DNA from: Hyphomicrobiaceae bacterium
GTDB lineage: Bacteria; Pseudomonadota; Alphaproteobacteria; Rhizobiales; Hyphomicrobiaceae
Assembly (NCBI GenBank): GCA_025351355.1
Contig: JANXWC010000080.1
Coordinates: forward strand, 1-64,000
Length of the DNA: 64,000 bases
Direction of reading: 5' to 3'
This document shows positions 1 through 64,000 of the stretch, piece by piece. The stretch's first letter is position 1, and every line of letters begins with the position of its first letter. The notes beneath the pieces were generated by a model. That model worked only from the letters and a program-made list of their open reading frames with translations, was not told where the DNA came from and did not search any database. Made by a program: the position numbers and the translations under genes.

Positions 1-65
1 CACACGAGGACAGTGGAACAAGAACGACGTCCACGAACTTCACAAAATTTCGCGAAAAATAATAC

Positions 66-326
66 CTAAAGGATTGAAGTACGACACCCAGAAGCTACGC
101 GCATGTCACGAAGAGATACTCCGTCTCGTTTCAGACGTAGGCAATCTTCGAGATAACCTACGGAAGCAGCTTCAAGCATTGCAGACAGCACATCAACCGC
201 CATCCACGGCTCCATAAATTCAAGATCACAGCCCGCAAGGGCTGAATAACCAGCATCCAACATCTCAGGCGTCACCTCAATCTGAAGTGACGTCTTTTCT
301 TTATCGCCGCCCTGTCGGTCGTTCAT
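66..326 (-). CDS. Hypothetical protein, 86 aa
   Basis: Small acidic protein that I do not recognise. It has no signal peptide, membrane segment or obvious motif. The start is supported by a purine-rich AAGGCGG about five bases before the ATG on the minus strand. It lies downstream of the MDR oxidoreductase on the same strand, about 80 bases away, so the two could share a transcript. Coding status rests on the open frame and the plausible ribosome binding site only; a chance frame remains possible. Confidence 0.45.
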   Translation of the reverse strand: MNDRQGGDKEKTSLQIEVTPEMLDAGYSALAGCDLEFMEPWMAVDVLSAMLEAASVGYLEDCLRLKRDGVSLRDMRVASGCRTSIL

Positions 327-407
327 ATCGTCCGCCTTGTGGCTAAGTCAAGTACATACTTCCCGATGTCGGCACAATCCCGTCATTCAACTCGCCATTC
401 AATATAC

Positions 408-1448
408 TTAGCGGCGATGCGGCAATCCCACAGGTTCGTCGCCGACCTTGATCTGCAGCTTGCCGAAGTTGTCGCCACGCAGCAAACCGATGAAAGCTTT
501 TGGTGCCTTCTCAAGACCGTCGACGATGTCCTCGCGGAACTTAAGCTTGCCGGAACGGACCATCTCGCCCATCAGCGCGCGGGCGGGCTCGTACTTCTGC
601 GCAAAGTCCGAAACGATGAAGCCGCGCATCGTCACGCGCTTGCCGACGAAAAGACCAGGCAGCCGTGGCGCCATTTCCGGTTTCTCGGCGTTGTATTGCG
701 AGATAGCACCACACAATGCAATGCGCGCCCAGGTGTTCAGCTGCAGGGTGACCGCGTCCGAAATCGGCCCGCCAACATTTTCGAAATAGACATCGATGCC
801 CTTCGGACAGGCTGCGCGCAGAACCGCATTCAAATCGCCAGCGGCCTTGTAGTCGACGCACGCATCAAAGCCCAATTCCTTAACGACAAACTCGCACTTC
901 TTGGCGCCGCCCGCGATACCGACGACGCGGCATCCGGCCATCTTTCCGAGTTGCCCAACCGCCTGGCCAACGGCACCGGATGCCGCTGAAACAACTACGG
1001 TCTCGCCGGCTTTGGGCTGTCCCACATCGAACAGACCAAAATAAGCAGTCATGCCGGGCATGCCGAGAATGCCATTCGCCGTAGAAATGGGTGCGATCGC
1101 CGGATCGATGCGACGCATCGCGGGACTGGCGCTGATCGCATATTCCTGCCAGCCCATGCGGTCTTCAACGATGTCGCCAACTTTAAACACTGGATGACGG
1201 GAGGCCACGACCTCGCCAACAGAACCGCCACCGAACACCTCGCCGATGCCGATCGGAGCCGCATACGACGCGCCATCGCGCATGCGGCCCCGCATGTACG
1301 GATCGGCCGACAGATAAAGAAGACGCACCAGCACTTCGCCGTGCTGCGGCTCCTGTAGCGGCACTTCCTCTAACCTGAAATTGTTCTCGGTGGGTTCGCC
1401 TGTCGGCCGGCTGGCCAGCACGATGCGGCGCTGTGTCTTGGGAAGCAT
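408..1448 (-). CDS. NADP-dependent oxidoreductase, MDR superfamily (LTB4DH/CurA-like)
   Basis: Zinc-independent medium-chain dehydrogenase/reductase of 346 residues, full length for the leukotriene B4 dehydrogenase/CurA group that reduces activated C=C bonds of enones with NADPH. The N-terminal half has the family feature ADPYMRGRM, followed by the GMTAYFGL segment and the nucleotide-binding AASGAVGQAVGQ near residues 155-166. There are no zinc-ligand cysteines, as expected. It is cytoplasmic, with no signal peptide. It is transcribed away from the sulfatase operon, leaving a divergent promoter region of about 220 bases. The exact substrate cannot be told from sequence. Confidence 0.9.
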   Translation of the reverse strand: MLPKTQRRIVLASRPTGEPTENNFRLEEVPLQEPQHGEVLVRLLYLSADPYMRGRMRDGASYAAPIGIGEVFGGGSVGEVVASRHPVFKVGDIVEDRMGWQEYAISASPAMRRIDPAIAPISTANGILGMPGMTAYFGLFDVGQPKAGETVVVSAASGAVGQAVGQLGKMAGCRVVGIAGGAKKCEFVVKELGFDACVDYKAAGDLNAVLRAACPKGIDVYFENVGGPISDAVTLQLNTWARIALCGAISQYNAEKPEMAPRLPGLFVGKRVTMRGFIVSDFAQKYEPARALMGEMVRSGKLKFREDIVDGLEKAPKAFIGLLRGDNFGKLQIKVGDEPVGLPHRR

Positions 1449-1672
1449 TTGGTTTGACCTTATTCAGGGTTTGGGCGCGTTGCATCGACAGTCAAGCGGC
1501 GGTCGCGCAACTGCGCCAACGCAGGAAGGTGTCGTTTCGTGCGCCAGAGCCTCGCTCGCCGGGCCGGGCTTTGTCAAACTGTCGGGCGTCATTCCACGTC
1601 AGGAGTTGCGCTTTCGAGCAAGCCAATGTTAGCGTTCGATTAATACAAAAGAGCAATTCGAGGGAGCGCGCG

Positions 1673-3937
1673 ATGAACGGCGGCAACAGCTTCAAGGGCC
1701 GGATCGGGCGGACGGTTTACGACTCACGACCGCATTGGCCGGAACATCCGCGTCCGCGTGATGGCGCGCCGAATATTCTCGTCATCCTGTTCGATGACCT
1801 GGGGTTTGCGCATCTCGGTTGCTACGGCTCGTCCATTGCGACGCCGAACATCGATCGGCTCGCGGCGAACGGCCTTCGCTACACCAATTTTCATACAACG
1901 GCGCTGTGCTCGCCGACGCGTGCGGCGCTGTTGACCGGACGCAATCATCACTCCGTGGGGATGCGCGGCCTGTCGAACTGGAATACCGGCTACCCCAACT
2001 GCACCGGCACGATCACCAGGAGCGCTGCCACAATCGCTGAGATGTTGCGCCCCGTCGGCTACTCCACGTTCGCCGTCGGCAAATGGCATTTGGCACCAAT
2101 CGAGAGCCTGACACCGGCCGGGCCGTTCGATCAGTGGCCGCTGGCGCGCGGATTTGATCGTTACTATGGCTTCATGGGAGGCGAAACCGATCAGTGGTAT
2201 CCGGAATTGTACTGCGACAACCATCCAATACCTCAGCCGCGCACGCCCGACCAGGGGTACCACCTCTCGGAGGATCTGGTCGATCAAGCGCAAGCCATGA
2301 TCCGCAGCCAGAAGTCGGCGATCCCTGAAAAACCATTCTTCACTTACCTGTGTTTCGGTGCGACGCACGCGCCGCATCAAGCACCGAAATCATACTTGGA
2401 AAAATACCGTGGCAAGTTCGATGCCGGTTGGGACGTGGTGCGGCAGCAGTGGTACGAGCGACAGAAGATGCTCGGCATTATTCCCGACAATACAGAACTC
2501 GTGCCGCGCAACCCCGGCGTCAAGGCCTGGGAAAATTTGTCTGCAGACCAGAAGCTGCTCGCCTGCCGGTTACAGGAAGCCTACGCGTGTTTTCTTGAAC
2601 ATACCGACGCGCAAATCGGCCGCTTACTGGCTTTCCTCGAAGAGATTGGCGAAGCGGACAACACGTTGGTGCTGCTGATGAGCGACAACGGGGCCAGCCA
2701 GGAGGGTGGGCCGCAGGGGATGGTCGACTATTCCCGCTATTTTAACGGTTATACCGAGCCTATAGAAGAGAGCATGGCGCGGCTCGATGAAATTGGCACG
2801 CCAGTGGCGCATAATAATTATCCCTGGGGTTGGGCGCAGGTCGGCAACACGCCGGGCAAACGCTACAAACAAAACACCCACGGCGGCGGTATCCGCGATC
2901 CGCTGATTGCCTGTTGGCCGAAGGGCATTGCCGACAAAGGCGGCATACGCACGCACTTTCATCATGTCTCAGATATCGCGCCGACGATCCTCGACATCAT
3001 CGGCTTGACGCCACCGGAAACGATCAATGGCCACGCTCAAATGCCGATCCAAGGCACCAGCCTCGCCTACTCTTTTTCGGCCACCGCAAACGCGGAAAAA
3101 TCTCGCAAGCAAGCGCAATACTTCGAGATGTTCGGCCATCGCGGTATCTGGGCCGACGGTTGGAAAGCAGTGGCCTATCACGAACCAGAAACCCCGTTCG
3201 AAAACGACAAATGGGAACTCTATCACCTCGAAAACGACTTTTCTGAAAGCAAAGACTTGGCCGCAACAAAGCCCGAGAAGTTGCGCGAGATGGTCGAGCT
3301 GTGGTGGGCGGAGGCGGGCCAAAACGGCGTGCTACCGCTCGACGATCGCCGCGTTGAAATCTGGGCGCCGACGCCGACGAAATTCAATCCGCGCAATCGC
3401 GAGCGGTATGTCTATCGACCACCGGTGCCGCATATTCCGGCCGAGGGCGCGCCCGCGCTCGGCAACCGTAGTTTCACTATCACTGCGGATATCGTCCGCC
3501 CGACAACGCAATCTGAGGGCTGCCTTTTCACCTTCGGCGATGCCAAAAGCGGCGTGGCGCTCTACATTCTCAAAGACCGGTTGGTATTCGATTACAACCT
3601 CTATGCCACGCACTATCAGGCCGTCTCGAAAATATCCATGCCGAAGGGTAAGTCGACGGTGACAGCCAAACTCTCCAAGCTTGAGAAGGGTGGTCGAGTA
3701 ACGCTGGCGATAAATGGCCAGGAATGCGGCAGCGTCGACATTCCCAAGCTGATCCGCCGACTGTGGGGAGCGGGCATGAATATTGGTCAGGATGAAGGAC
3801 TCGCCGTGAGCAAGGACTACACGGTGCCGTTCAAATTCGAAGGGCAATTGCTGCAACTCACACTCGACGTGCCGCCGGCCAAACCGACCAAAGCCGATCA
3901 ACGCGCCGAAACGCGAGCCGATCTGGCGCAGCAGTAA
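1673..3937 (+). CDS. Arylsulfatase, formylglycine-dependent (first of two tandem copies)
   Basis: Type I sulfatase of 754 residues that hydrolyses sulfate esters. The signature C-S-P-T-R lies at residues 79-83, with Cys79 expected to become formylglycine and the metal-site DD at about 41-42. The catalytic alkaline-phosphatase-like fold runs to about 560, followed by a roughly 190-residue beta-rich domain. I see no signal peptide, so it is probably cytoplasmic like mycobacterial AtsD-type enzymes. The frame is open 80 codons further upstream, but I chose the ATG at 1673 because it follows AGGGAG and gives the same N-terminus (FKGRIGRTVY) as the next gene. It is followed 34 bases later by a paralogue. 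Confidence 0.93.
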   Translation: MNGGNSFKGRIGRTVYDSRPHWPEHPRPRDGAPNILVILFDDLGFAHLGCYGSSIATPNIDRLAANGLRYTNFHTTALCSPTRAALLTGRNHHSVGMRGLSNWNTGYPNCTGTITRSAATIAEMLRPVGYSTFAVGKWHLAPIESLTPAGPFDQWPLARGFDRYYGFMGGETDQWYPELYCDNHPIPQPRTPDQGYHLSEDLVDQAQAMIRSQKSAIPEKPFFTYLCFGATHAPHQAPKSYLEKYRGKFDAGWDVVRQQWYERQKMLGIIPDNTELVPRNPGVKAWENLSADQKLLACRLQEAYACFLEHTDAQIGRLLAFLEEIGEADNTLVLLMSDNGASQEGGPQGMVDYSRYFNGYTEPIEESMARLDEIGTPVAHNNYPWGWAQVGNTPGKRYKQNTHGGGIRDPLIACWPKGIADKGGIRTHFHHVSDIAPTILDIIGLTPPETINGHAQMPIQGTSLAYSFSATANAEKSRKQAQYFEMFGHRGIWADGWKAVAYHEPETPFENDKWELYHLENDFSESKDLAATKPEKLREMVELWWAEAGQNGVLPLDDRRVEIWAPTPTKFNPRNRERYVYRPPVPHIPAEGAPALGNRSFTITADIVRPTTQSEGCLFTFGDAKSGVALYILKDRLVFDYNLYATHYQAVSKISMPKGKSTVTAKLSKLEKGGRVTLAINGQECGSVDIPKLIRRLWGAGMNIGQDEGLAVSKDYTVPFKFEGQLLQLTLDVPPAKPTKADQRAETRADLAQQ

Positions 3938-3971
3938 CCGGTTCCAATATTTTGTCCCGCGAGCGGAGCGA

Positions 3972-6242
3972 ATGACAATGCCGTCGAACTTCAAGGGCCG
4001 CATCGGCCGGACAGTCTATGAGTCAAAGCCACACTGGCCGGAATTACCACGTCCGCGCGATGGCGCGCCCAACATCATCGTGATGCTATTCGACGATGTG
4101 GGCTTTGCGCATTTCGGCTGCTACGGTTCGTCGATCGCCACGCCGCACATCGATCGCCTTGCGGCGGGTGGATTGCGTTACACCAATTTCCACACGACGG
4201 CGCTGTGCTCGCCGACGCGGGCGGCTCTGCTGACCGGGCGCAATCATCACTCGGTGGGCATGCGCGGGTTGGCCAACTGGAACACGGGTTTTCCCAACTG
4301 CACGGGCGGCGTGGCCAAGAGCGCCGGCACACTGGCGGAAATGTTGGGGCCGCAGGGATACGCGACGTTCGCGGTCGGCAAATGGCATCTGACGCCGATG
4401 GAAGAAACGTCTGCGGCAGGGCCGTTCGACCAGTGGCCGTTGGCACGCGGGTTTGATCGCTATTACGGCTTCCTGCAAGGCGAAACCGATCAGTTCTCGC
4501 CGGAACTCTATTGCGACAACCGGCCGATCGATCCGCCGCGCACGCAACAAGAGGGTTATCATCTCACCGAGGATCTGGTCGATCAGGCGCAGGCGATGAT
4601 CCGCGGCCAGAAATCGGCGGTGCCGGAAAAACCGTTCTTCGCCTATCTCTGCTTCGGCGCGTGCCACGCTCCGCATCAGGCACCCCAAGCCTATCTCGAC
4701 AAGTATCGCGGAAAATTCGACGCGGGTTGGGATAACGTGCGCCAGCAGTGGTACGAGAAGCAGAAGAAGCTGGGGATCATCCCAAAAGACACCCAACTGG
4801 CGCCGCGCAATCCCGGTGTGGAACCGTGGGAGACGTTGTCGACGGACCAGCAACGCCTCGCCTGCCGGCTGCAAGAGGCGTTCGCCGCCTTCCTTGATCA
4901 TACCGACGCGCAGATCGGACGGCTGATCAAGTTCCTCGAAGATAGCGGCGAACTCGACAACACGCTCATTCTGCTGATGAGCGACAACGGCGCCAGCCAG
5001 GAAGGCGGACCGATTGGCGTCATCGATACGTTCAAGTGGTTCAATGGCATCCCCGAGGAGATGAGCGACATCACCGGCCGCATCGACGAAATCGGCGGCC
5101 ACAAGTCCAATTCGAATTATCCCTGGGGCTGGGCGCAGGTCGGCAACACGCCAGGCAAGCGCTACAAGCAAAATACGCATGGCGGCGGCATTCGCGATCC
5201 GCTGATTGTGCACTGGCCGAAGGGCATCAACGACAAGGGCGCCATACGTGATCAATTCCATCACGTCACCGACATCGCGCCGACAGTGCTGGAGATTGTT
5301 GGTGTCGACGTTCCCGCCAGCATCAAGGGCGTAGCGCAAATGCCGGTGCACGGCACATCGTTGGCCTATACGTTCGCGACGACGGCAAGGGTCGAGAAAA
5401 CCCGCAAGCAGACGCAATACTTTGAAATGTACGGGCATCGCGGCATCTGGTCGAACGGCTGGAAAGCTGTCGCCTTTCATCCCCCCGGCAAGCCCTTCGA
5501 GAAAGATCAGTGGGAACTTTATCATCTCGATCAGGACTTCTCCGAATGCAACGATCTGGCGTCCGCGCTGCCGGACAAACTCAGGGAAATGATCGAGCTG
5601 TGGTGGTCCGAAGCGGGGCAACACGGCGTGCTGCCGCTCGACGACCGTCGCGTCGAATTGTGGCGCCCAAGCCCGGTGAGTTTCACGCCCCGCAACCGCA
5701 CGCGCTACGTTCTCTATCCGCCGGTCGCGCACATGACCGGCGAAGTCAGCCCGTCACTCGGCGGGCGCAGCTTTACCGCGACAGCCGAACTCGAGCGTCC
5801 GCACGCGAATTCGCAAGGCGCAATATTTGCGCTCGGCTCGGCACACAACGGCATCGCCTTCTATGTGCTGGGTGACCGGCTGGTGTTTGACTACAATTTG
5901 TTTACCAAGCACTACAAAGCCATCTCCGGCGTGCCGCTTCCAAAAGGCAGATCGACGGTCTCGGTGGCCTTAGTGAAAACCGGCGACACCGGGCATGCGA
6001 CCATCGCGATTGACGGCACGCCCTGCGGCCGCGTCGAAATTCCGAAGATCCTGCGCATGATTTCGTCGACCGGTATGGACGCGGGGCGCGATCCGGGCTC
6101 GCCGGTCGGCGACGACTATGCGGCGCCGTTCGCGTTCGAGGGCAAAATAGTACGCTTGATGTTCGACATGCCCGAGCGCTCGAAACGCGATGAAAAGGCG
6201 GCTCGGTCAGCTGAAGCCAAAGCAGCGATGTCGCGGCAATAG
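3972..6242 (+). CDS. Arylsulfatase, formylglycine-dependent (second tandem copy)
   Basis: Close paralogue of the preceding gene, colinear over its full 756 residues, including the active-site C-S-P-T-R at 79-83, the DD metal ligands and the C-terminal beta-rich domain. This indicates a tandem duplication of a complete sulfatase. Differences cluster around residues 345-380, near the substrate-facing part of the fold, and in the far C-terminus, which suggests divergence in substrate range (inference). No signal peptide is seen. It is followed by the gene for the enzyme expected to convert Cys79 to formylglycine, so the modifying enzyme and both clients sit in one operon. Confidence 0.93.
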   Translation: MTMPSNFKGRIGRTVYESKPHWPELPRPRDGAPNIIVMLFDDVGFAHFGCYGSSIATPHIDRLAAGGLRYTNFHTTALCSPTRAALLTGRNHHSVGMRGLANWNTGFPNCTGGVAKSAGTLAEMLGPQGYATFAVGKWHLTPMEETSAAGPFDQWPLARGFDRYYGFLQGETDQFSPELYCDNRPIDPPRTQQEGYHLTEDLVDQAQAMIRGQKSAVPEKPFFAYLCFGACHAPHQAPQAYLDKYRGKFDAGWDNVRQQWYEKQKKLGIIPKDTQLAPRNPGVEPWETLSTDQQRLACRLQEAFAAFLDHTDAQIGRLIKFLEDSGELDNTLILLMSDNGASQEGGPIGVIDTFKWFNGIPEEMSDITGRIDEIGGHKSNSNYPWGWAQVGNTPGKRYKQNTHGGGIRDPLIVHWPKGINDKGAIRDQFHHVTDIAPTVLEIVGVDVPASIKGVAQMPVHGTSLAYTFATTARVEKTRKQTQYFEMYGHRGIWSNGWKAVAFHPPGKPFEKDQWELYHLDQDFSECNDLASALPDKLREMIELWWSEAGQHGVLPLDDRRVELWRPSPVSFTPRNRTRYVLYPPVAHMTGEVSPSLGGRSFTATAELERPHANSQGAIFALGSAHNGIAFYVLGDRLVFDYNLFTKHYKAISGVPLPKGRSTVSVALVKTGDTGHATIAIDGTPCGRVEIPKILRMISSTGMDAGRDPGSPVGDDYAAPFAFEGKIVRLMFDMPERSKRDEKAARSAEAKAAMSRQ

Positions 6243-6311
6243 TGCCGCCGCAATAATGTTGGCGTAGCTGGGTACAGCAATGCCAGATGTCCACACGATG
6301 CCGGTATTCAC

Positions 6312-7529
6312 ATGAGCGACGACCTCGACCGCTGTTGTTGTCCCCAGGCACGCGCGGCGGCTGTTATCCCTCGTTCTCCGGTTGCCGCAATAGCAGCCGA
6401 TAGAACCGGCGAAGACGATTGCGACATGGCGATAATTCCGGAGGGCGTATTTCGCTACGGCTGCGATCGGCGCGAGGGACCTCCCGGCGATGGCGAGGGA
6501 CCGTCTCAACTCGTCTCGGTACCAGCGTTCCAGATCGATCGTTGCTCCGTTACGAATGCACGTTTCCAGCGCTTTATTGATGCCACCGGCTACATCACCG
6601 ACGCCGAGCGACTGGGTTGGTCGTTCGTATTCGCAGGGCTGTTGCCTGATAATTTCGAGGACACAGCTGGCGTGGCGGGCGCACCCTGGTGGCGACAAGT
6701 GTTCGGCGCCGATTGGCGGCATCCCGAGGGTCCGCATTCGTCCTTGAAAGATCGGGATTGGCTGCCGGTAGTGCAGGTCTCGCACCACGATGCGCTGGCC
6801 TTCTGTGGCTGGGCCGGAAAACGGTTACCTTACGAAGCCGAATGGGAAAAAGCCGCGCGCGGTGGCGTCGAAGGCGCGCGCTTCCCATGGGGCGAGGACG
6901 AAATTCCGGCAGACGGCCCGCACTGCAATGTCTGGCAAGGCAGCTTCCCCGACCGCAACGACTGCATCGACGGCTTCTATGGCTTGGCCCCGGCCGATGC
7001 GTTTGCACCCAACGGCTACGGCCTGCACAACATGGCTGGCAATGCCTGGGAATGGTGCGCGGACTGGTTCATGCCGCGACGTTTCCCTCCGTTAGCGGAT
7101 CAAGCCGTGACCAGACCTATGCCGCGCGGACCAATCGACGGCGAGCTGCGATCGATGCGCGGTGGCAGTTACCTCTGCCATCCCTCCTATTGCTGGCGCT
7201 ATCGCAATGCAGCACGATCAGCCTCGGCGCCGGACAGCGCCACGGGCCATATTGGTTTCCGCTGTGTCCGTGACGTGGCACCTGAAAAGTCTTACGCCGT
7301 AAACGCTGCTTGCACCACGGCGACGGGTCAAGTTAGTCTGCCGCAAAGGTTCAAACAAGGAACCGGTAAAAAAATTGCCGCTGGCACGCACTGCGTCGTC
7401 CAAAGCAGCAATCGGGAGGTTAATCGATGGTTTTTCAGCATGCGTTCCGTGCGGGCGCTGGCTTGGCGGCACTATTCATTCCTGCGATGGCGCTTGCCCA
7501 GACGCCCCGAGCCAACGGCGAAACACTGA
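6312..7529 (+). CDS. Formylglycine-generating enzyme family protein (SUMF1/FGE-like)
   Basis: Oxidises the active-site cysteine of sulfatases to formylglycine. The FGE-sulfatase fold spans roughly residues 38-322 and carries the conserved features MAGNAWEWCADW and GGSYLCHPSYCWRYR, with the redox/copper cysteine pair at Cys289 and Cys294 and the terminal GFRC. These match true oxidases rather than only the broader fold family. Context is decisive, since two sulfatases precede it. Oddities: about 80 extra residues follow the domain, the last 34 or so overlap the next gene in another frame, and the first 37 residues are low in similarity. Either the tail is real or a single-base difference near 7300 removed the original stop. 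Confidence 0.88.
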   Translation: MSDDLDRCCCPQARAAAVIPRSPVAAIAADRTGEDDCDMAIIPEGVFRYGCDRREGPPGDGEGPSQLVSVPAFQIDRCSVTNARFQRFIDATGYITDAERLGWSFVFAGLLPDNFEDTAGVAGAPWWRQVFGADWRHPEGPHSSLKDRDWLPVVQVSHHDALAFCGWAGKRLPYEAEWEKAARGGVEGARFPWGEDEIPADGPHCNVWQGSFPDRNDCIDGFYGLAPADAFAPNGYGLHNMAGNAWEWCADWFMPRRFPPLADQAVTRPMPRGPIDGELRSMRGGSYLCHPSYCWRYRNAARSASAPDSATGHIGFRCVRDVAPEKSYAVNAACTTATGQVSLPQRFKQGTGKKIAAGTHCVVQSSNREVNRWFFSMRSVRALAWRHYSFLRWRLPRRPEPTAKH

Positions 7530-8461
7530 ACATCCAGCATTACGCCGGCACGACCGGGAACATGCATGCCTTCATTGCCGCCAAGAAGGGGTTCTGCGAC
7601 AAGTACAATTTCAAATGCGAACTGAAGATCGTAAATTCCGGCTTGTTGGGCATCCAGACGCTAGTCGGCAAAACAATCGACATTGCGCAAGCCGGCGCGG
7701 AGCAAACGGCGGCGACCATTGTCGCCGGGGCCAATCTGACCATCGTCGGATTGAGCTTGACGAATAACGTGCTCGCTCTATCGGCACGCAGCGATATCAA
7801 GTTTCCGAACAAGGAAAAGGGCTATCCAGCTGTCATGGCTGACTTCAAGGGGCTCAAGATCGGCGTTCCCGCGCGCGGCGCCGCTGCGGAAATCTTCATG
7901 AACGCCATGCTCGGCGAAGCCGGCCTGAAGGCCAGCGATGTCACATACGTCGCCGTCGGCGGACCGCAGACGGCCTACACATCGATGGTCGTCGGCAAGC
8001 AGGTCGACGCCGTAGTCATGTTCGATCCGCTCAAGGCCCTGTGTGGTCATACCAAGGCCTGCTCGGTGATCGTCGATATGACCATCGGGGAAGGACCGAA
8101 GGTCTCGCGTGACATGGAAGGCGCGGGCGTAGTGCTCATTGCGCGGCGCGATTTCGCCGACGGCAACCTGGCGCTTATGGCCGCGTTCAACGGCGCCATG
8201 ACAGACGCCATCACCTGGGCGCGCGATCCCGCCAACTTCGATGAACTCATCACGCTTTATACGCCGAACATCAACTTCGGCGATATTCCGGGTGGTGACG
8301 AGTTGCGACGCACGTGGGTCAAGAGTGCCATCGCACTCTACAGCCCCGATCTCAAAGTCAGCCGCAAAGGCGTGAAGGCGGCAATCGACTTCGGTGTCAC
8401 CGCGAAGACGCTCGAAAAGGACGTCGCGGTCGACAAAGTCGTCTGGGACAAGGCCCCTTGA
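7427..8461 (+). CDS. ABC transporter substrate-binding protein, NitT/TauT (SsuA/NMT1) type
   Basis: Periplasmic solute receptor of 344 residues with a signal peptide ending near ALAQ at residue 25, then the NMT1/SsuA-like two-lobe fold. GGGAGG sits about eight bases before the ATG, fixing the start despite the overlap with the upstream gene. It is followed by ATPase and permease genes, forming a complete NitT/TauT-type importer. Known relatives carry sulfonates, taurine, nitrate or thiamine precursors. Location directly after sulfatases and their maturase suggests sulfate esters or a related organosulfur compound as ligand (inference). Confidence 0.88.
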   Translation: MVFQHAFRAGAGLAALFIPAMALAQTPRANGETLNIQHYAGTTGNMHAFIAAKKGFCDKYNFKCELKIVNSGLLGIQTLVGKTIDIAQAGAEQTAATIVAGANLTIVGLSLTNNVLALSARSDIKFPNKEKGYPAVMADFKGLKIGVPARGAAAEIFMNAMLGEAGLKASDVTYVAVGGPQTAYTSMVVGKQVDAVVMFDPLKALCGHTKACSVIVDMTIGEGPKVSRDMEGAGVVLIARRDFADGNLALMAAFNGAMTDAITWARDPANFDELITLYTPNINFGDIPGGDELRRTWVKSAIALYSPDLKVSRKGVKAAIDFGVTAKTLEKDVAVDKVVWDKAP

Positions 8462-8481
8462 GCGTGCAACGAGGTTCAGAC

Positions 8482-9309
8482 ATGACGCTGATGGAAAAAT
8501 CTCTCGGCACTGTGCTCGCCGAACCTACGATATCGGGCGGCCCTGGCTCGGTCGTGATCGATAACGTTTCGATCGAGTTCAAGGCGGCGGGCGTGCTCGC
8601 GGTCTCCAATACCTCGCTCAACGTCGCCTCCGGCGAGTTCGTTTCCATCGTTGGACCGAGCGGCTGCGGCAAGACGACGTTGCTCAATCTGGCGGCCGGA
8701 TTGTTGCCGCCGGATGTCGCCAGCGGCACGGTTCTCGTCGGCGGCAAGCCACCGGTGCGCGGCAATCGCGATATCGCCTACATGCTGGCCCGCGACGCAC
8801 TTTGCCCCTGGCGCACGGCCCTGGGCAATGCGGAACTCGGCGCCGAAATCCGCGGCGTGCCGGCAGAGGTGAGGCGCGCACGGGCGCTTGATCTACTCGA
8901 TAAGGTCAGCCTCAAGGGCTTCGAGAACGCTTACCCGAAGGCATTGTCACAGGGCATGCGGCAGCGCGTGGCGCTGGCACGCACGTTCGGTTTAGATAGT
9001 CCGATTTTGCTTATGGACGAACCTTTCGGCGCGCTCGATGCGCAGACCAAGCTGCAGTTGGAAGACGTGCTGCTGGGACTGTGGCAGCGCGAGCGACGCA
9101 CCATCGTGTTCATCACCCACGATCTGTCGGAGGCCGTCTCCATGTCCGACCGGGTGATCGTGATGAGTGCGCGTCCGGGCCGCATCATTGCCGACGTGCC
9201 GATCAATCTCGGCCGCCCGCGCTCGGTGCGCGCCCTGCAGAAAGACCCCGCCTATCACGAGCTTTATGCATACGTGTGGACGAAACTCGAGGAAGGCCTG
9301 AGCCAATGA
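8482..9309 (+). CDS. ABC transporter ATP-binding protein, NitT/TauT type
   Basis: Cytoplasmic nucleotide-binding subunit of 275 residues. Visible motifs are Walker A GPSGCGKTT, ABC signature LSQGMRQR, Walker B ILLMDEPFGALD and the switch histidine in FITHDL. The length and the GALDAQTK segment fit the SsuB/TauB group. The frame is open further upstream but overlaps the binding-protein gene; the ATG at 8482, 20 bases after that gene, is preferred. The stop overlaps the permease start as ATGA, so the two are translationally coupled. Confidence 0.94.
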   Translation: MTLMEKSLGTVLAEPTISGGPGSVVIDNVSIEFKAAGVLAVSNTSLNVASGEFVSIVGPSGCGKTTLLNLAAGLLPPDVASGTVLVGGKPPVRGNRDIAYMLARDALCPWRTALGNAELGAEIRGVPAEVRRARALDLLDKVSLKGFENAYPKALSQGMRQRVALARTFGLDSPILLMDEPFGALDAQTKLQLEDVLLGLWQRERRTIVFITHDLSEAVSMSDRVIVMSARPGRIIADVPINLGRPRSVRALQKDPAYHELYAYVWTKLEEGLSQ

Positions 9310-10073
9310 ACGAGGCCACCTGGAGCAGCGGGCGCATTTGGATCACACGGCTGGTCGTTGTCGTCGCGTTTTTCAGTTTCTGGGAGTGGATTTCAGTGAC
9401 GCGCCGCGTCGACCCGATCCTGATCGGAGCGCCAAGCGGAATCCTTCATTTCATGTACCAGGAAGTATTTGTAACCCATAGCCTGCTGGAGGATTTCGCC
9501 TACACGTTGACGGCTACGCTGTTGGCATTCGGCCTGGGCAGCGTCGGCGGCATCCTGACTGGTATGTTGTTCGTGATGCGACCCAATATCGAAGCGGTTC
9601 TGAGTCCATTGCTGATGGCGCTGAATTCCATGCCGCGTATCGCGCTAGCGCCGCTATTCCTGATCTGGTTCGGCCTTGGCATCGGCTCGAAGATCGCGCT
9701 CGGCTTCAGCCTGACGTACTTCATCGTACTGACCAATACGGTCGCCGGTGGACGCGGCGTCAATCCCGATCACATCACGCTTGCGCATACGCTCGGTGCC
9801 AGCGGCAGCCAGATCTTCCGCAAGTTTACGCTCCCGAGCGCCGTCCCGGTTATTTTCAACGGTCTGCGGTTGGGGTTGGTGTTTGCGTTGCTGGGCGTGA
9901 TCGGTGGCGAGATTTTGGCATCGGAACACGGCCTCGGGGGCGCGCTGCAGTTACTGGCAGCCAGCTTCAAGACGAGCGGCGTGTTTGCCGTGATAATCTT
10001 CCTGGCGATGGTCGGTGTCGGCATCACCTTCATCATGAGCTGGCTGGAAAACCGGCTGCTCAAGTGGCGGTGA
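9306..10073 (+). CDS. ABC transporter permease, NitT/TauT (SsuC) type
   Basis: Inner-membrane permease of 255 residues with about six hydrophobic segments. The BPD permease coupling loop (HTLGASGSQIFRKFTLPSA region) is in the second half. The start overlaps the ATPase stop (ATGA at 9306-9309). It completes the three-gene importer and is the last gene of the sulfatase operon; a nested-palindrome repeat follows it rather than a classical terminator. Confidence 0.93.
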   Translation: MNEATWSSGRIWITRLVVVVAFFSFWEWISVTRRVDPILIGAPSGILHFMYQEVFVTHSLLEDFAYTLTATLLAFGLGSVGGILTGMLFVMRPNIEAVLSPLLMALNSMPRIALAPLFLIWFGLGIGSKIALGFSLTYFIVLTNTVAGGRGVNPDHITLAHTLGASGSQIFRKFTLPSAVPVIFNGLRLGLVFALLGVIGGEILASEHGLGGALQLLAASFKTSGVFAVIIFLAMVGVGITFIMSWLENRLLKWR

Positions 10074-10135
10074 TGGCTTTGGCTGCACTTGCGTGCGCGG
10101 CGGCGAGACTGCCAAACGGCACATGCAATAGATCG

Positions 10136-10240
10136 TAGGGCGCAATAGCGGCTGCGTATTGCGCCGGAGGCGGGCACGGCTTTGCCCGCCGACATCGGAC
10201 TCGCGGAAGGTGCAATACACCAAACGGTTATTGCACCCTA
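10136..10240. repeat. Nested palindromic intergenic repeat
   Basis: Between two convergent genes lie three stacked inverted repeats: TAGGGCGCAATA (10136-10147) with TATTGCGCC (10157-10165), GGCGGGCA (10169-10176) with TGCCCGCC (10183-10190), and GGTGCAATA (10209-10217) with TATTGCACC (10229-10237). The outermost arms (10136-10147 and 10229-10240) also pair with one mismatch. It looks like a REP-type element that could fold as a cruciform or RNA end structure. There is no T-run, so it is not a standard terminator. Confidence 0.75.
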
Positions 10241-10276
10241 TATCTGCGTCCGGCGCCAACGCTGGTCACGCTTTTG

Positions 10277-11368
10277 TCACGCGTCGAACATAACGACCGA
10301 GCGCAGGCCATTGCCCTTTTTCATATTGGCGAAGCCTTCGTTGATCTCCGGCAGCTTGATGCGCGCTGAAATCCAATCGTCGAGATGCAGCCGGCCCTTG
10401 AGATAGTGCTCGATCAGGCGAGGCATATCCACGCGGAAGCGATTGGAGCCCATCGACGAGCCCTGGATTTTTTTCTCGCCGCGCAGAAAGTCGATCCCGT
10501 GCAGCTCGATCTTGGTGCCGAACGGAATCATACCAACGATGGTGGCGACGCCACCCGGCCCCAGCATCTGGAACGACTGCTCGGCGGTGAGTTTGGAGCC
10601 CACGGCTTCGATGGTGTGATGCACCTGGCCCTTGGTCAACTCCTGCACCTGCTTGACCGGATCGCCATTGCGTGTGTCAACGACATCTGTTGCGCCGATC
10701 TTTGTCGCCAATTGCAGGCGCGCCGCGTTGGTATCAACGGCGATGATACGCCCGGCTCCGGCAATTGCCGCGCCGTTGATGGCCGACATGCCGATGCCGC
10801 CGCAGCCGATCACCACGACGGTCTCGCCCGGCGCAACCTTGGCGGTGTTGAAAATCGCGCCGGTGCCGGTGACAACAGCGCAACCGATCAGCGCCGCACG
10901 ATCGAGGGGCATATCCTCGCGGATCTTCACTATTGCGTTCTCGTGCACCAGCATCTGCTCGGCGAACGACGAAAGATTGAGGAATTGGTGGATTTTTCCG
11001 GTCTTGTTCCAGGTCATGCGGTTGGACACGCCCGGCATCAATCTGACGTCGGTGTTGGTGCAGATGGCGGGGCGTCCCGACGTACATTGCTCGCACGTGC
11101 CGCAGAACACCGACAGGCAAGTGACAACGTGATCGCCCTTCTTGACGTAGGTGACATCGGAACCGACCTGCTCGACAACGCCAGCTGATTCATGGCCGAG
11201 GACAGCCGGCAACGGATGCGGGAACAGCCCTTCCATGAAGTGCAGATCGGAGTGGCACAGCCCCGCGCATACAGTGCGGATAAGTACCTCCCGAGGGCCT
11301 GGCTTCTTAACCCCGACCTCCTCGATCACCAGCGGCTTGTTCGCCTCGTAGAGCACGGCAGCTTTCAT
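10277..11368 (-). CDS. Zinc-dependent alcohol dehydrogenase, class III-like
   Basis: Medium-chain zinc alcohol dehydrogenase of 363 residues. Catalytic zinc ligands are visible as Cys38 and His60 (GHES), and the structural zinc cysteines as Cys89, Cys92, Cys95 and Cys103. The Rossmann motif GCGGIGMSAINGA lies near residue 190. It oxidises alcohols or reduces aldehydes with NAD(H), and similarity to the class III/mycothiol-NDMA groups leaves the thiol cofactor open. It is monocistronic and convergent with the sulfatase operon. Upstream, 261 bases separate it from the divergent multidomain gene; I saw no clear operator there. Confidence 0.92.
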   Translation of the reverse strand: MKAAVLYEANKPLVIEEVGVKKPGPREVLIRTVCAGLCHSDLHFMEGLFPHPLPAVLGHESAGVVEQVGSDVTYVKKGDHVVTCLSVFCGTCEQCTSGRPAICTNTDVRLMPGVSNRMTWNKTGKIHQFLNLSSFAEQMLVHENAIVKIREDMPLDRAALIGCAVVTGTGAIFNTAKVAPGETVVVIGCGGIGMSAINGAAIAGAGRIIAVDTNAARLQLATKIGATDVVDTRNGDPVKQVQELTKGQVHHTIEAVGSKLTAEQSFQMLGPGGVATIVGMIPFGTKIELHGIDFLRGEKKIQGSSMGSNRFRVDMPRLIEHYLKGRLHLDDWISARIKLPEINEGFANMKKGNGLRSVVMFDA

Positions 11369-11629
11369 TGTCGGCTTCCTCCCTCGGTTGCGGCGATGTC
11401 GAGATTACAGCGCTTCAAGACAAAATGGCAGCCAATTTCGCGAGGTATCCGCGAGCGGCGCAGGCCTGAACCGCGTGGGATTTTTCTGAAATTACGCGGC
11501 ATTCCAAGTTGGACGAGAGGTCGTCGCGCGACAGCTTATGCCTTATGCGGCTGACCTCGCAACGCTTGGTAACTGAAAATTCACCAATGGCGATGTAACT
11601 CCATTGCTCAACTCTTGGTTGATGTTTTC

Positions 11630-14600
11630 ATGGCTACTATCTTATTTTGTGCATCGGCGAGGTTTAAGCAACGGCAGTATTTGACCGTTTCGTTGGCGTT
11701 GGCTGCAAGCAGTTTGGCCGCCCAACCGGCTTTTGCCATCCCATCACCGGAACTTATTGTCGGTTCGGTCACAAGCCTCTCGCAAATCGCGACGCTGGCC
11801 ATGGCGATGTTTGGCGGTGGTGCCGCAATCGTTCATTCGCGCTCGCCCGACAGCCGGCCGAGAAGCCGCTTGCTTGCCCTGGCCTTAGGTCTGGTTTGCG
11901 CCGTTTCCCTCGGCCTCAATGCCGCTCAGTGGCATGAAAACAGTGCCGCGCGACAAGCACGCTTGGAAGCGACATTACTGCGGCCAACTCCAATTTCCAG
12001 CCTAGCCAGCCTCGATCCTCAATTAAACGACCTGACCTATGGGCAGCAATTGAAGCATCCCCTGGGTATCAGCACATCGGCGGCCGCGGATCTGCTGCAG
12101 AAGTCGGCAGCTGGCGACCTTACCGAAACAATCTTCATCGATGTGCGTGAGACCGCCGAAACCGAGATGGGTAATCTGCCCGGCGCTTTGGCTGTACGCT
12201 ATCCCGATTTTTCTGCAGCTAAGCTGAATCTAACCGACAAAAAAACTGTGCTGTTCTGCCATAACGGCAATCGCAGTCATGAGATCTGCGAAGCACTCAC
12301 CGCACTCGGCATACCCTGCCAATTTATTGTCGGTGGACTCGAGAAATGGGTGGTTGAGATGCGACCGATAACAGGCTTATCGGCGCGGTCACCGGCGGAC
12401 TTGAGGGCCATTCCGCCATATCGGAATCAACGCACTCTGCTCGACACAGAGCAGGTGCAACAACTGGTGCGCGACGAGAAAGCTCTGTTCATCGACGTCC
12501 GCACCGACAACGAATTCGCCGCGGGGCATCTCCCAAACGCGATCAACCTGTCAATCCGTAGTCTGCCGACCAAAAAACTCACCGCCAGCATCGCCGCTTT
12601 GCCACGGCGGCCTGTCATCATGCCCTGCTATGATAGCCGCGGTTGCTTCTTTGCAGAGGTACTTGGGCTTGAACTGACGCGTGCCGGATTTGACATTCGT
12701 GGTCGTTACACGGTGCCATCAGAATATTTCGTGCCGGCCAACCCACCGCCGCACGTGGCAGCGTGGGTCGCCGAAAGCCAGCGTAGCGTGTGGACTAGAG
12801 CCGAAGACTTTACAGCCGATATCGTTAGGCGGTTGGCGGCCGCGAGCGGTTTGCCGTTGGCAATTCTGCTGTTAGCAACGCTGTCGCGCTTGATCGTGCT
12901 GCCGCTGTCGTTGAAGGCCGAACGCGATCAACTGACCATCAAATCGTTGAAACCGCTTGTCACTGCGCTGCTTGATCGCACCAAAGATGACCGATCGCAG
13001 CGGGCGCATGCATTGCAGACCCTTTATCGCCGACACGGCTTAACTCCGGTGCGAAACCTTCTAGCGTTATTCTTTCTGCCGATCATGACACTGGCAACAG
13101 CCGGTATCTATCGCGAAGCTGTGCGCCTGCCTCGGAACTGGTTGTGGATACCCAATCTAGCCCAACCCGACACACACTTCGCTCTGCCGATCTCATTTGC
13201 CATTCTGATCGCCACCTATTTGCATATTACGATCGCTGATAGCTCGCGTCAGCGTATGCTCGTTTGGCTAGCCGGCGCCCCGGCCTTGACCGCAATCGCG
13301 TACTACTTGGGCGGCGCAATTGATCTATATCTCGTCGTGAGCGCGGCGCTGTTGCTGTCCCAACGCTTCATTGTCAAGCAATCGGCACAGCCAACAATAA
13401 AGCTGCGGTCTGGGATAAGGGTCCAATGGCAGCGGCTTTGGCTACCATCAGGTGTCATCACGCTCGACGACGCCGAGCGCCTTGTCGGTCGCGGCAACAA
13501 AGCATTGCGATTGGCTCAGTTGAAAGCCCGCGGCATTTGTGTTCCCACGGGCTTGTTGCTCACCCACACCTACCTCGACGAACTTGACGCCCTACCAGCG
13601 CACAAGCGCAAGCGAAGGCTCGACCGTCTGTGGCGGAAACTGGGCGCATCCAAACTCGTCGTGCGTAGTTGTGGCGCAGCTGAAGACGGCGCCAAGCAGA
13701 GCTTCGCAGGTGTTTTCCACTCCGAACTCGGCGTCGAGCGCGCGGCACTTGCCACCGCAATCGCGTCCGTACGCGCCTCATTCTCGTCTGAGCGCGCAGC
13801 AAGCTACGGCTTCGCCCCGGAGAGCGGAAATGTGCTGCTTCAAACGATGATGCACGCTGAATATTCGGGAGTGCTATTCACACGCGATCCCGTGGCCGCC
13901 GGCGCCATGTTGGTGGAACTCGTCGAAGGGACAGCGGACGGCTTAGTATCCGGTACGGTGACACCTAAGCCTTTCCGCTTCGGCATCAAATCGCTGCGAC
14001 CGCTCGGCGATGCATCGCCGCCAATTTCACTTCACCCTCTATTGGACATCGGCACGCAGGCAGCAAGCTTGTTTGGACGGCCGCAGGATATCGAGTGGAC
14101 CTACCGGCAGGGTGCCTTTCAGATCGTACAAAGCCGCGATGTCACGCATGAATTGAACAGCCCGGTGCAGCAAGACTGGACCCGTGTACTCGCCACAGTG
14201 ACTGCTGCCGATCCGGAGACAATCATTTTTGCGCAGACAGAAATGTCCGAGATGCTGCCGCGCCCGACGCCGCTGTCCTATGAGTTGATGGAAAAACTGT
14301 GGGCTCGCGACGGCAGCGTCGGGAGCGCTTGCCGTCGACTGGGATTGAACTATCAAGTTCACGAGGAGCAGCAACCGTATTTGGCGCTGATCACCGGTCG
14401 CCTCTATGTCGACAAACGCGAGGAAAAAGCCCGGGCGCCCCACGTCGGTAAATTGGCGCTGCGAAACCTGGAAAAATCCGCGGCAGCGATCGAAAAACAA
14501 TTCCGAAAAGAATTTCTGCCTGAATTCGAAGCGCGGATGGCGCTCTTGGCTGCCGTTGATTTCGATTGCATGAGTAAGGACGACCTGCTGACTACGCTTG

Positions 14601-15667
14601 ATCGTTTAGTCTCTTCTTTCGTGTGCGAAACGCATGTCGAAGTGGATATCATCAATATAGCCGCGCAATTGTTCGTCCAACGCACGCAGGCGGAACTATT
14701 GGCAGCGAACCTCGAGGTGGCTGGCTTCCTTTCGCATGTGTGTCCATCTGCGTCCGCGATCGCCATCGCGGCCACAAGCAAACTCGATCGCCAGGCCCGG
14801 GATCGAGCCGTGCGCGCCATCGTTGGTCATCGCGCGCCCGTCGATTACGAACTCGCCCAACCACGCTTCGCCGAGGATGATTCGTTGCTGGCGACTTTTT
14901 ATGGTTTTGGCGCAAACGCCGCCACATCTGACGCGGAGCCCGCAGTGGAGGAAGCGTCTTTGACATCGGCAAACACAGCCCTGCGTGAGACGATTGTGCG
15001 GGCGCGACGTTTCCAAACCCTAAAGGAGGATGCCAAGCACACCTCACTCAAGGAATTGGCAGCTATTCGACGCGCGGTGCTGGCTGTCGACCACAAATTC
15101 GCGCTCGACGGACTTGCATTTTTTGCTACCTTCGCCGAGTTGCAAACCCTCAAGAATGATGGTTCCCATCGCGTGCGCGCACTCGCCTCGGATCGCCGCG
15201 CTTTGTTTGAAGCTTTCGCGGAAGCCGCGCCACCGCCACCGGCACTGACATTGCGTTCCATTGAACACGCGACCGCAACCGCAATCGTCCGAGATCCAAA
15301 TGACGGACAGCCACTTGTCGGCATCCGTGTAGCTGGTTCCGCAGAGGTTGAAGGACGATGTTGCAGCGTATCGGCATCCGACGCCGAAATCGGTGCACCC
15401 ATCGCAGAGTTTTCACCAGGCGATATTATTGTGGCGCGGATGTTTCACCCGGCGTGGTTGCCCTATCTCGCTCAATGTGGCGGCATCGTCTGCGAAGTCG
15501 GCGGTTGGCTCAGCCATATGGCGCTACTGGCACGCGAACGGAACATTACGATGATTGTCGGCATTGGCGGACTTTCGACAATTGCCCATCATACGGTCGT
15601 CCGATTGCATCACAACGGCACGGTAGAGTGCATCGAGCAGCAATCGACGATGGTGGCGGCGCAGTGA
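11630..15667 (+). CDS. Multidomain membrane protein: double rhodanese, YidC/Oxa1-like and PPDK/PEP-synthase-like phosphotransferase
   Basis: Single open frame of 1345 residues. Hydrophobic N-terminus with segments near 15-37, 50-68 and 80-97. Rhodanese 1 at about 145-250 has active-site Cys210 in CHNGNRS; rhodanese 2 at about 270-375 has Cys333 in CYDSRGC. A YidC/Oxa1-like region at about 390-585 shows the groove arginine (Arg420, in LSRLIVLPLS), the KDDRSQ and LYRRHGLTP segments and LWIPNLAQPD, with about five membrane helices. A PPDK N-terminal ATP-binding domain at about 610-840 has VRSCGAAED, FAGVFHSELG and DIEW. A middle segment has LPRPTPLS, and the C-terminal swivelling domain carries the phospho-histidine His1296 in GGWLSHMALLARE. 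All catalytic residues look intact. The role is unknown. There is no clear Shine-Dalgarno; TTG at 11615 is an alternative start. Confidence 0.88.
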   Translation: MATILFCASARFKQRQYLTVSLALAASSLAAQPAFAIPSPELIVGSVTSLSQIATLAMAMFGGGAAIVHSRSPDSRPRSRLLALALGLVCAVSLGLNAAQWHENSAARQARLEATLLRPTPISSLASLDPQLNDLTYGQQLKHPLGISTSAAADLLQKSAAGDLTETIFIDVRETAETEMGNLPGALAVRYPDFSAAKLNLTDKKTVLFCHNGNRSHEICEALTALGIPCQFIVGGLEKWVVEMRPITGLSARSPADLRAIPPYRNQRTLLDTEQVQQLVRDEKALFIDVRTDNEFAAGHLPNAINLSIRSLPTKKLTASIAALPRRPVIMPCYDSRGCFFAEVLGLELTRAGFDIRGRYTVPSEYFVPANPPPHVAAWVAESQRSVWTRAEDFTADIVRRLAAASGLPLAILLLATLSRLIVLPLSLKAERDQLTIKSLKPLVTALLDRTKDDRSQRAHALQTLYRRHGLTPVRNLLALFFLPIMTLATAGIYREAVRLPRNWLWIPNLAQPDTHFALPISFAILIATYLHITIADSSRQRMLVWLAGAPALTAIAYYLGGAIDLYLVVSAALLLSQRFIVKQSAQPTIKLRSGIRVQWQRLWLPSGVITLDDAERLVGRGNKALRLAQLKARGICVPTGLLLTHTYLDELDALPAHKRKRRLDRLWRKLGASKLVVRSCGAAEDGAKQSFAGVFHSELGVERAALATAIASVRASFSSERAASYGFAPESGNVLLQTMMHAEYSGVLFTRDPVAAGAMLVELVEGTADGLVSGTVTPKPFRFGIKSLRPLGDASPPISLHPLLDIGTQAASLFGRPQDIEWTYRQGAFQIVQSRDVTHELNSPVQQDWTRVLATVTAADPETIIFAQTEMSEMLPRPTPLSYELMEKLWARDGSVGSACRRLGLNYQVHEEQQPYLALITGRLYVDKREEKARAPHVGKLALRNLEKSAAAIEKQFRKEFLPEFEARMALLAAVDFDCMSKDDLLTTLDRLVSSFVCETHVEVDIINIAAQLFVQRTQAELLAANLEVAGFLSHVCPSASAIAIAATSKLDRQARDRAVRAIVGHRAPVDYELAQPRFAEDDSLLATFYGFGANAATSDAEPAVEEASLTSANTALRETIVRARRFQTLKEDAKHTSLKELAAIRRAVLAVDHKFALDGLAFFATFAELQTLKNDGSHRVRALASDRRALFEAFAEAAPPPPALTLRSIEHATATAIVRDPNDGQPLVGIRVAGSAEVEGRCCSVSASDAEIGAPIAEFSPGDIIVARMFHPAWLPYLAQCGGIVCEVGGWLSHMALLARERNITMIVGIGGLSTIAHHTVVRLHHNGTVECIEQQSTMVAAQ

Positions 15668-15696
15668 TCGCGGCGAGCGACTCAAATCGCCGAAGT

Positions 15697-15780
15697 CTAT
15701 TTGATAAACAGCACCAAAATGGTCATCGCAAAGACGGCCGCAGTGTTCCCGAAGCCGATACTCAATGAACGAAAAAGCAT
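15697..15780 (-). CDS. 27-residue single-pass membrane peptide (small ORF)
   Basis: Minus-strand frame of 28 codons including the stop, starting at ATG 15778-15780 with AGGAG on the coding strand seven bases upstream, one of the clearest ribosome binding sites in the window. The peptide begins MLFRSLSIGF, has a hydrophobic stretch at about residues 14-26 and ends in Lys, fitting a one-helix membrane protein. It lies tail-to-tail with the rhodanese-YidC fusion gene (30 bases between stops) and divergent from the PstS-like gene. I do not recognise it. Coding status is inferred from the start site and composition only. Confidence 0.6.
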   Translation of the reverse strand: MLFRSLSIGFGNTAAVFAMTILVLFIK

Positions 15781-15833
15781 ATGAATTCTCCTTTTATAAA
15801 TCGTGACCTAAACTCGTTTAAACTCACGAAGCA

Positions 15834-15872
15834 AAGCGTATTGCATTAGAAACATAAGCAATTGATACGCTT
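15834..15872. promoter_or_regulatory. Inverted repeat between divergent genes, candidate operator
   Basis: AAGCGTATTGC (15834-15844) faces GCAATTGATACGCTT (15858-15872). The arms match except for a four-base insertion in the right arm. It lies between the 27-residue peptide gene and the PstS-like gene in an AT-rich stretch, where a shared regulator could act on both promoters. I could not assign a -35/-10 pair with confidence. Confidence 0.4.
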
Positions 15873-15977
15873 TTCATTTGCCCTATGCTTAAGATACATT
15901 TTTTAACCGCCGCCATTATTCTAGATATTATGATCATCAACCAGCTGCCCGCAGCGCCTGCACATCGGAAAACAACA

Positions 15978-16781
15978 ATGACCAAAAGTTTCGCACGAGA
16001 GAAAACATCAACAAGACCGTTGCGCGCCAAAGAGATCGCGCTGATAGTTAGCGCGGTGATTTGCACGCCGGCCTGTGCAGAAAGTCTTATCGTGCAGGGA
16101 TCCACGACATTTAATTCTCGTTTGATGGAACCTTATCAACGAGCCATCGAAGGAATGTCGGGCGTTAGTCTGCAGGTAATTCCAAACAAAACTCTCAATG
16201 GATTAAATGCGCTGCTCGAAGGCCGCGCCGATCTGGCTATGATTTCGTCGGCCCTGGATACGGAATTGTTGGTCCTGCGAGCATTGAACAAGCCGGGAGT
16301 GGACAAACTCGTTAGCCATCAGATAACCAACACACGGATCGCGTTTGTCGTTCACCCGAGCAATCCAGTACGGACTGCCGGCATCGAAACCATTCGCAAA
16401 ATCCTGCTTGGGCGAATTTCCAATTGGCGAGAATTGGGCGGTCCCGATTTGCCGATCCGAGTAACATTTGTCAGCAAAGCGGGGGGCGTGACGCAGACCG
16501 TGCAGGCGCAAGTACTGGACGGCCGGCCGATTGAAGCTTTGAACCCCATTCCAATGAGTTCAGCTGAACAGGTCATCAAGGTGGTCGAACAAGAACCTGG
16601 CGCACTGGGCTTAGCCCAAATCCGCCTGGTAACGGATCGCAAACTTCCCGAACTTGCGACGGATGTGACGGTATCTCAGGTGCTGGCCCTCGTCACGCTA
16701 GGTGAACCGAGCAAAGCTGCGAGTGAAGTGATCGACGCGACCCCCAAAATTGCCAGCAAACGCCTGGCTGCAGCGCAATAG
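15978..16781 (+). CDS. PstS-like periplasmic binding protein
   Basis: Exported protein of 267 residues with the PBP-like fold of phosphate-binding PstS proteins. A signal sequence near residues 15-34 ends in CTPACAES, and the mature part opens with the anion-binding GSTTF segment. Later features (HPSNPV, ILLGRISNWRELGG) follow the PstS/SphX pattern. No pstCAB or phoU genes are nearby, so it is an orphan receptor or a sensor component. The frame is open 31 codons further upstream; I prefer the ATG at 15978 because it places a normal signal peptide. It sits 39 bases before a c-di-GMP enzyme and follows the fusion gene, suggesting one functional locus (inference). Confidence 0.82.
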   Translation: MTKSFAREKTSTRPLRAKEIALIVSAVICTPACAESLIVQGSTTFNSRLMEPYQRAIEGMSGVSLQVIPNKTLNGLNALLEGRADLAMISSALDTELLVLRALNKPGVDKLVSHQITNTRIAFVVHPSNPVRTAGIETIRKILLGRISNWRELGGPDLPIRVTFVSKAGGVTQTVQAQVLDGRPIEALNPIPMSSAEQVIKVVEQEPGALGLAQIRLVTDRKLPELATDVTVSQVLALVTLGEPSKAASEVIDATPKIASKRLAAAQ

Positions 16782-16820
16782 CCCGATTGGCGACCGCCGC
16801 GCGAAGATGCGCCCTTGAAA

Positions 16821-19301
16821 ATGAGCTTCATCATGTTGTCAGTCGTTCGGACTTGGCGTCCAGGGATCGCCGCAAATTCTTGGATCGTCGCGGGCCTAAC
16901 GCTGTTGGCGTTGACGTCGCTTGCGTTGCCGGCCTTGCGGCTCGCCGAGGTTACCACAACAGCATCCTCCTACGTCAGTACTGTTGTCTCTGGCGGCTTA
17001 ACCACCGCCACCGAAGTTCAAGTCAAACTTGAACGCCACCGGCGGCTTGTCGAAAGTGCACCGGCAGAAGTTGATCGGACGGAACTCGAACGGGACTTGG
17101 CCACGGCGATTGCAATCGAAGAAGATTTGGCAGGGTTGATCGCGCTTGCCCATCCGACCTTGTCGACCGCTATTAGAGGTCGCCTGCCCGAGCTAAAGGC
17201 CCGACGGGAGCAGGTCTTTCTTTTTGCAATGAACTTCGCTCAGGACAAGGCCACCGAGACGGCAGCGCAATACGCCACTATCGCCACGGCATTTTCGGCG
17301 GAGGTCAATGAGTATCTTACGGAGCAGCGGCGGCTGATCGCGCTTTGGTCACGGGAATTGGCGGACAGTGCTAATACATTCAAACTCTGGTTATGGGGAA
17401 GCGTTGTTGCAACATTAATCATTCTCGGCCCGATCGGCATGACAATCATCTATCGGATGATATCCCGCCTGGATCGGCTGAAGACAGTGATCTTCCGCCT
17501 CGCAAATCACGACGCCGCGGTGGAAGTGCCATCGCTTAAAGACGATGACGAAGTAGGCGATATCGCCCGGGCTGTGCTCGTTTTTCGCTCTAACGCGGTT
17601 GCATTGTTGGACAGCGAACAAAAACTCAAGGCAGTCAACCAACAGTTCGACATTGCGCTCAGCAACATGTCGCATGGCATGTGTATGTTCGATCGGCATC
17701 AGAAAGTCGTCGTTTTGAACAATCGCTATCTGGAACTGTATGGTTTGCAGCCATTGGACATCACGGTCGGAACTACGCTCAGGGATATCATTACGCTGCG
17801 GATCGGCCGTGGACTGTTTGTTGGTGAAAGCCCCGAAGCCTATTTGGAAGAGCGACTGCGACCGGTGACGGAAGCGACCGTCATCGTGCATTCGATGAGC
17901 GACGGACGCTTCATTTCCATATCGCGTCGCCCCATGCGCGACGGCGGCTGGGTGACGGTACATGAAGACGTGACCGAACAGCAGAATGCCGCACGCAATA
18001 TCGCTCATATGGCAAATCACGACGCATTGACCGACCTTGGCAATCGCGTTCTGCTAAAGGAGAGGTTGACCCTGGAACTGGCGCGCGTACGCCGCGGCGG
18101 CGCGTTCGCGCTTCTTTATCTTGATCTCGACCGCTTCAAGGCGGTGAACGATGGTCTAGGCCATCCGGTGGGAGACGTCTTGCTATGTGCTGTCGCCGAC
18201 CGTTTGCGCCAACTCGTGCGCGAGGTCGATACGGTAGCACGCCTCGGCGGCGATGAGTTCGCCATACTCCAAGTCGACGCCACGACACCGGAGGCAGCTA
18301 TTAGCCTTGCATCCAGGCTTACGAAGGCCATCTCCGCACCTTACGTCATCAACGGCCATACGATTGAAATTGGGACCAGCATCGGCATCGCATTGACGCC
18401 GCGCGATACAATGGATCCCGACGAGCTGATCAAGTTCGCCGATATGGCGCTTTATCGTGCCAAAGAAACAGAGCGGGGGTCCATATGCGTCTACGAAAAC
18501 GAAATTCAAGCGCACCTTTTAGCGCGACGCGCTTTGGAACGCGATCTTCGAATGGCAATAGCCCGTGATCAATTCGAACTTCACTATCAGCCAGTCGTGG
18601 ATCTTTCGACTGGCGGAATTCACGGCGCAGAAGCGTTGCTGCGTTGGCGGCATCCCCAACACGGCCAAGTGTCACCGACGGAGTTCATTCCGCTCGCCGA
18701 GGAAACGGGATTGATCGGCGAAATCGGAACCTGGGTCATGCACACGGCGTGCAAGGCTGCCGTGACGTGGCCGACGAGCACCAAGGTCGCGGTCAATCTT
18801 TCGCCCGCGCAATTCAGGCTGGGAAATATTGAACTTATGGTCGCCGACGCCCTCGGCAAGACCGGCATGGATCCGCAACGGTTGACAATCGAGATCACGG
18901 AATCGACCCTGCTTCAGGAAGATCAGGCCGTCTTGGCGACGCTGAACAATCTCCGTAAACTTGGTGTCAGCGTCGTCCTCGATGACTTTGGTACGGGTTA
19001 TTCTTCGATGAGCTATCTCAGGCGTTTTCCGTTCAACGGCTTGAAGATCGACAAGAGCTTCATCCGCGACGCATCCACGCAAGCCAATTGCGTCGCCATC
19101 GTGCAGTCGATTGTCAGTCTGGCGACAAGCCTCAATATGCATACCGTCGCGGAAGGCGTGGAAACGGAGGCCGATCTCGCAATGGTGCGCGAGGCCGGCT
19201 GCACACACGTACAGGGATATCTGTTGTGCCGTCCGGTGCCACTGGAGCACTTGGCCGCGAAATTTGCGACAATCGGCACCCGTTCACGCCTGGTTGCCTA
19301 A
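16821..19301 (+). CDS. Membrane GGDEF-EAL protein (c-di-GMP cyclase/phosphodiesterase) with HAMP and PAS
   Basis: Bifunctional c-di-GMP enzyme of 826 residues. Membrane helices at about 20-40 and 188-210 flank a periplasmic sensor region. HAMP spans about 212-260 and a PAS-like domain about 268-390. The GGDEF domain has an intact GGDEF at 476-480 and an RxxD inhibitory site (REVD) five residues before it. The EAL domain (about 565-815) has [18 protein letters not shown] and LKIDKSFI, so both activities look possible. TTG two codons upstream is an alternative start. It sits directly after the PstS-like receptor, which could be the ligand partner for its periplasmic domain (inference). Confidence 0.93.
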
Positions 19302-19440
19302 AACTGCATCGCCCAAAGTTGCATTCCCCTTGCGATCAGGCTGACGACACGTCATCCTTTTTTGTGTCCATTGTGCTGGGGCGCGGTTTGGCAGATGACT
19401 AGTGATCAGGCGATGGTGATGCGACAGCGGTTTTGCGGCA

Positions 19441-20436
19441 ATGAATGAGTGTGAAGCGCCGCTTTTGAGCATCGAGAATTTGCGCGTCCACTTCCGTGAC
19501 GATCGCGGGCGGCTGCTGGAAGCTGTGAGTGGGACAAGTTTCACTTTGCAACCGGGCGCGACGTTGGGAATTGTCGGCGAATCCGGATCGGGCAAAAGCG
19601 TCACGTCGCTCGCGATCATGGGGTTGCTGCCGAAGGACACGGCGGAAATAACCGGTAGCGTGCGATTTGAGGGTAAAGGCCTGCTCGACGCAACCGACAG
19701 TGTATTGCGAGATCTGCGCGGCAATCGCATAGCCATGATCTTCCAGGAACCGATGACGTCACTCAACCCCAGCTTCACCGTCGGCGATCAGATCGGCGAA
19801 GCGCTAACCAGGCATCGCGGACTATCGCGCGGCGACGCCCGCAGCGCGACGATCGAACTGCTGCGGCGCGTTCGCATTCCCTCACCCGAAGCCCGGGTCG
19901 ACGACTATCCGCACAAGCTGTCGGGCGGCATGCGACAGCGGGTAATGATCGCCATGGCGCTCGCCTGCAATCCCGCTCTGTTGATCGCCGACGAACCGAC
20001 AACCGCCCTCGATGTGACGATCCAGGCGCAAATTCTGGACTTGCTGCGCGCCCTCCGCGACGAAACCGGCACCGCGATAATGCTGATTACTCACGATCTC
20101 GGCGTTGTCGCCGAACTGTGCGACGATGCAGCTGTAATGTACGCTGGCGAGATCGTCGAGCAGGCCCCCGTCGCGGAACTGTTCACGGCTCCCCAACATC
20201 CCTATACCGTGGGGCTGATCGGCTCTATTCCGCGGCTCAGCGATAGCAGACACCGCCTCAATGCCATTGCAGGCTCGGTGCCGCAACTGGTGGGACAACT
20301 GAGCGGGTGCCGATTCGCGGCGCGCTGTCCATTTGCCGATGACCATTGCCGCTCCGACGCACCGCCGTTTGCCGAAATCAACCCCGGACACTTTTCTCGC
20401 TGCTGGAAGGCGCCGCTGGAGACACTCAACGCATGA
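19441..20436 (+). CDS. Oligopeptide/dipeptide ABC transporter ATP-binding protein, OppD/DppD-like
   Basis: ATPase of 331 residues for an Opp/Dpp-type importer. Motifs: Walker [11 protein letters not shown]-loop [11 protein letters not shown], signature LSGGMRQR, Walker [13 protein letters not shown] and switch LITHDL. The C-terminal oligopeptide/dipeptide transporter region has the four-cysteine pattern CRFAARCPF...C typical of OppD, which can hold an Fe-S cluster in relatives. It begins a five-gene operon, and its stop overlaps the next ATPase start as ATGA. Confidence 0.95.
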
Positions 20437-21494
20437 CCGAACCGCTTCTTGAAGTCGACGGCCTCGGTAAGAATTTCGTGGCGCAGCGTTCGGTCTTTGG
20501 TCGTCCTACCGCCGTCGTGAAAGCGGTTGACGGCGTCTCGCTGACGCTATCGGCTGGCGAGACATTGGCACTCGTCGGCGAGTCCGGTTGCGGCAAATCG
20601 ACCGTTGGGCGTTTGATCCTTGGATTGATTGAGCCGACGACCGGAACGGTGAGCTTTAAGGGGCGCTCTATTGCCGGATTGCCGCCTACCGAACTCCGCG
20701 CGTTTCGGGCACAGGCACAATTGATTTTTCAGGATCCCTACGCATCGCTAAATCCACGCCTCACCATCGGGCAGACGCTCCACGAGCCACTGATTTTGCA
20801 TACTCAGATGACCCGACAGGATCGCAGCGCGCGCGTCGGCGAGTTGCTGACGACAGTGGGGCTGAAACCGATCCACGCGCGACGCTATCCGCACGAGTTT
20901 TCCGGCGGTCAGCGGCAGCGCATCGCCATTGCACGGGCACTAGCTGCATCGCCGAAACTGATCGTGTGCGACGAGCCGGTCTCCGCACTCGATGTGTCGA
21001 TCCGCGCGCAGATTCTTAACCTGTTGCGCGACCTGCAGCAGCAGCTGGGGTTGGCGCTTGTGTTCATCAGTCACGATCTGTCAGTGGTCAAACACATCGC
21101 CAACCGCACCGCAGTGATGTATCTGGGTCGCATCGTCGAAATGGCAGCAACGCCCGCGCTTTTCGCCGCGCCGCGGCATCCCTACACACAGGCGTTGCTA
21201 TCGGCAATCCCCGTCGCATCACCAGCCGCACGCGGACAACGGCGAATATTGCTCCAAGGCGACCCACCAAGTCCCATCGATCCGCCAACCGGGTGCCATC
21301 TGCACACCCGGTGTCCGCGCGCGGCCGACATCTGCAGCACCAGCATACCAGCTTTGCTCGACACCAGCGACGACCATTGGACCGCCTGCCATCGCTGGCG
21401 CGACGCTGATCAAAGGGCGTTCCAACTGGTCAGCGAGCTGCCGATGTCGCCATCGTTGCAGCGGCTGGTTGACGCCTTTCGCCCAATGACGTGA
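20433..21494 (+). CDS. Oligopeptide/dipeptide ABC transporter ATP-binding protein, OppF/DppF-like
   Basis: Second ATPase of the importer, 353 residues. Walker A GESGCGKST, Q-loop IFQDPYASLNP, signature FSGGQRQR, Walker B LIVCDEPVSALD and switch FISHDL are all present. The C-terminal Opp/Dpp region carries HLHTRCPRAADIC. The start overlaps the OppD-like stop. The frame is open 29 codons upstream inside the preceding gene, which I discount. The two ATPases presumably form the asymmetric nucleotide-binding pair of the transporter. Confidence 0.95.
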   Translation: MTEPLLEVDGLGKNFVAQRSVFGRPTAVVKAVDGVSLTLSAGETLALVGESGCGKSTVGRLILGLIEPTTGTVSFKGRSIAGLPPTELRAFRAQAQLIFQDPYASLNPRLTIGQTLHEPLILHTQMTRQDRSARVGELLTTVGLKPIHARRYPHEFSGGQRQRIAIARALAASPKLIVCDEPVSALDVSIRAQILNLLRDLQQQLGLALVFISHDLSVVKHIANRTAVMYLGRIVEMAATPALFAAPRHPYTQALLSAIPVASPAARGQRRILLQGDPPSPIDPPTGCHLHTRCPRAADICSTSIPALLDTSDDHWTACHRWRDADQRAFQLVSELPMSPSLQRLVDAFRPMT

Positions 21495-21528
21495 TATTGC
21501 CGTAGGACGTTTACAATCGGAGTCGTCG

Positions 21529-23043
21529 ATGCGCATGAAATTCGGACTTGCCGCGCTGCTGCTGTCGGCCATGACAAGCGCGGCTGCCGCGGAAACGACG
21601 TTGCGGATCGGACTCCAGGAAGATCCCGATGTGCTCGACCCGACGCTGGCGCGCACTTACGTCGGTCGCATTGTATTTGCATCGTTGTGCGACAAGCTGT
21701 TCGATATCAACGAAAAGCAAGAAATTATCCCGCAGCTGGCGCTGAGCCACGAAACCAGCGCCGACGGCAAGACCGTGACGCTGAAACTCAGACCCGGCGT
21801 CAAGCTGCATGACGGCGAAACGATGGACGCCGAAGCCGTTAAGTATTCGCTCGAACGGCATCTGACGATGGCCAGTTCGTTCCGCAAGGCTGAAATCTCA
21901 TCGATCGATAAAGTTGAAGTGGTCGATGCGACGACGGTAAAGCTGTCGCTGAAAAACCCGTTCTCGCCGCTCATTGCGCAGCTGGCCGATCGCGCAGGCA
22001 TGATCGTTTCGCCGAAAGCAGCGAAAGAAACCGGCGACAAATTTGGCCTTAAGCCGGTGTGCGCCGGCCCGTTCAAATTCGTCGAACGCGTGCAACAGGG
22101 TCGCATTGTGCTCGACCGCTTCGCCGACTACTGGAACAAGGACAACGTGTTCGTCGATCGCGTCGTATTCCGGCCCATCACGGAATCGACGGTGCGGTTG
22201 GCCAACTTGAAATCCGGCGGACTTGAACTTATCGAGCGCGCGCTGGCAACCGACATCAAGGAGATCAAGGCCGATCCGAAATTGCGCCTCGCGACGCAGA
22301 TCGAGATGGGTTACCAGGGCATCACGCTCAACGTCGGCAACTCCGACAATGGCAAGAACGGCCCGTTTGGCAAAGATCCACGGGTACAACAGGCACTTGA
22401 AGCGGCCATCGACCGCGAGGCCTTGAACCAGGTTGTCTATAACGGGGAAGCGTTGCCAGGGAACCAGTGGATCAGCCCCAAGAACGCCTACTACCAGGAG
22501 AAATTCCCGGTCCCGAAGCGCGACGTGGCCAAGGCCAAGCAGTTGTTGAAGGACGCCGGCGTGACCTTGCCGGTCGTGGTCGACTTCATGGTGCCCAATG
22601 GGCCGGACACGCGGCAGTTGGCTGAAGTCGTGCAGGCCATGGCGGCCGAGGCGGGCTTCGACATGAAAATTCGTGTCACCGAATTTGCCACCTCGCTCAA
22701 TGAAGCAGAAGCCGGCCGCTATCATGCCTACATTTTGGCATGGTCCGGCCGCGTCGACCCGGATGGTAATATCTACAGCTTCCTGTCGTGCACCGGGCCG
22801 AACAACTATGCCAAATACTGCAAGCCGGAAACCGATGCGACGTTGGCGGCGGCACGCGCGGCGTCCGCACCTGCAGAGCGCAAGGCGATCTATGAGAAGG
22901 TGACGGCGGATGCACTGGCGGCCGGCGGCATAATATATCTCTATCACCGCCCGGTGATTATCGCGCATACCACCAAGCTCGAAGGCTACAAGCAACTGCC
23001 GGACGGATTGATACGGTTGACGGGCGTGAAAGTGCTGCCGTGA
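21529..23043 (+). CDS. ABC transporter substrate-binding protein, DppA/OppA family 5
   Basis: Periplasmic receptor of 504 residues with a signal peptide ending near SAAAAE (about residue 22) and the SBP_bac_5 pattern (LRIGLQEDPDVLDPTLA, then LTLKLRPGVKLHDG-like segment). CGGAG lies six bases before the ATG. Family members bind di- or oligopeptides, nickel chelates, glutathione or opines; the sequence does not show which. The stop overlaps the GTG start of the first permease (GTGA). Confidence 0.93.
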   Translation: MRMKFGLAALLLSAMTSAAAAETTLRIGLQEDPDVLDPTLARTYVGRIVFASLCDKLFDINEKQEIIPQLALSHETSADGKTVTLKLRPGVKLHDGETMDAEAVKYSLERHLTMASSFRKAEISSIDKVEVVDATTVKLSLKNPFSPLIAQLADRAGMIVSPKAAKETGDKFGLKPVCAGPFKFVERVQQGRIVLDRFADYWNKDNVFVDRVVFRPITESTVRLANLKSGGLELIERALATDIKEIKADPKLRLATQIEMGYQGITLNVGNSDNGKNGPFGKDPRVQQALEAAIDREALNQVVYNGEALPGNQWISPKNAYYQEKFPVPKRDVAKAKQLLKDAGVTLPVVVDFMVPNGPDTRQLAEVVQAMAAEAGFDMKIRVTEFATSLNEAEAGRYHAYILAWSGRVDPDGNIYSFLSCTGPNNYAKYCKPETDATLAAARAASAPAERKAIYEKVTADALAAGGIIYLYHRPVIIAHTTKLEGYKQLPDGLIRLTGVKVLP

Positions 23044-23981
23044 CGGCGTTTCTCGCCCGCCGCCTCGCACAAATCTTGCCGACACTCTTACTGGTGTCGG
23101 TGATCATTTTTCTACTGCAGCAGCTGTTGCCAGGCGATCCGGCGACGGTGCTGGCGGGCGAGGAGCGCGACCCGGAAGTGATTGCGCAAATTCGCAAGCA
23201 GTACCACCTCGACCAGTCGTTGCCGGTGCAATACCTCTACTGGATCAAGGGCGTTGTGACCGGCGATCTCGGCGAAAGCATGCGACTCAAGGAACCTGTG
23301 TCCAAACTTGTGGCGCAGAAGTTTCCAGTGACATTGCAATTGGCGCTGATGGCCGTAGTAATTTCGCTTGGCATCGGGATTACTGCCGGCGTCGTCTCGG
23401 CAGTCTACAAGAATACGATTGTTGATTACGCGGTGAATATTGTGGCCCTATGGGGCATCTCGACACCGAATTTCTGGCTGGGGATCATGCTGATCTCGCT
23501 GTTTTCCGTGCATCTGGGCTGGTTGCCCGCGTCGGGTTACGTGTCGCCGTTCGAGGATTTCTGGCTGTCGATGAAGACAACGATTATGCCGGCTTTCGTG
23601 CTCGGCAACGCCTTCGCAGCGGTGCTGATGCGACACACGCGGTCGGCGATGTTGCAGGCGATGGCAGCCGATTATGTCCGCACTGCACGCGCCAAGGGGC
23701 TGTCAGAGCGTGTGGTGATTGCCAAGCACGCCATGCGCAACGCGCTGACACCCGTCGTGACGCTCGGCGCACTTGAACTTGGCACGCTGCTGTCAGGCGC
23801 GGTTCTGACCGAGCAGGTGTTCTCCATTCCCGGCTTCGGCAAGCTGATTGTCGATAGCGTGTTCAATCGCGACTACGCCGTCGTGCAGGGCGTCACGCTG
23901 ATTACCGCGACGACTTACATCCTGTTGAACCTGCTCGCCGACGTGGCCTACGTGCTGATCAATCCGCGGCTCAGGGGATGA
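23040..23981 (+). CDS. ABC transporter permease, DppB/OppB-like
   Basis: Inner-membrane permease of 313 residues with about six helices. It has the typical OppB opening (LARRLAQILPTLLLVSVIIF), the early LPGDPA motif, the coupling loop ending in YVRTARAKGLSE and the EQVFSIPGFGKL segment. The start is GTG overlapping the binding-protein stop. It pairs with the DppC-like permease four bases downstream. Confidence 0.95.
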   Translation: MTAFLARRLAQILPTLLLVSVIIFLLQQLLPGDPATVLAGEERDPEVIAQIRKQYHLDQSLPVQYLYWIKGVVTGDLGESMRLKEPVSKLVAQKFPVTLQLALMAVVISLGIGITAGVVSAVYKNTIVDYAVNIVALWGISTPNFWLGIMLISLFSVHLGWLPASGYVSPFEDFWLSMKTTIMPAFVLGNAFAAVLMRHTRSAMLQAMAADYVRTARAKGLSERVVIAKHAMRNALTPVVTLGALELGTLLSGAVLTEQVFSIPGFGKLIVDSVFNRDYAVVQGVTLITATTYILLNLLADVAYVLINPRLRG

Positions 23982-23985
23982 GGCA

Positions 23986-24876
23986 ATGACGACACTCGAA
24001 CCCGCCGCAGACGACGTTGCCGAACGAGCTGTGTCGTCGGACACACCGACACGTCGCGCTTGGATGCGGCTCAGGCGGCGCAAGAGTGCGATGCTCGGGT
24101 TGATCGTACTCGTACTGCTCATCGCCATGGCGGTGATGGCACCATGGATCGCGTCGTTCGATCCAGCCAAACAGAACTATATTGCCGTGCGGAAGGCGCC
24201 GTCCGCGCTGTATTGGTTCGGCACTGACGAATCCGGTCGCGACATGTTTTCCCGCGTCGTGTTCGGCGCCCGCTCGTCGCTGTTGGCGGGGCTCGTCTCA
24301 ATCGCCATCGCGCTCGGTTTGGGGATGCCCATCGGTCTGTTGTCGGCCTATCGCGGCGGCTGGGTTGATACGGTGATTTCGCGCTTTACCGACGCCATGC
24401 TGGCGGTGCCGTTTCTCATTCTGGCGATTGCGCTGGCGGCGTTCTTGGGTCCCTCGCTGACCAATGCGATGATCGCTATCGGTGTGACGGCGATGCCGAT
24501 CTTCATCCGACTGACGCGCGGGCAGGTGATGAGCGTGAAGGTCGAAGATTATGTCGAGGCGGCGCGCGCGGTGGGAAATCCCGCTTATCGCATCGCCTTC
24601 CGGCACATTTTGCCGAACATTCTGCCGGCGTTGCTGGTGCAAGCGACACTGTCGATTGCCATGGCGATCATTGCTGAAGCGTCGCTGTCGTTCCTGGGGC
24701 TCGGGCAACAACCGCCGGCGCCCTCGTGGGGCTCCATGCTCAATACAGCTCAGCGGTTTCTGACGCAGGCGCCGTGGATGGCGCTTTATCCCGGTCTGGC
24801 GATTTTCCTGACCGTGCTGTCGTTCAATCTGCTCGGCGACGGCCTGCGCGACGCCCTCGACCCGAAGGAAAGGTAG
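23986..24876 (+). CDS. ABC transporter permease, DppC/OppC-like
   Basis: Second permease, 296 residues. It shows the N-terminal OppC segment, GTDESGRDMFSRVVFGAR, the coupling loop DYVEAARAVGNPAYRI and SFLGLGQQPPAPSWG. GAGG precedes the ATG. It completes a full Opp/Dpp importer in the order ATPase-ATPase-receptor-permease-permease. No peptidase or metal enzyme is adjacent to hint at substrate. Confidence 0.95.
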   Translation: MTTLEPAADDVAERAVSSDTPTRRAWMRLRRRKSAMLGLIVLVLLIAMAVMAPWIASFDPAKQNYIAVRKAPSALYWFGTDESGRDMFSRVVFGARSSLLAGLVSIAIALGLGMPIGLLSAYRGGWVDTVISRFTDAMLAVPFLILAIALAAFLGPSLTNAMIAIGVTAMPIFIRLTRGQVMSVKVEDYVEAARAVGNPAYRIAFRHILPNILPALLVQATLSIAMAIIAEASLSFLGLGQQPPAPSWGSMLNTAQRFLTQAPWMALYPGLAIFLTVLSFNLLGDGLRDALDPKER

Positions 24877-25028
24877 CGCAGTCCACCTTGTCCATGGTCG
24901 CTGGGCCGACCGAGGCGGCGATGTATCGGAGCCGGGTTTGGGCCAGAGAGCAGTCCTACCACTTCCCTCCGGCAACGCGGCGTCGTATGGGATGGCGGCA
25001 CCGGGCCAATCAGGGGATGAGCCACGCT

Positions 25029-26027
25029 ATGATCAAATCCGTCAGCGCAGTATTGGCGGCCATGCTGCTATGGACAAGCGCGCCCGCGGCACGTGCCGAA
25101 GTCAGCGAAGTTACCTTCGCACAACAGTTCGGCATCGCGTTTCTGCCGTTGATGGTGATGGAGAACCAGAAGTTCGTCGAAAAACAAGCAGCCTCCCGTG
25201 GCCTGCCCGACGTCAAAGGCGCGTTCCTGAAAATGAGCGGTCCCAGCGTCATGGTCGACGCGATGTTGTCGGGATCGCTGCATTTCGCGGCCCAAGGTCC
25301 GCCATCCCTCGCCCTGCTGTGGGACCGCACCAAGGGCAACGTGAAGGGCGTCGGCGGCATCACGACCTATAATCTCTGGCTCAACACGCGCAACCCGAAT
25401 GTCAAGTCGATCAAGGACTTCAGCGACAAGGATCGCATCGCCGTGCCGTCCGTGAAGTCATCGACGCAGGCCATCCTGTTGCAGATGCTGGCCGAGCGCG
25501 AATTCGGCGCCGATCAGAAATTCAAATTCGACCCGTTGACTGTCGGCCTCGGCCATCCCGATGCGATGGCGTCTGTGCTCAATCCCGCCGGCGAGATCAA
25601 CTCCCATTTCGCTTCGTCGCCCTTCCACGAGACAGAGACCAAGGCCGGCATGCGCTCGATCATTACGGCCTTCGACATCACCGGTGGGCAATCGTCGCAG
25701 CTCGTCTTCACAACCACCGAAAAATTTCGCAGCGCAAATCCGCAGGTTTACGCGTCTGTAATCGCCGCCCTCGACGACGCGATCAACTGGATCAACGCCG
25801 ACAAGAAGCGCGCGGCCGACCTTTATCTCACCATGTCGAATGACAAGAAAACCAACGCCGATGAACTTGTCACCATGATGAACTCGCCGGGCTTCGAATA
25901 CACCCGCACCCCCATGAAGGTCGGCAAATTGTTTGACTTCATGGCCCGCATCGGCTCGATCAAGACCACGCCAACCAGCTGGAAAGAGCTGTTTTTCCCC
26001 GAAGCTCAAGGATTGCCTGGCGATTGA
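25029..26027 (+). CDS. Orphan ABC transporter substrate-binding protein, NitT/TauT (NMT1) type
   Basis: Exported receptor of 332 residues with a signal peptide (ALAAMLLWTSAPAARAE) and the NMT1/SsuA-like fold. The frame continues far upstream without a plausible start. ATG 25029 follows AGGGG at a longish 12-base spacing, while ATG 25017 sits directly on it. No ATPase or permease of the NitT/TauT class is adjacent; the preceding genes are the unrelated Opp-type importer. It could use the importer at 7.4-10.1 kb or a distant one (inference). Confidence 0.85.
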   Translation: MIKSVSAVLAAMLLWTSAPAARAEVSEVTFAQQFGIAFLPLMVMENQKFVEKQAASRGLPDVKGAFLKMSGPSVMVDAMLSGSLHFAAQGPPSLALLWDRTKGNVKGVGGITTYNLWLNTRNPNVKSIKDFSDKDRIAVPSVKSSTQAILLQMLAEREFGADQKFKFDPLTVGLGHPDAMASVLNPAGEINSHFASSPFHETETKAGMRSIITAFDITGGQSSQLVFTTTEKFRSANPQVYASVIAALDDAINWINADKKRAADLYLTMSNDKKTNADELVTMMNSPGFEYTRTPMKVGKLFDFMARIGSIKTTPTSWKELFFPEAQGLPGD

Positions 26028-26117
26028 CCGGCATCGTGTGCGAAGCGCATGGCGCTTGAGCTGAAAATCTGTCATTGCGGCGGCAATTGATCCCTTGCAA
26101 TCGCCTGGAGCATTCCG

Positions 26118-26843
26118 TTGTCACAGTCACCGCGTCATAGCCTTGTCGACACGATCATGGAGAATTTGGCGCCAGTCCACGCGGATGGCTACAAGTTCCT
26201 CATTCCCGCGGCTTTGGCCGCTCTCTTCCTGTGGCTGATGCTGCCATTTTCATTGCTCGCCTATTTGGCGCTGCTTCTGGCGGTCTATATCGCCTATTTC
26301 TTTCGCGACCCTCGGCGCGTGACACCGCTGCGCGAGGGCCTAGTGATTTCCCCAGCCGACGGGCGGGTTTCGTCCATCGAACGCATGATGCCACCGGCCG
26401 AACTCGGCCTCGGCTCGGACGAACGCCTGCGCATTTCGATCTTTCTTTCGGTTTTCGACGTGCACATTAATCGCGCGCCGGTTGCCGGCCGCATTACAAA
26501 ATCTATCTATGTTCCCGGCGCCTTCATGAACGCCGCACTCGACAAAGCCAGTGACGAAAACGAGCGGCGCTCCATTGTTATTTCCACCGCCGGCGGCCAG
26601 GACGTCGCTTGCGTCCAGATCGCCGGGTTAATCGCGCGCCGCATCGTCACCTTTGCCAAAGAGGGTGCAACTGTCGGGACCGGCGAGCGCTTCGGCTTGA
26701 TCCGTTTCGGCAGCCGCGTCGACGTGTTCCTGCCGCCCGGACACGGTTGCTTGGTGGCAGTGGGCCAGCGCGCGGTGGGCGGTGAGACGGTTTTGGCCGA
26801 TTTGAAGTCGCTCGAACCTGAACGTGAAGCACGCGTTATGTGA
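26118..26843 (+). CDS. psd: Phosphatidylserine decarboxylase proenzyme
   Basis: Makes phosphatidylethanolamine from phosphatidylserine at the inner membrane. It has 241 residues, the short proenzyme form. Hydrophobic segments lie near residues 27-60, then ISPADGRV at 77-84 and VFDVHINRAP around His116. The self-cleavage site is Gly198-Ser199 in RFGSR, where Ser199 becomes the pyruvoyl group. I chose TTG at 26118 because GGAG sits seven bases before it; the first ATG (26157) lacks a ribosome site. The usual partner pssA is not adjacent here. Confidence 0.92.
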   Translation: MSQSPRHSLVDTIMENLAPVHADGYKFLIPAALAALFLWLMLPFSLLAYLALLLAVYIAYFFRDPRRVTPLREGLVISPADGRVSSIERMMPPAELGLGSDERLRISIFLSVFDVHINRAPVAGRITKSIYVPGAFMNAALDKASDENERRSIVISTAGGQDVACVQIAGLIARRIVTFAKEGATVGTGERFGLIRFGSRVDVFLPPGHGCLVAVGQRAVGGETVLADLKSLEPEREARVM

Positions 26844-26897
26844 TTTGACGCAACGGCAGCCGCTGCCCCTGGCATGAGCTAAGCCGTGGAAAACAAC

Positions 26898-26915
26898 TGC
26901 AACGGAACCGTTGCA
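26898..26915. promoter_or_regulatory. Perfect 18-bp palindrome upstream of a small exported protein
   Basis: TGCAACGG-AA-CCGTTGCA, eight-base perfect arms with a two-base centre, ends 45 bases before the ATG at 26961. A second, weaker inverted repeat (ACGTTG 26924-26929 with CAACGT 26941-26946) lies between it and the ribosome site. The position suits a repressor or activator operator. Confidence 0.5.
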
Positions 26916-26960
26916 CCTCTCCTACGTTGTTGGGAACACGCAACGTCAAAGGAGAACAAG

Positions 26961-27155
26961 ATGAAACAGATCTTCGCACTTTCCGCAGTCTGCATGAGTC
27001 TGGCTGTGGCGACGCCGTCGTTTGCTCAGACGCAGCAAGCGACTGCACCGACAATGGATCAGTGCAAGGCCGGCTATAAGGCCGACTACATGAAAACCAA
27101 CAATTGGTCTAAAGCGACTTTTGACCAAGCCTGCGCGAAGATGATGAAAAAGTAG
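26961..27155 (+). CDS. Small exported protein, 64 aa
   Basis: Unrecognised small secreted protein. A signal peptide (residues 1-22, ending SFAQ) precedes a mature part of about 42 residues with two cysteines (Cys35 and Cys58) that could form one disulfide, and a basic KMMKK end. AAAGGAG sits five to seven bases before the ATG, a strong start. It is followed by a terminator, so it is probably expressed alone and well. The upstream palindrome suggests dedicated control. Confidence 0.75.
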   Translation: MKQIFALSAVCMSLAVATPSFAQTQQATAPTMDQCKAGYKADYMKTNNWSKATFDQACAKMMKK

Positions 27156-27182
27156 TCCTCTGTCATCACGTGAATATGCAGC

Positions 27183-27216
27183 AAGGTAGTCACGGAGTTC
27201 CGCGGCTACCTTTTTT
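27183..27216. terminator. Rho-independent terminator, probably bidirectional
   Basis: AAGGTAG (27183-27189) pairs with CTACCTT (27206-27212), followed by a run of T on the plus strand. It sits in the 62-base gap between two convergent genes. Confidence 0.7.
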
Positions 27217-27217
27217 G

Positions 27218-28225
27218 TTACGCCGCACGTCGAAGGACGGAAATCCTTTCGGCCAATTCGGGCGCGATGTTTGGGCTGTTAGCCGACAAAAATTCTAACA
27301 AAGCCTGCTCGTTGGCCGATAACTTGCCGTCGCGCCCAATCTGATCTGCCAGCCAATTGGCTTCGGCGACGGTTACTTCTTCGGCAGTCACAATTTCTAT
27401 TTTCTGTCTTTCAAGCGCTGCAATGGCGCGCTCAACGGCACTTTGTTCACGATAGGCCGCAAGCATTCCCGCCACGCCGCTACGGGCAGAAGCACCGACA
27501 ATTGCACCTAAAGACAAGTCACCACGGCGCTCAAGCCATGTTTCGCGCGCTAGCGCTTGTTCACGGCTTGGCGGCGCGTAGCCCGAAGCGGTCATGACAC
27601 AATTGGCAATCGCCTTGACGAACAAGTCGGGCCAGCTTTCCGCATTGTTGCGACCGGCGGTTGCGGCTTCGATCTCGAATAGAATTTCCGCTTCACTCCG
27701 ACTGATCGCGATGTTGCCATCACCGCCGAATGCGTAGAGGACACGCTTCAATAATTCGACTTCGGCTTCGTTGATTTCGCCGGCTGATAAGGATTTACCG
27801 GCACGCAGCGGTCCGTCACCGGAAATGACCGCGCGTTTAACTTGTTGCAGTGCAAAACTGACAAGGCTTTCGGGCGACCAACGCGCCTTGTCGAGCACAT
27901 TGATAAGCAATTCGAGTTCGGTTTTACTGTCGACCTGGCCGTCCCGACCGATACGCTCGATCAGCCAGGTGGCGTTCTCGATCGTCAGGTAGCCCTCGGG
28001 CTTAGCATGATTGACGATGTGGTCGGTTAACATCTCGACGAAACAATCGGCCCAGCCAGGATCCTGGACAGTGCAAGTTTCGTTAAGCCGGAACACAACT
28101 TCCGCCTCAGCCGCGTCTATGCTGCCATCCTCGTAGAAGGCTCGCCGGAGGGCCAGCACGTCTGTGTCGACAATTGTCCCGCGCGCACAGATCACATCCA
28201 CGGAAACAGCGTTGAGCAGGCTCAT
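27218..28225 (-). CDS. Hypothetical internally duplicated helical protein (TerB/EF-hand-like units)
   Basis: 335 residues, no signal peptide or membrane segment. The protein repeats itself: an N-terminal unit at about 15-112 and a second at about 148-315. Each has an acidic turn with a DG pair (YEDGSID, GGDGNIA) followed by a second helical part, matching as WLIERIGRDGQVDSK (88-102) and WLADQIGRDGKLSAN (291-305). The second copy has a roughly 60-residue insertion. The pattern resembles TerB/DjlA-like helical domains; calcium binding through the DG loops is possible but unproven. I chose ATG 28225 because AGAGG precedes it; a start 16 codons upstream is open. Confidence 0.7.
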   Translation of the reverse strand: MSLLNAVSVDVICARGTIVDTDVLALRRAFYEDGSIDAAEAEVVFRLNETCTVQDPGWADCFVEMLTDHIVNHAKPEGYLTIENATWLIERIGRDGQVDSKTELELLINVLDKARWSPESLVSFALQQVKRAVISGDGPLRAGKSLSAGEINEAEVELLKRVLYAFGGDGNIAISRSEAEILFEIEAATAGRNNAESWPDLFVKAIANCVMTASGYAPPSREQALARETWLERRGDLSLGAIVGASARSGVAGMLAAYREQSAVERAIAALERQKIEIVTAEEVTVAEANWLADQIGRDGKLSANEQALLEFLSANSPNIAPELAERISVLRRAA

Positions 28226-28365
28226 GGCACCTCTGATAGGCGGTTGGGCGGGAACAACCCTCAACCTAGTCAAGCAAGGTTACCAACGTCCTAAGTCTTG
28301 CCCTCGGCAAAAGCTTAAAGTGCACTATTGTCACACCGCCCGACCGATTCGGGCCATTATTTATA

Positions 28366-29001
28366 TCAGTTCAACACCGCCACAGCCTTATCGAAGCCAC
28401 TGAGAGATATGGGAATTCCAATCCCGGCCTCCTCGGTTTGGAAAATAATGAAAACGGCCTGCTTACCGGCCTTTAGCTTCGCAATAAGCGCGTCGTCGAT
28501 CACCACCTGCGCATAACACGCAAAAGTGTGGCAGCGCAGGAACGGCGCGTTTCCAACATCCTGATTATCGATTTTCAGCCCCAACCCCGGCGGCAACAGT
28601 ACGCCGAGCGGCGCGAATACACGCAACACCTTCGCACCATTGGAAAATTTCTGTACGTAGACGGTCAGACCAACGTTGCCTCGATCTTCGGCGGTAACGC
28701 TTTGCACCAGCGCGCATGTTTCGGCCTTGGCGCCAGGTGGCGGCGGTTTGCAAACCAGCTGCCAATCGCCGTGCTGCGACCTGACGATGCCACCTTCTGG
28801 ATTATTGGGAGCCCCGGCAGCCAGCGCAGGAGGCTGTCCAACAGCCGCCTTGGGCGTCTGGGCACTCGCAAACGTCGGCAGCAAAGTGAACAGCATCAAT
28901 GCGAGCACTGTGCCCCAACAGCCGCGCGACAGCAGTCCCGGCAAGCGAGCACACTGCGCCAAGCGCGCGCGCGGAAGAGGTTCGACACTCGTCGCAGCCA
29001 C
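28366..29001 (-). CDS. Invasion-associated locus B (IalB) family protein
   Basis: Exported protein of 211 residues. A hydrophobic signal segment ends in FASAQ, a Pro/Ala linker follows, and then the IalB domain opens with HGDWQLVCK and carries two cysteine pairs (CK...TC and LRCHTFAC). Known members are periplasmic or envelope proteins in Bartonella and other rhizobia; function outside invasion is unclear. I chose GTG at 29001 because AAAGGA lies about eight bases before it; TTG at 29061 is too close to its own AGGAG. It is divergent from the cytochrome oxidase cluster. Confidence 0.85.
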   Translation of the reverse strand: MAATSVEPLPRARLAQCARLPGLLSRGCWGTVLALMLFTLLPTFASAQTPKAAVGQPPALAAGAPNNPEGGIVRSQHGDWQLVCKPPPPGAKAETCALVQSVTAEDRGNVGLTVYVQKFSNGAKVLRVFAPLGVLLPPGLGLKIDNQDVGNAPFLRCHTFACYAQVVIDDALIAKLKAGKQAVFIIFQTEEAGIGIPISLSGFDKAVAVLN

Positions 29002-29367
29002 AGTACTATTCCTTTGATGAACTAAGCGCGTCTTATTCGAGTGGCTTTGAGCCCATTTCAAGGCTCCTTGCTGAGAGCGGCGGTCCGATTTGGGCAGCGA
29101 TCATCGGAAAAATGCGTCGCAGTGCTGTAGCTTCCACCCGGCGATGCCACGATGCCATTGACGTAGCGACGCGTAGTTTTGCCGCAGCGATGGTCGCGCG
29201 TGACCCATTGGGGCTGGCGAGCCGTCCTTGTAGGAGTACGCGAAAGGACTATGGTGGGGATCAAGTGCGTCGATCGAAGTTACTGGCTCGTCGACACACT
29301 TCACTTTCCCGCGTTTGTTACCGGTGGGGCTGAAATCCGTGCAAGTCACGGGCAGGTGGAGAGACGC
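29002..29367. other. Divergent promoter region between ialB-like gene and ctaC
   Basis: About 366 bases without a supported gene. It must contain the promoters of the IalB-like gene (minus) and the oxidase cluster (plus). I see GC-rich short repeats such as GGCTGGCGAGCC but no palindrome or riboswitch pattern that I can defend. The frame of ctaC is open through part of it, which I judge incidental. Confidence 0.5.
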
Positions 29368-30474
29368 ATGACGACGACGCGGACAATCTTGACGCGGATG
29401 CCGAGTAAAGTTGGACAGCCGACGCCCCTGTTGCGCACCATGCTGCTAGGTTGCGTTATAGGCGCGGCCGCCTTGGCAGGCACGACGTTGATGGCGCATG
29501 CCGCGGCCGGACAACCCGTTTCCGGTCAAATCGGTTTGCAGGACAGCGTCACGCAGGTGATGGACCAGATCCGCTGGTTCCATAACTCCTGGGTTAATCC
29601 GATCATCATCGCCATTACAATTTTCGTGATGGGACTGATGGCTTATGCGATGTGGCGCTTCAGCGAAAAATCTAATCCTGTACCGTCCAAACTTACCCAT
29701 CACACGGGGCTGGAGGTGGCATGGACGGTGATCCCGATTTTCATTTTGATCATGATCGCTGTTCCATCGTTCAAGCTGCTGTTCAAGGAATACGAATTCC
29801 CCAAGCCCGACCTCACGATCAAGGCGACGGGCAACGCTTGGTTCTGGGATTACGAGTATCCTGACAACGACAAGATAAAAGTCACCGCGAACATGATCTC
29901 CGATGAGGAGCTGCTCGAGGCGAAACTTGGCAAGGATGGCTATGCCAAGCAGTTCGGTGCGCTGACCGGTGTGCAACTGACCAAGGCGCTCTATCAGGAG
30001 TCAAAGCCGCTGTGGCTCAACCCGCCGGAAAAGTACGCCGGTGGCCGGCTGATCCGGCAGTTGTCGGTCGACAACGAGATCGCCGTTCCCGTCAACAAAG
30101 TCGTGCACGTCCTCATCACCTCGAACGACGTGATCCATTCCTGGACGGTGCCATCGTTCGGTTCCAAGACGCAGGCCGTGCCAGGGCGCGTCACCGCGAC
30201 CTGGTTCCAGGCCTACAAGGAAGGCGTATATTACGGGCAGTGCTCGGTGCTGTGCGGACGCAATCATTCGTCGATGCCGATCGCTGTCCGCGTCGTTAGC
30301 GATCAAGCGTTCGCCAACTGGGTTGCAGCCGTCAAGGCGCGTGACATGAAGAAGGCGCGCGGCATCCTGCTGGCGGCGACCGAAGGCATCGAACCCCGCT
30401 CGTTCGCCGAGCTCACCACTGGCCTGCAAACCGACGGCTTAACGCCTTCCGATGTCAGCGAAACTTTAAAATGA
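29368..30474 (+). CDS. ctaC: Cytochrome c oxidase subunit II
   Basis: Subunit II of an aa3-type oxidase, 368 residues. It receives electrons from cytochrome c at the CuA centre. N-terminal export signal (to about residue 45), two membrane helices near 75-95 and 115-138, then the periplasmic cupredoxin domain. CuA ligands are visible in HSWTVP and in the C-x3-C-x3-H-x2-M cluster CSVLCGRNHSSM. GGTGGAG precedes the ATG at 29368. It is the first gene of the cta cluster. Confidence 0.96.
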   Translation: MTTTRTILTRMPSKVGQPTPLLRTMLLGCVIGAAALAGTTLMAHAAAGQPVSGQIGLQDSVTQVMDQIRWFHNSWVNPIIIAITIFVMGLMAYAMWRFSEKSNPVPSKLTHHTGLEVAWTVIPIFILIMIAVPSFKLLFKEYEFPKPDLTIKATGNAWFWDYEYPDNDKIKVTANMISDEELLEAKLGKDGYAKQFGALTGVQLTKALYQESKPLWLNPPEKYAGGRLIRQLSVDNEIAVPVNKVVHVLITSNDVIHSWTVPSFGSKTQAVPGRVTATWFQAYKEGVYYGQCSVLCGRNHSSMPIAVRVVSDQAFANWVAAVKARDMKKARGILLAATEGIEPRSFAELTTGLQTDGLTPSDVSETLK

Positions 30475-30564
30475 CGCGCCGGCCAATCATCTCCGGAGCC
30501 ATGCAACACAGATCCCGCGCCGACGCGACAGGGATCAACAGACGACAGACCAAGGGGAGCCCCG

Positions 30565-32211
30565 ATGGGCAATAATTCTTACGGTTCGGCACATACCGAC
30601 GAGCACGGCCACGAGCACGATCACACACCGCCATTCTTCACGCGTTGGTTCCTCTCGACCAACCACAAGGACATCGGCACGCTGTATCTGCTGTTCGCGA
30701 TCATGGCGGGCATCGTCGGCGGCAGCTTGTCAGTCGCCATGCGGCTGGAGTTGCAGGAACCTGGACTTCAGTATTTCTCCAACCCGGGCATGTATAACGT
30801 ATTCGTGACGGCACACGGGCTCATCATGGTGTTCTTCATGGTGATGCCGGCCATGATCGGCGGTTTCGGCAACTGGTTCGTGCCGCTGATGATCGGCGCG
30901 CCGGACATGGCGTTCCCGCGCATGAACAACATCTCGTTTTGGCTACTTCCTGCCGCTTTCGCGTTGTTGCTGATTTCACTGTTCGTGCCCGGTGCCGAAG
31001 GCGCGACCGGCGTCGGTACCGGCTGGATCGTGTTGGCACCATTGTCCACCAAGGGGCATCCCGGACCGTCCGTCGATTTCGGTATTTTCGCGCTGCACAT
31101 TGCCGGTGCGTCCTCGATCCTCGGCGCCATCAATTTCATCACCACCATCTTCAACATGCGCGCGCCGGGCATGACGCTGCACAAGATGCCGCTGTTTGTC
31201 TGGTCGGTGCTGATCACCGCGTTCCTGCTGCTGCTGTCGCTGCCGGTCCTCGCCGGTGCGATCACCATGCTGCTGACAGACCGCAACTTCGGCACTACGT
31301 TCTTCTCGGCGCAAGGTGGCGGTGATCCGCTGCTCTATCAGCATCTGTTCTGGTTCTTCGGTCACCCCGAAGTCTACATTCTCATCCTGCCCGGCTTCGG
31401 CATGATCAGCCACATCATCTCGACGTTCTCGCGCAAGCCGATCTTCGGTTATCTCGGCATGGCCTACGCCATGGTGGCGATTGGTCTGGTCGGCTTCGTC
31501 GTGTGGGCGCACCACATGTACACCTCCGGCATCGGCGTCGACGCCCAGGCCTACTTCGTGTTCGCGACCATGGTTATTGCGGTGCCGACGGGGGTGAAGA
31601 TCTTCTCGTGGATCGCCACCATGTGGGGCGGTTCGATCCAGTTCCGCGTGCCGATGATCTGGGCGTTGGGCTTCATTTTCCTGTTCACGGTGGGTGGCGT
31701 CACCGGCGTTATGCTGGCCAACGCCGGCGTCGATCGCTCGCTGCACAACACCTACTACGTTGTTGCGCACTTCCATTACGTGCTGTCGCTTGGTGCCGTT
31801 TTCGCCATCTTCGCCGGTTGGTACTACTGGTTCCCCAAGATGAGCGGCTACATGTACAGCGAGTTCATCGGTAAGCTGCACTTCTGGTTGACCTTCATCG
31901 GTGCTAACGTGCTGTTCTTCCCGCAGCACTTCCTCGGCCTCGCCGGCATGCCGCGCCATTATGCGGACTATCCGGAAGCCTTTGCCTACTGGAACCGCAT
32001 TTCGTCGTTCGGCTCCTACATGACGGCGTTGGGCACGCTGGTGTTCCTGTTCGGCGTATTCCATGCCTACTTTATCGCCAAGCGTCGCGTCGGCGCTGAT
32101 CCGTGGGGTATCCCCGAGCACCTTAAGACCCTGGAGTGGACACTGCCCTCGCCGCCGCCCTTCCACCAGTTCGAGACGCTGCCGATCATCAAAGATACCG
32201 ATCATCATTGA
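30565..32211 (+). CDS. ctaD: Cytochrome c oxidase subunit I
   Basis: Catalytic heme-copper subunit, 548 residues and about 12 helices. Heme and CuB ligands sit in FVTAHGL, the [16 protein letters not shown] helix with the cross-linked His-Tyr, WAHHMYTSG, and [15 protein letters not shown] near the end. Residues of both the D and K proton channels characteristic of A-type oxidases appear present. AGGGGAG-like AAGGGGAGC precedes the ATG. A strong terminator follows immediately, separating ctaCD from the assembly genes. Confidence 0.97.
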
Positions 32212-32217
32212 GTTCAG

Positions 32218-32244
32218 AACGCCCCGCCCCAAGCGGGGCGTTTT
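32218..32244 (+). terminator. Rho-independent terminator after ctaD
   Basis: Perfect nine-base stem ACGCCCCGC (32219-32227) with GCGGGGCGT (32233-32241), loop CCCAA, then TTTT. It begins seven bases after the ctaD stop. Confidence 0.9.
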
Positions 32245-32447
32245 GCTGTGCGGGGCATCGCGGAACGGCGCCGTGGCGGACGCTTTCCATCTGGTCAATG
32301 CGGCAGGCGCTACAATTACCGGCGTGGTCTGTGCTATTTGGCGAGGCGACGGCGCGCCTCGGATAGAAAAGGCGCCGACCCTTCTGGTTTGGCCGGCCCT
32401 GACACTGGTTGACCTCAATTGAATGCCGCGGTGATTGTCAGTTGCCT

Positions 32448-32482
32448 TTGGTCATACTATTGGTTATACTTTTGGTATGAAA
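32448..32482. promoter_or_regulatory. Three 12-bp phased repeats at the antitoxin start, candidate autoregulatory operator
   Basis: TTGGTCATACTA (32448-32459), TTGGTTATACTT (32460-32471) and TTGGTATGAAAA (32472-32483) follow one another at 12-base intervals, the last containing the antitoxin ATG. There is no Shine-Dalgarno, so the transcript may be leaderless and the repeats may be promoter and antitoxin binding site together (inference). Confidence 0.55.
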
Positions 32483-32731
32483 ACCGCTGTATCAATTCCC
32501 GACGACCTGTTCGCTGAGGCTGAGAAGTTGGCTCAACAGCTTGAGCTCTCGCGCAGCGCGCTCTATGCAAAAGCGCTGAAGGAGATGCTGGAGCGACTGA
32601 AAGACGAAGCTTTCGCCGCGCAAATGAATGCCGCCCTGGCTGAACATCCGGACGAACTTGACCCGGCCATTCTGCGAAGTAACCTTGCCCTCTTGCGGCG
32701 CGAATTGGAAGAGAACGGCGGGCAGTGGTAA
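32477..32731 (+). CDS. MazE-like antitoxin (ribbon-helix-helix type)
   Basis: Antitoxin of 84 residues. The N-terminus (MKTAVSIPDDLFAEAEKLA) is a ribbon-helix-helix DNA-binding segment with the expected basic/hydrophobic alternation, and the acidic C-terminal half should wrap the toxin. It ends one base before the toxin start. It should neutralise the MazF-like product and repress the pair through the phased repeats at its start. The pair is inserted between ctaD and ctaB. Confidence 0.88.
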   Translation: MKTAVSIPDDLFAEAEKLAQQLELSRSALYAKALKEMLERLKDEAFAAQMNAALAEHPDELDPAILRSNLALLRRELEENGGQW

Positions 32732-33073
32732 ATGGTCAGCCGTGGCGAGATCTGGTGGCTGGATCTTGGTCTGCCCGTCGGCTCTGCGCCCGGCTATCTG
32801 CGACCAGGGGTAATCGTCTCTTCCAACCGGTATAACGGCTCGCGAATAAGCACGGTCATTGTTGTGCCGCTCTACTCCAACGCCGCATATGCCCGGCATC
32901 CCGGCAACGTCATTCTGGCCGCGCACGATACTGGGCTCGATCGCGATTCCGTGGCGAATATCACACAAGTCAGCGCTGTCGACCGCCAGCAACTCGGACA
33001 GCGCATTGGTGCGGTTCCGCCAAGTTTGATGGCCCAACTAGACGACAGCCTGCGGCTCGCCCTGGCGCTGTAG
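32732..33073 (+). CDS. MazF/PemK-family toxin endoribonuclease
   Basis: Toxin of 113 residues with the PemK/MazF pattern: RGEIWWLDLG at the N-terminus, LRPGVIVSSN, IVVPLYSN, and the conserved TQVSAVDRQQLGQRIG region. Members cleave mRNA at short sequences; the target here is unknown. Its ATG directly follows the antitoxin stop. Confidence 0.92.
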   Translation: MVSRGEIWWLDLGLPVGSAPGYLRPGVIVSSNRYNGSRISTVIVVPLYSNAAYARHPGNVILAAHDTGLDRDSVANITQVSAVDRQQLGQRIGAVPPSLMAQLDDSLRLALAL

Positions 33074-33185
33074 TCACACGGCGCCAGTATGCACTCGCCG
33101 GCCTTTCAGCCGCATTGCCGATAGTGGGCCAGCATGCCATGACGCGGGAACGTTCAGCCCTTAACGTGCGCCCGTGTTCCCCATC

Positions 33186-34118
33186 ATGACCGATGCTACC
33201 GTCATCTCCGCGCGTGTCGAACCCACCGAGGGACTCGGCGGCAGCGTCGGTGATTTTCTGGCGCTGTTGAAGCCACGCGTGATGTCGCTGGTTGTCTTCA
33301 CGGCGCTGGTCGGCATGGTGGCGGCACCAGGGTCCTTACATCCAGCCCTCGCCGTTATTGGCCTGCTGTGTATCGCCATCGGTGCGGGAGCGTCGGGCGC
33401 GCTCAACATGTGGTACGACGCCGATATCGATGCCTTGATGGCACGCACCGCGGCGCGGCCGATCCCGCGCGGCAGCGTCACGCCGGGAGAAGCGCTGACG
33501 TTCGGCACGATTTTGTCGGTATTCTCGGTGCTGACGCTGGGCCTGCTTCTCAATTGGACTGCCGGCGGCATCCTCGCCTTCACGATCTTTTTCTATGTCG
33601 TCATCTACACCATCTGGCTGAAGCGCTCGACGCCGCAGAACATCGTCATCGGCGGCGCCGCTGGTGCGTTCCCACCCATGCTGGGCTGGGCCACGGTGAC
33701 CGGCTCGGTCGGGATCGAGGGCGTCGTGTTGTTCCTGCTGATCTTCTTATGGACGCCACCGCATTTCTGGGCGCTCGCGCTGTATCGCGCGCGCGACTAC
33801 GAACGCGCGGGAATTCCGATGTTGCCGGTGGTCTCAGGGCCCGACGAAACACGCCGGCAGATCCTGCTCTACTCGGTGGGGCTGATCGGCGCAGCCTTTG
33901 CTCCTTACGCTGTTGGCATTGGCGGTATAGCTTATCTGATTGTTTCAACAGCATTGAGCGCGACCTTTATGGCGTTGGCTGTTCACGTTTATCGCGTGCG
34001 CGTGGGACGCGAAGCCGACACGGTGGCCAAGCGGCTGTTCCTGTTCTCCATCTTCTATCTGTTCGCGCTGTTCGCGGTGCTGCTGGTCGAGCACGTAGTT
34101 GCGCGAGTGCTGGCATGA
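33186..34118 (+). CDS. ctaB: Protoheme IX farnesyltransferase (heme O synthase)
   Basis: UbiA-family prenyltransferase of 310 residues and about nine helices that adds farnesyl to heme B for the heme A of the oxidase. The Asp-rich motif is in [21 protein letters not shown], and the second loop has [16 protein letters not shown] at 33186 is preferred to GTG four codons upstream. The stop overlaps the next start (ATGA). Because a terminator and a toxin-antitoxin pair lie before it, it probably has its own promoter. Confidence 0.95.
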
Positions 34119-34465
34119 CAGGCCCTGAACCCGTCCGTTTCGATCGGCTGCAACAGTGGCTCAAGCCGCGCCCGTGGATGCCGGTGGCTGCGTCAATGGC
34201 GGTGTGGCTGTTGGCTGTCATGGGAATTCAAGGCGGCGGCCTTGCCCCCATGGGCTGGGCTATGGCCATTGGTGCCTTTGCCGTGGCGGTGCTGCTTGGC
34301 GCTCTCGCTGTGGCTAATCATGTCACCGGCGCGTCGAGTGAACTCGAACGGCGTCGACGCGCGCGCAACATCGCGATTGGTCTGGCGCTATTTGGCCTGG
34401 TGGTGCTGTTTTACGTGGCGACCGTCGTACGCCTCGGCGGCAACGCCTTGAACCGGCCAATGTGA
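34115..34465 (+). CDS. CoxF-like small membrane protein with N-terminal extension
   Basis: 116 residues. The C-terminal part (from about 75: [18 protein letters not shown], then [10 protein letters not shown]) matches the small CoxF protein found between ctaB and ctaG in alphaproteobacteria, usually only about 50-60 residues. The extra N-terminal 75 residues add two likely membrane segments (about 27-42 and 48-66). The start overlaps the ctaB stop. CoxF has no firmly known role; context implies oxidase assembly. Confidence 0.8.
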
Positions 34466-34490
34466 CCCCTGCGACAATAAGGGAACAGTT

Positions 34491-35096
34491 GTGACGCAAT
34501 CCTCGCCTCGTCCGCAATCCAGCCGGCATCGCCTCGTCGCAGTGCTGTGTCTTACGGGCGTCTGCGCGATGGTTGGGCTGGCTTATGCGTCGGTGCCGCT
34601 TTACCGGCTGTTCTGCCAGGTGACAGGCTTTGGCGGCACCACCCAGCGCGTCGTCGCCGCCAGCCCCACTGTGCTTGATCGTACCGTCACCGTTCGCTTC
34701 GACGCCAACGTCGCCCCCGGCCTGCCCTGGGAATTCGAAGCCATTACTAAGCCGATGACGGTCAAATTGGGCGAGACGGCCGTCGCCAGTTACCGGGCAA
34801 CCAATAAGGGGACAACCAGCACCGTGGGCACCGCTGCCTACAATGTCGTGCCCGACCAGGCCGGCGTGTTTTTCAACAAGCTGGCCTGCTTTTGCTTTAC
34901 CGAACAGCCGCTCGCTGCCGGCGAGTCCGCCGAGTTACCCGTACAGTTTTTTGTCGATCCGGCCATGGCCACCGACCGCGATGGCCGACGCGTGCAAGAG
35001 ATTACGCTGTCCTATACGTTTTTCCCTGTTGCCGCGGCGAAAAAGGGAGTTGCGGAACGGAACGCGGATGCTAAGGGTCGCGGTAAGGGATCGTAA
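34491..35096 (+). CDS. ctaG: Cytochrome c oxidase assembly protein CtaG (Cox11 family)
   Basis: Copper chaperone of 201 residues that delivers CuB copper to subunit I. One N-terminal membrane anchor (about 12-34, ending near ASVPLYRLFCQVTGFGG) and a periplasmic immunoglobulin-like domain with the copper motif CFCF. The start is GTG with AGGGAA before it. It lies between coxF and ctaE as in most relatives. Confidence 0.96.
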   Translation: MTQSSPRPQSSRHRLVAVLCLTGVCAMVGLAYASVPLYRLFCQVTGFGGTTQRVVAASPTVLDRTVTVRFDANVAPGLPWEFEAITKPMTVKLGETAVASYRATNKGTTSTVGTAAYNVVPDQAGVFFNKLACFCFTEQPLAAGESAELPVQFFVDPAMATDRDGRRVQEITLSYTFFPVAAAKKGVAERNADAKGRGKGS

Positions 35097-35192
35097 CGTC
35101 GGGCATGCAGCCGCAGGACAGCCCGGCGCAGTGACGTTTAGATGGCGCAGTCCGCTGCAAGGTGGCGCGCAAACAGGGACGACGGAGGGGTT

Positions 35193-36116
35193 ATGGCCGA
35201 CAGCCACGCTACCAAGAATCACGACTATCATCTGGTCAATCCGAGCCCGTGGCCGCTCATCGGTTCGGTCGGCGCGCTCGTGATGGCCATCGGCGCCGTC
35301 GTGCTCATGCGATCGCTGGGCGGTGGCGCCGGCCTGTTGGGTCTGCATGGCCCGTGGCTGTTTTATGTCGGCTTCCTGCTGGTCCTCGCGACCATGGCGC
35401 TGTGGTGGCGCGATGTCATCGCGGAAGCCAACGGCGGCGATCATACGGCCGTCGTGCGCCTGCACCTGCGCTACGGCATGATCATGTTCATCGCTTCGGA
35501 AGTGATGTTCTTCGTCGCCTGGTTCTGGGCCTACTTTGATGCGTCACTGTTCCCGGCGCCGGTCTATCCGATCAACGGCGACACCGCGTCCGTCGTCGGC
35601 ATGGTCGAGCGCGCCGCTGCAACCGGCGGCGTCTGGCCGCCAAAGCCGACCGCTGATCATACCTTCACCGCGACCTTCGATCCTTGGGGCCTGCCGCTCG
35701 TCAATACGCTGATCCTGCTGCTGTCAGGCACCACCGTGACGCTGGCACATCACGCATTGCTGGAAAACAATCGCAAGCTACTCGTGCGCGGCTTGGCCAT
35801 CACGGTCGTACTAGGATTGTTGTTCACAGCTTTGCAGGCTTACGAGTACGGCCACGCCGCCTTCACCTACGGCGGCCACATCTACGGTTCGACATTCTTC
35901 ATGGCCACCGGTTTTCACGGCGCGCACGTGATCATCGGAACCATCTTCCTGGCTGTGTGCCTGGTCCGCGCCATGCGCGGCGCCTTCACGCCGCAGCAGC
36001 ATTTCGGCTTTGAAGCGGCCGCCTGGTACTGGCACTTCGTCGACGTGGTCTGGCTGTTCCTGTTTGCCTGCATCTACGTCATCGGCGCCGGCGCTAATGC
36101 CGGGGCTGGGCACTGA
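35193..36116 (+). CDS. ctaE: Cytochrome c oxidase subunit III
   Basis: Subunit III of 307 residues with about seven helices. It starts with the typical [15 protein letters not shown] and ends with [23 protein letters not shown] lies just before the ATG at 35193. A 30-residue loop between helices III and IV is longer than in mitochondrial homologues. It is the last gene of the cluster, with a strong terminator behind. Confidence 0.97.
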
Positions 36117-36153
36117 ACACCGCCGCCTCAGCTCAGCATATCTCCAAAATATG

Positions 36154-36190
36154 AATACCCGGTCCGCTGCGGCGCACCGGGTATTTTTTT
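36154..36190. terminator. Rho-independent terminator after ctaE
   Basis: Ten-base stem AATACCCGGT (36154-36163) with ACCGGGTATT (36176-36185), followed by a T-run to 36190. It can also serve the convergent GumN-family gene, since A residues flank the left arm only weakly. Confidence 0.9.
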
Positions 36191-36225
36191 GCCTATGAAG
36201 CAAGCAGCAACGTCCGTCGCGCCGA

Positions 36226-37257
36226 TTATTCGACGGCTGTTAGAGTGTAACCGGCTTCCCGCAACAATTCGACGATACCGTTGTCGCCCGGCAGATGCAT
36301 GGCGCCGACTGCGACGAACACGTTGCCAGTTGCCAGATGCATCAGCATGCGGTCGCGCATGCGTGTGTTGCGCTCGTCCAGCACATGCTTGCGGTATGAT
36401 TCGAGCGCCGTGGCATCGGCACCATGGCGCTTGGTTAGCTCTTCCAAGAGCGGCCATATCGCCCCGATATCGTGCGCGAGGTAAAGTTGCACCAGCGTCT
36501 CGGTTTGATCATCAATGCGATCGAAGCCTGCCAATGTCGCTTTCAGCAGGGATAGCTGTTCGGCATCCGACAACTCGGCGAATGCGCCCAACTTCATCTC
36601 TGTGCTTTCGAGACCAAACGATCCGACCCCGCGGCTTTCCGCCAGCCGTGCCAGCTCAGCGTCCAACGTCAATTTGCCCTGCTTCAAACGTTCGCGCTCA
36701 CAATCCGAAGTCGACGCCGCCAGCATCGCCACCCACGGTTTGGCACGCGGCACCAAGTCTTGCGACAGGCCCGACTTTACCAGCATCAGATTGGCCCGCG
36801 ACGCTTCGGGTTTGGCAAGCAACGATTCCAGCTTGGGATTTGTGCCGCCGTCTGGGAGCAACGCGTTGGTCATCGTGCCCACGGCTTCCTGCGTTCGCGC
36901 ATTCGTCGTCTCGTCGACCTCCAGCGCAATCCTCGATGCCGCGTTCATGGCCGAAGAGACTGCCGGACTCAGCGCCTGCAAGCGAAGATCGCTGACGCCG
37001 AGAGTAGCGAACAGGTACGACGCCGGGCGATCCGGCTTCTCCTCGTTCTCTATTTTCCACAGCACGTTAGAGCCGTTCTTGTTCGCCACCGCCGCCGCTT
37101 TGATGCGCGCGAAGGCCGACGCATCCTTGGCCTTGATATCGTCCAGCAGATTTCGGCCCGGGCAGCTGACGGATTGCGCCTCGGCTGCCGTGCTCAGCGG
37201 GCCGGCGATGGCCAGTGCAGCAAACGAGAAAAGAACCAAGGCACGAGGGAAGGACAT
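36226..37257 (-). CDS. TraB/GumN family protein
   Basis: Exported protein of 343 residues. Signal peptide about 1-27 (ending AEAQ), then the TraB/GumN fold with an early SYLFATLGVSD segment (the usual GTxH histidine is replaced), a mid-domain ALEVDE, and the C-terminal hallmark VAVGAMHLPGDNGIVELLREAGY. Some relatives are metal-dependent proteases (Tiki-like), but the altered first motif makes activity uncertain here. The open frame runs 151 codons upstream; I start at ATG 37257 because it gives a clean signal peptide. Confidence 0.82.
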   Translation of the reverse strand: MSFPRALVLFSFAALAIAGPLSTAAEAQSVSCPGRNLLDDIKAKDASAFARIKAAAVANKNGSNVLWKIENEEKPDRPASYLFATLGVSDLRLQALSPAVSSAMNAASRIALEVDETTNARTQEAVGTMTNALLPDGGTNPKLESLLAKPEASRANLMLVKSGLSQDLVPRAKPWVAMLAASTSDCERERLKQGKLTLDAELARLAESRGVGSFGLESTEMKLGAFAELSDAEQLSLLKATLAGFDRIDDQTETLVQLYLAHDIGAIWPLLEELTKRHGADATALESYRKHVLDERNTRMRDRMLMHLATGNVFVAVGAMHLPGDNGIVELLREAGYTLTAVE

Positions 37258-37409
37258 GACGACAACGCTTTCACAACAGGGACAACTTGCATGCAGCGAG
37301 AACGAGAGTACGTTTGCTTTTGATTGAACCGAAAACGTGCACTCGCTTTTGATTTGGCGCGAATTTTCACGCCGAACCGGATTCCACTTCAGGCTAAACG
37401 ACGTTATCT

Positions 37410-38393
37410 TCAGGCGCGGGGATGAAACTTTTCGTGCGCCTTCACCAGGCGTTCGCGATCGACCTCGGTATAGAGTTGAGTGGTGGACAGACTGGCGTGG
37501 CCGAGAAGTTCCTGGATCTGTCTGAGATCGGCGCCAGACGATAACAGGTGCGTCGCGAACGAATGCCTGAGCGCATGCGGCGTCGCAGTGTCCGGCAGAC
37601 CGAGCGCTGATCGCATCCGCTCCATGGCTAATTGGATAAGTCGCGGGTTGAGGACACCGCCCTTGGCACCACGGAATACGGGTTCGTCGTTTTCCAAGGT
37701 GTACGGGCAAAGCGCCACGTACCGTTCGACTGCGGCCTGCGTGACCGGCAGGATTGGAACCATGCGCTGCTTGCCACCTTTGCCGGTGATGATCAGCACG
37801 TCGGTGCCCGGCATCGGTGCCTCGGCTCGGGTAAGGCCCAAGGCCTCGGCCAATCGGAGGCCCGACCCATAAAGCAGCAACAACACCGCGGTGTCGCGCG
37901 CGGCCACCCAGTCCAGATCGGCGGTCATGCCGCCATCGACAACGGCCGCGGCACGGTCCACGGTCAATGGCTTCGGCACGGAGTGCGGAATTTTGGGCGA
38001 CAGCACCATTCGCAGCGCTCGATTTTTCAGAGTATCGGTTTCCTCGAGCCAGCGGAAAAACATGCGCAGCGATGAGATGGCGCGTGCCAGCGAGCGGTTT
38101 TCAAGGCCGGAGCGACGTCGGCTGACGAGGAAGGCGCGCAGGGACTTGGCGTCGATGTCAGCGAGATCGGCTAGCGCCAGCGGCCGGTCGAGACGCGCAT
38201 GCAGCCACGTCAGCATCTGCCGAAGGTCGCGGGCGTAGGCTTCGATTGAACTTTCGGCGAGGGCACGATCATGGCGCAGATACGTCTGCCAGTCAGCCGC
38301 CAGACGCGCGAGATCCGACCCCAACGGCGGCCAGTCGCCGACGAGTTGCCCCTCTTCGGGACAGGTGAGATCGCGTGATGCGTCCGCCAACAT
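37410..38393 (-). CDS. xerC: Tyrosine recombinase XerC
   Basis: Site-specific recombinase of 327 residues acting at dif to resolve chromosome dimers. N-terminal SAM-like DNA-binding domain at about 28-120. All catalytic residues are visible: Arg180 (SGLRLAEAL), Lys205 (TGKGGKQR), His273 and Arg276 (HALRH), His299 (LGHAS) and Tyr308 (TQLYT). AGGG precedes the ATG at 38393. No integron or phage genes are nearby, supporting the housekeeping XerC role. Confidence 0.93.
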   Translation of the reverse strand: MLADASRDLTCPEEGQLVGDWPPLGSDLARLAADWQTYLRHDRALAESSIEAYARDLRQMLTWLHARLDRPLALADLADIDAKSLRAFLVSRRRSGLENRSLARAISSLRMFFRWLEETDTLKNRALRMVLSPKIPHSVPKPLTVDRAAAVVDGGMTADLDWVAARDTAVLLLLYGSGLRLAEALGLTRAEAPMPGTDVLIITGKGGKQRMVPILPVTQAAVERYVALCPYTLENDEPVFRGAKGGVLNPRLIQLAMERMRSALGLPDTATPHALRHSFATHLLSSGADLRQIQELLGHASLSTTQLYTEVDRERLVKAHEKFHPRA

Positions 38394-38564
38394 GGAGCCC
38401 TCGCGTTGAATACGCCCGCTTAGCAATGCCAAACCAATTTTAAGATCCCGTTAAAGCTCGCCGCCCGCCCAATTCAGTGATCGCGGAAAGGAGTTGCCGG
38501 AACCGGCCATTCAGGGGTTAGCTCGGCGATCGAATTTGGCACCAAGCCATCGAAAGGGACAAAC

Positions 38565-39035
38565 ATGAAATTGCTCGGACAGGGTTTTTACTGGCAGGAT
38601 CTCAAGGTTGGCGATAGCTACCACACTTACGGCCGCACGTTGGCCGAGCACGACATCAGCGCGTTCTGCAACGTGGTGGGCTTCGTCGAACCGCTGTTTA
38701 CGGACGCTGAGTATCGCCGGCGCCATTCGGCCATGAAAGGATTTGCCGCGCCCGCCGCACTTGTCTACGCGGTGGCGGAGGGATTGGCACTGGCCGGCAC
38801 GGGACACGGCACTGGTCTTGCTTTCCTGCATGCGGAAATCGACGTGAAGGCCCCCGTGATCGGCGGCGATACCGTCCATGTCGAGATTGAAATCACCGAA
38901 GCGCGTGCCACTTCGAAAGGTCGCGGTCTGGTCCGTTCGCGCAACACCGTCATCAATCAGCGCAGCGACACGGTGATGATCTACACGCCGCTACGTTTGA
39001 TGGCGGGCCGGCCCGATGCCAGCATCGACGTCTGA
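38565..39035 (+). CDS. MaoC-like dehydratase/hydratase domain protein
   Basis: Hot-dog fold protein of 156 residues. MaoC-type features are YGRTLAEHDISAFCNVVGFVEP (acid dehydratase Asp-His region is altered; the usual D-x-NPxH reads V-EPLF here) and the later GDTVHVEIEI. Members hydrate enoyl-CoA or act on mesaconyl-CoA. Lack of the canonical N-P-x-H leaves catalysis uncertain. It stands alone on the plus strand. Confidence 0.82.
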   Translation: MKLLGQGFYWQDLKVGDSYHTYGRTLAEHDISAFCNVVGFVEPLFTDAEYRRRHSAMKGFAAPAALVYAVAEGLALAGTGHGTGLAFLHAEIDVKAPVIGGDTVHVEIEITEARATSKGRGLVRSRNTVINQRSDTVMIYTPLRLMAGRPDASIDV

Positions 39036-39393
39036 TGCATGTTGGAGGGCTACGGAGTTCACAGACCTAAGTCGTTATCTGGTTCGCGACCTTATCTCCC
39101 GACGCTATCCCGGAATTTGGACGACGCCCTTCGCGTTGGTAAAAATACCCGGGATCTTTGCCAGCTCGATTAATGTGCAATTGGCCAGTTATTCCTCCCT
39201 TCAACCTCGTAAAGATCCGGGCTTTTCGCGCCAACGGGCGCTGCGGCCGGGAAAGCGGCGGCCGCCATGTGGAGCATTGCGACGCGGAGGTGGCTACGAT
39301 GATCTGCGATTTCGAAAGCCGATGAGCGATGAATTTGTAATTTCCCGTGCAATCTATGGTCGTCTGGACTATAGTCGTTTAGATGATAGAACA
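39036..39393. other. Intergenic region before the HigBA-type pair, with an operator-like palindrome
   Basis: About 358 bases with no gene I can support. The toxin frame stays open through it with an alternative ATG at 39322. The perfect palindrome GACTATAGTC (39367-39376), 17 bases before the preferred toxin ATG, is a good candidate binding site for the antitoxin. Nothing else stands out. Confidence 0.5.
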
Positions 39394-39792
39394 ATGCGGG
39401 TCTTGTCGATTAGGCCGTTCACCCGTTTCCAGCGGAAAGAACGCATCAGCGATAAGTCCTTGCTCGATGCTGTGGCGAGAGCGGAATCCGGTCGATTCGA
39501 TGCAGACCTTGGTGGCGGCTTGATCAAGCAACGTATCGCGCGACCGGGGCAGGGAAAGAGTGGCGGCTACCGCACGGTGATTGCCTACCGCAGGGGCAAT
39601 CGCGCCATATTCCTCTACGGCTTCGCGAAGAACGAACGCAACAACATCGACGAAGACGAGTTGAAGTCGTGGCAGTCGATTGGTGCAGGATGGCTGGCGG
39701 CGGATGATGCGGCGATTGCCAAAGCAGTGAAGGAGGACCGAGCCAGGAGGATAGAACATGACGACAAGAAAAAACATGAAGACCAACAATAA
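39394..39792 (+). CDS. RelE/ParE-superfamily toxin, HigB-like (type II)
   Basis: Toxin of 132 residues. The segment TRFQRKERISDKSLLDAV and the central GGYRTVIAYRRGNRAIFLYGFAKNER match the group of RelE/ParE proteins paired with downstream HTH antitoxins. I chose ATG 39394 because relatives start with this short MR-hydrophobic-x-PF segment. It overlaps the antitoxin gene by 35 bases. The toxin-first order is that of HigBA. Confidence 0.88.
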   Translation: MRVLSIRPFTRFQRKERISDKSLLDAVARAESGRFDADLGGGLIKQRIARPGQGKSGGYRTVIAYRRGNRAIFLYGFAKNERNNIDEDELKSWQSIGAGWLAADDAAIAKAVKEDRARRIEHDDKKKHEDQQ

Positions 39793-40111
39793 ATCCCGCC
39801 GTCGCGCGGAAATCGCCGAAGCGGCGAATGACCTGGCGGCGCTCGGCCTGATGAAGGACGATGAGGCGAAGAAAATCACCTTGCGCATGCTGGGGCCTGA
39901 TGCGCTGCCGAAAGCGGTTTCGCTGTCGGCGAAGGAAATCACGGCCATCCGCGAAGATGCTGGCCTAAGCCAGGCTGTGTTTGGCCGCCTGCTGGAGGTC
40001 TCTACGGGAACGGTGAGCAAGTGGGAACGCGGTGAACTTGAGCCGCGCGGTCCAGCGCGGCGGCTTCTGCATCTGATCAAACGCAAGGGCGTCGCCGCTC
40101 TGATCGTGTGA
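39758..40111 (+). CDS. XRE-family antitoxin, HigA-like
   Basis: Antitoxin of 117 residues with a C-terminal helix-turn-helix (IREDAGLSQAVFGRLLEVSTGTVSKWERG, shown here only as its key parts: SQAVFGRLL and GTVSKWERG). CAGGAGG sits seven bases before the ATG inside the toxin gene, giving efficient translation. It should bind both the toxin and the upstream palindrome. Confidence 0.9.
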   Translation: MTTRKNMKTNNKSRRRAEIAEAANDLAALGLMKDDEAKKITLRMLGPDALPKAVSLSAKEITAIREDAGLSQAVFGRLLEVSTGTVSKWERGELEPRGPARRLLHLIKRKGVAALIV

Positions 40112-40209
40112 TGGAACTGTTTTAGTGCACAGCCCGATAGCCGGTTGTGCCGTGTAGGTGGCTTCGGCGATCGAAGATGTGTGAACCTCGAAGGTCAGAG
40201 GGCTCGGTC

Positions 40210-40572
40210 ATGGAGCAAAGCGATATCGAGGAGATCTTTGCCGGGCTGGGCGCCGTGACGATCAAGCGCCTGTTCAGCGGGCGGGGCATCTACCATCGCG
40301 GCGTGATCGTCGGCGCGATCATGGGAGGCGAGATGCTGCTCAAGGCGGACGCCGAATCCGAACCGCAGTTTGTCGCGGCCGGCTCGACCCAATGGACCTA
40401 CGAATTCAAGCGCGGCAAGACGGTTCGAATGCCCTACTGGACCATTCCAGCCGAAGCCATGGACGACCCGGAACTGCTCGCCACCTGGGTGCGGCTGGCG
40501 TTCGCCGCAGCCAGCCGGACAGCGGCGAAAGAGCGCCGGAACAAACGCGATCCGCAAGAGCGTGGGGCGTAA
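40210..40572 (+). CDS. TfoX N-terminal domain protein
   Basis: 120 residues with the TfoX/Sxy N-terminal fold: RLFSGRGIYHRGVIVG and the YEFKRGKTVRMPYWTIPAEAMDDPELLATW segment, cited here by its MPYW and WTIP parts. There is no TfoX C-terminal domain, as in many alphaproteobacterial versions. The role is unknown; gamma-proteobacterial TfoX controls competence, but that function should not be assumed. ATG 40210 gives a normal family N-terminus. Confidence 0.85.
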   Translation: MEQSDIEEIFAGLGAVTIKRLFSGRGIYHRGVIVGAIMGGEMLLKADAESEPQFVAAGSTQWTYEFKRGKTVRMPYWTIPAEAMDDPELLATWVRLAFAAASRTAAKERRNKRDPQERGA

Positions 40573-40987
40573 TCGGTAGCGCCATTTACCAGAGTTGCGG
40601 GAAGAACGTGATTTCCCGCATTGATTGCCGTATATCTTTTAGCAACTTGCTTCGCCGGGACGGATGATCACCGTCATCAAACGTGGCAAGGGCCGCTGCA
40701 AATGGTGGAACAATCCCGTGGCTGACGATCCGCGGGCGCCACCCAAATCCGTCCCGCCCCGACAACTCAAGGGTCTGATAGAGGTATCAAGGAGCGACGG
40801 TGGACACCACAGCGGGCGGAGTGCGAGATGTCGCACACTAACTGAACTGCAAAATGCCTGCGGCTCGCCCGCACTCCGCACCCGGCGATTTCTCAGTCGG
40901 ATTTTTCAGAAAATACTGCTGCCGTCTGGACCTTATGTTCCATGCCTCGTGTTGTAGATCGAATTTAAGCGTGCTGCCCGACCATCC
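40573..40987. other. Non-coding stretch between convergent genes
   Basis: 415 bases between the TfoX-like gene and the PLP enzyme. A 97-codon plus-strand frame (40664-40957) is open but has no ribosome site, odd composition and no family I know; I treat it as chance. No repeat or terminator is evident. Confidence 0.45.
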
Positions 40988-42073
40988 TCACACCAACTTC
41001 CCGCGCGCGGCGACCGGATAAACGTCGACGATCTCGCCCCCGCGCACGGCAATCAACTGGTCGACCATGTTGACGACGACGCAGACGTGATTGGGCACGA
41101 TGCGCACGACGTCGCCGATGGCCGGGCGAGCGTTGCACTTCGCGAGATCCAGAAAACCGTGCTCTTCGGCAAAGCCTTTGATACGCGCTTCCGGATGCTC
41201 GAGGATCAGCCCGTGACCATCGAGGCCGCCGGTGTCCGATGTCAAAGTTTTCGATCCCGCATCGAGGATGCCGCGCTCCGGTCCGGCGCGGCTGACGACG
41301 GTGGAATAGACATTCAGCGCGCAGTCGGCCAGCGTCGCGACGCCAGCCTTGATCTGCATGCGATCATTGAAGATGTAGGTGCCGGCGCGATGCTCGGTGG
41401 CACCCGAGAGCTTGCCGACATTGACGAGATTGGGGGAACCACCGGTCGAGACCAGCTTGGCTTCGAGCCCGAGCGCTGTGAGACCCAGGCGCACTTCGTC
41501 GAAAAATTTCTGCGTCTCGGGCCATGACGTTTCGGTCGGGTAGAACAGCAGCCCGCGGAATTCGAGGCCGGCCGTGTCCCGGACCAATCGCGCCAACTCG
41601 ATGGCCTCGCGCGCCGTCTCGACGCCGGCACGCTGGCGGCCCGTGTCGCATTCGATGGCCACGCCGATCAGGGCTTCGGCTTGCGAGGCGGCTTCGGCAT
41701 AGACCGCAAGTGTCACCGGGTTGTCGGCGCAGACGGTCAGGTCCAGAGTTTTGCGCAGGGCCGCCAGCCGACCCGAGCGTGCCGCACCGATCAGGTTGTA
41801 GCTGACGAGGATATCGTCGATGCCCGCTTGCGCCATCACCTCGGCTTCGCCCAGCTTCTGGCAGGTGATGCCGCGCGCCCCTGCTGCGATCTGCGCCTTG
41901 GCGAGTGCGGGGATTTTGTGCGTCTTGATGTGCGGCCGGTTGGCGACGCCGGCAGCGTCACAGATGCCCTGCACGCGGGCGATATTGCGGTCGACGATAT
42001 CCAGGTCGATGACGACGGCAGGCGTGCCAAACTCGCGGGCGATGCAGGTTTTGAGGTCGGCTGTGGTGGCCAT
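40988..42073 (-). CDS. D-threonine aldolase / alanine-racemase-fold PLP enzyme (DSD1-like)
   Basis: PLP fold-type III enzyme of 361 residues, related to D-threonine aldolase and D-serine dehydratase. The PLP lysine is in RPHIKTHKIP (about residue 49), then CDTGRQRAGV, the phosphate-binding STGGSPN, and the metal-binding PNHVCVVVN near the C-terminus. It probably cleaves or dehydrates a D-3-hydroxy amino acid. The open frame extends 35 codons upstream; ATG 42073 gives the normal N-terminus. It is a single gene, divergent from rpsB. Confidence 0.88.
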   Translation of the reverse strand: MATTADLKTCIAREFGTPAVVIDLDIVDRNIARVQGICDAAGVANRPHIKTHKIPALAKAQIAAGARGITCQKLGEAEVMAQAGIDDILVSYNLIGAARSGRLAALRKTLDLTVCADNPVTLAVYAEAASQAEALIGVAIECDTGRQRAGVETAREAIELARLVRDTAGLEFRGLLFYPTETSWPETQKFFDEVRLGLTALGLEAKLVSTGGSPNLVNVGKLSGATEHRAGTYIFNDRMQIKAGVATLADCALNVYSTVVSRAGPERGILDAGSKTLTSDTGGLDGHGLILEHPEARIKGFAEEHGFLDLAKCNARPAIGDVVRIVPNHVCVVVNMVDQLIAVRGGEIVDVYPVAARGKLV

Positions 42074-42143
42074 GGGTGGGATCCCGATTGTTGAACAGTT
42101 CGCGCCAACATAGCACTGCTCGCGATCCGTCAAACAAAAAGAC

Positions 42144-42216
42144 GGGTGGTTCGGAGGGTGTCCCTCCGAGCGGGTCATAGGGCGGCAGCCCTATTCGCGG
42201 AGCAGATTTGCCCGCC
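42144..42216. repeat. Palindromic repeat, family copy 1
   Basis: Two adjacent hairpins: TCGGAGGG (42151-42158) with CCCTCCGA (42162-42169), and ATAGGGC (42177-42183) with GCCCTAT (42188-42194), then TTCGCGGAGCAGATTTG. The same layout (GGTGTCCC core, second hairpin, TTCGCG-AGC-ATT end) recurs at 56341-56408, so the two are copies of one element whose stems covary. Confidence 0.65.
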
Positions 42217-42340
42217 AGAATACGGAGTTGCATTAATCGCCACACCCCGCTATATGCCGCCCTATTCCACACGCGGATGTGCGCCCGGCGGACCCAAAGC
42301 CCCGTCGACCAGTGCTCCGGTGTTTCTCTCCACGTACCGC

Positions 42341-42377
42341 ACATGGCGGTCGGCTCCCAGCAGGGGAGCCGCCATGT
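42341..42377 (+). promoter_or_regulatory. Hairpin in the rpsB leader
   Basis: ACATGGCG (42341-42348) and GCTCCC (42353-42358) pair with GGGAGC (42364-42369) and CGCCATGT (42370-42377): 14 base pairs with a four-base bulge and a five-base loop. It ends 58 bases before the rpsB ATG. Such a structure could mediate S2 autoregulation or attenuation; there is no T-run, so termination is less likely. Confidence 0.5.
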
Positions 42378-42434
42378 GCAACTGGAAAGAGACTAAGTCC
42401 GCGGCGGTTCAACCGGAAAATCATAGGACGTACA

Positions 42435-43424
42435 ATGGCTCTGCCGCAATTCAACATGCGCCAGCTTCTTGAAGCTGGCTGTCACTTCGGTCATCAGGCG
42501 CATCGCTGGAACCCGAAAATGGCGCCCTACATCTTCGGCGCCCGCAACAACATCCATATTGTCGATCTCGCGCAGACCGTGCCGTTGCTGCATCAGGCGC
42601 TGGTCAAGGTGTCCGACACGGTCGCCAAGGGCGGTCGCGTGCTCTACGTCGGCACCAAGCGGACGGCGGCTGAGAACATCGCTGAAAGCGCCAAGCGCTC
42701 GGCGCAGTATTACATGAACCATCGCTGGCTGGGCGGCACGCTCACCAACTGGAAAACGATTTCGCAGTCGATCCGCCGTCTGCGCCAGCTCGATGAATTG
42801 CTGGCCGGCGAAGGCAAAGGCCGCTCCAAGAAGGAACTGCTGGAACTGACCCGCGACCGCGATACGCTGAGCAAGGCGCTCGGCGGCATCAAGGAAATGG
42901 GCGGCCTGCCGGAACTGCTGTTCGTGATCGACACGAACAAGGAGCAGATCGCCATTGCCGAAGCCAAGAAGCTGGGCATACCCATCGTGGCCATCATCGA
43001 TACCAATTGTAATCCCGATGGTATCGACTTCCCGATCCCCGGCAATGACGATGCCGGCCGTGCCATTACGCTCTATTGCGACCTGATCGCGCGCGCCTGC
43101 ATCGACGGCATCGAGCGTGGCCAGGCCGGCTCGGGCGTCGACGTCGGCGCCTCCGAGAACCCGGCGGCGGAAGTGTTGCCCGGCAAGTTCAAGGGCATCG
43201 AAGGTCCGCGCGGCGAGGCCGACGACCTCAAGCTGATCAAAACCATCAACGGCAAGCTGGAGCAGCGCCTCAACGACGCCGGCGTGTTCCACTTCTGGCA
43301 GATCGCCGATCTCGACCCGGCTGGACTGGCGCTGCTCGACAAGACGCTACGCCTGCGCGGCCAGACTGAGAAGGAAACCTGGATCGATCAGGCCAAGAAG
43401 CTGGTCGCCGCTAAGACGGTTTGA
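42435..43424 (+). CDS. rpsB: 30S ribosomal protein S2
   Basis: Ribosomal protein S2, 329 residues. Typical opening ([21 protein letters not shown]), then GGTLTNWKT and [19 protein letters not shown]. It is longer than the 241-residue E. coli protein through an alphaproteobacterial C-terminal region with ENPAAEV and [13 protein letters not shown] 42435 lies 57 bases after a leader hairpin. tsf follows, the usual rpsB-tsf order. Confidence 0.97.
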
Positions 43425-43445
43425 GTTGAAGGTTTGTGTTTAATC

Positions 43446-43566
43446 GTAGGTTGGGTTAGGCGCATTTTGGCGCCGTAACCCAACATGCAAAAGCAAATGT
43501 TGGGTTACGCGCGGTTTGTTCAAAACGCCATACTTGCGCCTTCGTGACCGCGCTAACCCAACCTAC
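43446..43566. repeat. Nested inverted repeat between rpsB and tsf
   Basis: Outer 14-base perfect arms GTAGGTTGGGTTAG (43446-43459) and CTAACCCAACCTAC (43553-43566) enclose inner 12-base arms GTAACCCAACAT (43475-43486) and ATGTTGGGTTAC (43497-43508). A related half-site, ACCCAACCTAACC, occurs at about 47441. It resembles mobile palindromic elements built on a GGTTGGGTTA unit. Confidence 0.8.
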
Positions 43567-43610
43567 AAGCTTTGCAATTCTCATCTACAAACTCACCCCG
43601 AGAGTTCGAC

Positions 43611-44531
43611 ATGACCGACATTACCGCATCCATGGTGAAAGAGCTGCGCGAACGCTCAGGCGCCGGCATGATGGACTGCAAGAAGGCGCTTGGCGAAACC
43701 AAGGGCAACATCGAAGAAGCCATCGATTACCTGCGCAAGAAGGGGATCATCAAGGCCGGCTCGAAGTCGGGCCGCGTTGCCGCCGAAGGGCTGATCGGTC
43801 TGATCACCGCGGGCAAGTCTGGCGCCATCGTCGAAGTCAACGCGGAGACCGACTTCGTCGCGCGCAACGACAAGTTCCAGGACATGGTGCGCAAGATCGC
43901 GTCGATCGCGCCTGAAGCCAAAGGCGACGTCGCCAAGCTGGTGGCGATGAAGTATCCGGGCGGCGCTCTTACCGTCGAAGAGACAATCAAGGAAATGATT
44001 GCCACCATCGGCGAGAACATGAATGCGCGGCGCACGGCGGTGGCTGCCGTCACCGATGGCGTCGTATCCGACTACCTGCACAACAAAGTGGCCGATGGCC
44101 TCGGCAAGATCGGCGTGCTGGTAGCGCTGGAAAGCAAAGGCGACAAGCCGACGCTGTTCGAATTGGGCCGGCAAGTCGCCATGCAGGTGGCAGCCAACAA
44201 CCCACTCGCGCTCGACATCACCGGTGTATCCGCCGATGTGCTGGCCCGCGAAAAGGCGATCCTTGCCGACAAGAACCAGGGCAAGAAGCCGGAAGTGCTG
44301 GAAAAGATTTTCCTGTCGAGCCTCAAGAGCTTCGCCAAGGAAAACTGCCTGCTTGACCAAGTGTGGATCCACGATCCCAGCAAGTCCGTCGGCCAAGCCA
44401 TGAAGGACGCTGAGGGCCGCGTCGGCGCTCCGGTTAAAATCGCCAGCTTCGTCCGCTATGGGCTGGGCGAAGGCATTGAGAAGGCGACTGAAGACTTCGC
44501 CGAAGAAGTGAAAAAAGCCGGCGGCGCGTAA
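43611..44531 (+). CDS. tsf: Elongation factor Ts
   Basis: Nucleotide exchange factor for EF-Tu, 306 residues. The N-terminal UBA-like domain has KELRERSGAGMMDCKKAL, and the TDFVARN signature lies near residue 80. The core domains follow with the conserved ending typical of the family. The start is ATG 43611, after GAGAG. A nested repeat separates it from rpsB, so processing or a separate promoter is possible. Confidence 0.97.
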   Translation: MTDITASMVKELRERSGAGMMDCKKALGETKGNIEEAIDYLRKKGIIKAGSKSGRVAAEGLIGLITAGKSGAIVEVNAETDFVARNDKFQDMVRKIASIAPEAKGDVAKLVAMKYPGGALTVEETIKEMIATIGENMNARRTAVAAVTDGVVSDYLHNKVADGLGKIGVLVALESKGDKPTLFELGRQVAMQVAANNPLALDITGVSADVLAREKAILADKNQGKKPEVLEKIFLSSLKSFAKENCLLDQVWIHDPSKSVGQAMKDAEGRVGAPVKIASFVRYGLGEGIEKATEDFAEEVKKAGGA

Positions 44532-44557
44532 GCCCGGTCGATCCTGTATTGTTCTTA

Positions 44558-44594
44558 GATGGCGGCGCTCGCGGGTGCCGCCATCAGCGTTTTT
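44558..44594 (+). terminator. Probable terminator after tsf
   Basis: GATGGCGGC (44558-44566) pairs with GCCGCCATC (44577-44585), followed after four bases by TTTTT. The offset T-run makes it slightly atypical. Confidence 0.65.
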
Positions 44595-44669
44595 GCGCCG
44601 GCTCTTGTTCAAACGCCCACAAGTGTGGAAGCATCGCTGCAGTCTCCCCGTCAGTGCAAGGAACCTTTC

Positions 44670-45662
44670 ATGGCCAAGCCAGCAGCCCCCACGAAGAAAG
44701 CCACTGCCGTCAATGCCCCCGCGATCCACAAGGGCCGCAGCCGCAAGGTGATGATCACTTGCGCGATCACCGGCTCGATCCATACGCCCACCATGTCGCC
44801 GCACCTACCGATTACGGCCACCGAAATTGCGGATGCCGCCATTGGCGCCGCGGAGGCGGGCGCGGCACTGGTACATCTGCACGCACGCGACGAAAAGACC
44901 GGCAAGCCGGTGCACACGCCGGAAGCCTTTCATCCCTTTTTGAAGGTGATCAAGCAGCGCACCGATGCCGTCCTCAACATCACGACGGGCGGCGCGCCAA
45001 CCATGAGCATCGACGAGCGGCTCGAGCCTTGCGCGGTCCTGAAGCCCGAAGTGGCGTCGCTCAACATGGGCTCGATGAATTTCGGCCTCTATCCGATGCT
45101 GGAACGCTTCAAGGACTTCAAATTCGATTGGGAAAAACCTTATCTGGCCGGCTCCGACGATCGGATCTTCAAGAACACCTTCAAGGATATCGAGAACATC
45201 CTGACACGCTGCGCCGCCAACGATACCCGCTTCGAAATCGAGTGCTACGACATCGGCCATCTCTACACGCTCAGGCACTTTGCCGATCGCGGACTGGTCA
45301 AACCTCCCTTTTTCATTCAATCCGTGTTCGGCTTGCTTGGCGGCATCGGTCCTCATCCCGAAGATGTGCAGCATATGCGTCGCACCGCCGACCGCTTGTT
45401 TGGCAAGGACTATTATTGGAGTGTGCTGGGTGCCGGCCGCAATCAATTACCGATCGCCGCCCAAGCCATCGCGCTTGGCGGCAATGCGCGCGTCGGTCTG
45501 GAGGACAGCCTCTGGATCGGGCCGGGGCAACTGGCCGAGAGCAACGCGCAACAGGTCCGCGCCGTGCGCAAAATTATCGAAGGCCTGGGGCTCGAAGTCG
45601 CCACACCTGCGGACGCCCGCGAAATGCTGCAGCTGAAGGGCGGCGACAAAGTCAATTTTTAA
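44670..45662 (+). CDS. BKACE family protein (DUF849, beta-keto acid cleavage enzyme)
   Basis: Zinc-dependent TIM-barrel enzyme of 330 residues of the 3-keto-5-aminohexanoate cleavage group, which condenses a beta-keto acid with acetyl-CoA. Metal histidines are in LVHLHARD, the first strand has ITCAITGS, and the end carries GGNARVGLEDSLW with the conserved Glu-Asp. Known members act on lysine fermentation or carnitine-derived keto acids; the substrate here is unknown. AAGGAA precedes ATG 44670. Confidence 0.92.
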   Translation: MAKPAAPTKKATAVNAPAIHKGRSRKVMITCAITGSIHTPTMSPHLPITATEIADAAIGAAEAGAALVHLHARDEKTGKPVHTPEAFHPFLKVIKQRTDAVLNITTGGAPTMSIDERLEPCAVLKPEVASLNMGSMNFGLYPMLERFKDFKFDWEKPYLAGSDDRIFKNTFKDIENILTRCAANDTRFEIECYDIGHLYTLRHFADRGLVKPPFFIQSVFGLLGGIGPHPEDVQHMRRTADRLFGKDYYWSVLGAGRNQLPIAAQAIALGGNARVGLEDSLWIGPGQLAESNAQQVRAVRKIIEGLGLEVATPADAREMLQLKGGDKVNF

Positions 45663-45787
45663 ACCGAGATCCCCGATCCGCCACAACATTCATAATTTGG
45701 TAACAATATTCGTGCAGAGTAGAAGCTTGAAGGGTCGCACCAAGGATCGACGCCGGCAATAGCTGGCAGTAGATCTACCGGGAGCGG

Positions 45788-45817
45788 CCCTTTATAGGTT
45801 TTCCCTTTATAGGTTTT
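45788..45817. repeat. Perfect 15-bp tandem duplication
   Basis: CCCTTTATAGGTTTT occurs twice without a gap (45788-45802 and 45803-45817) in the gap between convergent genes. It is probably a recent slippage event; no function is evident. Confidence 0.8.
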
Positions 45818-45934
45818 AGAGCGTCTCACGACGCACCGCTGCGCCGGGTCGAAAAGCGCCGATCAGCAAGATCGATGCGGCAATCGTTTGTTGCCCTAAA
45901 CTGCAAAAATCGATTGTCCGCATCGCCTGACGAT

Positions 45935-47257
45935 TTACCGCGACACGCTTTTTTCGAACTGCCGCAGCACGACGTTACCGCGTGTGACCGCATCGTCGAG
46001 CGCCTGCTTGGCCGACTTCTTGCCGTTGAGCGCCGATTCGATTTCTTCCGACCACATATCGCGCATCTGCACCATGTTGCCGAGCCGCAGCCCGCGTGAA
46101 TTTTCCGTCGGCTCTTTGTTGGTCAACTCAAGCAACGGCGTTTCGAGATAGGGCGCGTCTTTGTAGAAGCCCGACTCCTTGACCTTGGCATAGGCAGCCT
46201 TGGTGATCGGCAGATAACCGGACTTGGTGTGCAGGCCTGCCTGGCGATCGGTGTCGGACAGGAATGTGAAGAACTTAGCGACGCCCTTATATTCATCAGC
46301 CTTTTTGCCGCCCATCACCCACAGCGATGCGCCGCCGATGATCGAGTTCTGCGGCGCACCGGCGACATCCGGATAATAGGGCATCGGCGCGTTGCCGAAT
46401 TCGAACTTGGCGTTGGCGCGCACGGCACTGAAAAACGCCGACGAGGTCATGAAAATCGGGCATTCGCCGGATGAAAAACGACCCTCACCGGTATTGGTGC
46501 GGCCGGAATAGTCGAAGGTCTTGTCCTTTTGCAGCTCCACCAGCATTTCGAGATGCTTGACGTGCAGGGGATCGTTGAACTTCAATTCGGTATCGAAACC
46601 GTCCATGCCATTGGCCTTGGTGGCGAGCGGCAGATTGTGCCAAGCAGACAACTGCTCGATGTTGAGCCAGGTGGTCCACGCGGTTGAGAAGCCGCAGTTG
46701 GCGTAACCGGCAGCCTTCAGTTTCTTGGCCGCGTCAAACACTTCCGGCCACGTCTTCGGTGGCGCATCGGGATTGAGGCCTGCCTTTTTGAAGGCGTCCT
46801 TGTTGTACCACATCACAGAACTGGAAGAATTAAAGGGGAATGACAGCATCTCGCCCTTCACTGTCGAATAATAGCCGGTGATGGCCGACAGATAATTGCC
46901 GGGGTCGAACGTCTCACCAGCGTCCTTCATCATCGCCTGCACCGGCTTGATGGCGCCACCTGCCGACATCATGGTGGCCGTGCCTACTTCAAACACTTGC
47001 AGGATGTGCGGAGCGCCACCAGCGCGGAACGCGGCGATGCCGGCGTTCATCGTATCGGCGTAGTTACCCTTGAAGGTGGGGACGACCTTGTAATCTTTCT
47101 GCGCCGCGTTGAAGTCTTCGGCCAGTTTGACGATGACGTCGTTGTTGGGTCCGGTCATCGCGTGCCACCACTGGATTTCAGTTTGCGCTGACACCGGCGA
47201 CATCCACGCGGCCAGCGTGGCTGCAGCAACCGCCGCAATTTTCATTACCTTGGACAT
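45935..47257 (-). CDS. Extracellular solute-binding protein family 1, UgpB-like
   Basis: Periplasmic receptor of 440 residues. The signal peptide ends near SPVSAQ, then IQWWHAMTGPNND as in UgpB, the glycerol-3-phosphate receptor, and later PFNSSSSVMWYNKDAF and GGASLWVM. GGGAGGA precedes ATG 47257. The expected ugpA/E/C permease and ATPase genes are absent on both sides, so it is an orphan or the rest lies elsewhere. Confidence 0.9.
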   Translation of the reverse strand: MSKVMKIAAVAAATLAAWMSPVSAQTEIQWWHAMTGPNNDVIVKLAEDFNAAQKDYKVVPTFKGNYADTMNAGIAAFRAGGAPHILQVFEVGTATMMSAGGAIKPVQAMMKDAGETFDPGNYLSAITGYYSTVKGEMLSFPFNSSSSVMWYNKDAFKKAGLNPDAPPKTWPEVFDAAKKLKAAGYANCGFSTAWTTWLNIEQLSAWHNLPLATKANGMDGFDTELKFNDPLHVKHLEMLVELQKDKTFDYSGRTNTGEGRFSSGECPIFMTSSAFFSAVRANAKFEFGNAPMPYYPDVAGAPQNSIIGGASLWVMGGKKADEYKGVAKFFTFLSDTDRQAGLHTKSGYLPITKAAYAKVKESGFYKDAPYLETPLLELTNKEPTENSRGLRLGNMVQMRDMWSEEIESALNGKKSAKQALDDAVTRGNVVLRQFEKSVSR

Positions 47258-47465
47258 TTTATCCTCCCGACGATGATGATGCGCTGTTGGTTCAGCGCTT
47301 GGAGTAGTAGTCGACTGTAACGACTTGGTGACAGTTGGCATGCAGCATGGCGGTTGGGTCAACCCCGGACACTTGATTCCGGGAACGACCCAACAACTTG
47401 CATCGCAGGTCTTGGCTGTTGGGGCGCGCGAAAAGCTTGACCCAACCTAACCATCGCTATCGGCA

Positions 47466-48440
47466 TCACCCCACCAACTTCGCCTTGGCGGCCTTGTAGT
47501 CGTGCTCCAGCCGCGCGATCATATCAGCCACCGGCTCGATCTTGTGCACGGAACCGACGCCCTGGCCAGAACCCCAGATATCCTTCCAGGCCTTGGCCGG
47601 ACGGTTCGATCCGAAGTTCATTTTCGACGGATCGCTCTCCGGCAGATTGTCGGGATCGAGGCCGGCGCGCACCACCGACGACTTCAAGTAGTTGCCGTGC
47701 ACGCCGGTGAACAGGTTGGTGTAGATGATGCCATCGGCGGTACTCGCGACGATATCCGCCTTGTAGTCGGCGGTGGCATTGGCTTCCGTGGCGGCGATAA
47801 ACATCGATCCGGCGTAGGCGAAATCGGCGCCAATCGCTTCGGCGGCCAGCACACCGCGCCCGGTGGCGATCGCGCCGGACAGCGCCAGCGGGCCGTCGAA
47901 GAACGCGCGGATTTCAGGAATCAGCGCGAACGCCGACAAGCGACCGGCGTGGCCGCCCGCGCCAGAGCACACGGCGACGAGCCCGCCCGCACCTTTCTCC
48001 AGCGCCTTCTCCGCAAACTTCACATTGATAATATCGTGCAACACCAGCGTGCCGACTTCACGGAACGCCTTGTAGACATCCTCGCGCGCACCGAGCGAGG
48101 TGATCGCCAGCGGCACCTTGTGCTTGATGCACATCTCCACGTCGTGATCGAGCCGGTCGTTGGATTTGTGCACGATCTGGTTGACCGCGAACGGCGCCGA
48201 CGGACGCTCAGGATGCGCGCGATCATGCGCCGCCAATTCTTCCTTGATCTGGTGCAGCCACTCGTCGAGCTGTGCCGCCGGCCGCGCATTCAGCGCCGGA
48301 AACGCACCGACGATGCCGGCCTTGCATTGCGCGATCACCAGCGCGGGACCAGAGACGATGAACTGCGGCGCCCCGATCAGCGGAATGCGCATCTTGGCCC
48401 GGAGCTGGGCGGCGGTCATGGGAGTGGCAGAGGCGGTCAT
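47466..48440 (-). CDS. Nitronate monooxygenase family flavoprotein
   Basis: FMN TIM-barrel enzyme of 324 residues, related to 2-nitropropane dioxygenase and enoyl reductase FabK. It opens with IPLIGAPQF, has CSGAGGHAGRLS at the flavin site and GAIATGRGVLAAEAIGADFAYAGS in the phosphate loop (cited in part). The catalytic His is within the CSGAGGHAG motif. It oxidises alkyl nitronates; physiological role is often detoxification of propionate-3-nitronate. ATG seven codons downstream is an alternative start. Confidence 0.9.
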   Translation of the reverse strand: MTASATPMTAAQLRAKMRIPLIGAPQFIVSGPALVIAQCKAGIVGAFPALNARPAAQLDEWLHQIKEELAAHDRAHPERPSAPFAVNQIVHKSNDRLDHDVEMCIKHKVPLAITSLGAREDVYKAFREVGTLVLHDIINVKFAEKALEKGAGGLVAVCSGAGGHAGRLSAFALIPEIRAFFDGPLALSGAIATGRGVLAAEAIGADFAYAGSMFIAATEANATADYKADIVASTADGIIYTNLFTGVHGNYLKSSVVRAGLDPDNLPESDPSKMNFGSNRPAKAWKDIWGSGQGVGSVHKIEPVADMIARLEHDYKAAKAKLVG

Positions 48441-48489
48441 GGGTGCGGGTCTCGTGGGTGGGTTGGCAGAAAATCGGCAACGCGCTCCG

Positions 48490-48629
48490 TGTCATCCCAG
48501 GGCTTGTCCCTGGGACCCAGGGTTCAGCGAGCTCGGGGAGCGATGGGAACACCGCCGACGCAGCGAATTGAACTTTACCCTCCGAGTATGCGGCACCCTG
48601 GGTCCCAGGCACAAGGCCCTGGGATGACA
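48490..48629. repeat. Long near-perfect inverted repeat, about 34-bp arms
   Basis: Left arm 48490-48523 (begins TGTCATCCCAGGGC, ends GGGACCCAGGGT) matches the reverse complement of 48595-48629 with one mismatch and one indel. The 71-base interior is not repetitive. It resembles common rhizobial palindromic elements and lies between two minus-strand genes. Confidence 0.85.
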
Positions 48630-48738
48630 GGGGTGGGGGTGGCGACTATTCCGTTCTTTCCGTCATTCACGGGAGAAGAGAAGTGTTGCCCTTCTGCCTG
48701 TGCGGAGCAATTGCGGGAAGCGCAACGCCGGCAGGTGT

Positions 48739-50820
48739 TCACGCCGCCCTGATCCACACATGATTATCGTGGAACGGGGCGCCGCCGTAGGGGGCGCCTT
48801 GGACGGCTGACGTGAGCGTGTTGATGCCTTCGCCGTCGGTGAACTGGGCGTTGGGCGCGATGCCTTCGACGATCACGACGCCGCGCTGCACGCCAGGAAA
48901 ACTCTCCGCCCACAGCCCGATTTCGCCACGTTCGTTGCCCATGCGGATCGGCTGATCGTTAGCGAGGCCGAGCGCGACCATATCGTCCGGGTGCATCTTG
49001 GCGCGCGGCTTGCCTTCGCGTTTCAAGCTGCCGGGCGTCTCGTTGAACGACGAGTTGAGATAGCCCCGCGACGGGCTGGTGGCCATGCGGAACGGGTGCG
49101 CGGCATCGGCCTGTTCGTTGACGTCCCAGTGATCCGGCAAGGCCGGCATGGAGTGGCCCAGCCCCAGGTCCATGCGGCGGGACGAGGGCACCTTGTCCCA
49201 GTCGGGACGGAACTTGAACTTGCCATCGGGATAACCGAAGCCGTTGATGTAATGCGCCGTCGCGAAATCCGGTTGGCAATCGATCCATTTGGTCTGTTCG
49301 AGCGCCTCCAATGTGCCCCAGCCGGAATTCTGCAAGGTCCAGTCGATGAGTTCGCGCGGGGTCATCTCGAAGCCCGGATGCTCCGCACCGACGCGTTTCG
49401 CCAGTGCCGCGATGACGTCGTGGTTCGACCAGCACTCGCCGGGTCCATCGACCAGTTTCGGACCGAGCAGAATGTGCTGATGGCCACCGCCCTGATAGAC
49501 GTCGTCGTGCTCGGTGAACATGGTGGCGGGCAGCACGACGTCGGCGAGTTCCGCCGTAGCCGTCATGAACTGCTCGTGTACGCACACAAACAAGTCGTCG
49601 CGCGCGAAGCCGGCTTTGACTTTGCGCTGCTCGGGCGCCACCTGCACCGGGTTGGTGTTCTGCAGTATCATCGCGGTGACGGGTGGGCCCCCCTTGAGAT
49701 CATGCGGATTGTTGGTCAGCACGTCGCCGATGCGGCTCATGTCGAACTGGCGGGTTTTCGGATCGACGCGGTCGCCGGCCTCGATCATGGATTTGTTCCA
49801 ATGAAAGATGGCGCCGTTGTTGTGGAACGCGCCGCCACCTTCGTGCAACCACGCGCCGGTGACGGCTGCGATGCAGGCGGCGGCGTGCATGTTGGCGGAA
49901 CCGTTGCGCTGGCGCGAGAAGCCGTAGCCGAGGCGGAAATAAGTGCGAGGTGTGGTGCCGACGAGTTTGGCGAATTCTTCGATCTCGGCGACGCGAAGGC
50001 CGGTGATCGCCGCTGCCCACTCCGGTGTCCTGGATTTGAGATGCGCTTCCAGGTCGCGCGGGCAGTCCGTATATTTGTCGAGATAGTCCCAGTTGGCGAG
50101 GCCGTCCCGAAACAGGATGTGCATCACGGCACACGACAGTGCGCCGTCGGTGCCGGGTTTCAGACACAGCGCCAGGTCGGCCTGCGCCATGGTGCCGTTC
50201 TGATAGATGTCGATGGCGACGATCTTGGCGCCGCGGTTCTTGCGCGCCTTGATCGCGTGCGTCATCACGTTGACCTGCGTGTTGACCGCATTGGTGCCCC
50301 AGATCACCACGCAATCCGACAGCGCCATTTCGCGCGGATCGGGCCCGGCCAGTTTGCCCGTGCCGGCGATATAACCGGTCCACGCCAAGGTCGTGCAGAT
50401 GGTCTGATACTGCAGCGAATAGCCTTTCACGTTGCGCAACCGATTGATGCCGTCGCGCTGCACCAGACCCATGGTGCCGGCGTAGAAATAGGGCCAGACG
50501 GATTCAGGGCCATGTGTGCGTTCGGCCTTGAGAAAAGCTTCGGCGGTGATGTCCAAAGCTGCATCCCACGAAATGCGCTCGAAACGCTTGGAGCCCTTCG
50601 GCCCGACGCGGCGCAGCGGATGCAGCAGGCGATCGGGATGGTGCGCGCGCTCGGCGTAGCGGGCGACCTTGGCGCAGATGACCCCGTCGGTATAAGTATT
50701 GGCCTTGGCGCCGTGCACCCGACCGATGCGGTTATTGCCGGGCAATTCCACTTCCAGCGCACACGTCGACGGACAATCATGCGGACAAACCGTGTAACCG
50801 CGCGGATTAAGTTGCTGCAT
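48739..50820 (-). CDS. Molybdopterin-dependent oxidoreductase (BisC/formate-dehydrogenase-like)
   Basis: DMSO-reductase superfamily enzyme of 693 residues. The N-terminal [4Fe-4S] site is Cys12, Cys16, Cys20 and Cys49 (CPHDCPSTC ... VICAK). Molybdopterin-binding parts follow, including VVIWGTNAVNTQVN and the C-terminal dinucleotide-binding domain with NSSFNETPG and MHPDDMVALGL. There is no Tat signal, so it is cytoplasmic. Substrate unknown; no Fe-S or membrane partner is adjacent. The frame runs 65 codons upstream through repeats; ATG 50820 gives the natural N-terminus. Confidence 0.9.
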   Translation of the reverse strand: MQQLNPRGYTVCPHDCPSTCALEVELPGNNRIGRVHGAKANTYTDGVICAKVARYAERAHHPDRLLHPLRRVGPKGSKRFERISWDAALDITAEAFLKAERTHGPESVWPYFYAGTMGLVQRDGINRLRNVKGYSLQYQTICTTLAWTGYIAGTGKLAGPDPREMALSDCVVIWGTNAVNTQVNVMTHAIKARKNRGAKIVAIDIYQNGTMAQADLALCLKPGTDGALSCAVMHILFRDGLANWDYLDKYTDCPRDLEAHLKSRTPEWAAAITGLRVAEIEEFAKLVGTTPRTYFRLGYGFSRQRNGSANMHAAACIAAVTGAWLHEGGGAFHNNGAIFHWNKSMIEAGDRVDPKTRQFDMSRIGDVLTNNPHDLKGGPPVTAMILQNTNPVQVAPEQRKVKAGFARDDLFVCVHEQFMTATAELADVVLPATMFTEHDDVYQGGGHQHILLGPKLVDGPGECWSNHDVIAALAKRVGAEHPGFEMTPRELIDWTLQNSGWGTLEALEQTKWIDCQPDFATAHYINGFGYPDGKFKFRPDWDKVPSSRRMDLGLGHSMPALPDHWDVNEQADAAHPFRMATSPSRGYLNSSFNETPGSLKREGKPRAKMHPDDMVALGLANDQPIRMGNERGEIGLWAESFPGVQRGVVIVEGIAPNAQFTDGEGINTLTSAVQGAPYGGAPFHDNHVWIRAA

Positions 50821-51196
50821 CAGGGCGCCCCGAGAGTGACTTACGGGGCAAGGTAGACGAGTTTCCCTCAACGCGCAAAAGCATGTCCCGGAACGGTAGT
50901 GTTCTTCCTTCCCTTTGAGGGGGGAGGGAAGCAGCGGCACGATTTTTTGTCTCCAAAAAATCGTTGGCCGTGCCGGGTGGGGGTGAGCTTTTGCCCGCAG
51001 CGTGCGGCAAGACACCCCTACCCCAAACGCCAGCGGCTTAGACCGGCCTTGCGTCTGTTGATGTCGTGCGTTGGCCGGCCTAAACCGACGGCGTTTGGCC
51101 CTCCCCCCTCAAGCGGGAGAAAAAAAGTAAGTGCGGTTCGGTCTGGTTTCTACTGATAGATTGCCCCCGGGTGCAGTCACTTGGAACGCCTGACCT
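50821..51196. repeat. Intergenic region packed with hairpins
   Basis: No gene is supported in 376 bases. ACGATTTTTTG (50939-50949) pairs with CAAAAAATCGT (50954-50964). A long imperfect hairpin runs 51023-51098: CCAAACGCC (51023-51031) with GGCGTTTGG (51090-51098), continuing inward through CCGGCC/GGCCGG arms. Pyrimidine/purine tracts flank both (about 50914-50930 and 51100-51125). This looks like a cluster of palindromic repeat units. Confidence 0.65.
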
Positions 51197-51649
51197 ATGA
51201 TCTACGAACTTGTCGATGTTGCAGATCTTGAGGATTGGCAGGCCTACCACGCCATTCGCCGCGACGTGCTGTGGACGGCGCGCGGCCGGACCAGCTATGA
51301 CAACAGCCATGCCGACGAATATTTACCAACGAACCATCCGTTGCTGTTGAAATGCGACGGCGTGCCGGTTGGCACGACGCGGCTGGACGTGCGCGGCGAT
51401 GGCACGGGCGTGGTTCGGCTGGTGGCCATCCGCGCACAGGGGCAACGGCGGGGCCATGGCCGGGAGCTGAGCCGCAGGGTCGAGGCGCGGGCGCAACAAT
51501 TCGGCCTGACCACGTTGTACGTGAACGCTGTCGAGACCGCCGTCGACTACTACCGCAAGACCGGCTGGGAGCCTTTCCCGTGGGACCCCGACGAATTGAC
51601 CCGATCGTTTGCCCCCTGCATCCAGATGCGAAAACACCTGTCTACCTGA
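51197..51649 (+). CDS. GNAT family N-acetyltransferase
   Basis: Acetyl-CoA-dependent acyltransferase of 150 residues. The pyrophosphate-binding loop is [13 protein letters not shown] (about 78-90), and the C-terminal part has [18 protein letters not shown]. Substrate is unknown. It precedes gpmA by 113 bases on the same strand. Confidence 0.88.
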
Positions 51650-51762
51650 TTGCGATCGCTCGCGGCCAGATTGGCAACCATCTCCAAGTTGACCAATTGA
51701 CAAGCCCCCTGCATCGCCGCGAAGACAGGGCCGAACTGAGACGCTTCCGAAAAGGCCCCTCT

Positions 51763-52383
51763 ATGACCAGCACTCTCGTCCTCGTGCGCCACGGCGAAAG
51801 CGAGTGGAACAAGCTCAATCTGTTCACCGGTTGGAAGGATCCAGGCTTGACCGAGAAGGGCGTGGCCGAGGCCAAGGCGGCGGGAAGCCGGCTGAAGGCA
51901 CAAGGCCTCAAGTTCGATATCGCCTACACCAGCGTGCTCAGCCGCGCACAGACGACGCTCGATCTCATCCTCGGCGAGATCGGCCAAACCGGTTTGAAGA
52001 CGATCAAGGATCAGGCGCTCAACGAACGTGACTACGGCGAGCTGTCCGGCCTCAACAAGGACGACGCACGCAAGAAGTGGGGCGCGGAACAGGTGCTCAT
52101 CTGGCGCCGCTCGTATGACGTGCCGCCGCCCGGTGGCGAGAGCTTAAAAGATACAGCCGCGCGCGTGCTGCCCTATTTCGATGCCCACATCCGCCCGGAG
52201 TTGCATGCCGGGCGCACGGTGATCGTCGCCGCCCACGGCAACTCCCTGCGCGCGCTGATCATGCAGCTCGAGCACCTGACGCCGGACGAGATCCTGAAAC
52301 GCGAATTGGCCACCGGTGTGCCGATTATCTATCGCCTCACCGACGACGGCTCAATCGCCAGCCGCAAGGATCTCGTGGCTTGA
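51763..52383 (+). CDS. gpmA: 2,3-bisphosphoglycerate-dependent phosphoglycerate mutase
   Basis: Glycolytic enzyme interconverting 3- and 2-phosphoglycerate, 206 residues. Phospho-histidine His10 is in [10 protein letters not shown], followed by [28 protein letters not shown] and the second histidine in [13 protein letters not shown]. The 206-residue length is the short alphaproteobacterial form. The frame extends upstream inside the acetyltransferase gene; ATG 51763 is the family start. Confidence 0.95.
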
Positions 52384-52396
52384 TAGTGGTGGACTA

Positions 52397-52638
52397 ATAC
52401 CAGCGGTCATTATTCTTGACCGATGGTATGCGCGCGCGGGGTTGGTGGGGCGGCCGCGCGCAAACAATGAATCTGATACCGACGGTCATTCTTTTTGACC
52501 GTCGGTATAAGACCGTCGACTGAAAATTTTGACCAGTTACAAAACACCCCCTCATCCGGCCTCTGGCCACCTTCTCCCCAGGGGGAGAAGGCAACACCAC
52601 GGACGTCCGTGGGATTGGCCTCTCCCCTTGGGGAGAGG
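52397..52638. repeat. Hairpin-rich intergenic repeats after gpmA
   Basis: Twin related hairpins: ATACCAGCGGTCA (52397-52409) with TGACCGATGGTAT (52417-52429), one mismatch, and ATACCGACGGTCA (52476-52488) with TGACCGTCGGTAT (52496-52508), perfect. Further on, CCTTCTCCCC (52570-52579) pairs with GGGGAGAAGG (52582-52591) and CCTCTCCCC (52619-52627) with GGGGAGAGG (52630-52638). The gap of 385 bases between gpmA and the next gene holds no supported coding sequence. Confidence 0.75.
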
Positions 52639-52768
52639 ATGCCCGAAAGGTAGGTGTGGGGGTGGTGCCACAGGTCGCAATTTGCGCTCAGCGGTCTCAG
52701 CGGTATGACTTGTTGTATAGCTCCGGCGCAACCTAGCGCTGGCAGCCACATTCAGTGGTGTCTGCCGA

Positions 52769-54313
52769 TCACGAAACACACTGGCCGGCCTTATTCGTGT
52801 GCTTCGGCGGTTTGCAGTTGCCGTTGTTATTATTGCTATTGCTCTTATTCCGAGCGTCGGCCTTCGCCTTCTCGGCCGCTGCCTGCGCCGCCCGTCGCCT
52901 GGCATCCTCGGCAGCGGCGCGTACTTGTCGTGCTTTTTCCGCACGCTCTTTGTCAGCGCGCTGCTGCGCCTGTCGCTTGGCATCAGCCGCCTTTTCAGCA
53001 GCAGCCTGCGCTTTCGCCCTATCCGCACGTTCCCTGTCGGCTCGAGCCTGATCCTGCTTCCTGGCTTCGGCAGCTCGTTCTGCCGCTACCTTCTCGGCGG
53101 CGGACTTGTCCGCTGTGAGTTTGTTTGCCTTTGCCTTATCGGCTGCGATCTTTTCTGCGGCCGCCTTGTCGGCAGCAATCTTGTCCAGGGCCGCCTGAGC
53201 ACCCCCTAACGGTTTGGGACCGGGTGTTACGACCGGCGAGACAATGCCCTTGTGCGGCGGCGGTTGGATCGGCTGATTGGGCGGCAGCACCGCCGCTTTT
53301 GCGCCGAGAATCTTCGGCAACGTGCCAATCGCAACGCCGGCGATGACCGGCACCAGCCAGATCGGGGATATGCCGATACTCGAACCACAGCGGAAATTGG
53401 GATAGTTACCGCGCAGCGCCGAACCATATGGACAATCGCATACGGCATAGCCCCGCTGCGTTACGCGTAGACTGCCACCGCCCCCGCAGGAAATGTCGGC
53501 CTGACAATACGGGTACGACCCAAGCTGCCACGGCGGGCAGGTGCGATCGCCGCCATCCCACTGGCATTCGCCGGCGTCCTCAGACCACGCCCAGCCCCGA
53601 CCACAATCCGGCCGCCGCCCCGCCCATGGGATAGACCGGCACGAACCGCCGGTCCAATAACCGCCCAGTTCGCGGCAATTGTTTATGGCAGCTTCGTAGG
53701 CACGGTTGCGCCCCTCGTCCTCGATATATCGTGTGCTCCTGACGGGTGCGCGCGCCGCTGTAGTGACCGGCGAAACTACGTCGCGGACCGGCGTCAAAGA
53801 CCATTGCCCGTCCTGCTCGTCACGCGGCCGTGCGGCCAGCTCCAACCGTCCATCGACGACGACAAGATACAGGTTATCGTTAGCATTGATCAGGCGAACA
53901 TAGGGCTCGCCCGGCACCGCTTCCATCTTCCACCGCGTACCATTGGCCGGCACCGTCGGCGCAGTATTCAAGCCGTCGCGGCTTTGCAGAAATGATTTCC
54001 TCAGAGCATTGCGGATGCGCACTTCATTGGAACCGCTGACCTCTACAAACTGCCAGTGCGCGCTGTCTAAATCGACCTTCGCTTTGATCAACTCCAGGCG
54101 GCCATTGTCCCGCAAGTTGATGTCGCGACCTTCCGCTCCGCGTGCGTTGATCTGATAGGAACCGGCGAGCTGAAAGCGCTCGATGGGCGAAACGTCCGAC
54201 TGAGCGACCGCGCCCCCAATCGTAGCAATCAGAGCCATCGCATACAAAGCTGCGACGCGAGCCAACATAGCCATCCGCGCTGCAATGCATGCGCGCGAAA
54301 TTGAATTCGACAT
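52769..54313 (-). CDS. Exported protein: beta-trefoil-like, ten-cysteine and Ala/Lys coiled-coil regions
   Basis: 514 residues, not recognised as a known family. Signal peptide to about residue 38. Residues 45-175 show two WxF/WKM/WSL repeats (HWQFVEV, RWKMEAV, QWSLTPV) spaced about 40 apart, suggesting a beta-trefoil or lipocalin-like fold. Residues 210-310 hold ten cysteines. One membrane helix lies at about 316-334, a Pro linker at 343-370, then a TolA-like Ala/Lys/Asp coiled coil (373-490), a poly-Asn patch and a tail with Cys500 and Cys512. ATG 54313 has GGGGG eight bases before it; 54331 is an alternative. Confidence 0.75.
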   Translation of the reverse strand: MSNSISRACIAARMAMLARVAALYAMALIATIGGAVAQSDVSPIERFQLAGSYQINARGAEGRDINLRDNGRLELIKAKVDLDSAHWQFVEVSGSNEVRIRNALRKSFLQSRDGLNTAPTVPANGTRWKMEAVPGEPYVRLINANDNLYLVVVDGRLELAARPRDEQDGQWSLTPVRDVVSPVTTAARAPVRSTRYIEDEGRNRAYEAAINNCRELGGYWTGGSCRSIPWAGRRPDCGRGWAWSEDAGECQWDGGDRTCPPWQLGSYPYCQADISCGGGGSLRVTQRGYAVCDCPYGSALRGNYPNFRCGSSIGISPIWLVPVIAGVAIGTLPKILGAKAAVLPPNQPIQPPPHKGIVSPVVTPGPKPLGGAQAALDKIAADKAAAEKIAADKAKANKLTADKSAAEKVAAERAAEARKQDQARADRERADRAKAQAAAEKAADAKRQAQQRADKERAEKARQVRAAAEDARRRAAQAAAEKAKADARNKSNSNNNNGNCKPPKHTNKAGQCVS

Positions 54314-54508
54314 TTCAACAGCCCCCGCCATCCCTCAGAACTCGAGTCTTCAGTCGGCCACATTTTCAAGCATTGAGCAACACAGAATATCTGTTCCAGC
54401 AGAAATCCTGCCACAAACGCAATCGACGTACGCGTAGCCAACCTCAAAAAAAGCTGCTCTATATCGCCAAAAACGCTAGCCAACCTGGCCGAGGGGGACC
54501 ACGAAATC

Positions 54509-55360
54509 ATGAAATTCACCGGCACCAAGAACTACGTCGCCACCGACGATCTCAAGATCGCCGTCAACGCCGCCGTAACGTTGCAGCGCCCGCTGCTGGT
54601 CAAGGGCGAGCCGGGCACCGGCAAGACCGTGCTGGCGCACGAGGTGTCCAAAGCTCTCAAGGCGCCGCTGATCGAGTGGCACATAAAATCGACCACCAAG
54701 GCACAGCAGGGCCTCTACGAATACGATGCGGTTTCGCGCCTGCGCGACAGCCAGCTCGGTGACGAGCGCATCAAGGACATCCGCAACTACATCAAGAAGG
54801 GCAAGCTCTGGGAGGCGTTCACCGCACCCGTCCGGCCCGTGCTGTTGATCGACGAGATCGACAAGGCCGACATCGAATTCCCCAACGATCTGCTGCAGGA
54901 ACTCGATCGCATGGAGTTTTTCGTCTACGAGACGGGGGAAACCATCAAGGCCGCCATCAGGCCGATCGTGATGATCACCTCAAACAACGAGAAAGAACTG
55001 CCCGACGCATTCCTGCGCCGTTGCTTCTTCCATTACATCAAATTCCCCGACGCCGAGACCATGCGCGATATCGTCGAGGTGCATTTTCCCGGCCTGAAGG
55101 GACGCCTCGTGTCGGAAGCCATGAAGGTGTTCTACGACATCCGCGAAGTGCCGGGCTTGAAGAAAAAACCCTCCACGTCGGAGCTGCTCGACTGGATCAA
55201 GTTGCTGCTCAACGAAGACATCTCGCCCGAGACACTGCGCGAACAAGACCCGCGCAAACTCATCCCACCGCTGCACGGCGCCCTCCTCAAGAACGAACAG
55301 GACGTGCACCTGTTCGAACGTTTGGCCTTCATGGCCCGCCGCAAGATGCAGGGGGAGTGA
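54509..55360 (+). CDS. MoxR-type AAA+ ATPase
   Basis: AAA+ ATPase of 283 residues. Walker A is GEPGTGKTV at about 33-41, Walker B VLLIDEIDKAD, sensor 1 ITSNNEKELPDAFLRR. It matches the CoxD-like branch of MoxR ATPases, which work with a von Willebrand factor A protein to insert metals or remodel complexes. The usual VWA partner gene is not downstream; serB converges 32 bases away. GAGGGGG precedes the ATG at about 13-15 bases. Confidence 0.92.
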   Translation: MKFTGTKNYVATDDLKIAVNAAVTLQRPLLVKGEPGTGKTVLAHEVSKALKAPLIEWHIKSTTKAQQGLYEYDAVSRLRDSQLGDERIKDIRNYIKKGKLWEAFTAPVRPVLLIDEIDKADIEFPNDLLQELDRMEFFVYETGETIKAAIRPIVMITSNNEKELPDAFLRRCFFHYIKFPDAETMRDIVEVHFPGLKGRLVSEAMKVFYDIREVPGLKKKPSTSELLDWIKLLLNEDISPETLREQDPRKLIPPLHGALLKNEQDVHLFERLAFMARRKMQGE

Positions 55361-55392
55361 CGGTTTAAGGCGGCAGGTGAACTCCGCAGCCC

Positions 55393-56316
55393 TCAGGTTG
55401 CCGCGAACTCGTCCCGGCCATAGCCCTGCAGATACAGCAGCGCCGTCAGATCGCCGTTGACGATACTGGCGTGCGCCTGGGCCGACACGATCGGCTTGGC
55501 GTGATAGGCAACCCCCAGTCCCGCGGCGCCGATCATGGCGAGATCATTGGCGCCGTCACCTACCGCCAGTGTCTCAGCCAACTCGAGGCCACGCACGCGC
55601 GCAAACTCTTGCAAACTCGCCAGCTTGGCTTCCTTGCCGAGGATGGGGCCGATAACGTTACCGGTCATGATGCCGTTCTGGATTTCAAGCGTATTGGCGC
55701 GATTGACGTCGAAGCCAACCGCAGCAGCCACGCGCGATGTGAAAAATGTAAAACCTCCAGAGACCAGCGCCGTGTACGCGCCGAATTTCTTCATTGTCGC
55801 CACGAGCGTGCGACCGCCCGGCATCTCGGTAATTCTGCCATCATAGACGGCAGTCAGCTGCCTCTCTTGCAAGCCGGCGATCAGCCCCAGCCGCTCGCGC
55901 AGCGCCGCCTCGAACGGCAGTTCACCGCGCATCGCCCGCTCGGTGATGGCGGCAATCTGCGGCTTCAGGCCGAGCATGTCGGCCATCTCGTCGATGCACT
56001 CCTGCTGGATGATGGTGCTATCCATATCGGCGATCAGCAGTTTTTTGCGGCGGACCGTGCCCGGCAAAATATTCACATCCACCGGCCGCCCTTCGAGCAC
56101 ATCGTCGCGAATGCCGTCGGCGATCAGTGCATCGAGATCGTCGCGCTGGAAACCATCGACGCATTCGACGCGCGTTTCCCAGGCTTCGCCCGGCGACAAC
56201 CAGCGTGGCATCGACTGCTGGCGCGCCGGTAATATCGCCTGGATTGCCGCGATAGCGGCCGCATCAAGGGGGGTACTGCCGGGCTGGGCGATCAAACTGA
56301 GAACAAGTTGGGTCAT
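55393..56316 (-). CDS. serB: Phosphoserine phosphatase
   Basis: Last step of serine synthesis, 307 residues. N-terminal ACT-like regulatory part to about 85, then the HAD domain with the nucleophile Asp97 and Asp99 in ADMDSTI, VSGGFTFFT as motif II, and GDGANDLAMIGAAGLGVAYHAKP as motifs III-IV (quoted in part). Full length for the family. The frame extends 44 codons upstream through a repeat; ATG 56316 is the natural start. It is divergent from miaA. Confidence 0.95.
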   Translation of the reverse strand: MTQLVLSLIAQPGSTPLDAAAIAAIQAILPARQQSMPRWLSPGEAWETRVECVDGFQRDDLDALIADGIRDDVLEGRPVDVNILPGTVRRKKLLIADMDSTIIQQECIDEMADMLGLKPQIAAITERAMRGELPFEAALRERLGLIAGLQERQLTAVYDGRITEMPGGRTLVATMKKFGAYTALVSGGFTFFTSRVAAAVGFDVNRANTLEIQNGIMTGNVIGPILGKEAKLASLQEFARVRGLELAETLAVGDGANDLAMIGAAGLGVAYHAKPIVSAQAHASIVNGDLTALLYLQGYGRDEFAAT

Positions 56317-56340
56317 GGGATCAGACTTACAGGTAAAACT

Positions 56341-56408
56341 CGGGCGGTCCGGCGGGTGTCCCGTCAGCGGGGCGTGGGGCTGGCCCCACTTCGCGAAGCG
56401 AATTGCCG
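56341..56408. repeat. Palindromic repeat, family copy 2
   Basis: GGCGGGTGTCCCGTC, then GTGGGGCTGGCCCCAC (perfect hairpin, 56374-56389) and TTCGCGAAGCGAATT. The layout matches the element at 42144-42216, with compensating changes in the stems. It lies in the divergent serB/miaA promoter region. Confidence 0.65.
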
Positions 56409-56469
56409 CGCACTCATACCTGCGACGAAGGCCTCGCGCAAACCGCACCGAACGCTATATATCCCTGCC

Positions 56470-57405
56470 ATGACGCGCCCCATCCTCATCGCCGGCCCGA
56501 CGGCTTCGGGCAAATCCGCGCTGGCGCTGCGCCTGGCGGAACTGTTTGGCGGCGTGGTGATCAACGCCGACGCCATGCAGGTCTATCGCGAGATACCCAT
56601 TCTTTCGGCACGCCCGTCTGCCGAAGACGAAGCGCGCGCGCCGCATTGGCTTTACGGGCACGTCTCTGCAGCGGTCGCCTACTCCGTAGGCCGCTACGTC
56701 ACTGATGTCGCGGAAACGTTGGAAAAAGCAGGCGCCGCCGGGCTGCGCCCGATCATCGTGGGCGGCACCGGGCTTTACTTCAAGGCATTGCTCGAAGGCC
56801 TATCGCCGGTGCCGGCGATCCCCGAAGAGATTCGTGCGCACTGGCGCGCTCAGGCAAAGATCCTCGGCGCGCCGTCGCTACATGCCGAACTTTCCGTGCG
56901 CGATCCTGAAATGGCTGAGCGATTGGCGAGCAACGACACGCAACGACTGACCCGTTCGCTCGAAGTTCTCGACGCCACCGGACGCTCGCTGGCTGACTGG
57001 CAGCGTCAGTCGGGCACACCGCTCTTGGCGGAGCAAGAGACGGTGAGATTGGTGTTGCGGCCGGATCGACAACAGCTGCTCGATCGTTGCGATCAGCGTT
57101 TTGATTTGATGCTTGAAGCCGGTGCAGTGGGAGAGGTCGCGGCGCTGCTGGCGGCAGACCTGCATTCCGATTTGCCGGCGATGCGCGCCCTCGGCGTGCC
57201 GCCGCTGGCCAGTTTCGCGCGCGGAGTAACGACGCTGGAAGCTGCGCGAGCGCAGGCGAAGCTCGACACGCGTCATTACGTAAAGCGTCAGCGCACATGG
57301 CTTAAACGTAATATGATTACGTGGAACGATGTTCAAACAGCAGACTTGGAAAGAAATGATCGTTCATTGCAACTGTTTATTGATTGTTGCACTGCAACCT
57401 CGTAA
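56470..57405 (+). CDS. miaA: tRNA dimethylallyltransferase
   Basis: Transfers a dimethylallyl group to A37 of tRNAs that read U-starting codons; 311 residues. P-loop GPTASGKSALA at about 9-19, then INADAMQVYREIPILSARP (conserved D-x-Q-Y), and VGGTGLYFKALLEGL with the RYVKRQRTW-like end (TRHYVKRQRTWLKRN). The ATG at 56470 follows CCTGCC without a clear ribosome site. Confidence 0.95.
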   Translation: MTRPILIAGPTASGKSALALRLAELFGGVVINADAMQVYREIPILSARPSAEDEARAPHWLYGHVSAAVAYSVGRYVTDVAETLEKAGAAGLRPIIVGGTGLYFKALLEGLSPVPAIPEEIRAHWRAQAKILGAPSLHAELSVRDPEMAERLASNDTQRLTRSLEVLDATGRSLADWQRQSGTPLLAEQETVRLVLRPDRQQLLDRCDQRFDLMLEAGAVGEVAALLAADLHSDLPAMRALGVPPLASFARGVTTLEAARAQAKLDTRHYVKRQRTWLKRNMITWNDVQTADLERNDRSLQLFIDCCTATS

Positions 57406-57444
57406 TTGCCTGCGGTCTCGTCCGTTACGTCAAAGGAACATTCA

Positions 57445-59214
57445 ATGGCCCGCACCATGACCGGCGCCGAAATCGTTTTGAAGGCGCTCGCCGATCAAGG
57501 TGTCGAGCATCTGTTCGGCTACCCCGGTGGCGCCGTACTGCCGATCTACGACGAGATTTTCCAACAAGATAAAGTCAAGCATATCCTGGTGCGCCAGGAA
57601 GGCGGCGCGCTGCATGCCGCGGAAGGCTACGCACGATCAACCGGCAAGGTCGGTGTCTGCTTGGTGACATCCGGCCCTGGCGCCACCAATGCGGTGACCG
57701 GCCTTGCCGATGCGCTGATGGACTCCATTCCGCTGGTCTGCATCACCGGCCAAGTGCCGACCCATCTGATCGGCAACGACGCGTTCCAGGAATGCGACAC
57801 CGTCGGCATCACGCGACCCTGCACCAAGCACAACTGGCTGGTGCGCAGCGTCGACGACCTCGCGCGCGTGCTGCACGAAGCGTTTTATGTCGCCCAGACC
57901 GGCCGCCCTGGCCCCGTCGTCGTCGATATCCCAAAGGACGTGCAGTTCGCCAGCGGTCTCTACGTCGGGCCGCGCGACATCAAGCACAAGACCTACCGGC
58001 CGCGAACCCACGGCGAGCCCGGTGCGATCGCCGCCGCCGTCAAGCTAATGGCGTCGGGTAAAAGGCCAATCTTGTATACCGGCGGCGGCGTTATCAATTC
58101 CGGCCCCAAGGCCACAAAATTATTGCGCGAGTTGCAGAAGCTGACGGATTTTCCGGTCACCTCGACCTTGATGGGGCTTGGCGCTTATCCCGCCTCCGGC
58201 AAAGCGTGGCTCGGCATGCTCGGCATGCACGGCACCGCCGAAGCCAACATGGCCATGCACGGCTGCGACGTGATGATCAATATCGGCGCTCGCTTCGACG
58301 ATCGCATCACTGGCCGCATCGATGCCTTCAGCCCCGGCAGCCGTAAAATCCACGTCGATATCGATCCGTCGTCGATCAATAAGAACGTGCGGGTCGATAT
58401 TCCCATCGTCGGCGACGTTGCCCATGTGCTCGAAGAAATGATCGCCGTCTGGAAACGCGAAGGGTATTCCACCGACAAGGTGGCGCTGAAGAATTGGTGG
58501 GGCCAGATCGACAAATGGCGCGCGCTGAAATGCCTGCGCTACAAGCCCAACTCGGACATCATCATGCCGCAGTACGCTATCAAGCGGCTATACGCGGCGA
58601 CGCGCGATCGCGACACCTACATCACCACCGAAGTCGGCCAGCATCAGATGTGGGCGGCCCAGTTCTTCCACTTCGACGAGCCCAATCGCTGGATGACCTC
58701 CGGCGGCCTCGGCACCATGGGCTATGGCTTGCCGGCGGCCATCGGCGTGCAGTTGGCGCATCCCAAGGCAACCGTCGTCGATATCGCCGGCGACGCCTCC
58801 ATCCTCATGAACATCCAGGAAATGTCGACGGCGGTACAGTACGCCCTGCCGGTCAAGGTGATGATCCTCAACAACCAGTACATGGGCATGGTGCGCCAGT
58901 GGCAACAGCTGCTGCACGGCAATCGCATGAGCGAGAGCTATACTGAATCGATGCCCGACTTCGTTAAATTGGCGGAGGCCTACGGCGGCGTCGGCATCCG
59001 TTGTGACAAGCCGTCCGATCTCGACGGTGCGATCAAGGAAATGCTGGCGGTCAAAGGCCGTCCGGTGCTGTTCGATTGCCGCGTGGCGCAACTGGCCAAC
59101 TGCTTCCCGATGATTCCCTCGGGCAAGGCGCACAACGACATGCTGTTCGGCGAAGACGTCTCCGCCGACGAAATCGACAAAGCGATCGGCAAAGAGGGCA
59201 AGATGCTGGTGTAG
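57445..59214 (+). CDS. ilvB: Acetolactate synthase large subunit
   Basis: ThDP-dependent first step of branched-chain amino acid synthesis, 589 residues. It has FGYPGGAVLPIYDE, the catalytic glutamate in RQEGGALHAAEGYARSTG, the FAD-binding middle domain, and the ThDP motif GDASILMNIQEMSTA with NNQYMGMVRQWQ. AAAGGA precedes ATG 57445. The small subunit gene lies 2.3 kb downstream instead of directly after, separated by toxin-antitoxin genes and a GST. Confidence 0.97.
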   Translation: MARTMTGAEIVLKALADQGVEHLFGYPGGAVLPIYDEIFQQDKVKHILVRQEGGALHAAEGYARSTGKVGVCLVTSGPGATNAVTGLADALMDSIPLVCITGQVPTHLIGNDAFQECDTVGITRPCTKHNWLVRSVDDLARVLHEAFYVAQTGRPGPVVVDIPKDVQFASGLYVGPRDIKHKTYRPRTHGEPGAIAAAVKLMASGKRPILYTGGGVINSGPKATKLLRELQKLTDFPVTSTLMGLGAYPASGKAWLGMLGMHGTAEANMAMHGCDVMINIGARFDDRITGRIDAFSPGSRKIHVDIDPSSINKNVRVDIPIVGDVAHVLEEMIAVWKREGYSTDKVALKNWWGQIDKWRALKCLRYKPNSDIIMPQYAIKRLYAATRDRDTYITTEVGQHQMWAAQFFHFDEPNRWMTSGGLGTMGYGLPAAIGVQLAHPKATVVDIAGDASILMNIQEMSTAVQYALPVKVMILNNQYMGMVRQWQQLLHGNRMSESYTESMPDFVKLAEAYGGVGIRCDKPSDLDGAIKEMLAVKGRPVLFDCRVAQLANCFPMIPSGKAHNDMLFGEDVSADEIDKAIGKEGKMLV

Positions 59215-59232
59215 ACGAGACCGCCAATATGG

Positions 59233-59251
59233 AGTAAGATTTCGTCTTACT
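59233..59251. promoter_or_regulatory. Operator-like palindrome upstream of the AbrB/PIN pair
   Basis: AGTAAGA (59233-59239) faces TCTTACT (59245-59251), perfect seven-base arms with five-base centre, 22 bases before the antitoxin ATG. Likely the autoregulation site. Confidence 0.55.
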
Positions 59252-59273
59252 TTCCGCTCAAGGAGCGTTGCTG

Positions 59274-59543
59274 ATGGAGACCAAGGTATCAAGCAAGGGG
59301 CAGGTCATCATACCCAAGTCAATCCGCCAAGCGCGTGGCTGGGACACGGGCACGGAGCTAGTCGTCGAAGAGCGACCCGAAGGCGTACTACTCCGGACGA
59401 AATCGCCGTTCAAGCGGACGACGATCGACGACGTCATCGGCGTGGCAGGCTATAAGGGTCCACCAAAATCTATTGAGGATATGGAGCGAGGCATCGCCGA
59501 TGAGATGCGTGAGCGCGCCCGTCGAAAAGGCGTTGGGCAATGA
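59274..59543 (+). CDS. AbrB/MazE/SpoVT-domain antitoxin (VapB-like)
   Basis: Antitoxin of 89 residues with the swapped-hairpin AbrB domain: TKVSSKGQVIIPKSIRQARGW at the N-terminus (first part shown) then VVEERPEGVLLR. AGGAG lies eight bases before ATG 59274. The stop overlaps the PIN toxin start (ATGA). It should bind the palindrome just upstream. Confidence 0.9.
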   Translation: METKVSSKGQVIIPKSIRQARGWDTGTELVVEERPEGVLLRTKSPFKRTTIDDVIGVAGYKGPPKSIEDMERGIADEMRERARRKGVGQ

Positions 59544-59938
59544 TCGCAGTCGACACGAATATCATCGTGCGATTGATGATCAACGACAACGCAAAGCAGG
59601 TTTCCAAAGCAAGATCGCTGGTTGTCGAAAATAACATCGCAATCACGAGCGGGGTGTTGATCGAAACGGTTTGGGTTTTAGGCCGAACTTATGCGCTTGA
59701 TAGGCCGGCGATCGCTCGGTCACTCGCAGCGCTTCTGGCATTGCCCAATATCGCGGCTCCCTGGCCGGGCTCGGTTCAATCGCTACTCGATTGTTTTTTG
59801 GCCGGCATGGACTTCGCAGATGTCGTCCATCTTCTCGACGCGAAGGCACTTGGATGCAATAAATTGGCGTCGTTTGACGAGAAGCTGCGCAAACAAGCGG
59901 CCAAGCGCACGATCGACATAGACGTGGTCGCTCCGTGA
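59540..59938 (+). CDS. PIN-domain toxin ribonuclease (VapC-like)
   Basis: PIN nuclease of 132 residues. Acidic metal-site residues: Asp5 (AVDTNIIVRL), the glutamate in LIETVWVL, the Asp in FADVVHLLDAKALG, and the final SFDEKL. Coupled to the AbrB-type antitoxin by ATGA overlap. Members cleave tRNA or rRNA; target unknown. Confidence 0.92.
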   Translation: MIAVDTNIIVRLMINDNAKQVSKARSLVVENNIAITSGVLIETVWVLGRTYALDRPAIARSLAALLALPNIAAPWPGSVQSLLDCFLAGMDFADVVHLLDAKALGCNKLASFDEKLRKQAAKRTIDIDVVAP

Positions 59939-60039
59939 CGAAATCAACTCGCCCTAGTAGTTATTCAAACCGACCAAAGATCGATCGAGAATGCTGTCGA
60001 CGAGCTGGCGGAAGCAATCAGGCGGAGGATCAACTGATG

Positions 60040-60465
60040 TCAGCCGCCAGCGCTCCATGGGTTTATGACCTTCACGCCCAACGCAGCGAAGTCCTTGGCG
60101 TTCCTTGTCGCGATGCTGGCGTTGAGAGCCTTGCCCATGCCGGCAATCTGGAAGTCGATTATTTTCTTGTCTTGATGGCGATTGGCAGACCTCGCGTAGA
60201 TGGCAGCGGCCGCAAGCGCAGCGCCGCGATCGAAGTCCACAATACGATTTTTGAGCATGTCGGAAAGCACATAGTCTCGTTGTGTTTCGAGGTGGCGGCG
60301 CTTGCTGCCTGTCGGCAGACATTCGATGCCGAATTGAATTTCCAGGCCGACGAGGGTCGGCACATGGAGATCACTCGCTTCGAGTGTTTCAAGCCACTGG
60401 ATGATCGACGGCTCTCCTTCAAGGCGCATGAAGGCCGATACGACATTGGTATCGAGCAAGATCAT
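60040..60465 (-). CDS. PIN-domain toxin ribonuclease (FitB/VapC-like)
   Basis: PIN nuclease of 141 residues on the minus strand. Asp5 in LLDTNVVSAFMR, Glu42 in LVGLEIQFGI, then DKKIIDFQIAGMG and the final ATRNAKDFAALGVKVINPW, the usual FitB ending. The start overlaps the antitoxin stop (ATGA at 60462-60465). It is convergent with the AbrB/PIN pair. Confidence 0.92.
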   Translation of the reverse strand: MILLDTNVVSAFMRLEGEPSIIQWLETLEASDLHVPTLVGLEIQFGIECLPTGSKRRHLETQRDYVLSDMLKNRIVDFDRGAALAAAAIYARSANRHQDKKIIDFQIAGMGKALNASIATRNAKDFAALGVKVINPWSAGG

Positions 60466-60752
60466 CGATCCAGGTTCACACGCCGGGCCCGTGACGTCTT
60501 GCGGATGCGCTTAAGATTCGTCTGGAACTCATCCCACACATCGTCAGGAATAGGATTAGCTCGCGATTGTTTAACGAGTAGATCTGCGAGCGCTTTCCCC
60601 GATTTTTCAGTCGTGCCAGAGGCCTCGACTGGCTCTACCCTGGCTAAGATGTCTCGCACTTCCGCCTCCAGGCTGCGCCCGTGTACTATCGCATTGCGCC
60701 GGAGCTTTTCTTTGACGTCGTCGGGTAGATCGCGAACCAGGATTTGCGCCAT
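60462..60752 (-). CDS. FitA-like ribbon-helix-helix antitoxin
   Basis: Antitoxin of 96 residues. N-terminal ribbon-helix-helix MAQILVRDLPDDVKEKL, then HGRSLEAEVRDIL as in FitA/StbC. AGAGGTG precedes the ATG at 60752. Two TGATATCA palindromes lie directly upstream, consistent with a FitAB-type tetramer bound to spaced operator sites. Confidence 0.92.
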   Translation of the reverse strand: MAQILVRDLPDDVKEKLRRNAIVHGRSLEAEVRDILARVEPVEASGTTEKSGKALADLLVKQSRANPIPDDVWDEFQTNLKRIRKTSRARRVNLDR

Positions 60753-60780
60753 TGATATCACCTCTATAAAAATGATATCA
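60753..60780. promoter_or_regulatory. Paired TGATATCA operator of the FitAB-type pair
   Basis: TGATATCA at 60753-60760 and again at 60773-60780 (extended there to the ten-base palindrome ATGATATCAT), start to start 20 bases, about two helical turns. The position overlaps the expected antitoxin promoter. Confidence 0.65.
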
Positions 60781-60827
60781 TTGTAGGTACGAGATCGCAA
60801 TAGTTTCATTCTGCAGCGAGCAGCCAC

Positions 60828-61511
60828 ATGCACCTCCTCATCGGCAACAAGGTCTATTCGTCATGGTCGCTCAGGCCATGGATCGTCATGCGTGCGAAAG
60901 GCATCGCATTCGACGAAACACTGCTACCGCTGCGCATGCCAGACACGACCGAGCGCATCAAACAGCATTCGCCGACCGGCAAGGTGCCTTGCCTCGTCGA
61001 TGGTGACGTGACGGTCTGGGAAAGCTTGGCGATCATGGAATATGTCGCGGAAAAATTTCCTGAGAAGGTGATTTGGCCGCGCGACGCGGTAGCGCGTGCG
61101 CACGCGCGTTCCGTCGCTACCGAAATGCATTCTGGTTTCATGGCCTTGCGCAAGCATTGCCCGATGGTGATCACGCAGCGCTTCGCGGCCAAACCATTGC
61201 CCGACGACGTACAGGCAGACGTCGCGCGCATTGCCGCCATCTGGAACGAGGCGCGCGCCCGCTTTGGCAAGGACTCGCGCGAGCCGTTTCTCTACGGCGG
61301 CTTTACCGCCGCCGACGGCATGTATGTCCCCGTCGTCACCCGATTGCAGACCTATTCGATTTCGGTCGATCCGGTATCGCGCGCTTACATGGATGCTGTC
61401 CTGGCGCATCCCGCCTATCGCGAATGGTTGGACGGCGCCATTGCCGAACCTTGGACGCTGGCGCAGAACGAGACCGAAACGCTGATCGAAGATTTACGCG
61501 CCAAGAATTAA
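60828..61511 (+). CDS. Glutathione S-transferase family protein
   Basis: GST of 227 residues. N-terminal thioredoxin-like domain with the active-site serines in KVYSSWSLRPW (about 8-18), cis-proline segment GKVPCLVDG and ESLAIMEYV that binds the gamma-glutamyl group. Helical domain follows. Substrate unknown; probably conjugation or isomerisation. It sits 27 bases before ilvN on the same strand. Confidence 0.92.
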   Translation: MHLLIGNKVYSSWSLRPWIVMRAKGIAFDETLLPLRMPDTTERIKQHSPTGKVPCLVDGDVTVWESLAIMEYVAEKFPEKVIWPRDAVARAHARSVATEMHSGFMALRKHCPMVITQRFAAKPLPDDVQADVARIAAIWNEARARFGKDSREPFLYGGFTAADGMYVPVVTRLQTYSISVDPVSRAYMDAVLAHPAYREWLDGAIAEPWTLAQNETETLIEDLRAKN

Positions 61512-61538
61512 AGCATTCCGACACAAAGGTCCCCATCA

Positions 61539-62114
61539 ATGTCCCACAAACCCACCGGCTCCGCTTACTTTCTCGAAGAGACCAAGGTCGCCAGCGAAAG
61601 CCATACGATCTCGGTGCTGGTCGACAACGAGCCGGGCGTGCTGGCCCGCATCATCGGCCTGTTCTCGGGACGCGGCTACAATATCGACAGCCTGACGGTA
61701 TCGGAAACCGAACACGAAAAGCATCTGTCGCGCATCACGGTCGTCACCAAGGGCACGCCGATGGTGCTGGCACAGATCAAGAACCAGCTCGACCGCATGG
61801 TCCCCGTCCACAGTGTGCACGATCTGACCGCCGGCGGCGATCCGCTCGAGCGTGAACTGGCGCTGGTTAAGGTCGCGGGCACCGGCGAGAAGCGCATCGA
61901 GGCGCTACGCCTTGCCGAAATTTTTCGCGCCAACGTGATCGATGCCTCAACCGAACATTTCGTGTTCGAGATGACCGGTCGCTCCCCGAAGATCGAGCAG
62001 TTCATCGCGATCATGACCAAGCTCGGCCTCGTTGAGGTTTCGCGGACTGGCATTGCGGGTCTCGCGCGCGGCCCCCAGGGCATGATCGACAAGACGGCGG
62101 GACAATCGAGCTGA
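61539..62114 (+). CDS. ilvN: Acetolactate synthase small (regulatory) subunit
   Basis: Valine-feedback regulatory subunit, 191 residues. N-terminal ACT domain (TISVLVDNEPGVLARIIGLF, then GRGYNIDSLTV) and the C-terminal ACT-like half with TGRSPKIEQFI and GLARGPQG. It partners the large subunit encoded at 57445-59214. ATG 61539 is followed by a normal family N-terminus. Confidence 0.96.
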   Translation: MSHKPTGSAYFLEETKVASESHTISVLVDNEPGVLARIIGLFSGRGYNIDSLTVSETEHEKHLSRITVVTKGTPMVLAQIKNQLDRMVPVHSVHDLTAGGDPLERELALVKVAGTGEKRIEALRLAEIFRANVIDASTEHFVFEMTGRSPKIEQFIAIMTKLGLVEVSRTGIAGLARGPQGMIDKTAGQSS

Positions 62115-62137
62115 ACTGATCTGAGGGCGAGACTGAC

Positions 62138-62764
62138 ATGAGCGAAAACGGGAGTTTGGACGGACGCCAGGGACTGCAGCGCCTGGAAGCGTTCAGCGAC
62201 GGTGTCATTGCCATCATCATCACGATCATGGTGCTGGAATTGAAGCTGCCCGAACATCTGCCCGCCGGGCGACCGATGCACATGTGGGCGGATCTGATCG
62301 TACCATTGGCGCCCAAACTCATCGCCTACGTTTTGAGCTTTTTCGTCGTCGCCGTGCTGTGGCTCAATCACAAATCACTCGTCGACAATCTCAAGCGAGG
62401 CAGCCACGGGGTCGTGCTGATCAATATGATCCTGCTGTTCTTCATGTCGTTCATTCCGTTCGCCACGCATCTGATCGGCGAAACACAAGCGCAAGCCCCG
62501 GGCGTGGCGCTCTACGGGGCGCTGCTGTTGGCCTGCTCGCTTGCGTTCGCCGCCATGCGGCAGCAAGTGGGACGGCAGACGACGGACCCGGCTGCGCTGG
62601 AAAAGCAACGTCGCCTGCGCGTGCGCAGCCTCACCGGGATTGCCATTTATATTCTCGCTATTTCCTTGGCATTCGTATCGCCGTGGCTGGCCTTGGCAGC
62701 CTATGCACTCGTGCCTACGCTGTTTTTTCTGCCCCAATTGCTCGGTGGTGAGGGCGCCGGTTGA
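62138..62764 (+). CDS. TMEM175-family (DUF1211) potassium channel-like protein
   Basis: Membrane protein of 208 residues with about six helices. The family signature RLEAFSDGVIAIIITIMVLEL is at residues 15-35 (key residues FSDG), followed by VLWLNHKSL. Bacterial TMEM175 proteins form tetrameric K+ channels with a hydrophobic selectivity filter. It starts 23 bases after ilvN, so may share its transcript. Confidence 0.9.
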   Translation: MSENGSLDGRQGLQRLEAFSDGVIAIIITIMVLELKLPEHLPAGRPMHMWADLIVPLAPKLIAYVLSFFVVAVLWLNHKSLVDNLKRGSHGVVLINMILLFFMSFIPFATHLIGETQAQAPGVALYGALLLACSLAFAAMRQQVGRQTTDPAALEKQRRLRVRSLTGIAIYILAISLAFVSPWLALAAYALVPTLFFLPQLLGGEGAG

Positions 62765-63055
62765 CGCGCCGACCGCAGGCAAAAACCAGCCGCATATTTA
62801 CCCGAACTTAAGCAACCCGGTGCTATGCCATTCAAGTCGGCAGCTTCCCCAGAGCCGCCGCATGTACCGCGTTCCACAAAGAGCAGAGTATTCGCCGCAG
62901 ACTGTGTTGCGCGTTTCTGCCGGTCGCGCGTTCCGCTCTTTGCATTTCACTCGGTATCGCAGCAACGGCGTCTCGATCCAGCCCCTTCATTTGTGCGTGA
63001 TGTGCACCGGTATCACCGGATGCGCAGACGGTTGCGATCGGGACGCCGAAGCGTC

Positions 63056-63985
63056 TCACCTTTGCGCAGGGCTGCACGACGCGCGTTTCATGATGGCACG
63101 GGCGATGCCCTCGAACGCGACCCCCTTGATCGGCGCTCTGATCACGACGAGACCCTCCGTGTCGGGACTTGTCACCTGTCCCAAATCCACATCAGTCTTG
63201 CGCACACCGGGCGTCAACGACGCGATCCTGTCGCTTGCCGCCGACAACGTGAACGCGACCGGCACCGCTCGCTGGCTTTGACCGGGAGTGGCGTAGAAGT
63301 TATCGCCGGCCCGCGTGTAAAGCGCAAGCGACCAACCGATTTCCGGCAGCACCGCCTTCACCTCGACCGACCCGCCGCCGAGATCAAACCGGCACATCGC
63401 GTAGAGCATGTCCGGAGAGAGAAATGGCAGCAGTTGCGTCGCCGGTGACTGAGACGGTAGCACGACGATGGAATTCGCAGGTAATACCGCCCGCAATTGC
63501 CGAAAGGCGCTGCCGGTGCCTAATGCGGTAATCGCAAACGTCGTCGCGATGTGGATGATGCCACCGGCCAGCAGTGCTGTCAGAATATGACCGGGCGCAA
63601 ATACGGACGGCTGCTTGACGGCACGTTGAACCGACACGGTCGTAATATCGGACACCGCAATTTCCGTGCGCCCTGTCGTAGCCGATGCCGGACCCGGCTG
63701 TGCCGCCGGAACGACACGTATGATCTTGTCGATGGTCGTGCCGATATTGATTCCGGCACGGCGGCCATGCTTGACCAAGCCTTCCCGCAGTTCGGGAGAC
63801 AGGCGAGGCACGGATATTTTTCCCAACAATGGCCATGCCGGACGTCCGTGCGGCAGGCGGTCGGCAACCGCACCGCGGGCACCTGCCAATGCACTGCGTA
63901 GGGCACCCTGAACTTTGCCCGGCAGGCGCTGACGCAGGTGCTGCAGGCGGAGCGATAGGCCAGTCGGCCCGTAGGTTGTAAGCAT
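63056..63985 (-). CDS. DUF1254-like membrane protein (start may lie beyond the window)
   Basis: At least 309 residues. The C-terminal half (from about 133) has one membrane helix (TALLAGGIIHIATTFAITAL) and a domain with MCRFDLGGGSVEVKA, SLALYTRAGDNFYA and GLVVIRAPIKG. This pattern is that of small rhizobial DUF1254/COG5402-type membrane proteins, recalled from memory. The N-terminal 130 residues are basic and Pro/Ala-rich, unlike that family. The frame is still open at the window edge, so the true start may be upstream. Confidence 0.6.
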   Translation of the reverse strand: MLTTYGPTGLSLRLQHLRQRLPGKVQGALRSALAGARGAVADRLPHGRPAWPLLGKISVPRLSPELREGLVKHGRRAGINIGTTIDKIIRVVPAAQPGPASATTGRTEIAVSDITTVSVQRAVKQPSVFAPGHILTALLAGGIIHIATTFAITALGTGSAFRQLRAVLPANSIVVLPSQSPATQLLPFLSPDMLYAMCRFDLGGGSVEVKAVLPEIGWSLALYTRAGDNFYATPGQSQRAVPVAFTLSAASDRIASLTPGVRKTDVDLGQVTSPDTEGLVVIRAPIKGVAFEGIARAIMKRASCSPAQR

Positions 63986-64000
63986 CGGTGCGGGCAGGTC

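Follow-up and report, generated by a model that had tools for sequence, protein, structure and literature searches.

The window analysed here, a 64,000-nucleotide stretch of DNA from a Hyphomicrobiaceae bacterium, carries a new three-gene module consisting of a four-domain fusion protein, a binding protein and a receptor with swappable output. Our best reading is that the fusion serves an oxyanion-sensing module as effector or signal-maker. We tentatively favour the more specific view that it may be a transmembrane ATP-dependent phosphotransferase, acting as the enzymatic partner of that signalling module. The fusion usually adjoins a sensor of phosphate-like anions, and on that ground would seem to be the component that does the work in a new sensing-and-modifying system.

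Four protein families are joined in one uninterrupted frame

The fusion gene (positions 11615 to 15667; all features described here lie on the forward strand) is a single open frame running from a TTG at 11615, or an alternative ATG at 11630 (residue 6), to the stop at 15667. Its 1350 residues comprise a pair of rhodanese domains, then a YidC/Oxa1 core and finally a complete dikinase. No clear Shine-Dalgarno sequence was seen upstream of the start on by-eye inspection. Residues are counted here from the TTG; the initial annotation counted from the ATG, and its numbers are 5 lower, so that its Cys210, Cys333, Arg420 and His1296 are C215, C338, R425 and H1301 below. It had described two rhodaneses, a YidC/Oxa1-like domain and a phosphotransferase in one frame, and this is borne out: the Pfam families Rhodanese, 60KD_IMP, PPDK_N and PEP-utilizers all exceed their curated cut-offs.

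Full-length homologs, which the initial annotation had missed, are found in Alpha- and Gammaproteobacteria, Planctomycetota, Nitrospiria and others (many of them MAGs) and on Roseobacter plasmids, with alignments covering, for example, fusion residues 26-1339. Relatives were retrieved by a contig search with an alignment as query, of which the best 80 of 560 were kept; the contig search with the single fusion protein as query returned none. The 64 fusion loci include many close relatives (Leisingera, Phaeobacter) and are thus not independent. Among a subset of 33 fusions chosen to be less than 85% alike, Pfam matches at E<=0.001 were obtained for Rhodanese in 33, 60KD_IMP in 33 (in locus L084 with a score of 30.1, under the curated cut-off), PPDK_N in 33 and PEP-utilizers in 32. 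Conservation counts below are taken over an alignment of 52 homologs. The records examined label the fusion only as “PEP/pyruvate-binding” or “rhodanese-like domain-containing protein”, and no account of its domain combination was found in the open-licence literature searched. That the fusion is an artefact, i.e. a chimeric assembly or a chance joining of domains, has next to no probability: the only point for it is that the source assembly is a draft genome of 266 contigs, and it is already refuted, since many independent genomes and also complete plasmids carry full-length homologs, which in practice exclude a frameshift or chimera.

The N-terminus consists of a signal-like segment and then a two-helix membrane hairpin (residues 20-105; 11672 to 11929), assigned from alignment, predicted structure and charge analysis. 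A basic loop joins the two helices, and the hairpin motif AIPSPE is near-invariant, with P43 and P45 present in 52/52 homologs. The charge distribution across the same 52 homologs follows a positive-inside bias, from which the rhodaneses are predicted to lie outside the membrane, in the periplasm, and the dikinase inside, in the cytosol. Alignment and charge topology support the earlier proposal of a phosphotransferase anchored in the membrane, and its catalytic residues are intact.

Rhodanese 1 (about residues 150-252; 12062 to 12370) carries the loop C215-HNGNRS and rhodanese 2 (about residues 278-375; 12446 to 12739) the loop C338-YDSRG-C344; both assignments draw on Pfam, alignment and fold, and both domains are predicted to be periplasmic. 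The Rhodanese family scores 71.7 bits against a cut-off of 22.2 in two stretches, the best for rhodanese 2 being 278-344. In the predicted structure, rhodanese 1 (model residues 114-220) matches solved rhodaneses with Z of about 15-16, and the tandem rhodanese 6mxv spans both domains with an rmsd of 12.4. The two cysteines originally singled out are indeed conserved, C215 in 51/52 and C338 in 49/52 homologs, while C344 is kept in 45/52, with Ser there in 6. By Pfam match, predicted fold and catalytic cysteine, the window protein has rhodanese domains, with putative sulfurtransferase activity. In the Ghiorsea homolog (L091), no rhodanese domain was detected, and the alignment shows neither cysteine; C338 is also lost in L076 and L078, indicating that sulfur chemistry is not essential everywhere. 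These losses bear on the idea that the protein is a transmembrane sulfur/redox sensor, in which periplasmic rhodanese persulfides would control the cytosolic dikinase and the phospho-His would feed a phosphorelay. Two periplasmic rhodaneses with near-invariant cysteines, one of them with a second cysteine, agree with such a sensor, yet the dikinase is kept in the homologs that have lost C338 or both cysteines, and we consider it improbable.

The YidC/Oxa1 core (residues 415-588; 12857 to 13378) has hydrophobic helices as in YidC and a basic C1 loop at 433-480, as judged from Pfam, alignment, fold and charge. 60KD_IMP scores 56.7 bits against a cut-off of 35 over residues 415-588. The predicted structure of residues 36-612 (pLDDT 84.8) matches E. 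coli YidC 6al2 with Z 17.6 over 196 aligned residues (rmsd 3.3) and 3wo7 with Z 17.4. The YidC likeness noted in the initial annotation thus withstands the refuting outcome named there, a lack of any YidC match. The groove arginine recognised at that time, R425, is present in 52/52 homologs, as is D519; W511 is found in 50/52 and P525 in 51/52. By Pfam, predicted fold and groove arginine, the core is a member of the YidC/Oxa1 family with putative insertase activity. The NCBIfam model TIGR03592 (yidC_oxa1_cterm) scores 51.5 bits, under its cut-off of 84.3, and the fusion is therefore not filed as an ordinary YidC insertase. A separate, ordinary-sized YidC-like protein (666 aa frame) is encoded in the same genome. 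The border between YidC core and dikinase is a natural chain split in two records, L091 and L056.

The dikinase is of the rifampin phosphotransferase type

Three domains follow the membrane core: an ATP-grasp (PPDK_N) domain (about residues 610-850; 13442 to 14164; Pfam, alignment and fold), a rifampin phosphotransferase (RPH)-like acceptor domain (about residues 860-1215; 14192 to 15259; fold and alignment) and a swivel phospho-His domain (about residues 1234-1345; 15314 to 15649; Pfam and alignment) with the H1301 codon at 15515-15517. This is the domain order of RPH, in which the His swivel is C-terminal. PPDK_N scores 79.2 bits against a cut-off of 27, and PEP-utilizers 55.5 bits against 23.1 over residues 1267-1329. 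The ATP-grasp residues K629, R684, E690, E827, Q839 and R841 are found in 52/52 homologs, and the phospho-His proposed earlier, H1301, is His in 49/49 alignment rows reaching that position. The dikinase model matches RPH 5hv1 end to end, with Z 22.9 over 651 residues and rmsd 11.3.

In RPH, residues R117, E667, K670 and H825 are implicated in function (PMC4844700). All four align with near-invariant fusion residues, and the E297 equivalent is kept; K1137-E1138-x-x-K1141 of the fusion aligns with R666-E667-x-x-K670 of RPH, R666 being replaced by Lys and T136 by Ser, while K22 is paired with K629 by motif only. Taken from alignment and model, the dikinase is RPH-type, with a C-terminal phospho-His and without a PEP/pyruvate barrel.

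Two identities were rejected. PEP synthase or PPDK does not fit: the His domain ends the protein instead of lying centrally, with no TIM barrel after it, no PEP-binding-barrel family appears among the four Pfam hits of the fusion at E<=1, and PEP_synth TIGR01418 scores 75.8 bits against a cut-off of 739.75. Nor is the protein rifampin phosphotransferase itself, the NF041857 equivalog scoring 119.1 bits against a cut-off of 999. Thus, the initial annotation was right about a membrane-anchored phosphotransferase whose single chain includes genuine rhodanese and YidC-type domains, and wrong in calling it a full PPDK/PEP-synthase-type enzyme, given its missing pyruvate/PEP TIM barrel and the order and fold of RPH.

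A C-terminal PilZ domain, as expected of a signalling effector, is present in 3/33 Pfam-scanned fusions, one of which also has GAF; it is absent from the window's fusion.

The fusion sits beside a binding protein and a swappable receptor

In the window, the fusion gene is followed by genes for a periplasmic binding protein (PBP_like_2 by Pfam, 298 aa; 15885 to 16781), whose nearest solved relatives are phosphate-binding proteins of PstS type, and a membrane receptor with PAS-GGDEF-EAL output (Pfam, 828 aa; 16815 to 19301). The GGDEF and EAL motifs are readable in the translation; a HAMP match is weak and below cut-off. A phosphate/phosphonate-type binding protein and a transmembrane receptor adjoin 39/40 fusion loci flanked by at least 4.5 kb on either side, or 39/41 when a later locus, L144 (the G877 copy, with at least 4.5 kb on each side and no binding protein), is counted. 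Neither partner was seen next to L084, whose flanks are full, next to L087, L073 and L079, whose flanks are partial, or next to L144. The neighbour table leaves out L039 and L032 (same DNA as L043 and L044) and the remnants L035 and L036; L141-L144 were added later and stand outside its counts. The module, with its binding protein and swappable receptor, is where the fusion mostly sits, and had escaped the initial annotation. In the wider neighbourhood comparison, a zinc-type ABC cluster, tviB and an RpiR regulator also came up, each of them in 16 to 24 loci.

All 54 binding proteins could be assigned by Pfam, 45 to Phosphonate-bd and 9 to PBP_like_2. The receptor gene adjoins the binding-protein gene in 52/54 loci having one. 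Of these receptors, 51/52 were scanned, the L027 receptor, cut by the record start, being left out: 41 are histidine kinases (37 with a receiver), 7 GGDEF-EAL proteins and 3 MCPs. No clear homology links the sensor regions of the GGDEF-EAL receptors to the corresponding regions of kinases from Rhodobacterales and Gammaproteobacteria, and the MCP match lies only in the HAMP stretch; the swap thus takes in the whole receptor. No account of a binding protein paired with kinase, GGDEF and MCP outputs was found in the open-licence literature searched.

Partner receptors from unrelated families are not what one dedicated insertase predicts. We therefore think it quite improbable that the YidC core is devoted to inserting one membrane protein, possibly the partner receptor, which the dikinase would then phosphorylate. 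The YidC-type positions are kept, and the copy could be specialised since the genome has its ordinary-sized YidC-like protein too; against this, the acceptor domain of solved RPH binds a small molecule.

Among 198 genomes of one family, the binding protein (E<=1e-50) is found in 5/5 with the fusion versus 1/193 without (Fisher p 2.5e-9), a cut chosen after the hits were seen, with the genes physically linked in three of the five fusion genomes; at E<=1e-15 the counts are 5/5 versus 4/193 (p 5.2e-8). Fusion and binding protein hence co-occur even where their genes are unlinked.

Counted as fewest changes on the tree, the binding-protein family requires 2 changes and the receptor output type 3, while the fusion stays. 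With outputs exchanged and the enzyme kept, a direct tie between enzyme and signal is probable. Across phyla, the Phosphonate-bd type pocket residues (S, T, I, H and KPW) are nearly invariant. Both observations would suit a signal synthase, whose dikinase makes a phosphorylated, perhaps rhodanese-thiolated, molecule that exits via the YidC-like domain for the binding protein to sense, in an autocrine or quorum-like circuit of fixed synthase and swappable outputs; an invariant pocket is expected if one ligand is conserved. However, environmental sensing accounts for the same pattern, the export route is putative, and we know of no YidC protein that exports small molecules. We regard this synthase as unlikely.

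The ligand may be a phosphate-like oxyanion other than phosphite

Among solved structures, PtxB is the closest relative of the partner protein from P. inhibens (2.4e-23), other relatives being AioX and ArrX. The pocket His, Tyr and Ser/Thr of the phosphite-binding protein PtxB (PMC5700983) are also present in the fusion partner proteins, but its phosphite-capping Tyr is replaced by Lys in 44/44 partner rows with a letter at that position. The ligand of the Phosphonate-bd partner is thus predicted not to be phosphite, and other oxyanions remain candidates.

That relatives such as PtxB and PstS bind nutrients would accord with uptake by group translocation, in which the fusion captures a periplasmic anion or S/P metabolite and phosphorylates it on entry, while binding protein and receptor report its availability. 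A phospho-His and a membrane domain in one chain, with rhodaneses on the opposite side, point the same way. AioX and ArrX, on the other hand, are not clearly uptake proteins, and to our knowledge the YidC core has no small-molecule transport cycle. We rate this uptake as rather unlikely.

A tentative model

Under the favoured reading, of a phosphotransferase partnered with an oxyanion-sensing module, sequence and prediction order the chain as membrane hairpin, two periplasmic rhodaneses, YidC-type core with its groove arginine and cytosolic RPH-type dikinase. By homology to RPH, ATP would be split to AMP and Pi, the beta-phosphate passing via phospho-His1301, and the swivel domain would carry it to an acceptor at K1137/E1138/K1141. 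Genomic context suggests that the binding protein informs the receptor of a phosphate-like oxyanion in the periplasm, the receptor's output being c-di-GMP in the window's system and phosphorelay or chemotaxis elsewhere, and that this oxyanion is also what the fusion makes, takes up or modifies. More speculatively, the YidC-like membrane groove might be the path by which the acceptor reaches or leaves the dikinase (vectorial phosphorylation), and on the periplasmic side the rhodaneses might attach or strip off sulfane sulfur or serve as a thiol switch. The YidC-like core could also be only an anchor.

A bolder and more doubtful version is that the fusion represents an undescribed transmembrane enzyme class, in which the dikinase, via a repurposed YidC core, phosphorylates (and the rhodaneses possibly thiolate) a small anion crossing the membrane, the same molecule being read by a dedicated binding protein that feeds interchangeable phosphorelay, c-di-GMP or chemotaxis outputs. 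If true, this would put a YidC-family domain to work in small-molecule chemistry, and the PTS would no longer be the setting of every phospho-His group-translocation machine. The four-domain layout stays constant in the several phyla, and on the marine Roseobacter plasmids, that carry it. Working out what the fusion does would reveal a further role of the YidC/Oxa1 fold, along with a dikinase reaction and an extracellular signal or nutrient that are both new.

Comparison with known systems

The fusion shares its core fold, groove arginine, basic C1 loop and charge topology with bacterial YidC/Oxa1 insertases. It differs in what surrounds the core: YidC insertases carry a periplasmic P1 domain where the fusion has its two rhodaneses, and in the fusion the core is followed by a dikinase of about 740 residues. 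GlpE-like and tandem rhodaneses (1gmx, 6mxv) have the same fold as the fusion's, and rhodanese 1 has a loop of their C-x-x-G-x-R/S type, whereas the fusion's rhodaneses are joined to a membrane core and the second loop is CYDxRxC. Listeria RPH (5hv1/5fbs; PMC4844700) has the ATP-grasp, acceptor and C-terminal His swivel domains also found in the fusion; RPH is soluble and stand-alone, while the fusion's dikinase sits behind a membrane domain and rhodaneses. Finally, in NspS-MbaA (PMC8967002), the gene for a periplasmic binding protein lies beside that for a GGDEF-EAL receptor, as it does in the window. NspS binds polyamines, whereas the fusion module has binding proteins of PstS or PtxB type, three receptor outputs and an enzyme partner.

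A single open frame joins two rhodaneses, a YidC-type core and a dikinase

Translation of the window gives an open frame of 1350 codons at 11615-15667, numbered here from its TTG, in which the ATG at 11630, taken as start by the initial annotation, is residue 6. Inspection found no clear ribosome-binding site upstream of either start, and the exact N-terminus is therefore unsettled. Pfam matches above curated cut-offs were obtained for Rhodanese (two stretches), 60KD_IMP (residues 415-588), PPDK_N (672-790) and PEP-utilizers (1267-1329), bearing out the initial claim that two rhodaneses, a YidC-type domain and a phosphotransferase share one uninterrupted frame. The same genome encodes a second YidC-like protein on another contig (666-aa open frame, 25% identity over 118 residues). 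Elsewhere in the window (1433-7529), two long ORFs read by eye carry CSPTR, which we take to be the sulfatase CxPxR motif; the next ORF is presumably formylglycine-generating-enzyme-like.

Structures were predicted for both halves. The comparison with YidC proposed initially gave a clear match: the model of residues 36-612 (36 input sequences; pLDDT 84.8, pTM 0.56) aligns with E. coli YidC 6al2 (Z 17.6, 196 residues, rmsd 3.3) and with Bacillus YidC (Z 17), and its first rhodanese with solved rhodaneses (Z about 15-16). For residues 604-1345 (35 input sequences; pLDDT 88.6, pTM 0.85), the best match is Listeria rifampin phosphotransferase (RPH; Foldseek E 2.6e-28; Z 22.9 over 651 residues), the rmsd of 11.3 being taken to reflect different domain positions. 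PEP synthase and PPDK gave much shorter alignments, confined to the ATP-grasp and swivel parts. Because RPH aligns best, and these two over far fewer residues, the phosphotransferase half is assigned to the RPH type; the "PPDK/PEP-synthase-type" label first given to it does not hold, and a PEP-synthase-type identity is ruled out.

Catalytic residues are conserved and the dikinase is predicted to be cytosolic

The available part of PMC4844700 implicates RPH residues K22, R117, T136, R666, E667, K670 and H825. The last six align with R684, S703, K1137, E1138, K1141 and H1301 of the fusion. We take K629, within a conserved GNK motif, to be the equivalent of K22. Over 52 homologs (51 ORFs longer than 1200 aa plus the joined halves of a split Ghiorsea copy, L091), five residues never vary (K629, R684, E827, Q839 and R841); K1137, E1138 and K1141 are each present in 51, and H1301, the phospho-histidine, in every one of the 49 rows that have a residue at that position. 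The YidC groove Arg425 is found in 52/52. Rhodanese C215 is lost only from L091 (51/52) and C338 from L076, L078 and L091 (49/52), while C344 is kept in 45 and replaced by Ser in 6.

Mean Lys+Arg/Asp+Glu counts over the 52 homologs are 5.3/0.3 for the loop behind the first membrane helix, 11.2/6.3 for the YidC C1 loop, 0.3/2.2 for loop 505-524, 2.7/0.1 for loop 541-550 and 5.4/1.4 for the tail ahead of the dikinase. By the positive-inside rule, these charges predict periplasmic rhodaneses, presumably occupying the place of YidC's P1 domain, and a cytosolic dikinase. Two natural splits were found. In the Ghiorsea MAG (L091:5079-9049), the chain consists of two ORFs that overlap by four bases at the junction of YidC part and dikinase; the membrane half matches 60KD_IMP only weakly (24.1 bits against a cut-off of 35) and Rhodanese not at all. 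In a Rhodobacteraceae MAG (L056:4499-8518), an in-frame stop divides the fusion into halves, each with its own start, matching residues 21-581 and 591-1338 of the window protein. In each case the chain is broken where membrane and cytosol meet, consistent with a dikinase half that is soluble and cytosolic.

The fusion usually lies in a three-gene module

In the window, two genes follow the fusion on the same strand, the first for a PstS-like binding protein at 15885-16781 and the second for a receptor of GGDEF-EAL type at 16815-19301. Using profiles from the window's and Roseobacter partners, we found the binding protein within 4.5 kb of the fusion at 54 and the receptor at 52 of 64 loci, many of them close relatives and so non-independent. 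Where each side extends for 4.5 kb or more (40 loci), both are present at all but L084 (39/40). The other nine loci without binding protein have a shorter flank on one or both sides, and three may truly lack it: L079, with 6.5 kb upstream, L087, with flanks of 6.9 and 3.1 kb, and L073, with flanks of 1.3 and 3.1 kb. By Pfam, 41 of 51 receptors are histidine kinases, 37 of these bearing receiver domains, while 7 are GGDEF-EAL and 3 MCP proteins; of 54 binding proteins, 45 match Phosphonate-bd and 9 PBP_like_2. A quick tree built from 57 fusions requires at least 3 changes of output type and at least 2 of binding-protein family. MCP receptors pair with both Phosphonate-bd (L058, L071) and PBP_like_2 types (L127), and module parts have therefore been exchanged separately.

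Several other genes adjoin these loci. Genes for a zinc-type ABC transporter, clustered with one for a Fur-family regulator, flank the module at L028:5171-8441, L029:5374-8449 and L040:8150-11367, and similar genes lie near 20 of the compared loci. In genome G022 (L036:6883-8046), the fusion's N-terminal hairpin is joined straight to an EAL domain; in G005 (L035:2379-3328), the hairpin is followed by an EAL fragment. In both relatives, the module seems to have collapsed through internal deletions to the AIPSPE hairpin and EAL; in G022 an OmpA/BON gene adjoins it. OmpA-family, caspase-family and DUF4384 genes lie near Roseobacter plasmid partition genes (L027:14099-17423, L029:24712-27888).

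The fusion is patchily distributed and co-occurs with its binding protein

Of 103 genomes in the family to which the window belongs, 9 have a match to the fusion at E<=1e-15; in six, among which is the window's own genome, the match extends through most of the chain. At E<=1e-60, and counting that genome, matches were found in 5 of 397 genomes at order level and 2 of 385 at class level. A scan of named genomes (best 80 of 560) adds Granulosicoccus, Ectothiorhodospiraceae, Planctomycetota, Nitrospiria, a "Deltaproteobacteria" MAG and Parachitinimonas; non-alphaproteobacterial records are mostly MAGs, and single placements could be binning errors. In the fusion tree, however, Planctomycetota and Granulosicoccus copies form their own clades or lie close to kin. 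In PLSDB, at least 80% of the fusion is covered in 81 of 85 matching plasmids; 82 come from Phaeobacter, Leisingera, Tritonibacter, Parasedimentitalea or Ruegeria, and two of the remaining three, among the matches listed, match the dikinase only. The architecture, which the initial annotation proposed seeking in other genomes, is thus present in several phyla and on Roseobacter plasmids, a patchy spread as expected for an accessory, transferable gene. A record titled Nocardioides marinus (L089, JAHVJD010000008.1), whose fusion groups with Leisingera and Phaeobacter copies, is probably mislabelled or a mixed assembly. Among the matches listed, P. inhibens carries the fusion on 219-262 kb plasmids; the 262 kb plasmid, according to the available part of PMC5421792, is curable and bears the genes for tropodithietic acid, and cultured cells can therefore probably do without the fusion.

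Co-occurrence was assessed in 198 genomes of the family of G806 (Rhodobacterales, judged by gene neighbours), five of which carry the fusion at E<=1e-60. At E<=1e-50, a cut-off chosen after the hits were seen, the binding protein is present in 5/5 carriers versus 1/193 non-carriers (Fisher p 2.5e-9), and at E<=1e-15 in 5/5 versus 4/193 (p 5.2e-8); these p-values overstate the evidence because the genomes are related and the genes are linked in three carriers. In the other two, G977 has the fusion on one contig and the binding protein/kinase pair on another, and G877 has the binding protein on another contig, the 14 kb around its fusion holding neither partner. The sole non-carrier positive at E<=1e-50, G946, has binding protein and kinase on a contig without the fusion.

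Sensed ligand, signalling input and relation to known systems

The window's own binding protein is of the phosphate-binding type. For the P. inhibens Phosphonate-bd partner, the closest solved structure is PtxB, whose phosphite pocket is described in the available part of PMC5700983 as having Ser, Thr, His and Tyr oxyanion ligands, a phosphite-capping Tyr and an STS motif. Module Phosphonate-bd partners keep the four oxyanion ligands but, unlike PtxB, have Lys for the capping Tyr (44/44 rows with a letter) and Ile as third residue of the STS motif (43/43), and the ligand is therefore probably other than phosphite. Judged against the PtxB pocket alone, the pocket of the partners suggests a phosphate-like oxyanion that carries additional negative charge.

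PilZ, a domain that binds c-di-GMP, is present as an extra C-terminal domain in 3 of 33 fusions scanned (L086:6623-11257, L073:1337-6175, L090:3778-8145), with GAF besides in L073; a Pfam scan found none in the window's fusion. By eye, the tails of the L072 and L078 fusions resemble divergent PilZ. The PilZ and GAF domains fit an effector that, in some lineages, would be under second-messenger control. By analogy with RPH, the dikinase would split ATP to AMP and Pi via the phospho-histidine, and the phosphoryl group would then pass to an acceptor. The fusion may synthesise, take up or alter the compound sensed by the binding protein.

The open-licence PMC literature searched yielded no description of the fused enzyme or its three-gene system, and the database records examined title the fusion with generic domain names only. 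The single domains and the binding-protein/receptor pairing are of kinds already known. To our knowledge, the closest precedent in which a GGDEF-EAL receptor is served by a binding protein is NspS-MbaA, beside which we know of no fusion-like enzyme. In NspS-MbaA, as the available part of PMC8967002 describes it, the binding protein feeds such a receptor, and the window likewise pairs a binding protein with a GGDEF-EAL receptor.
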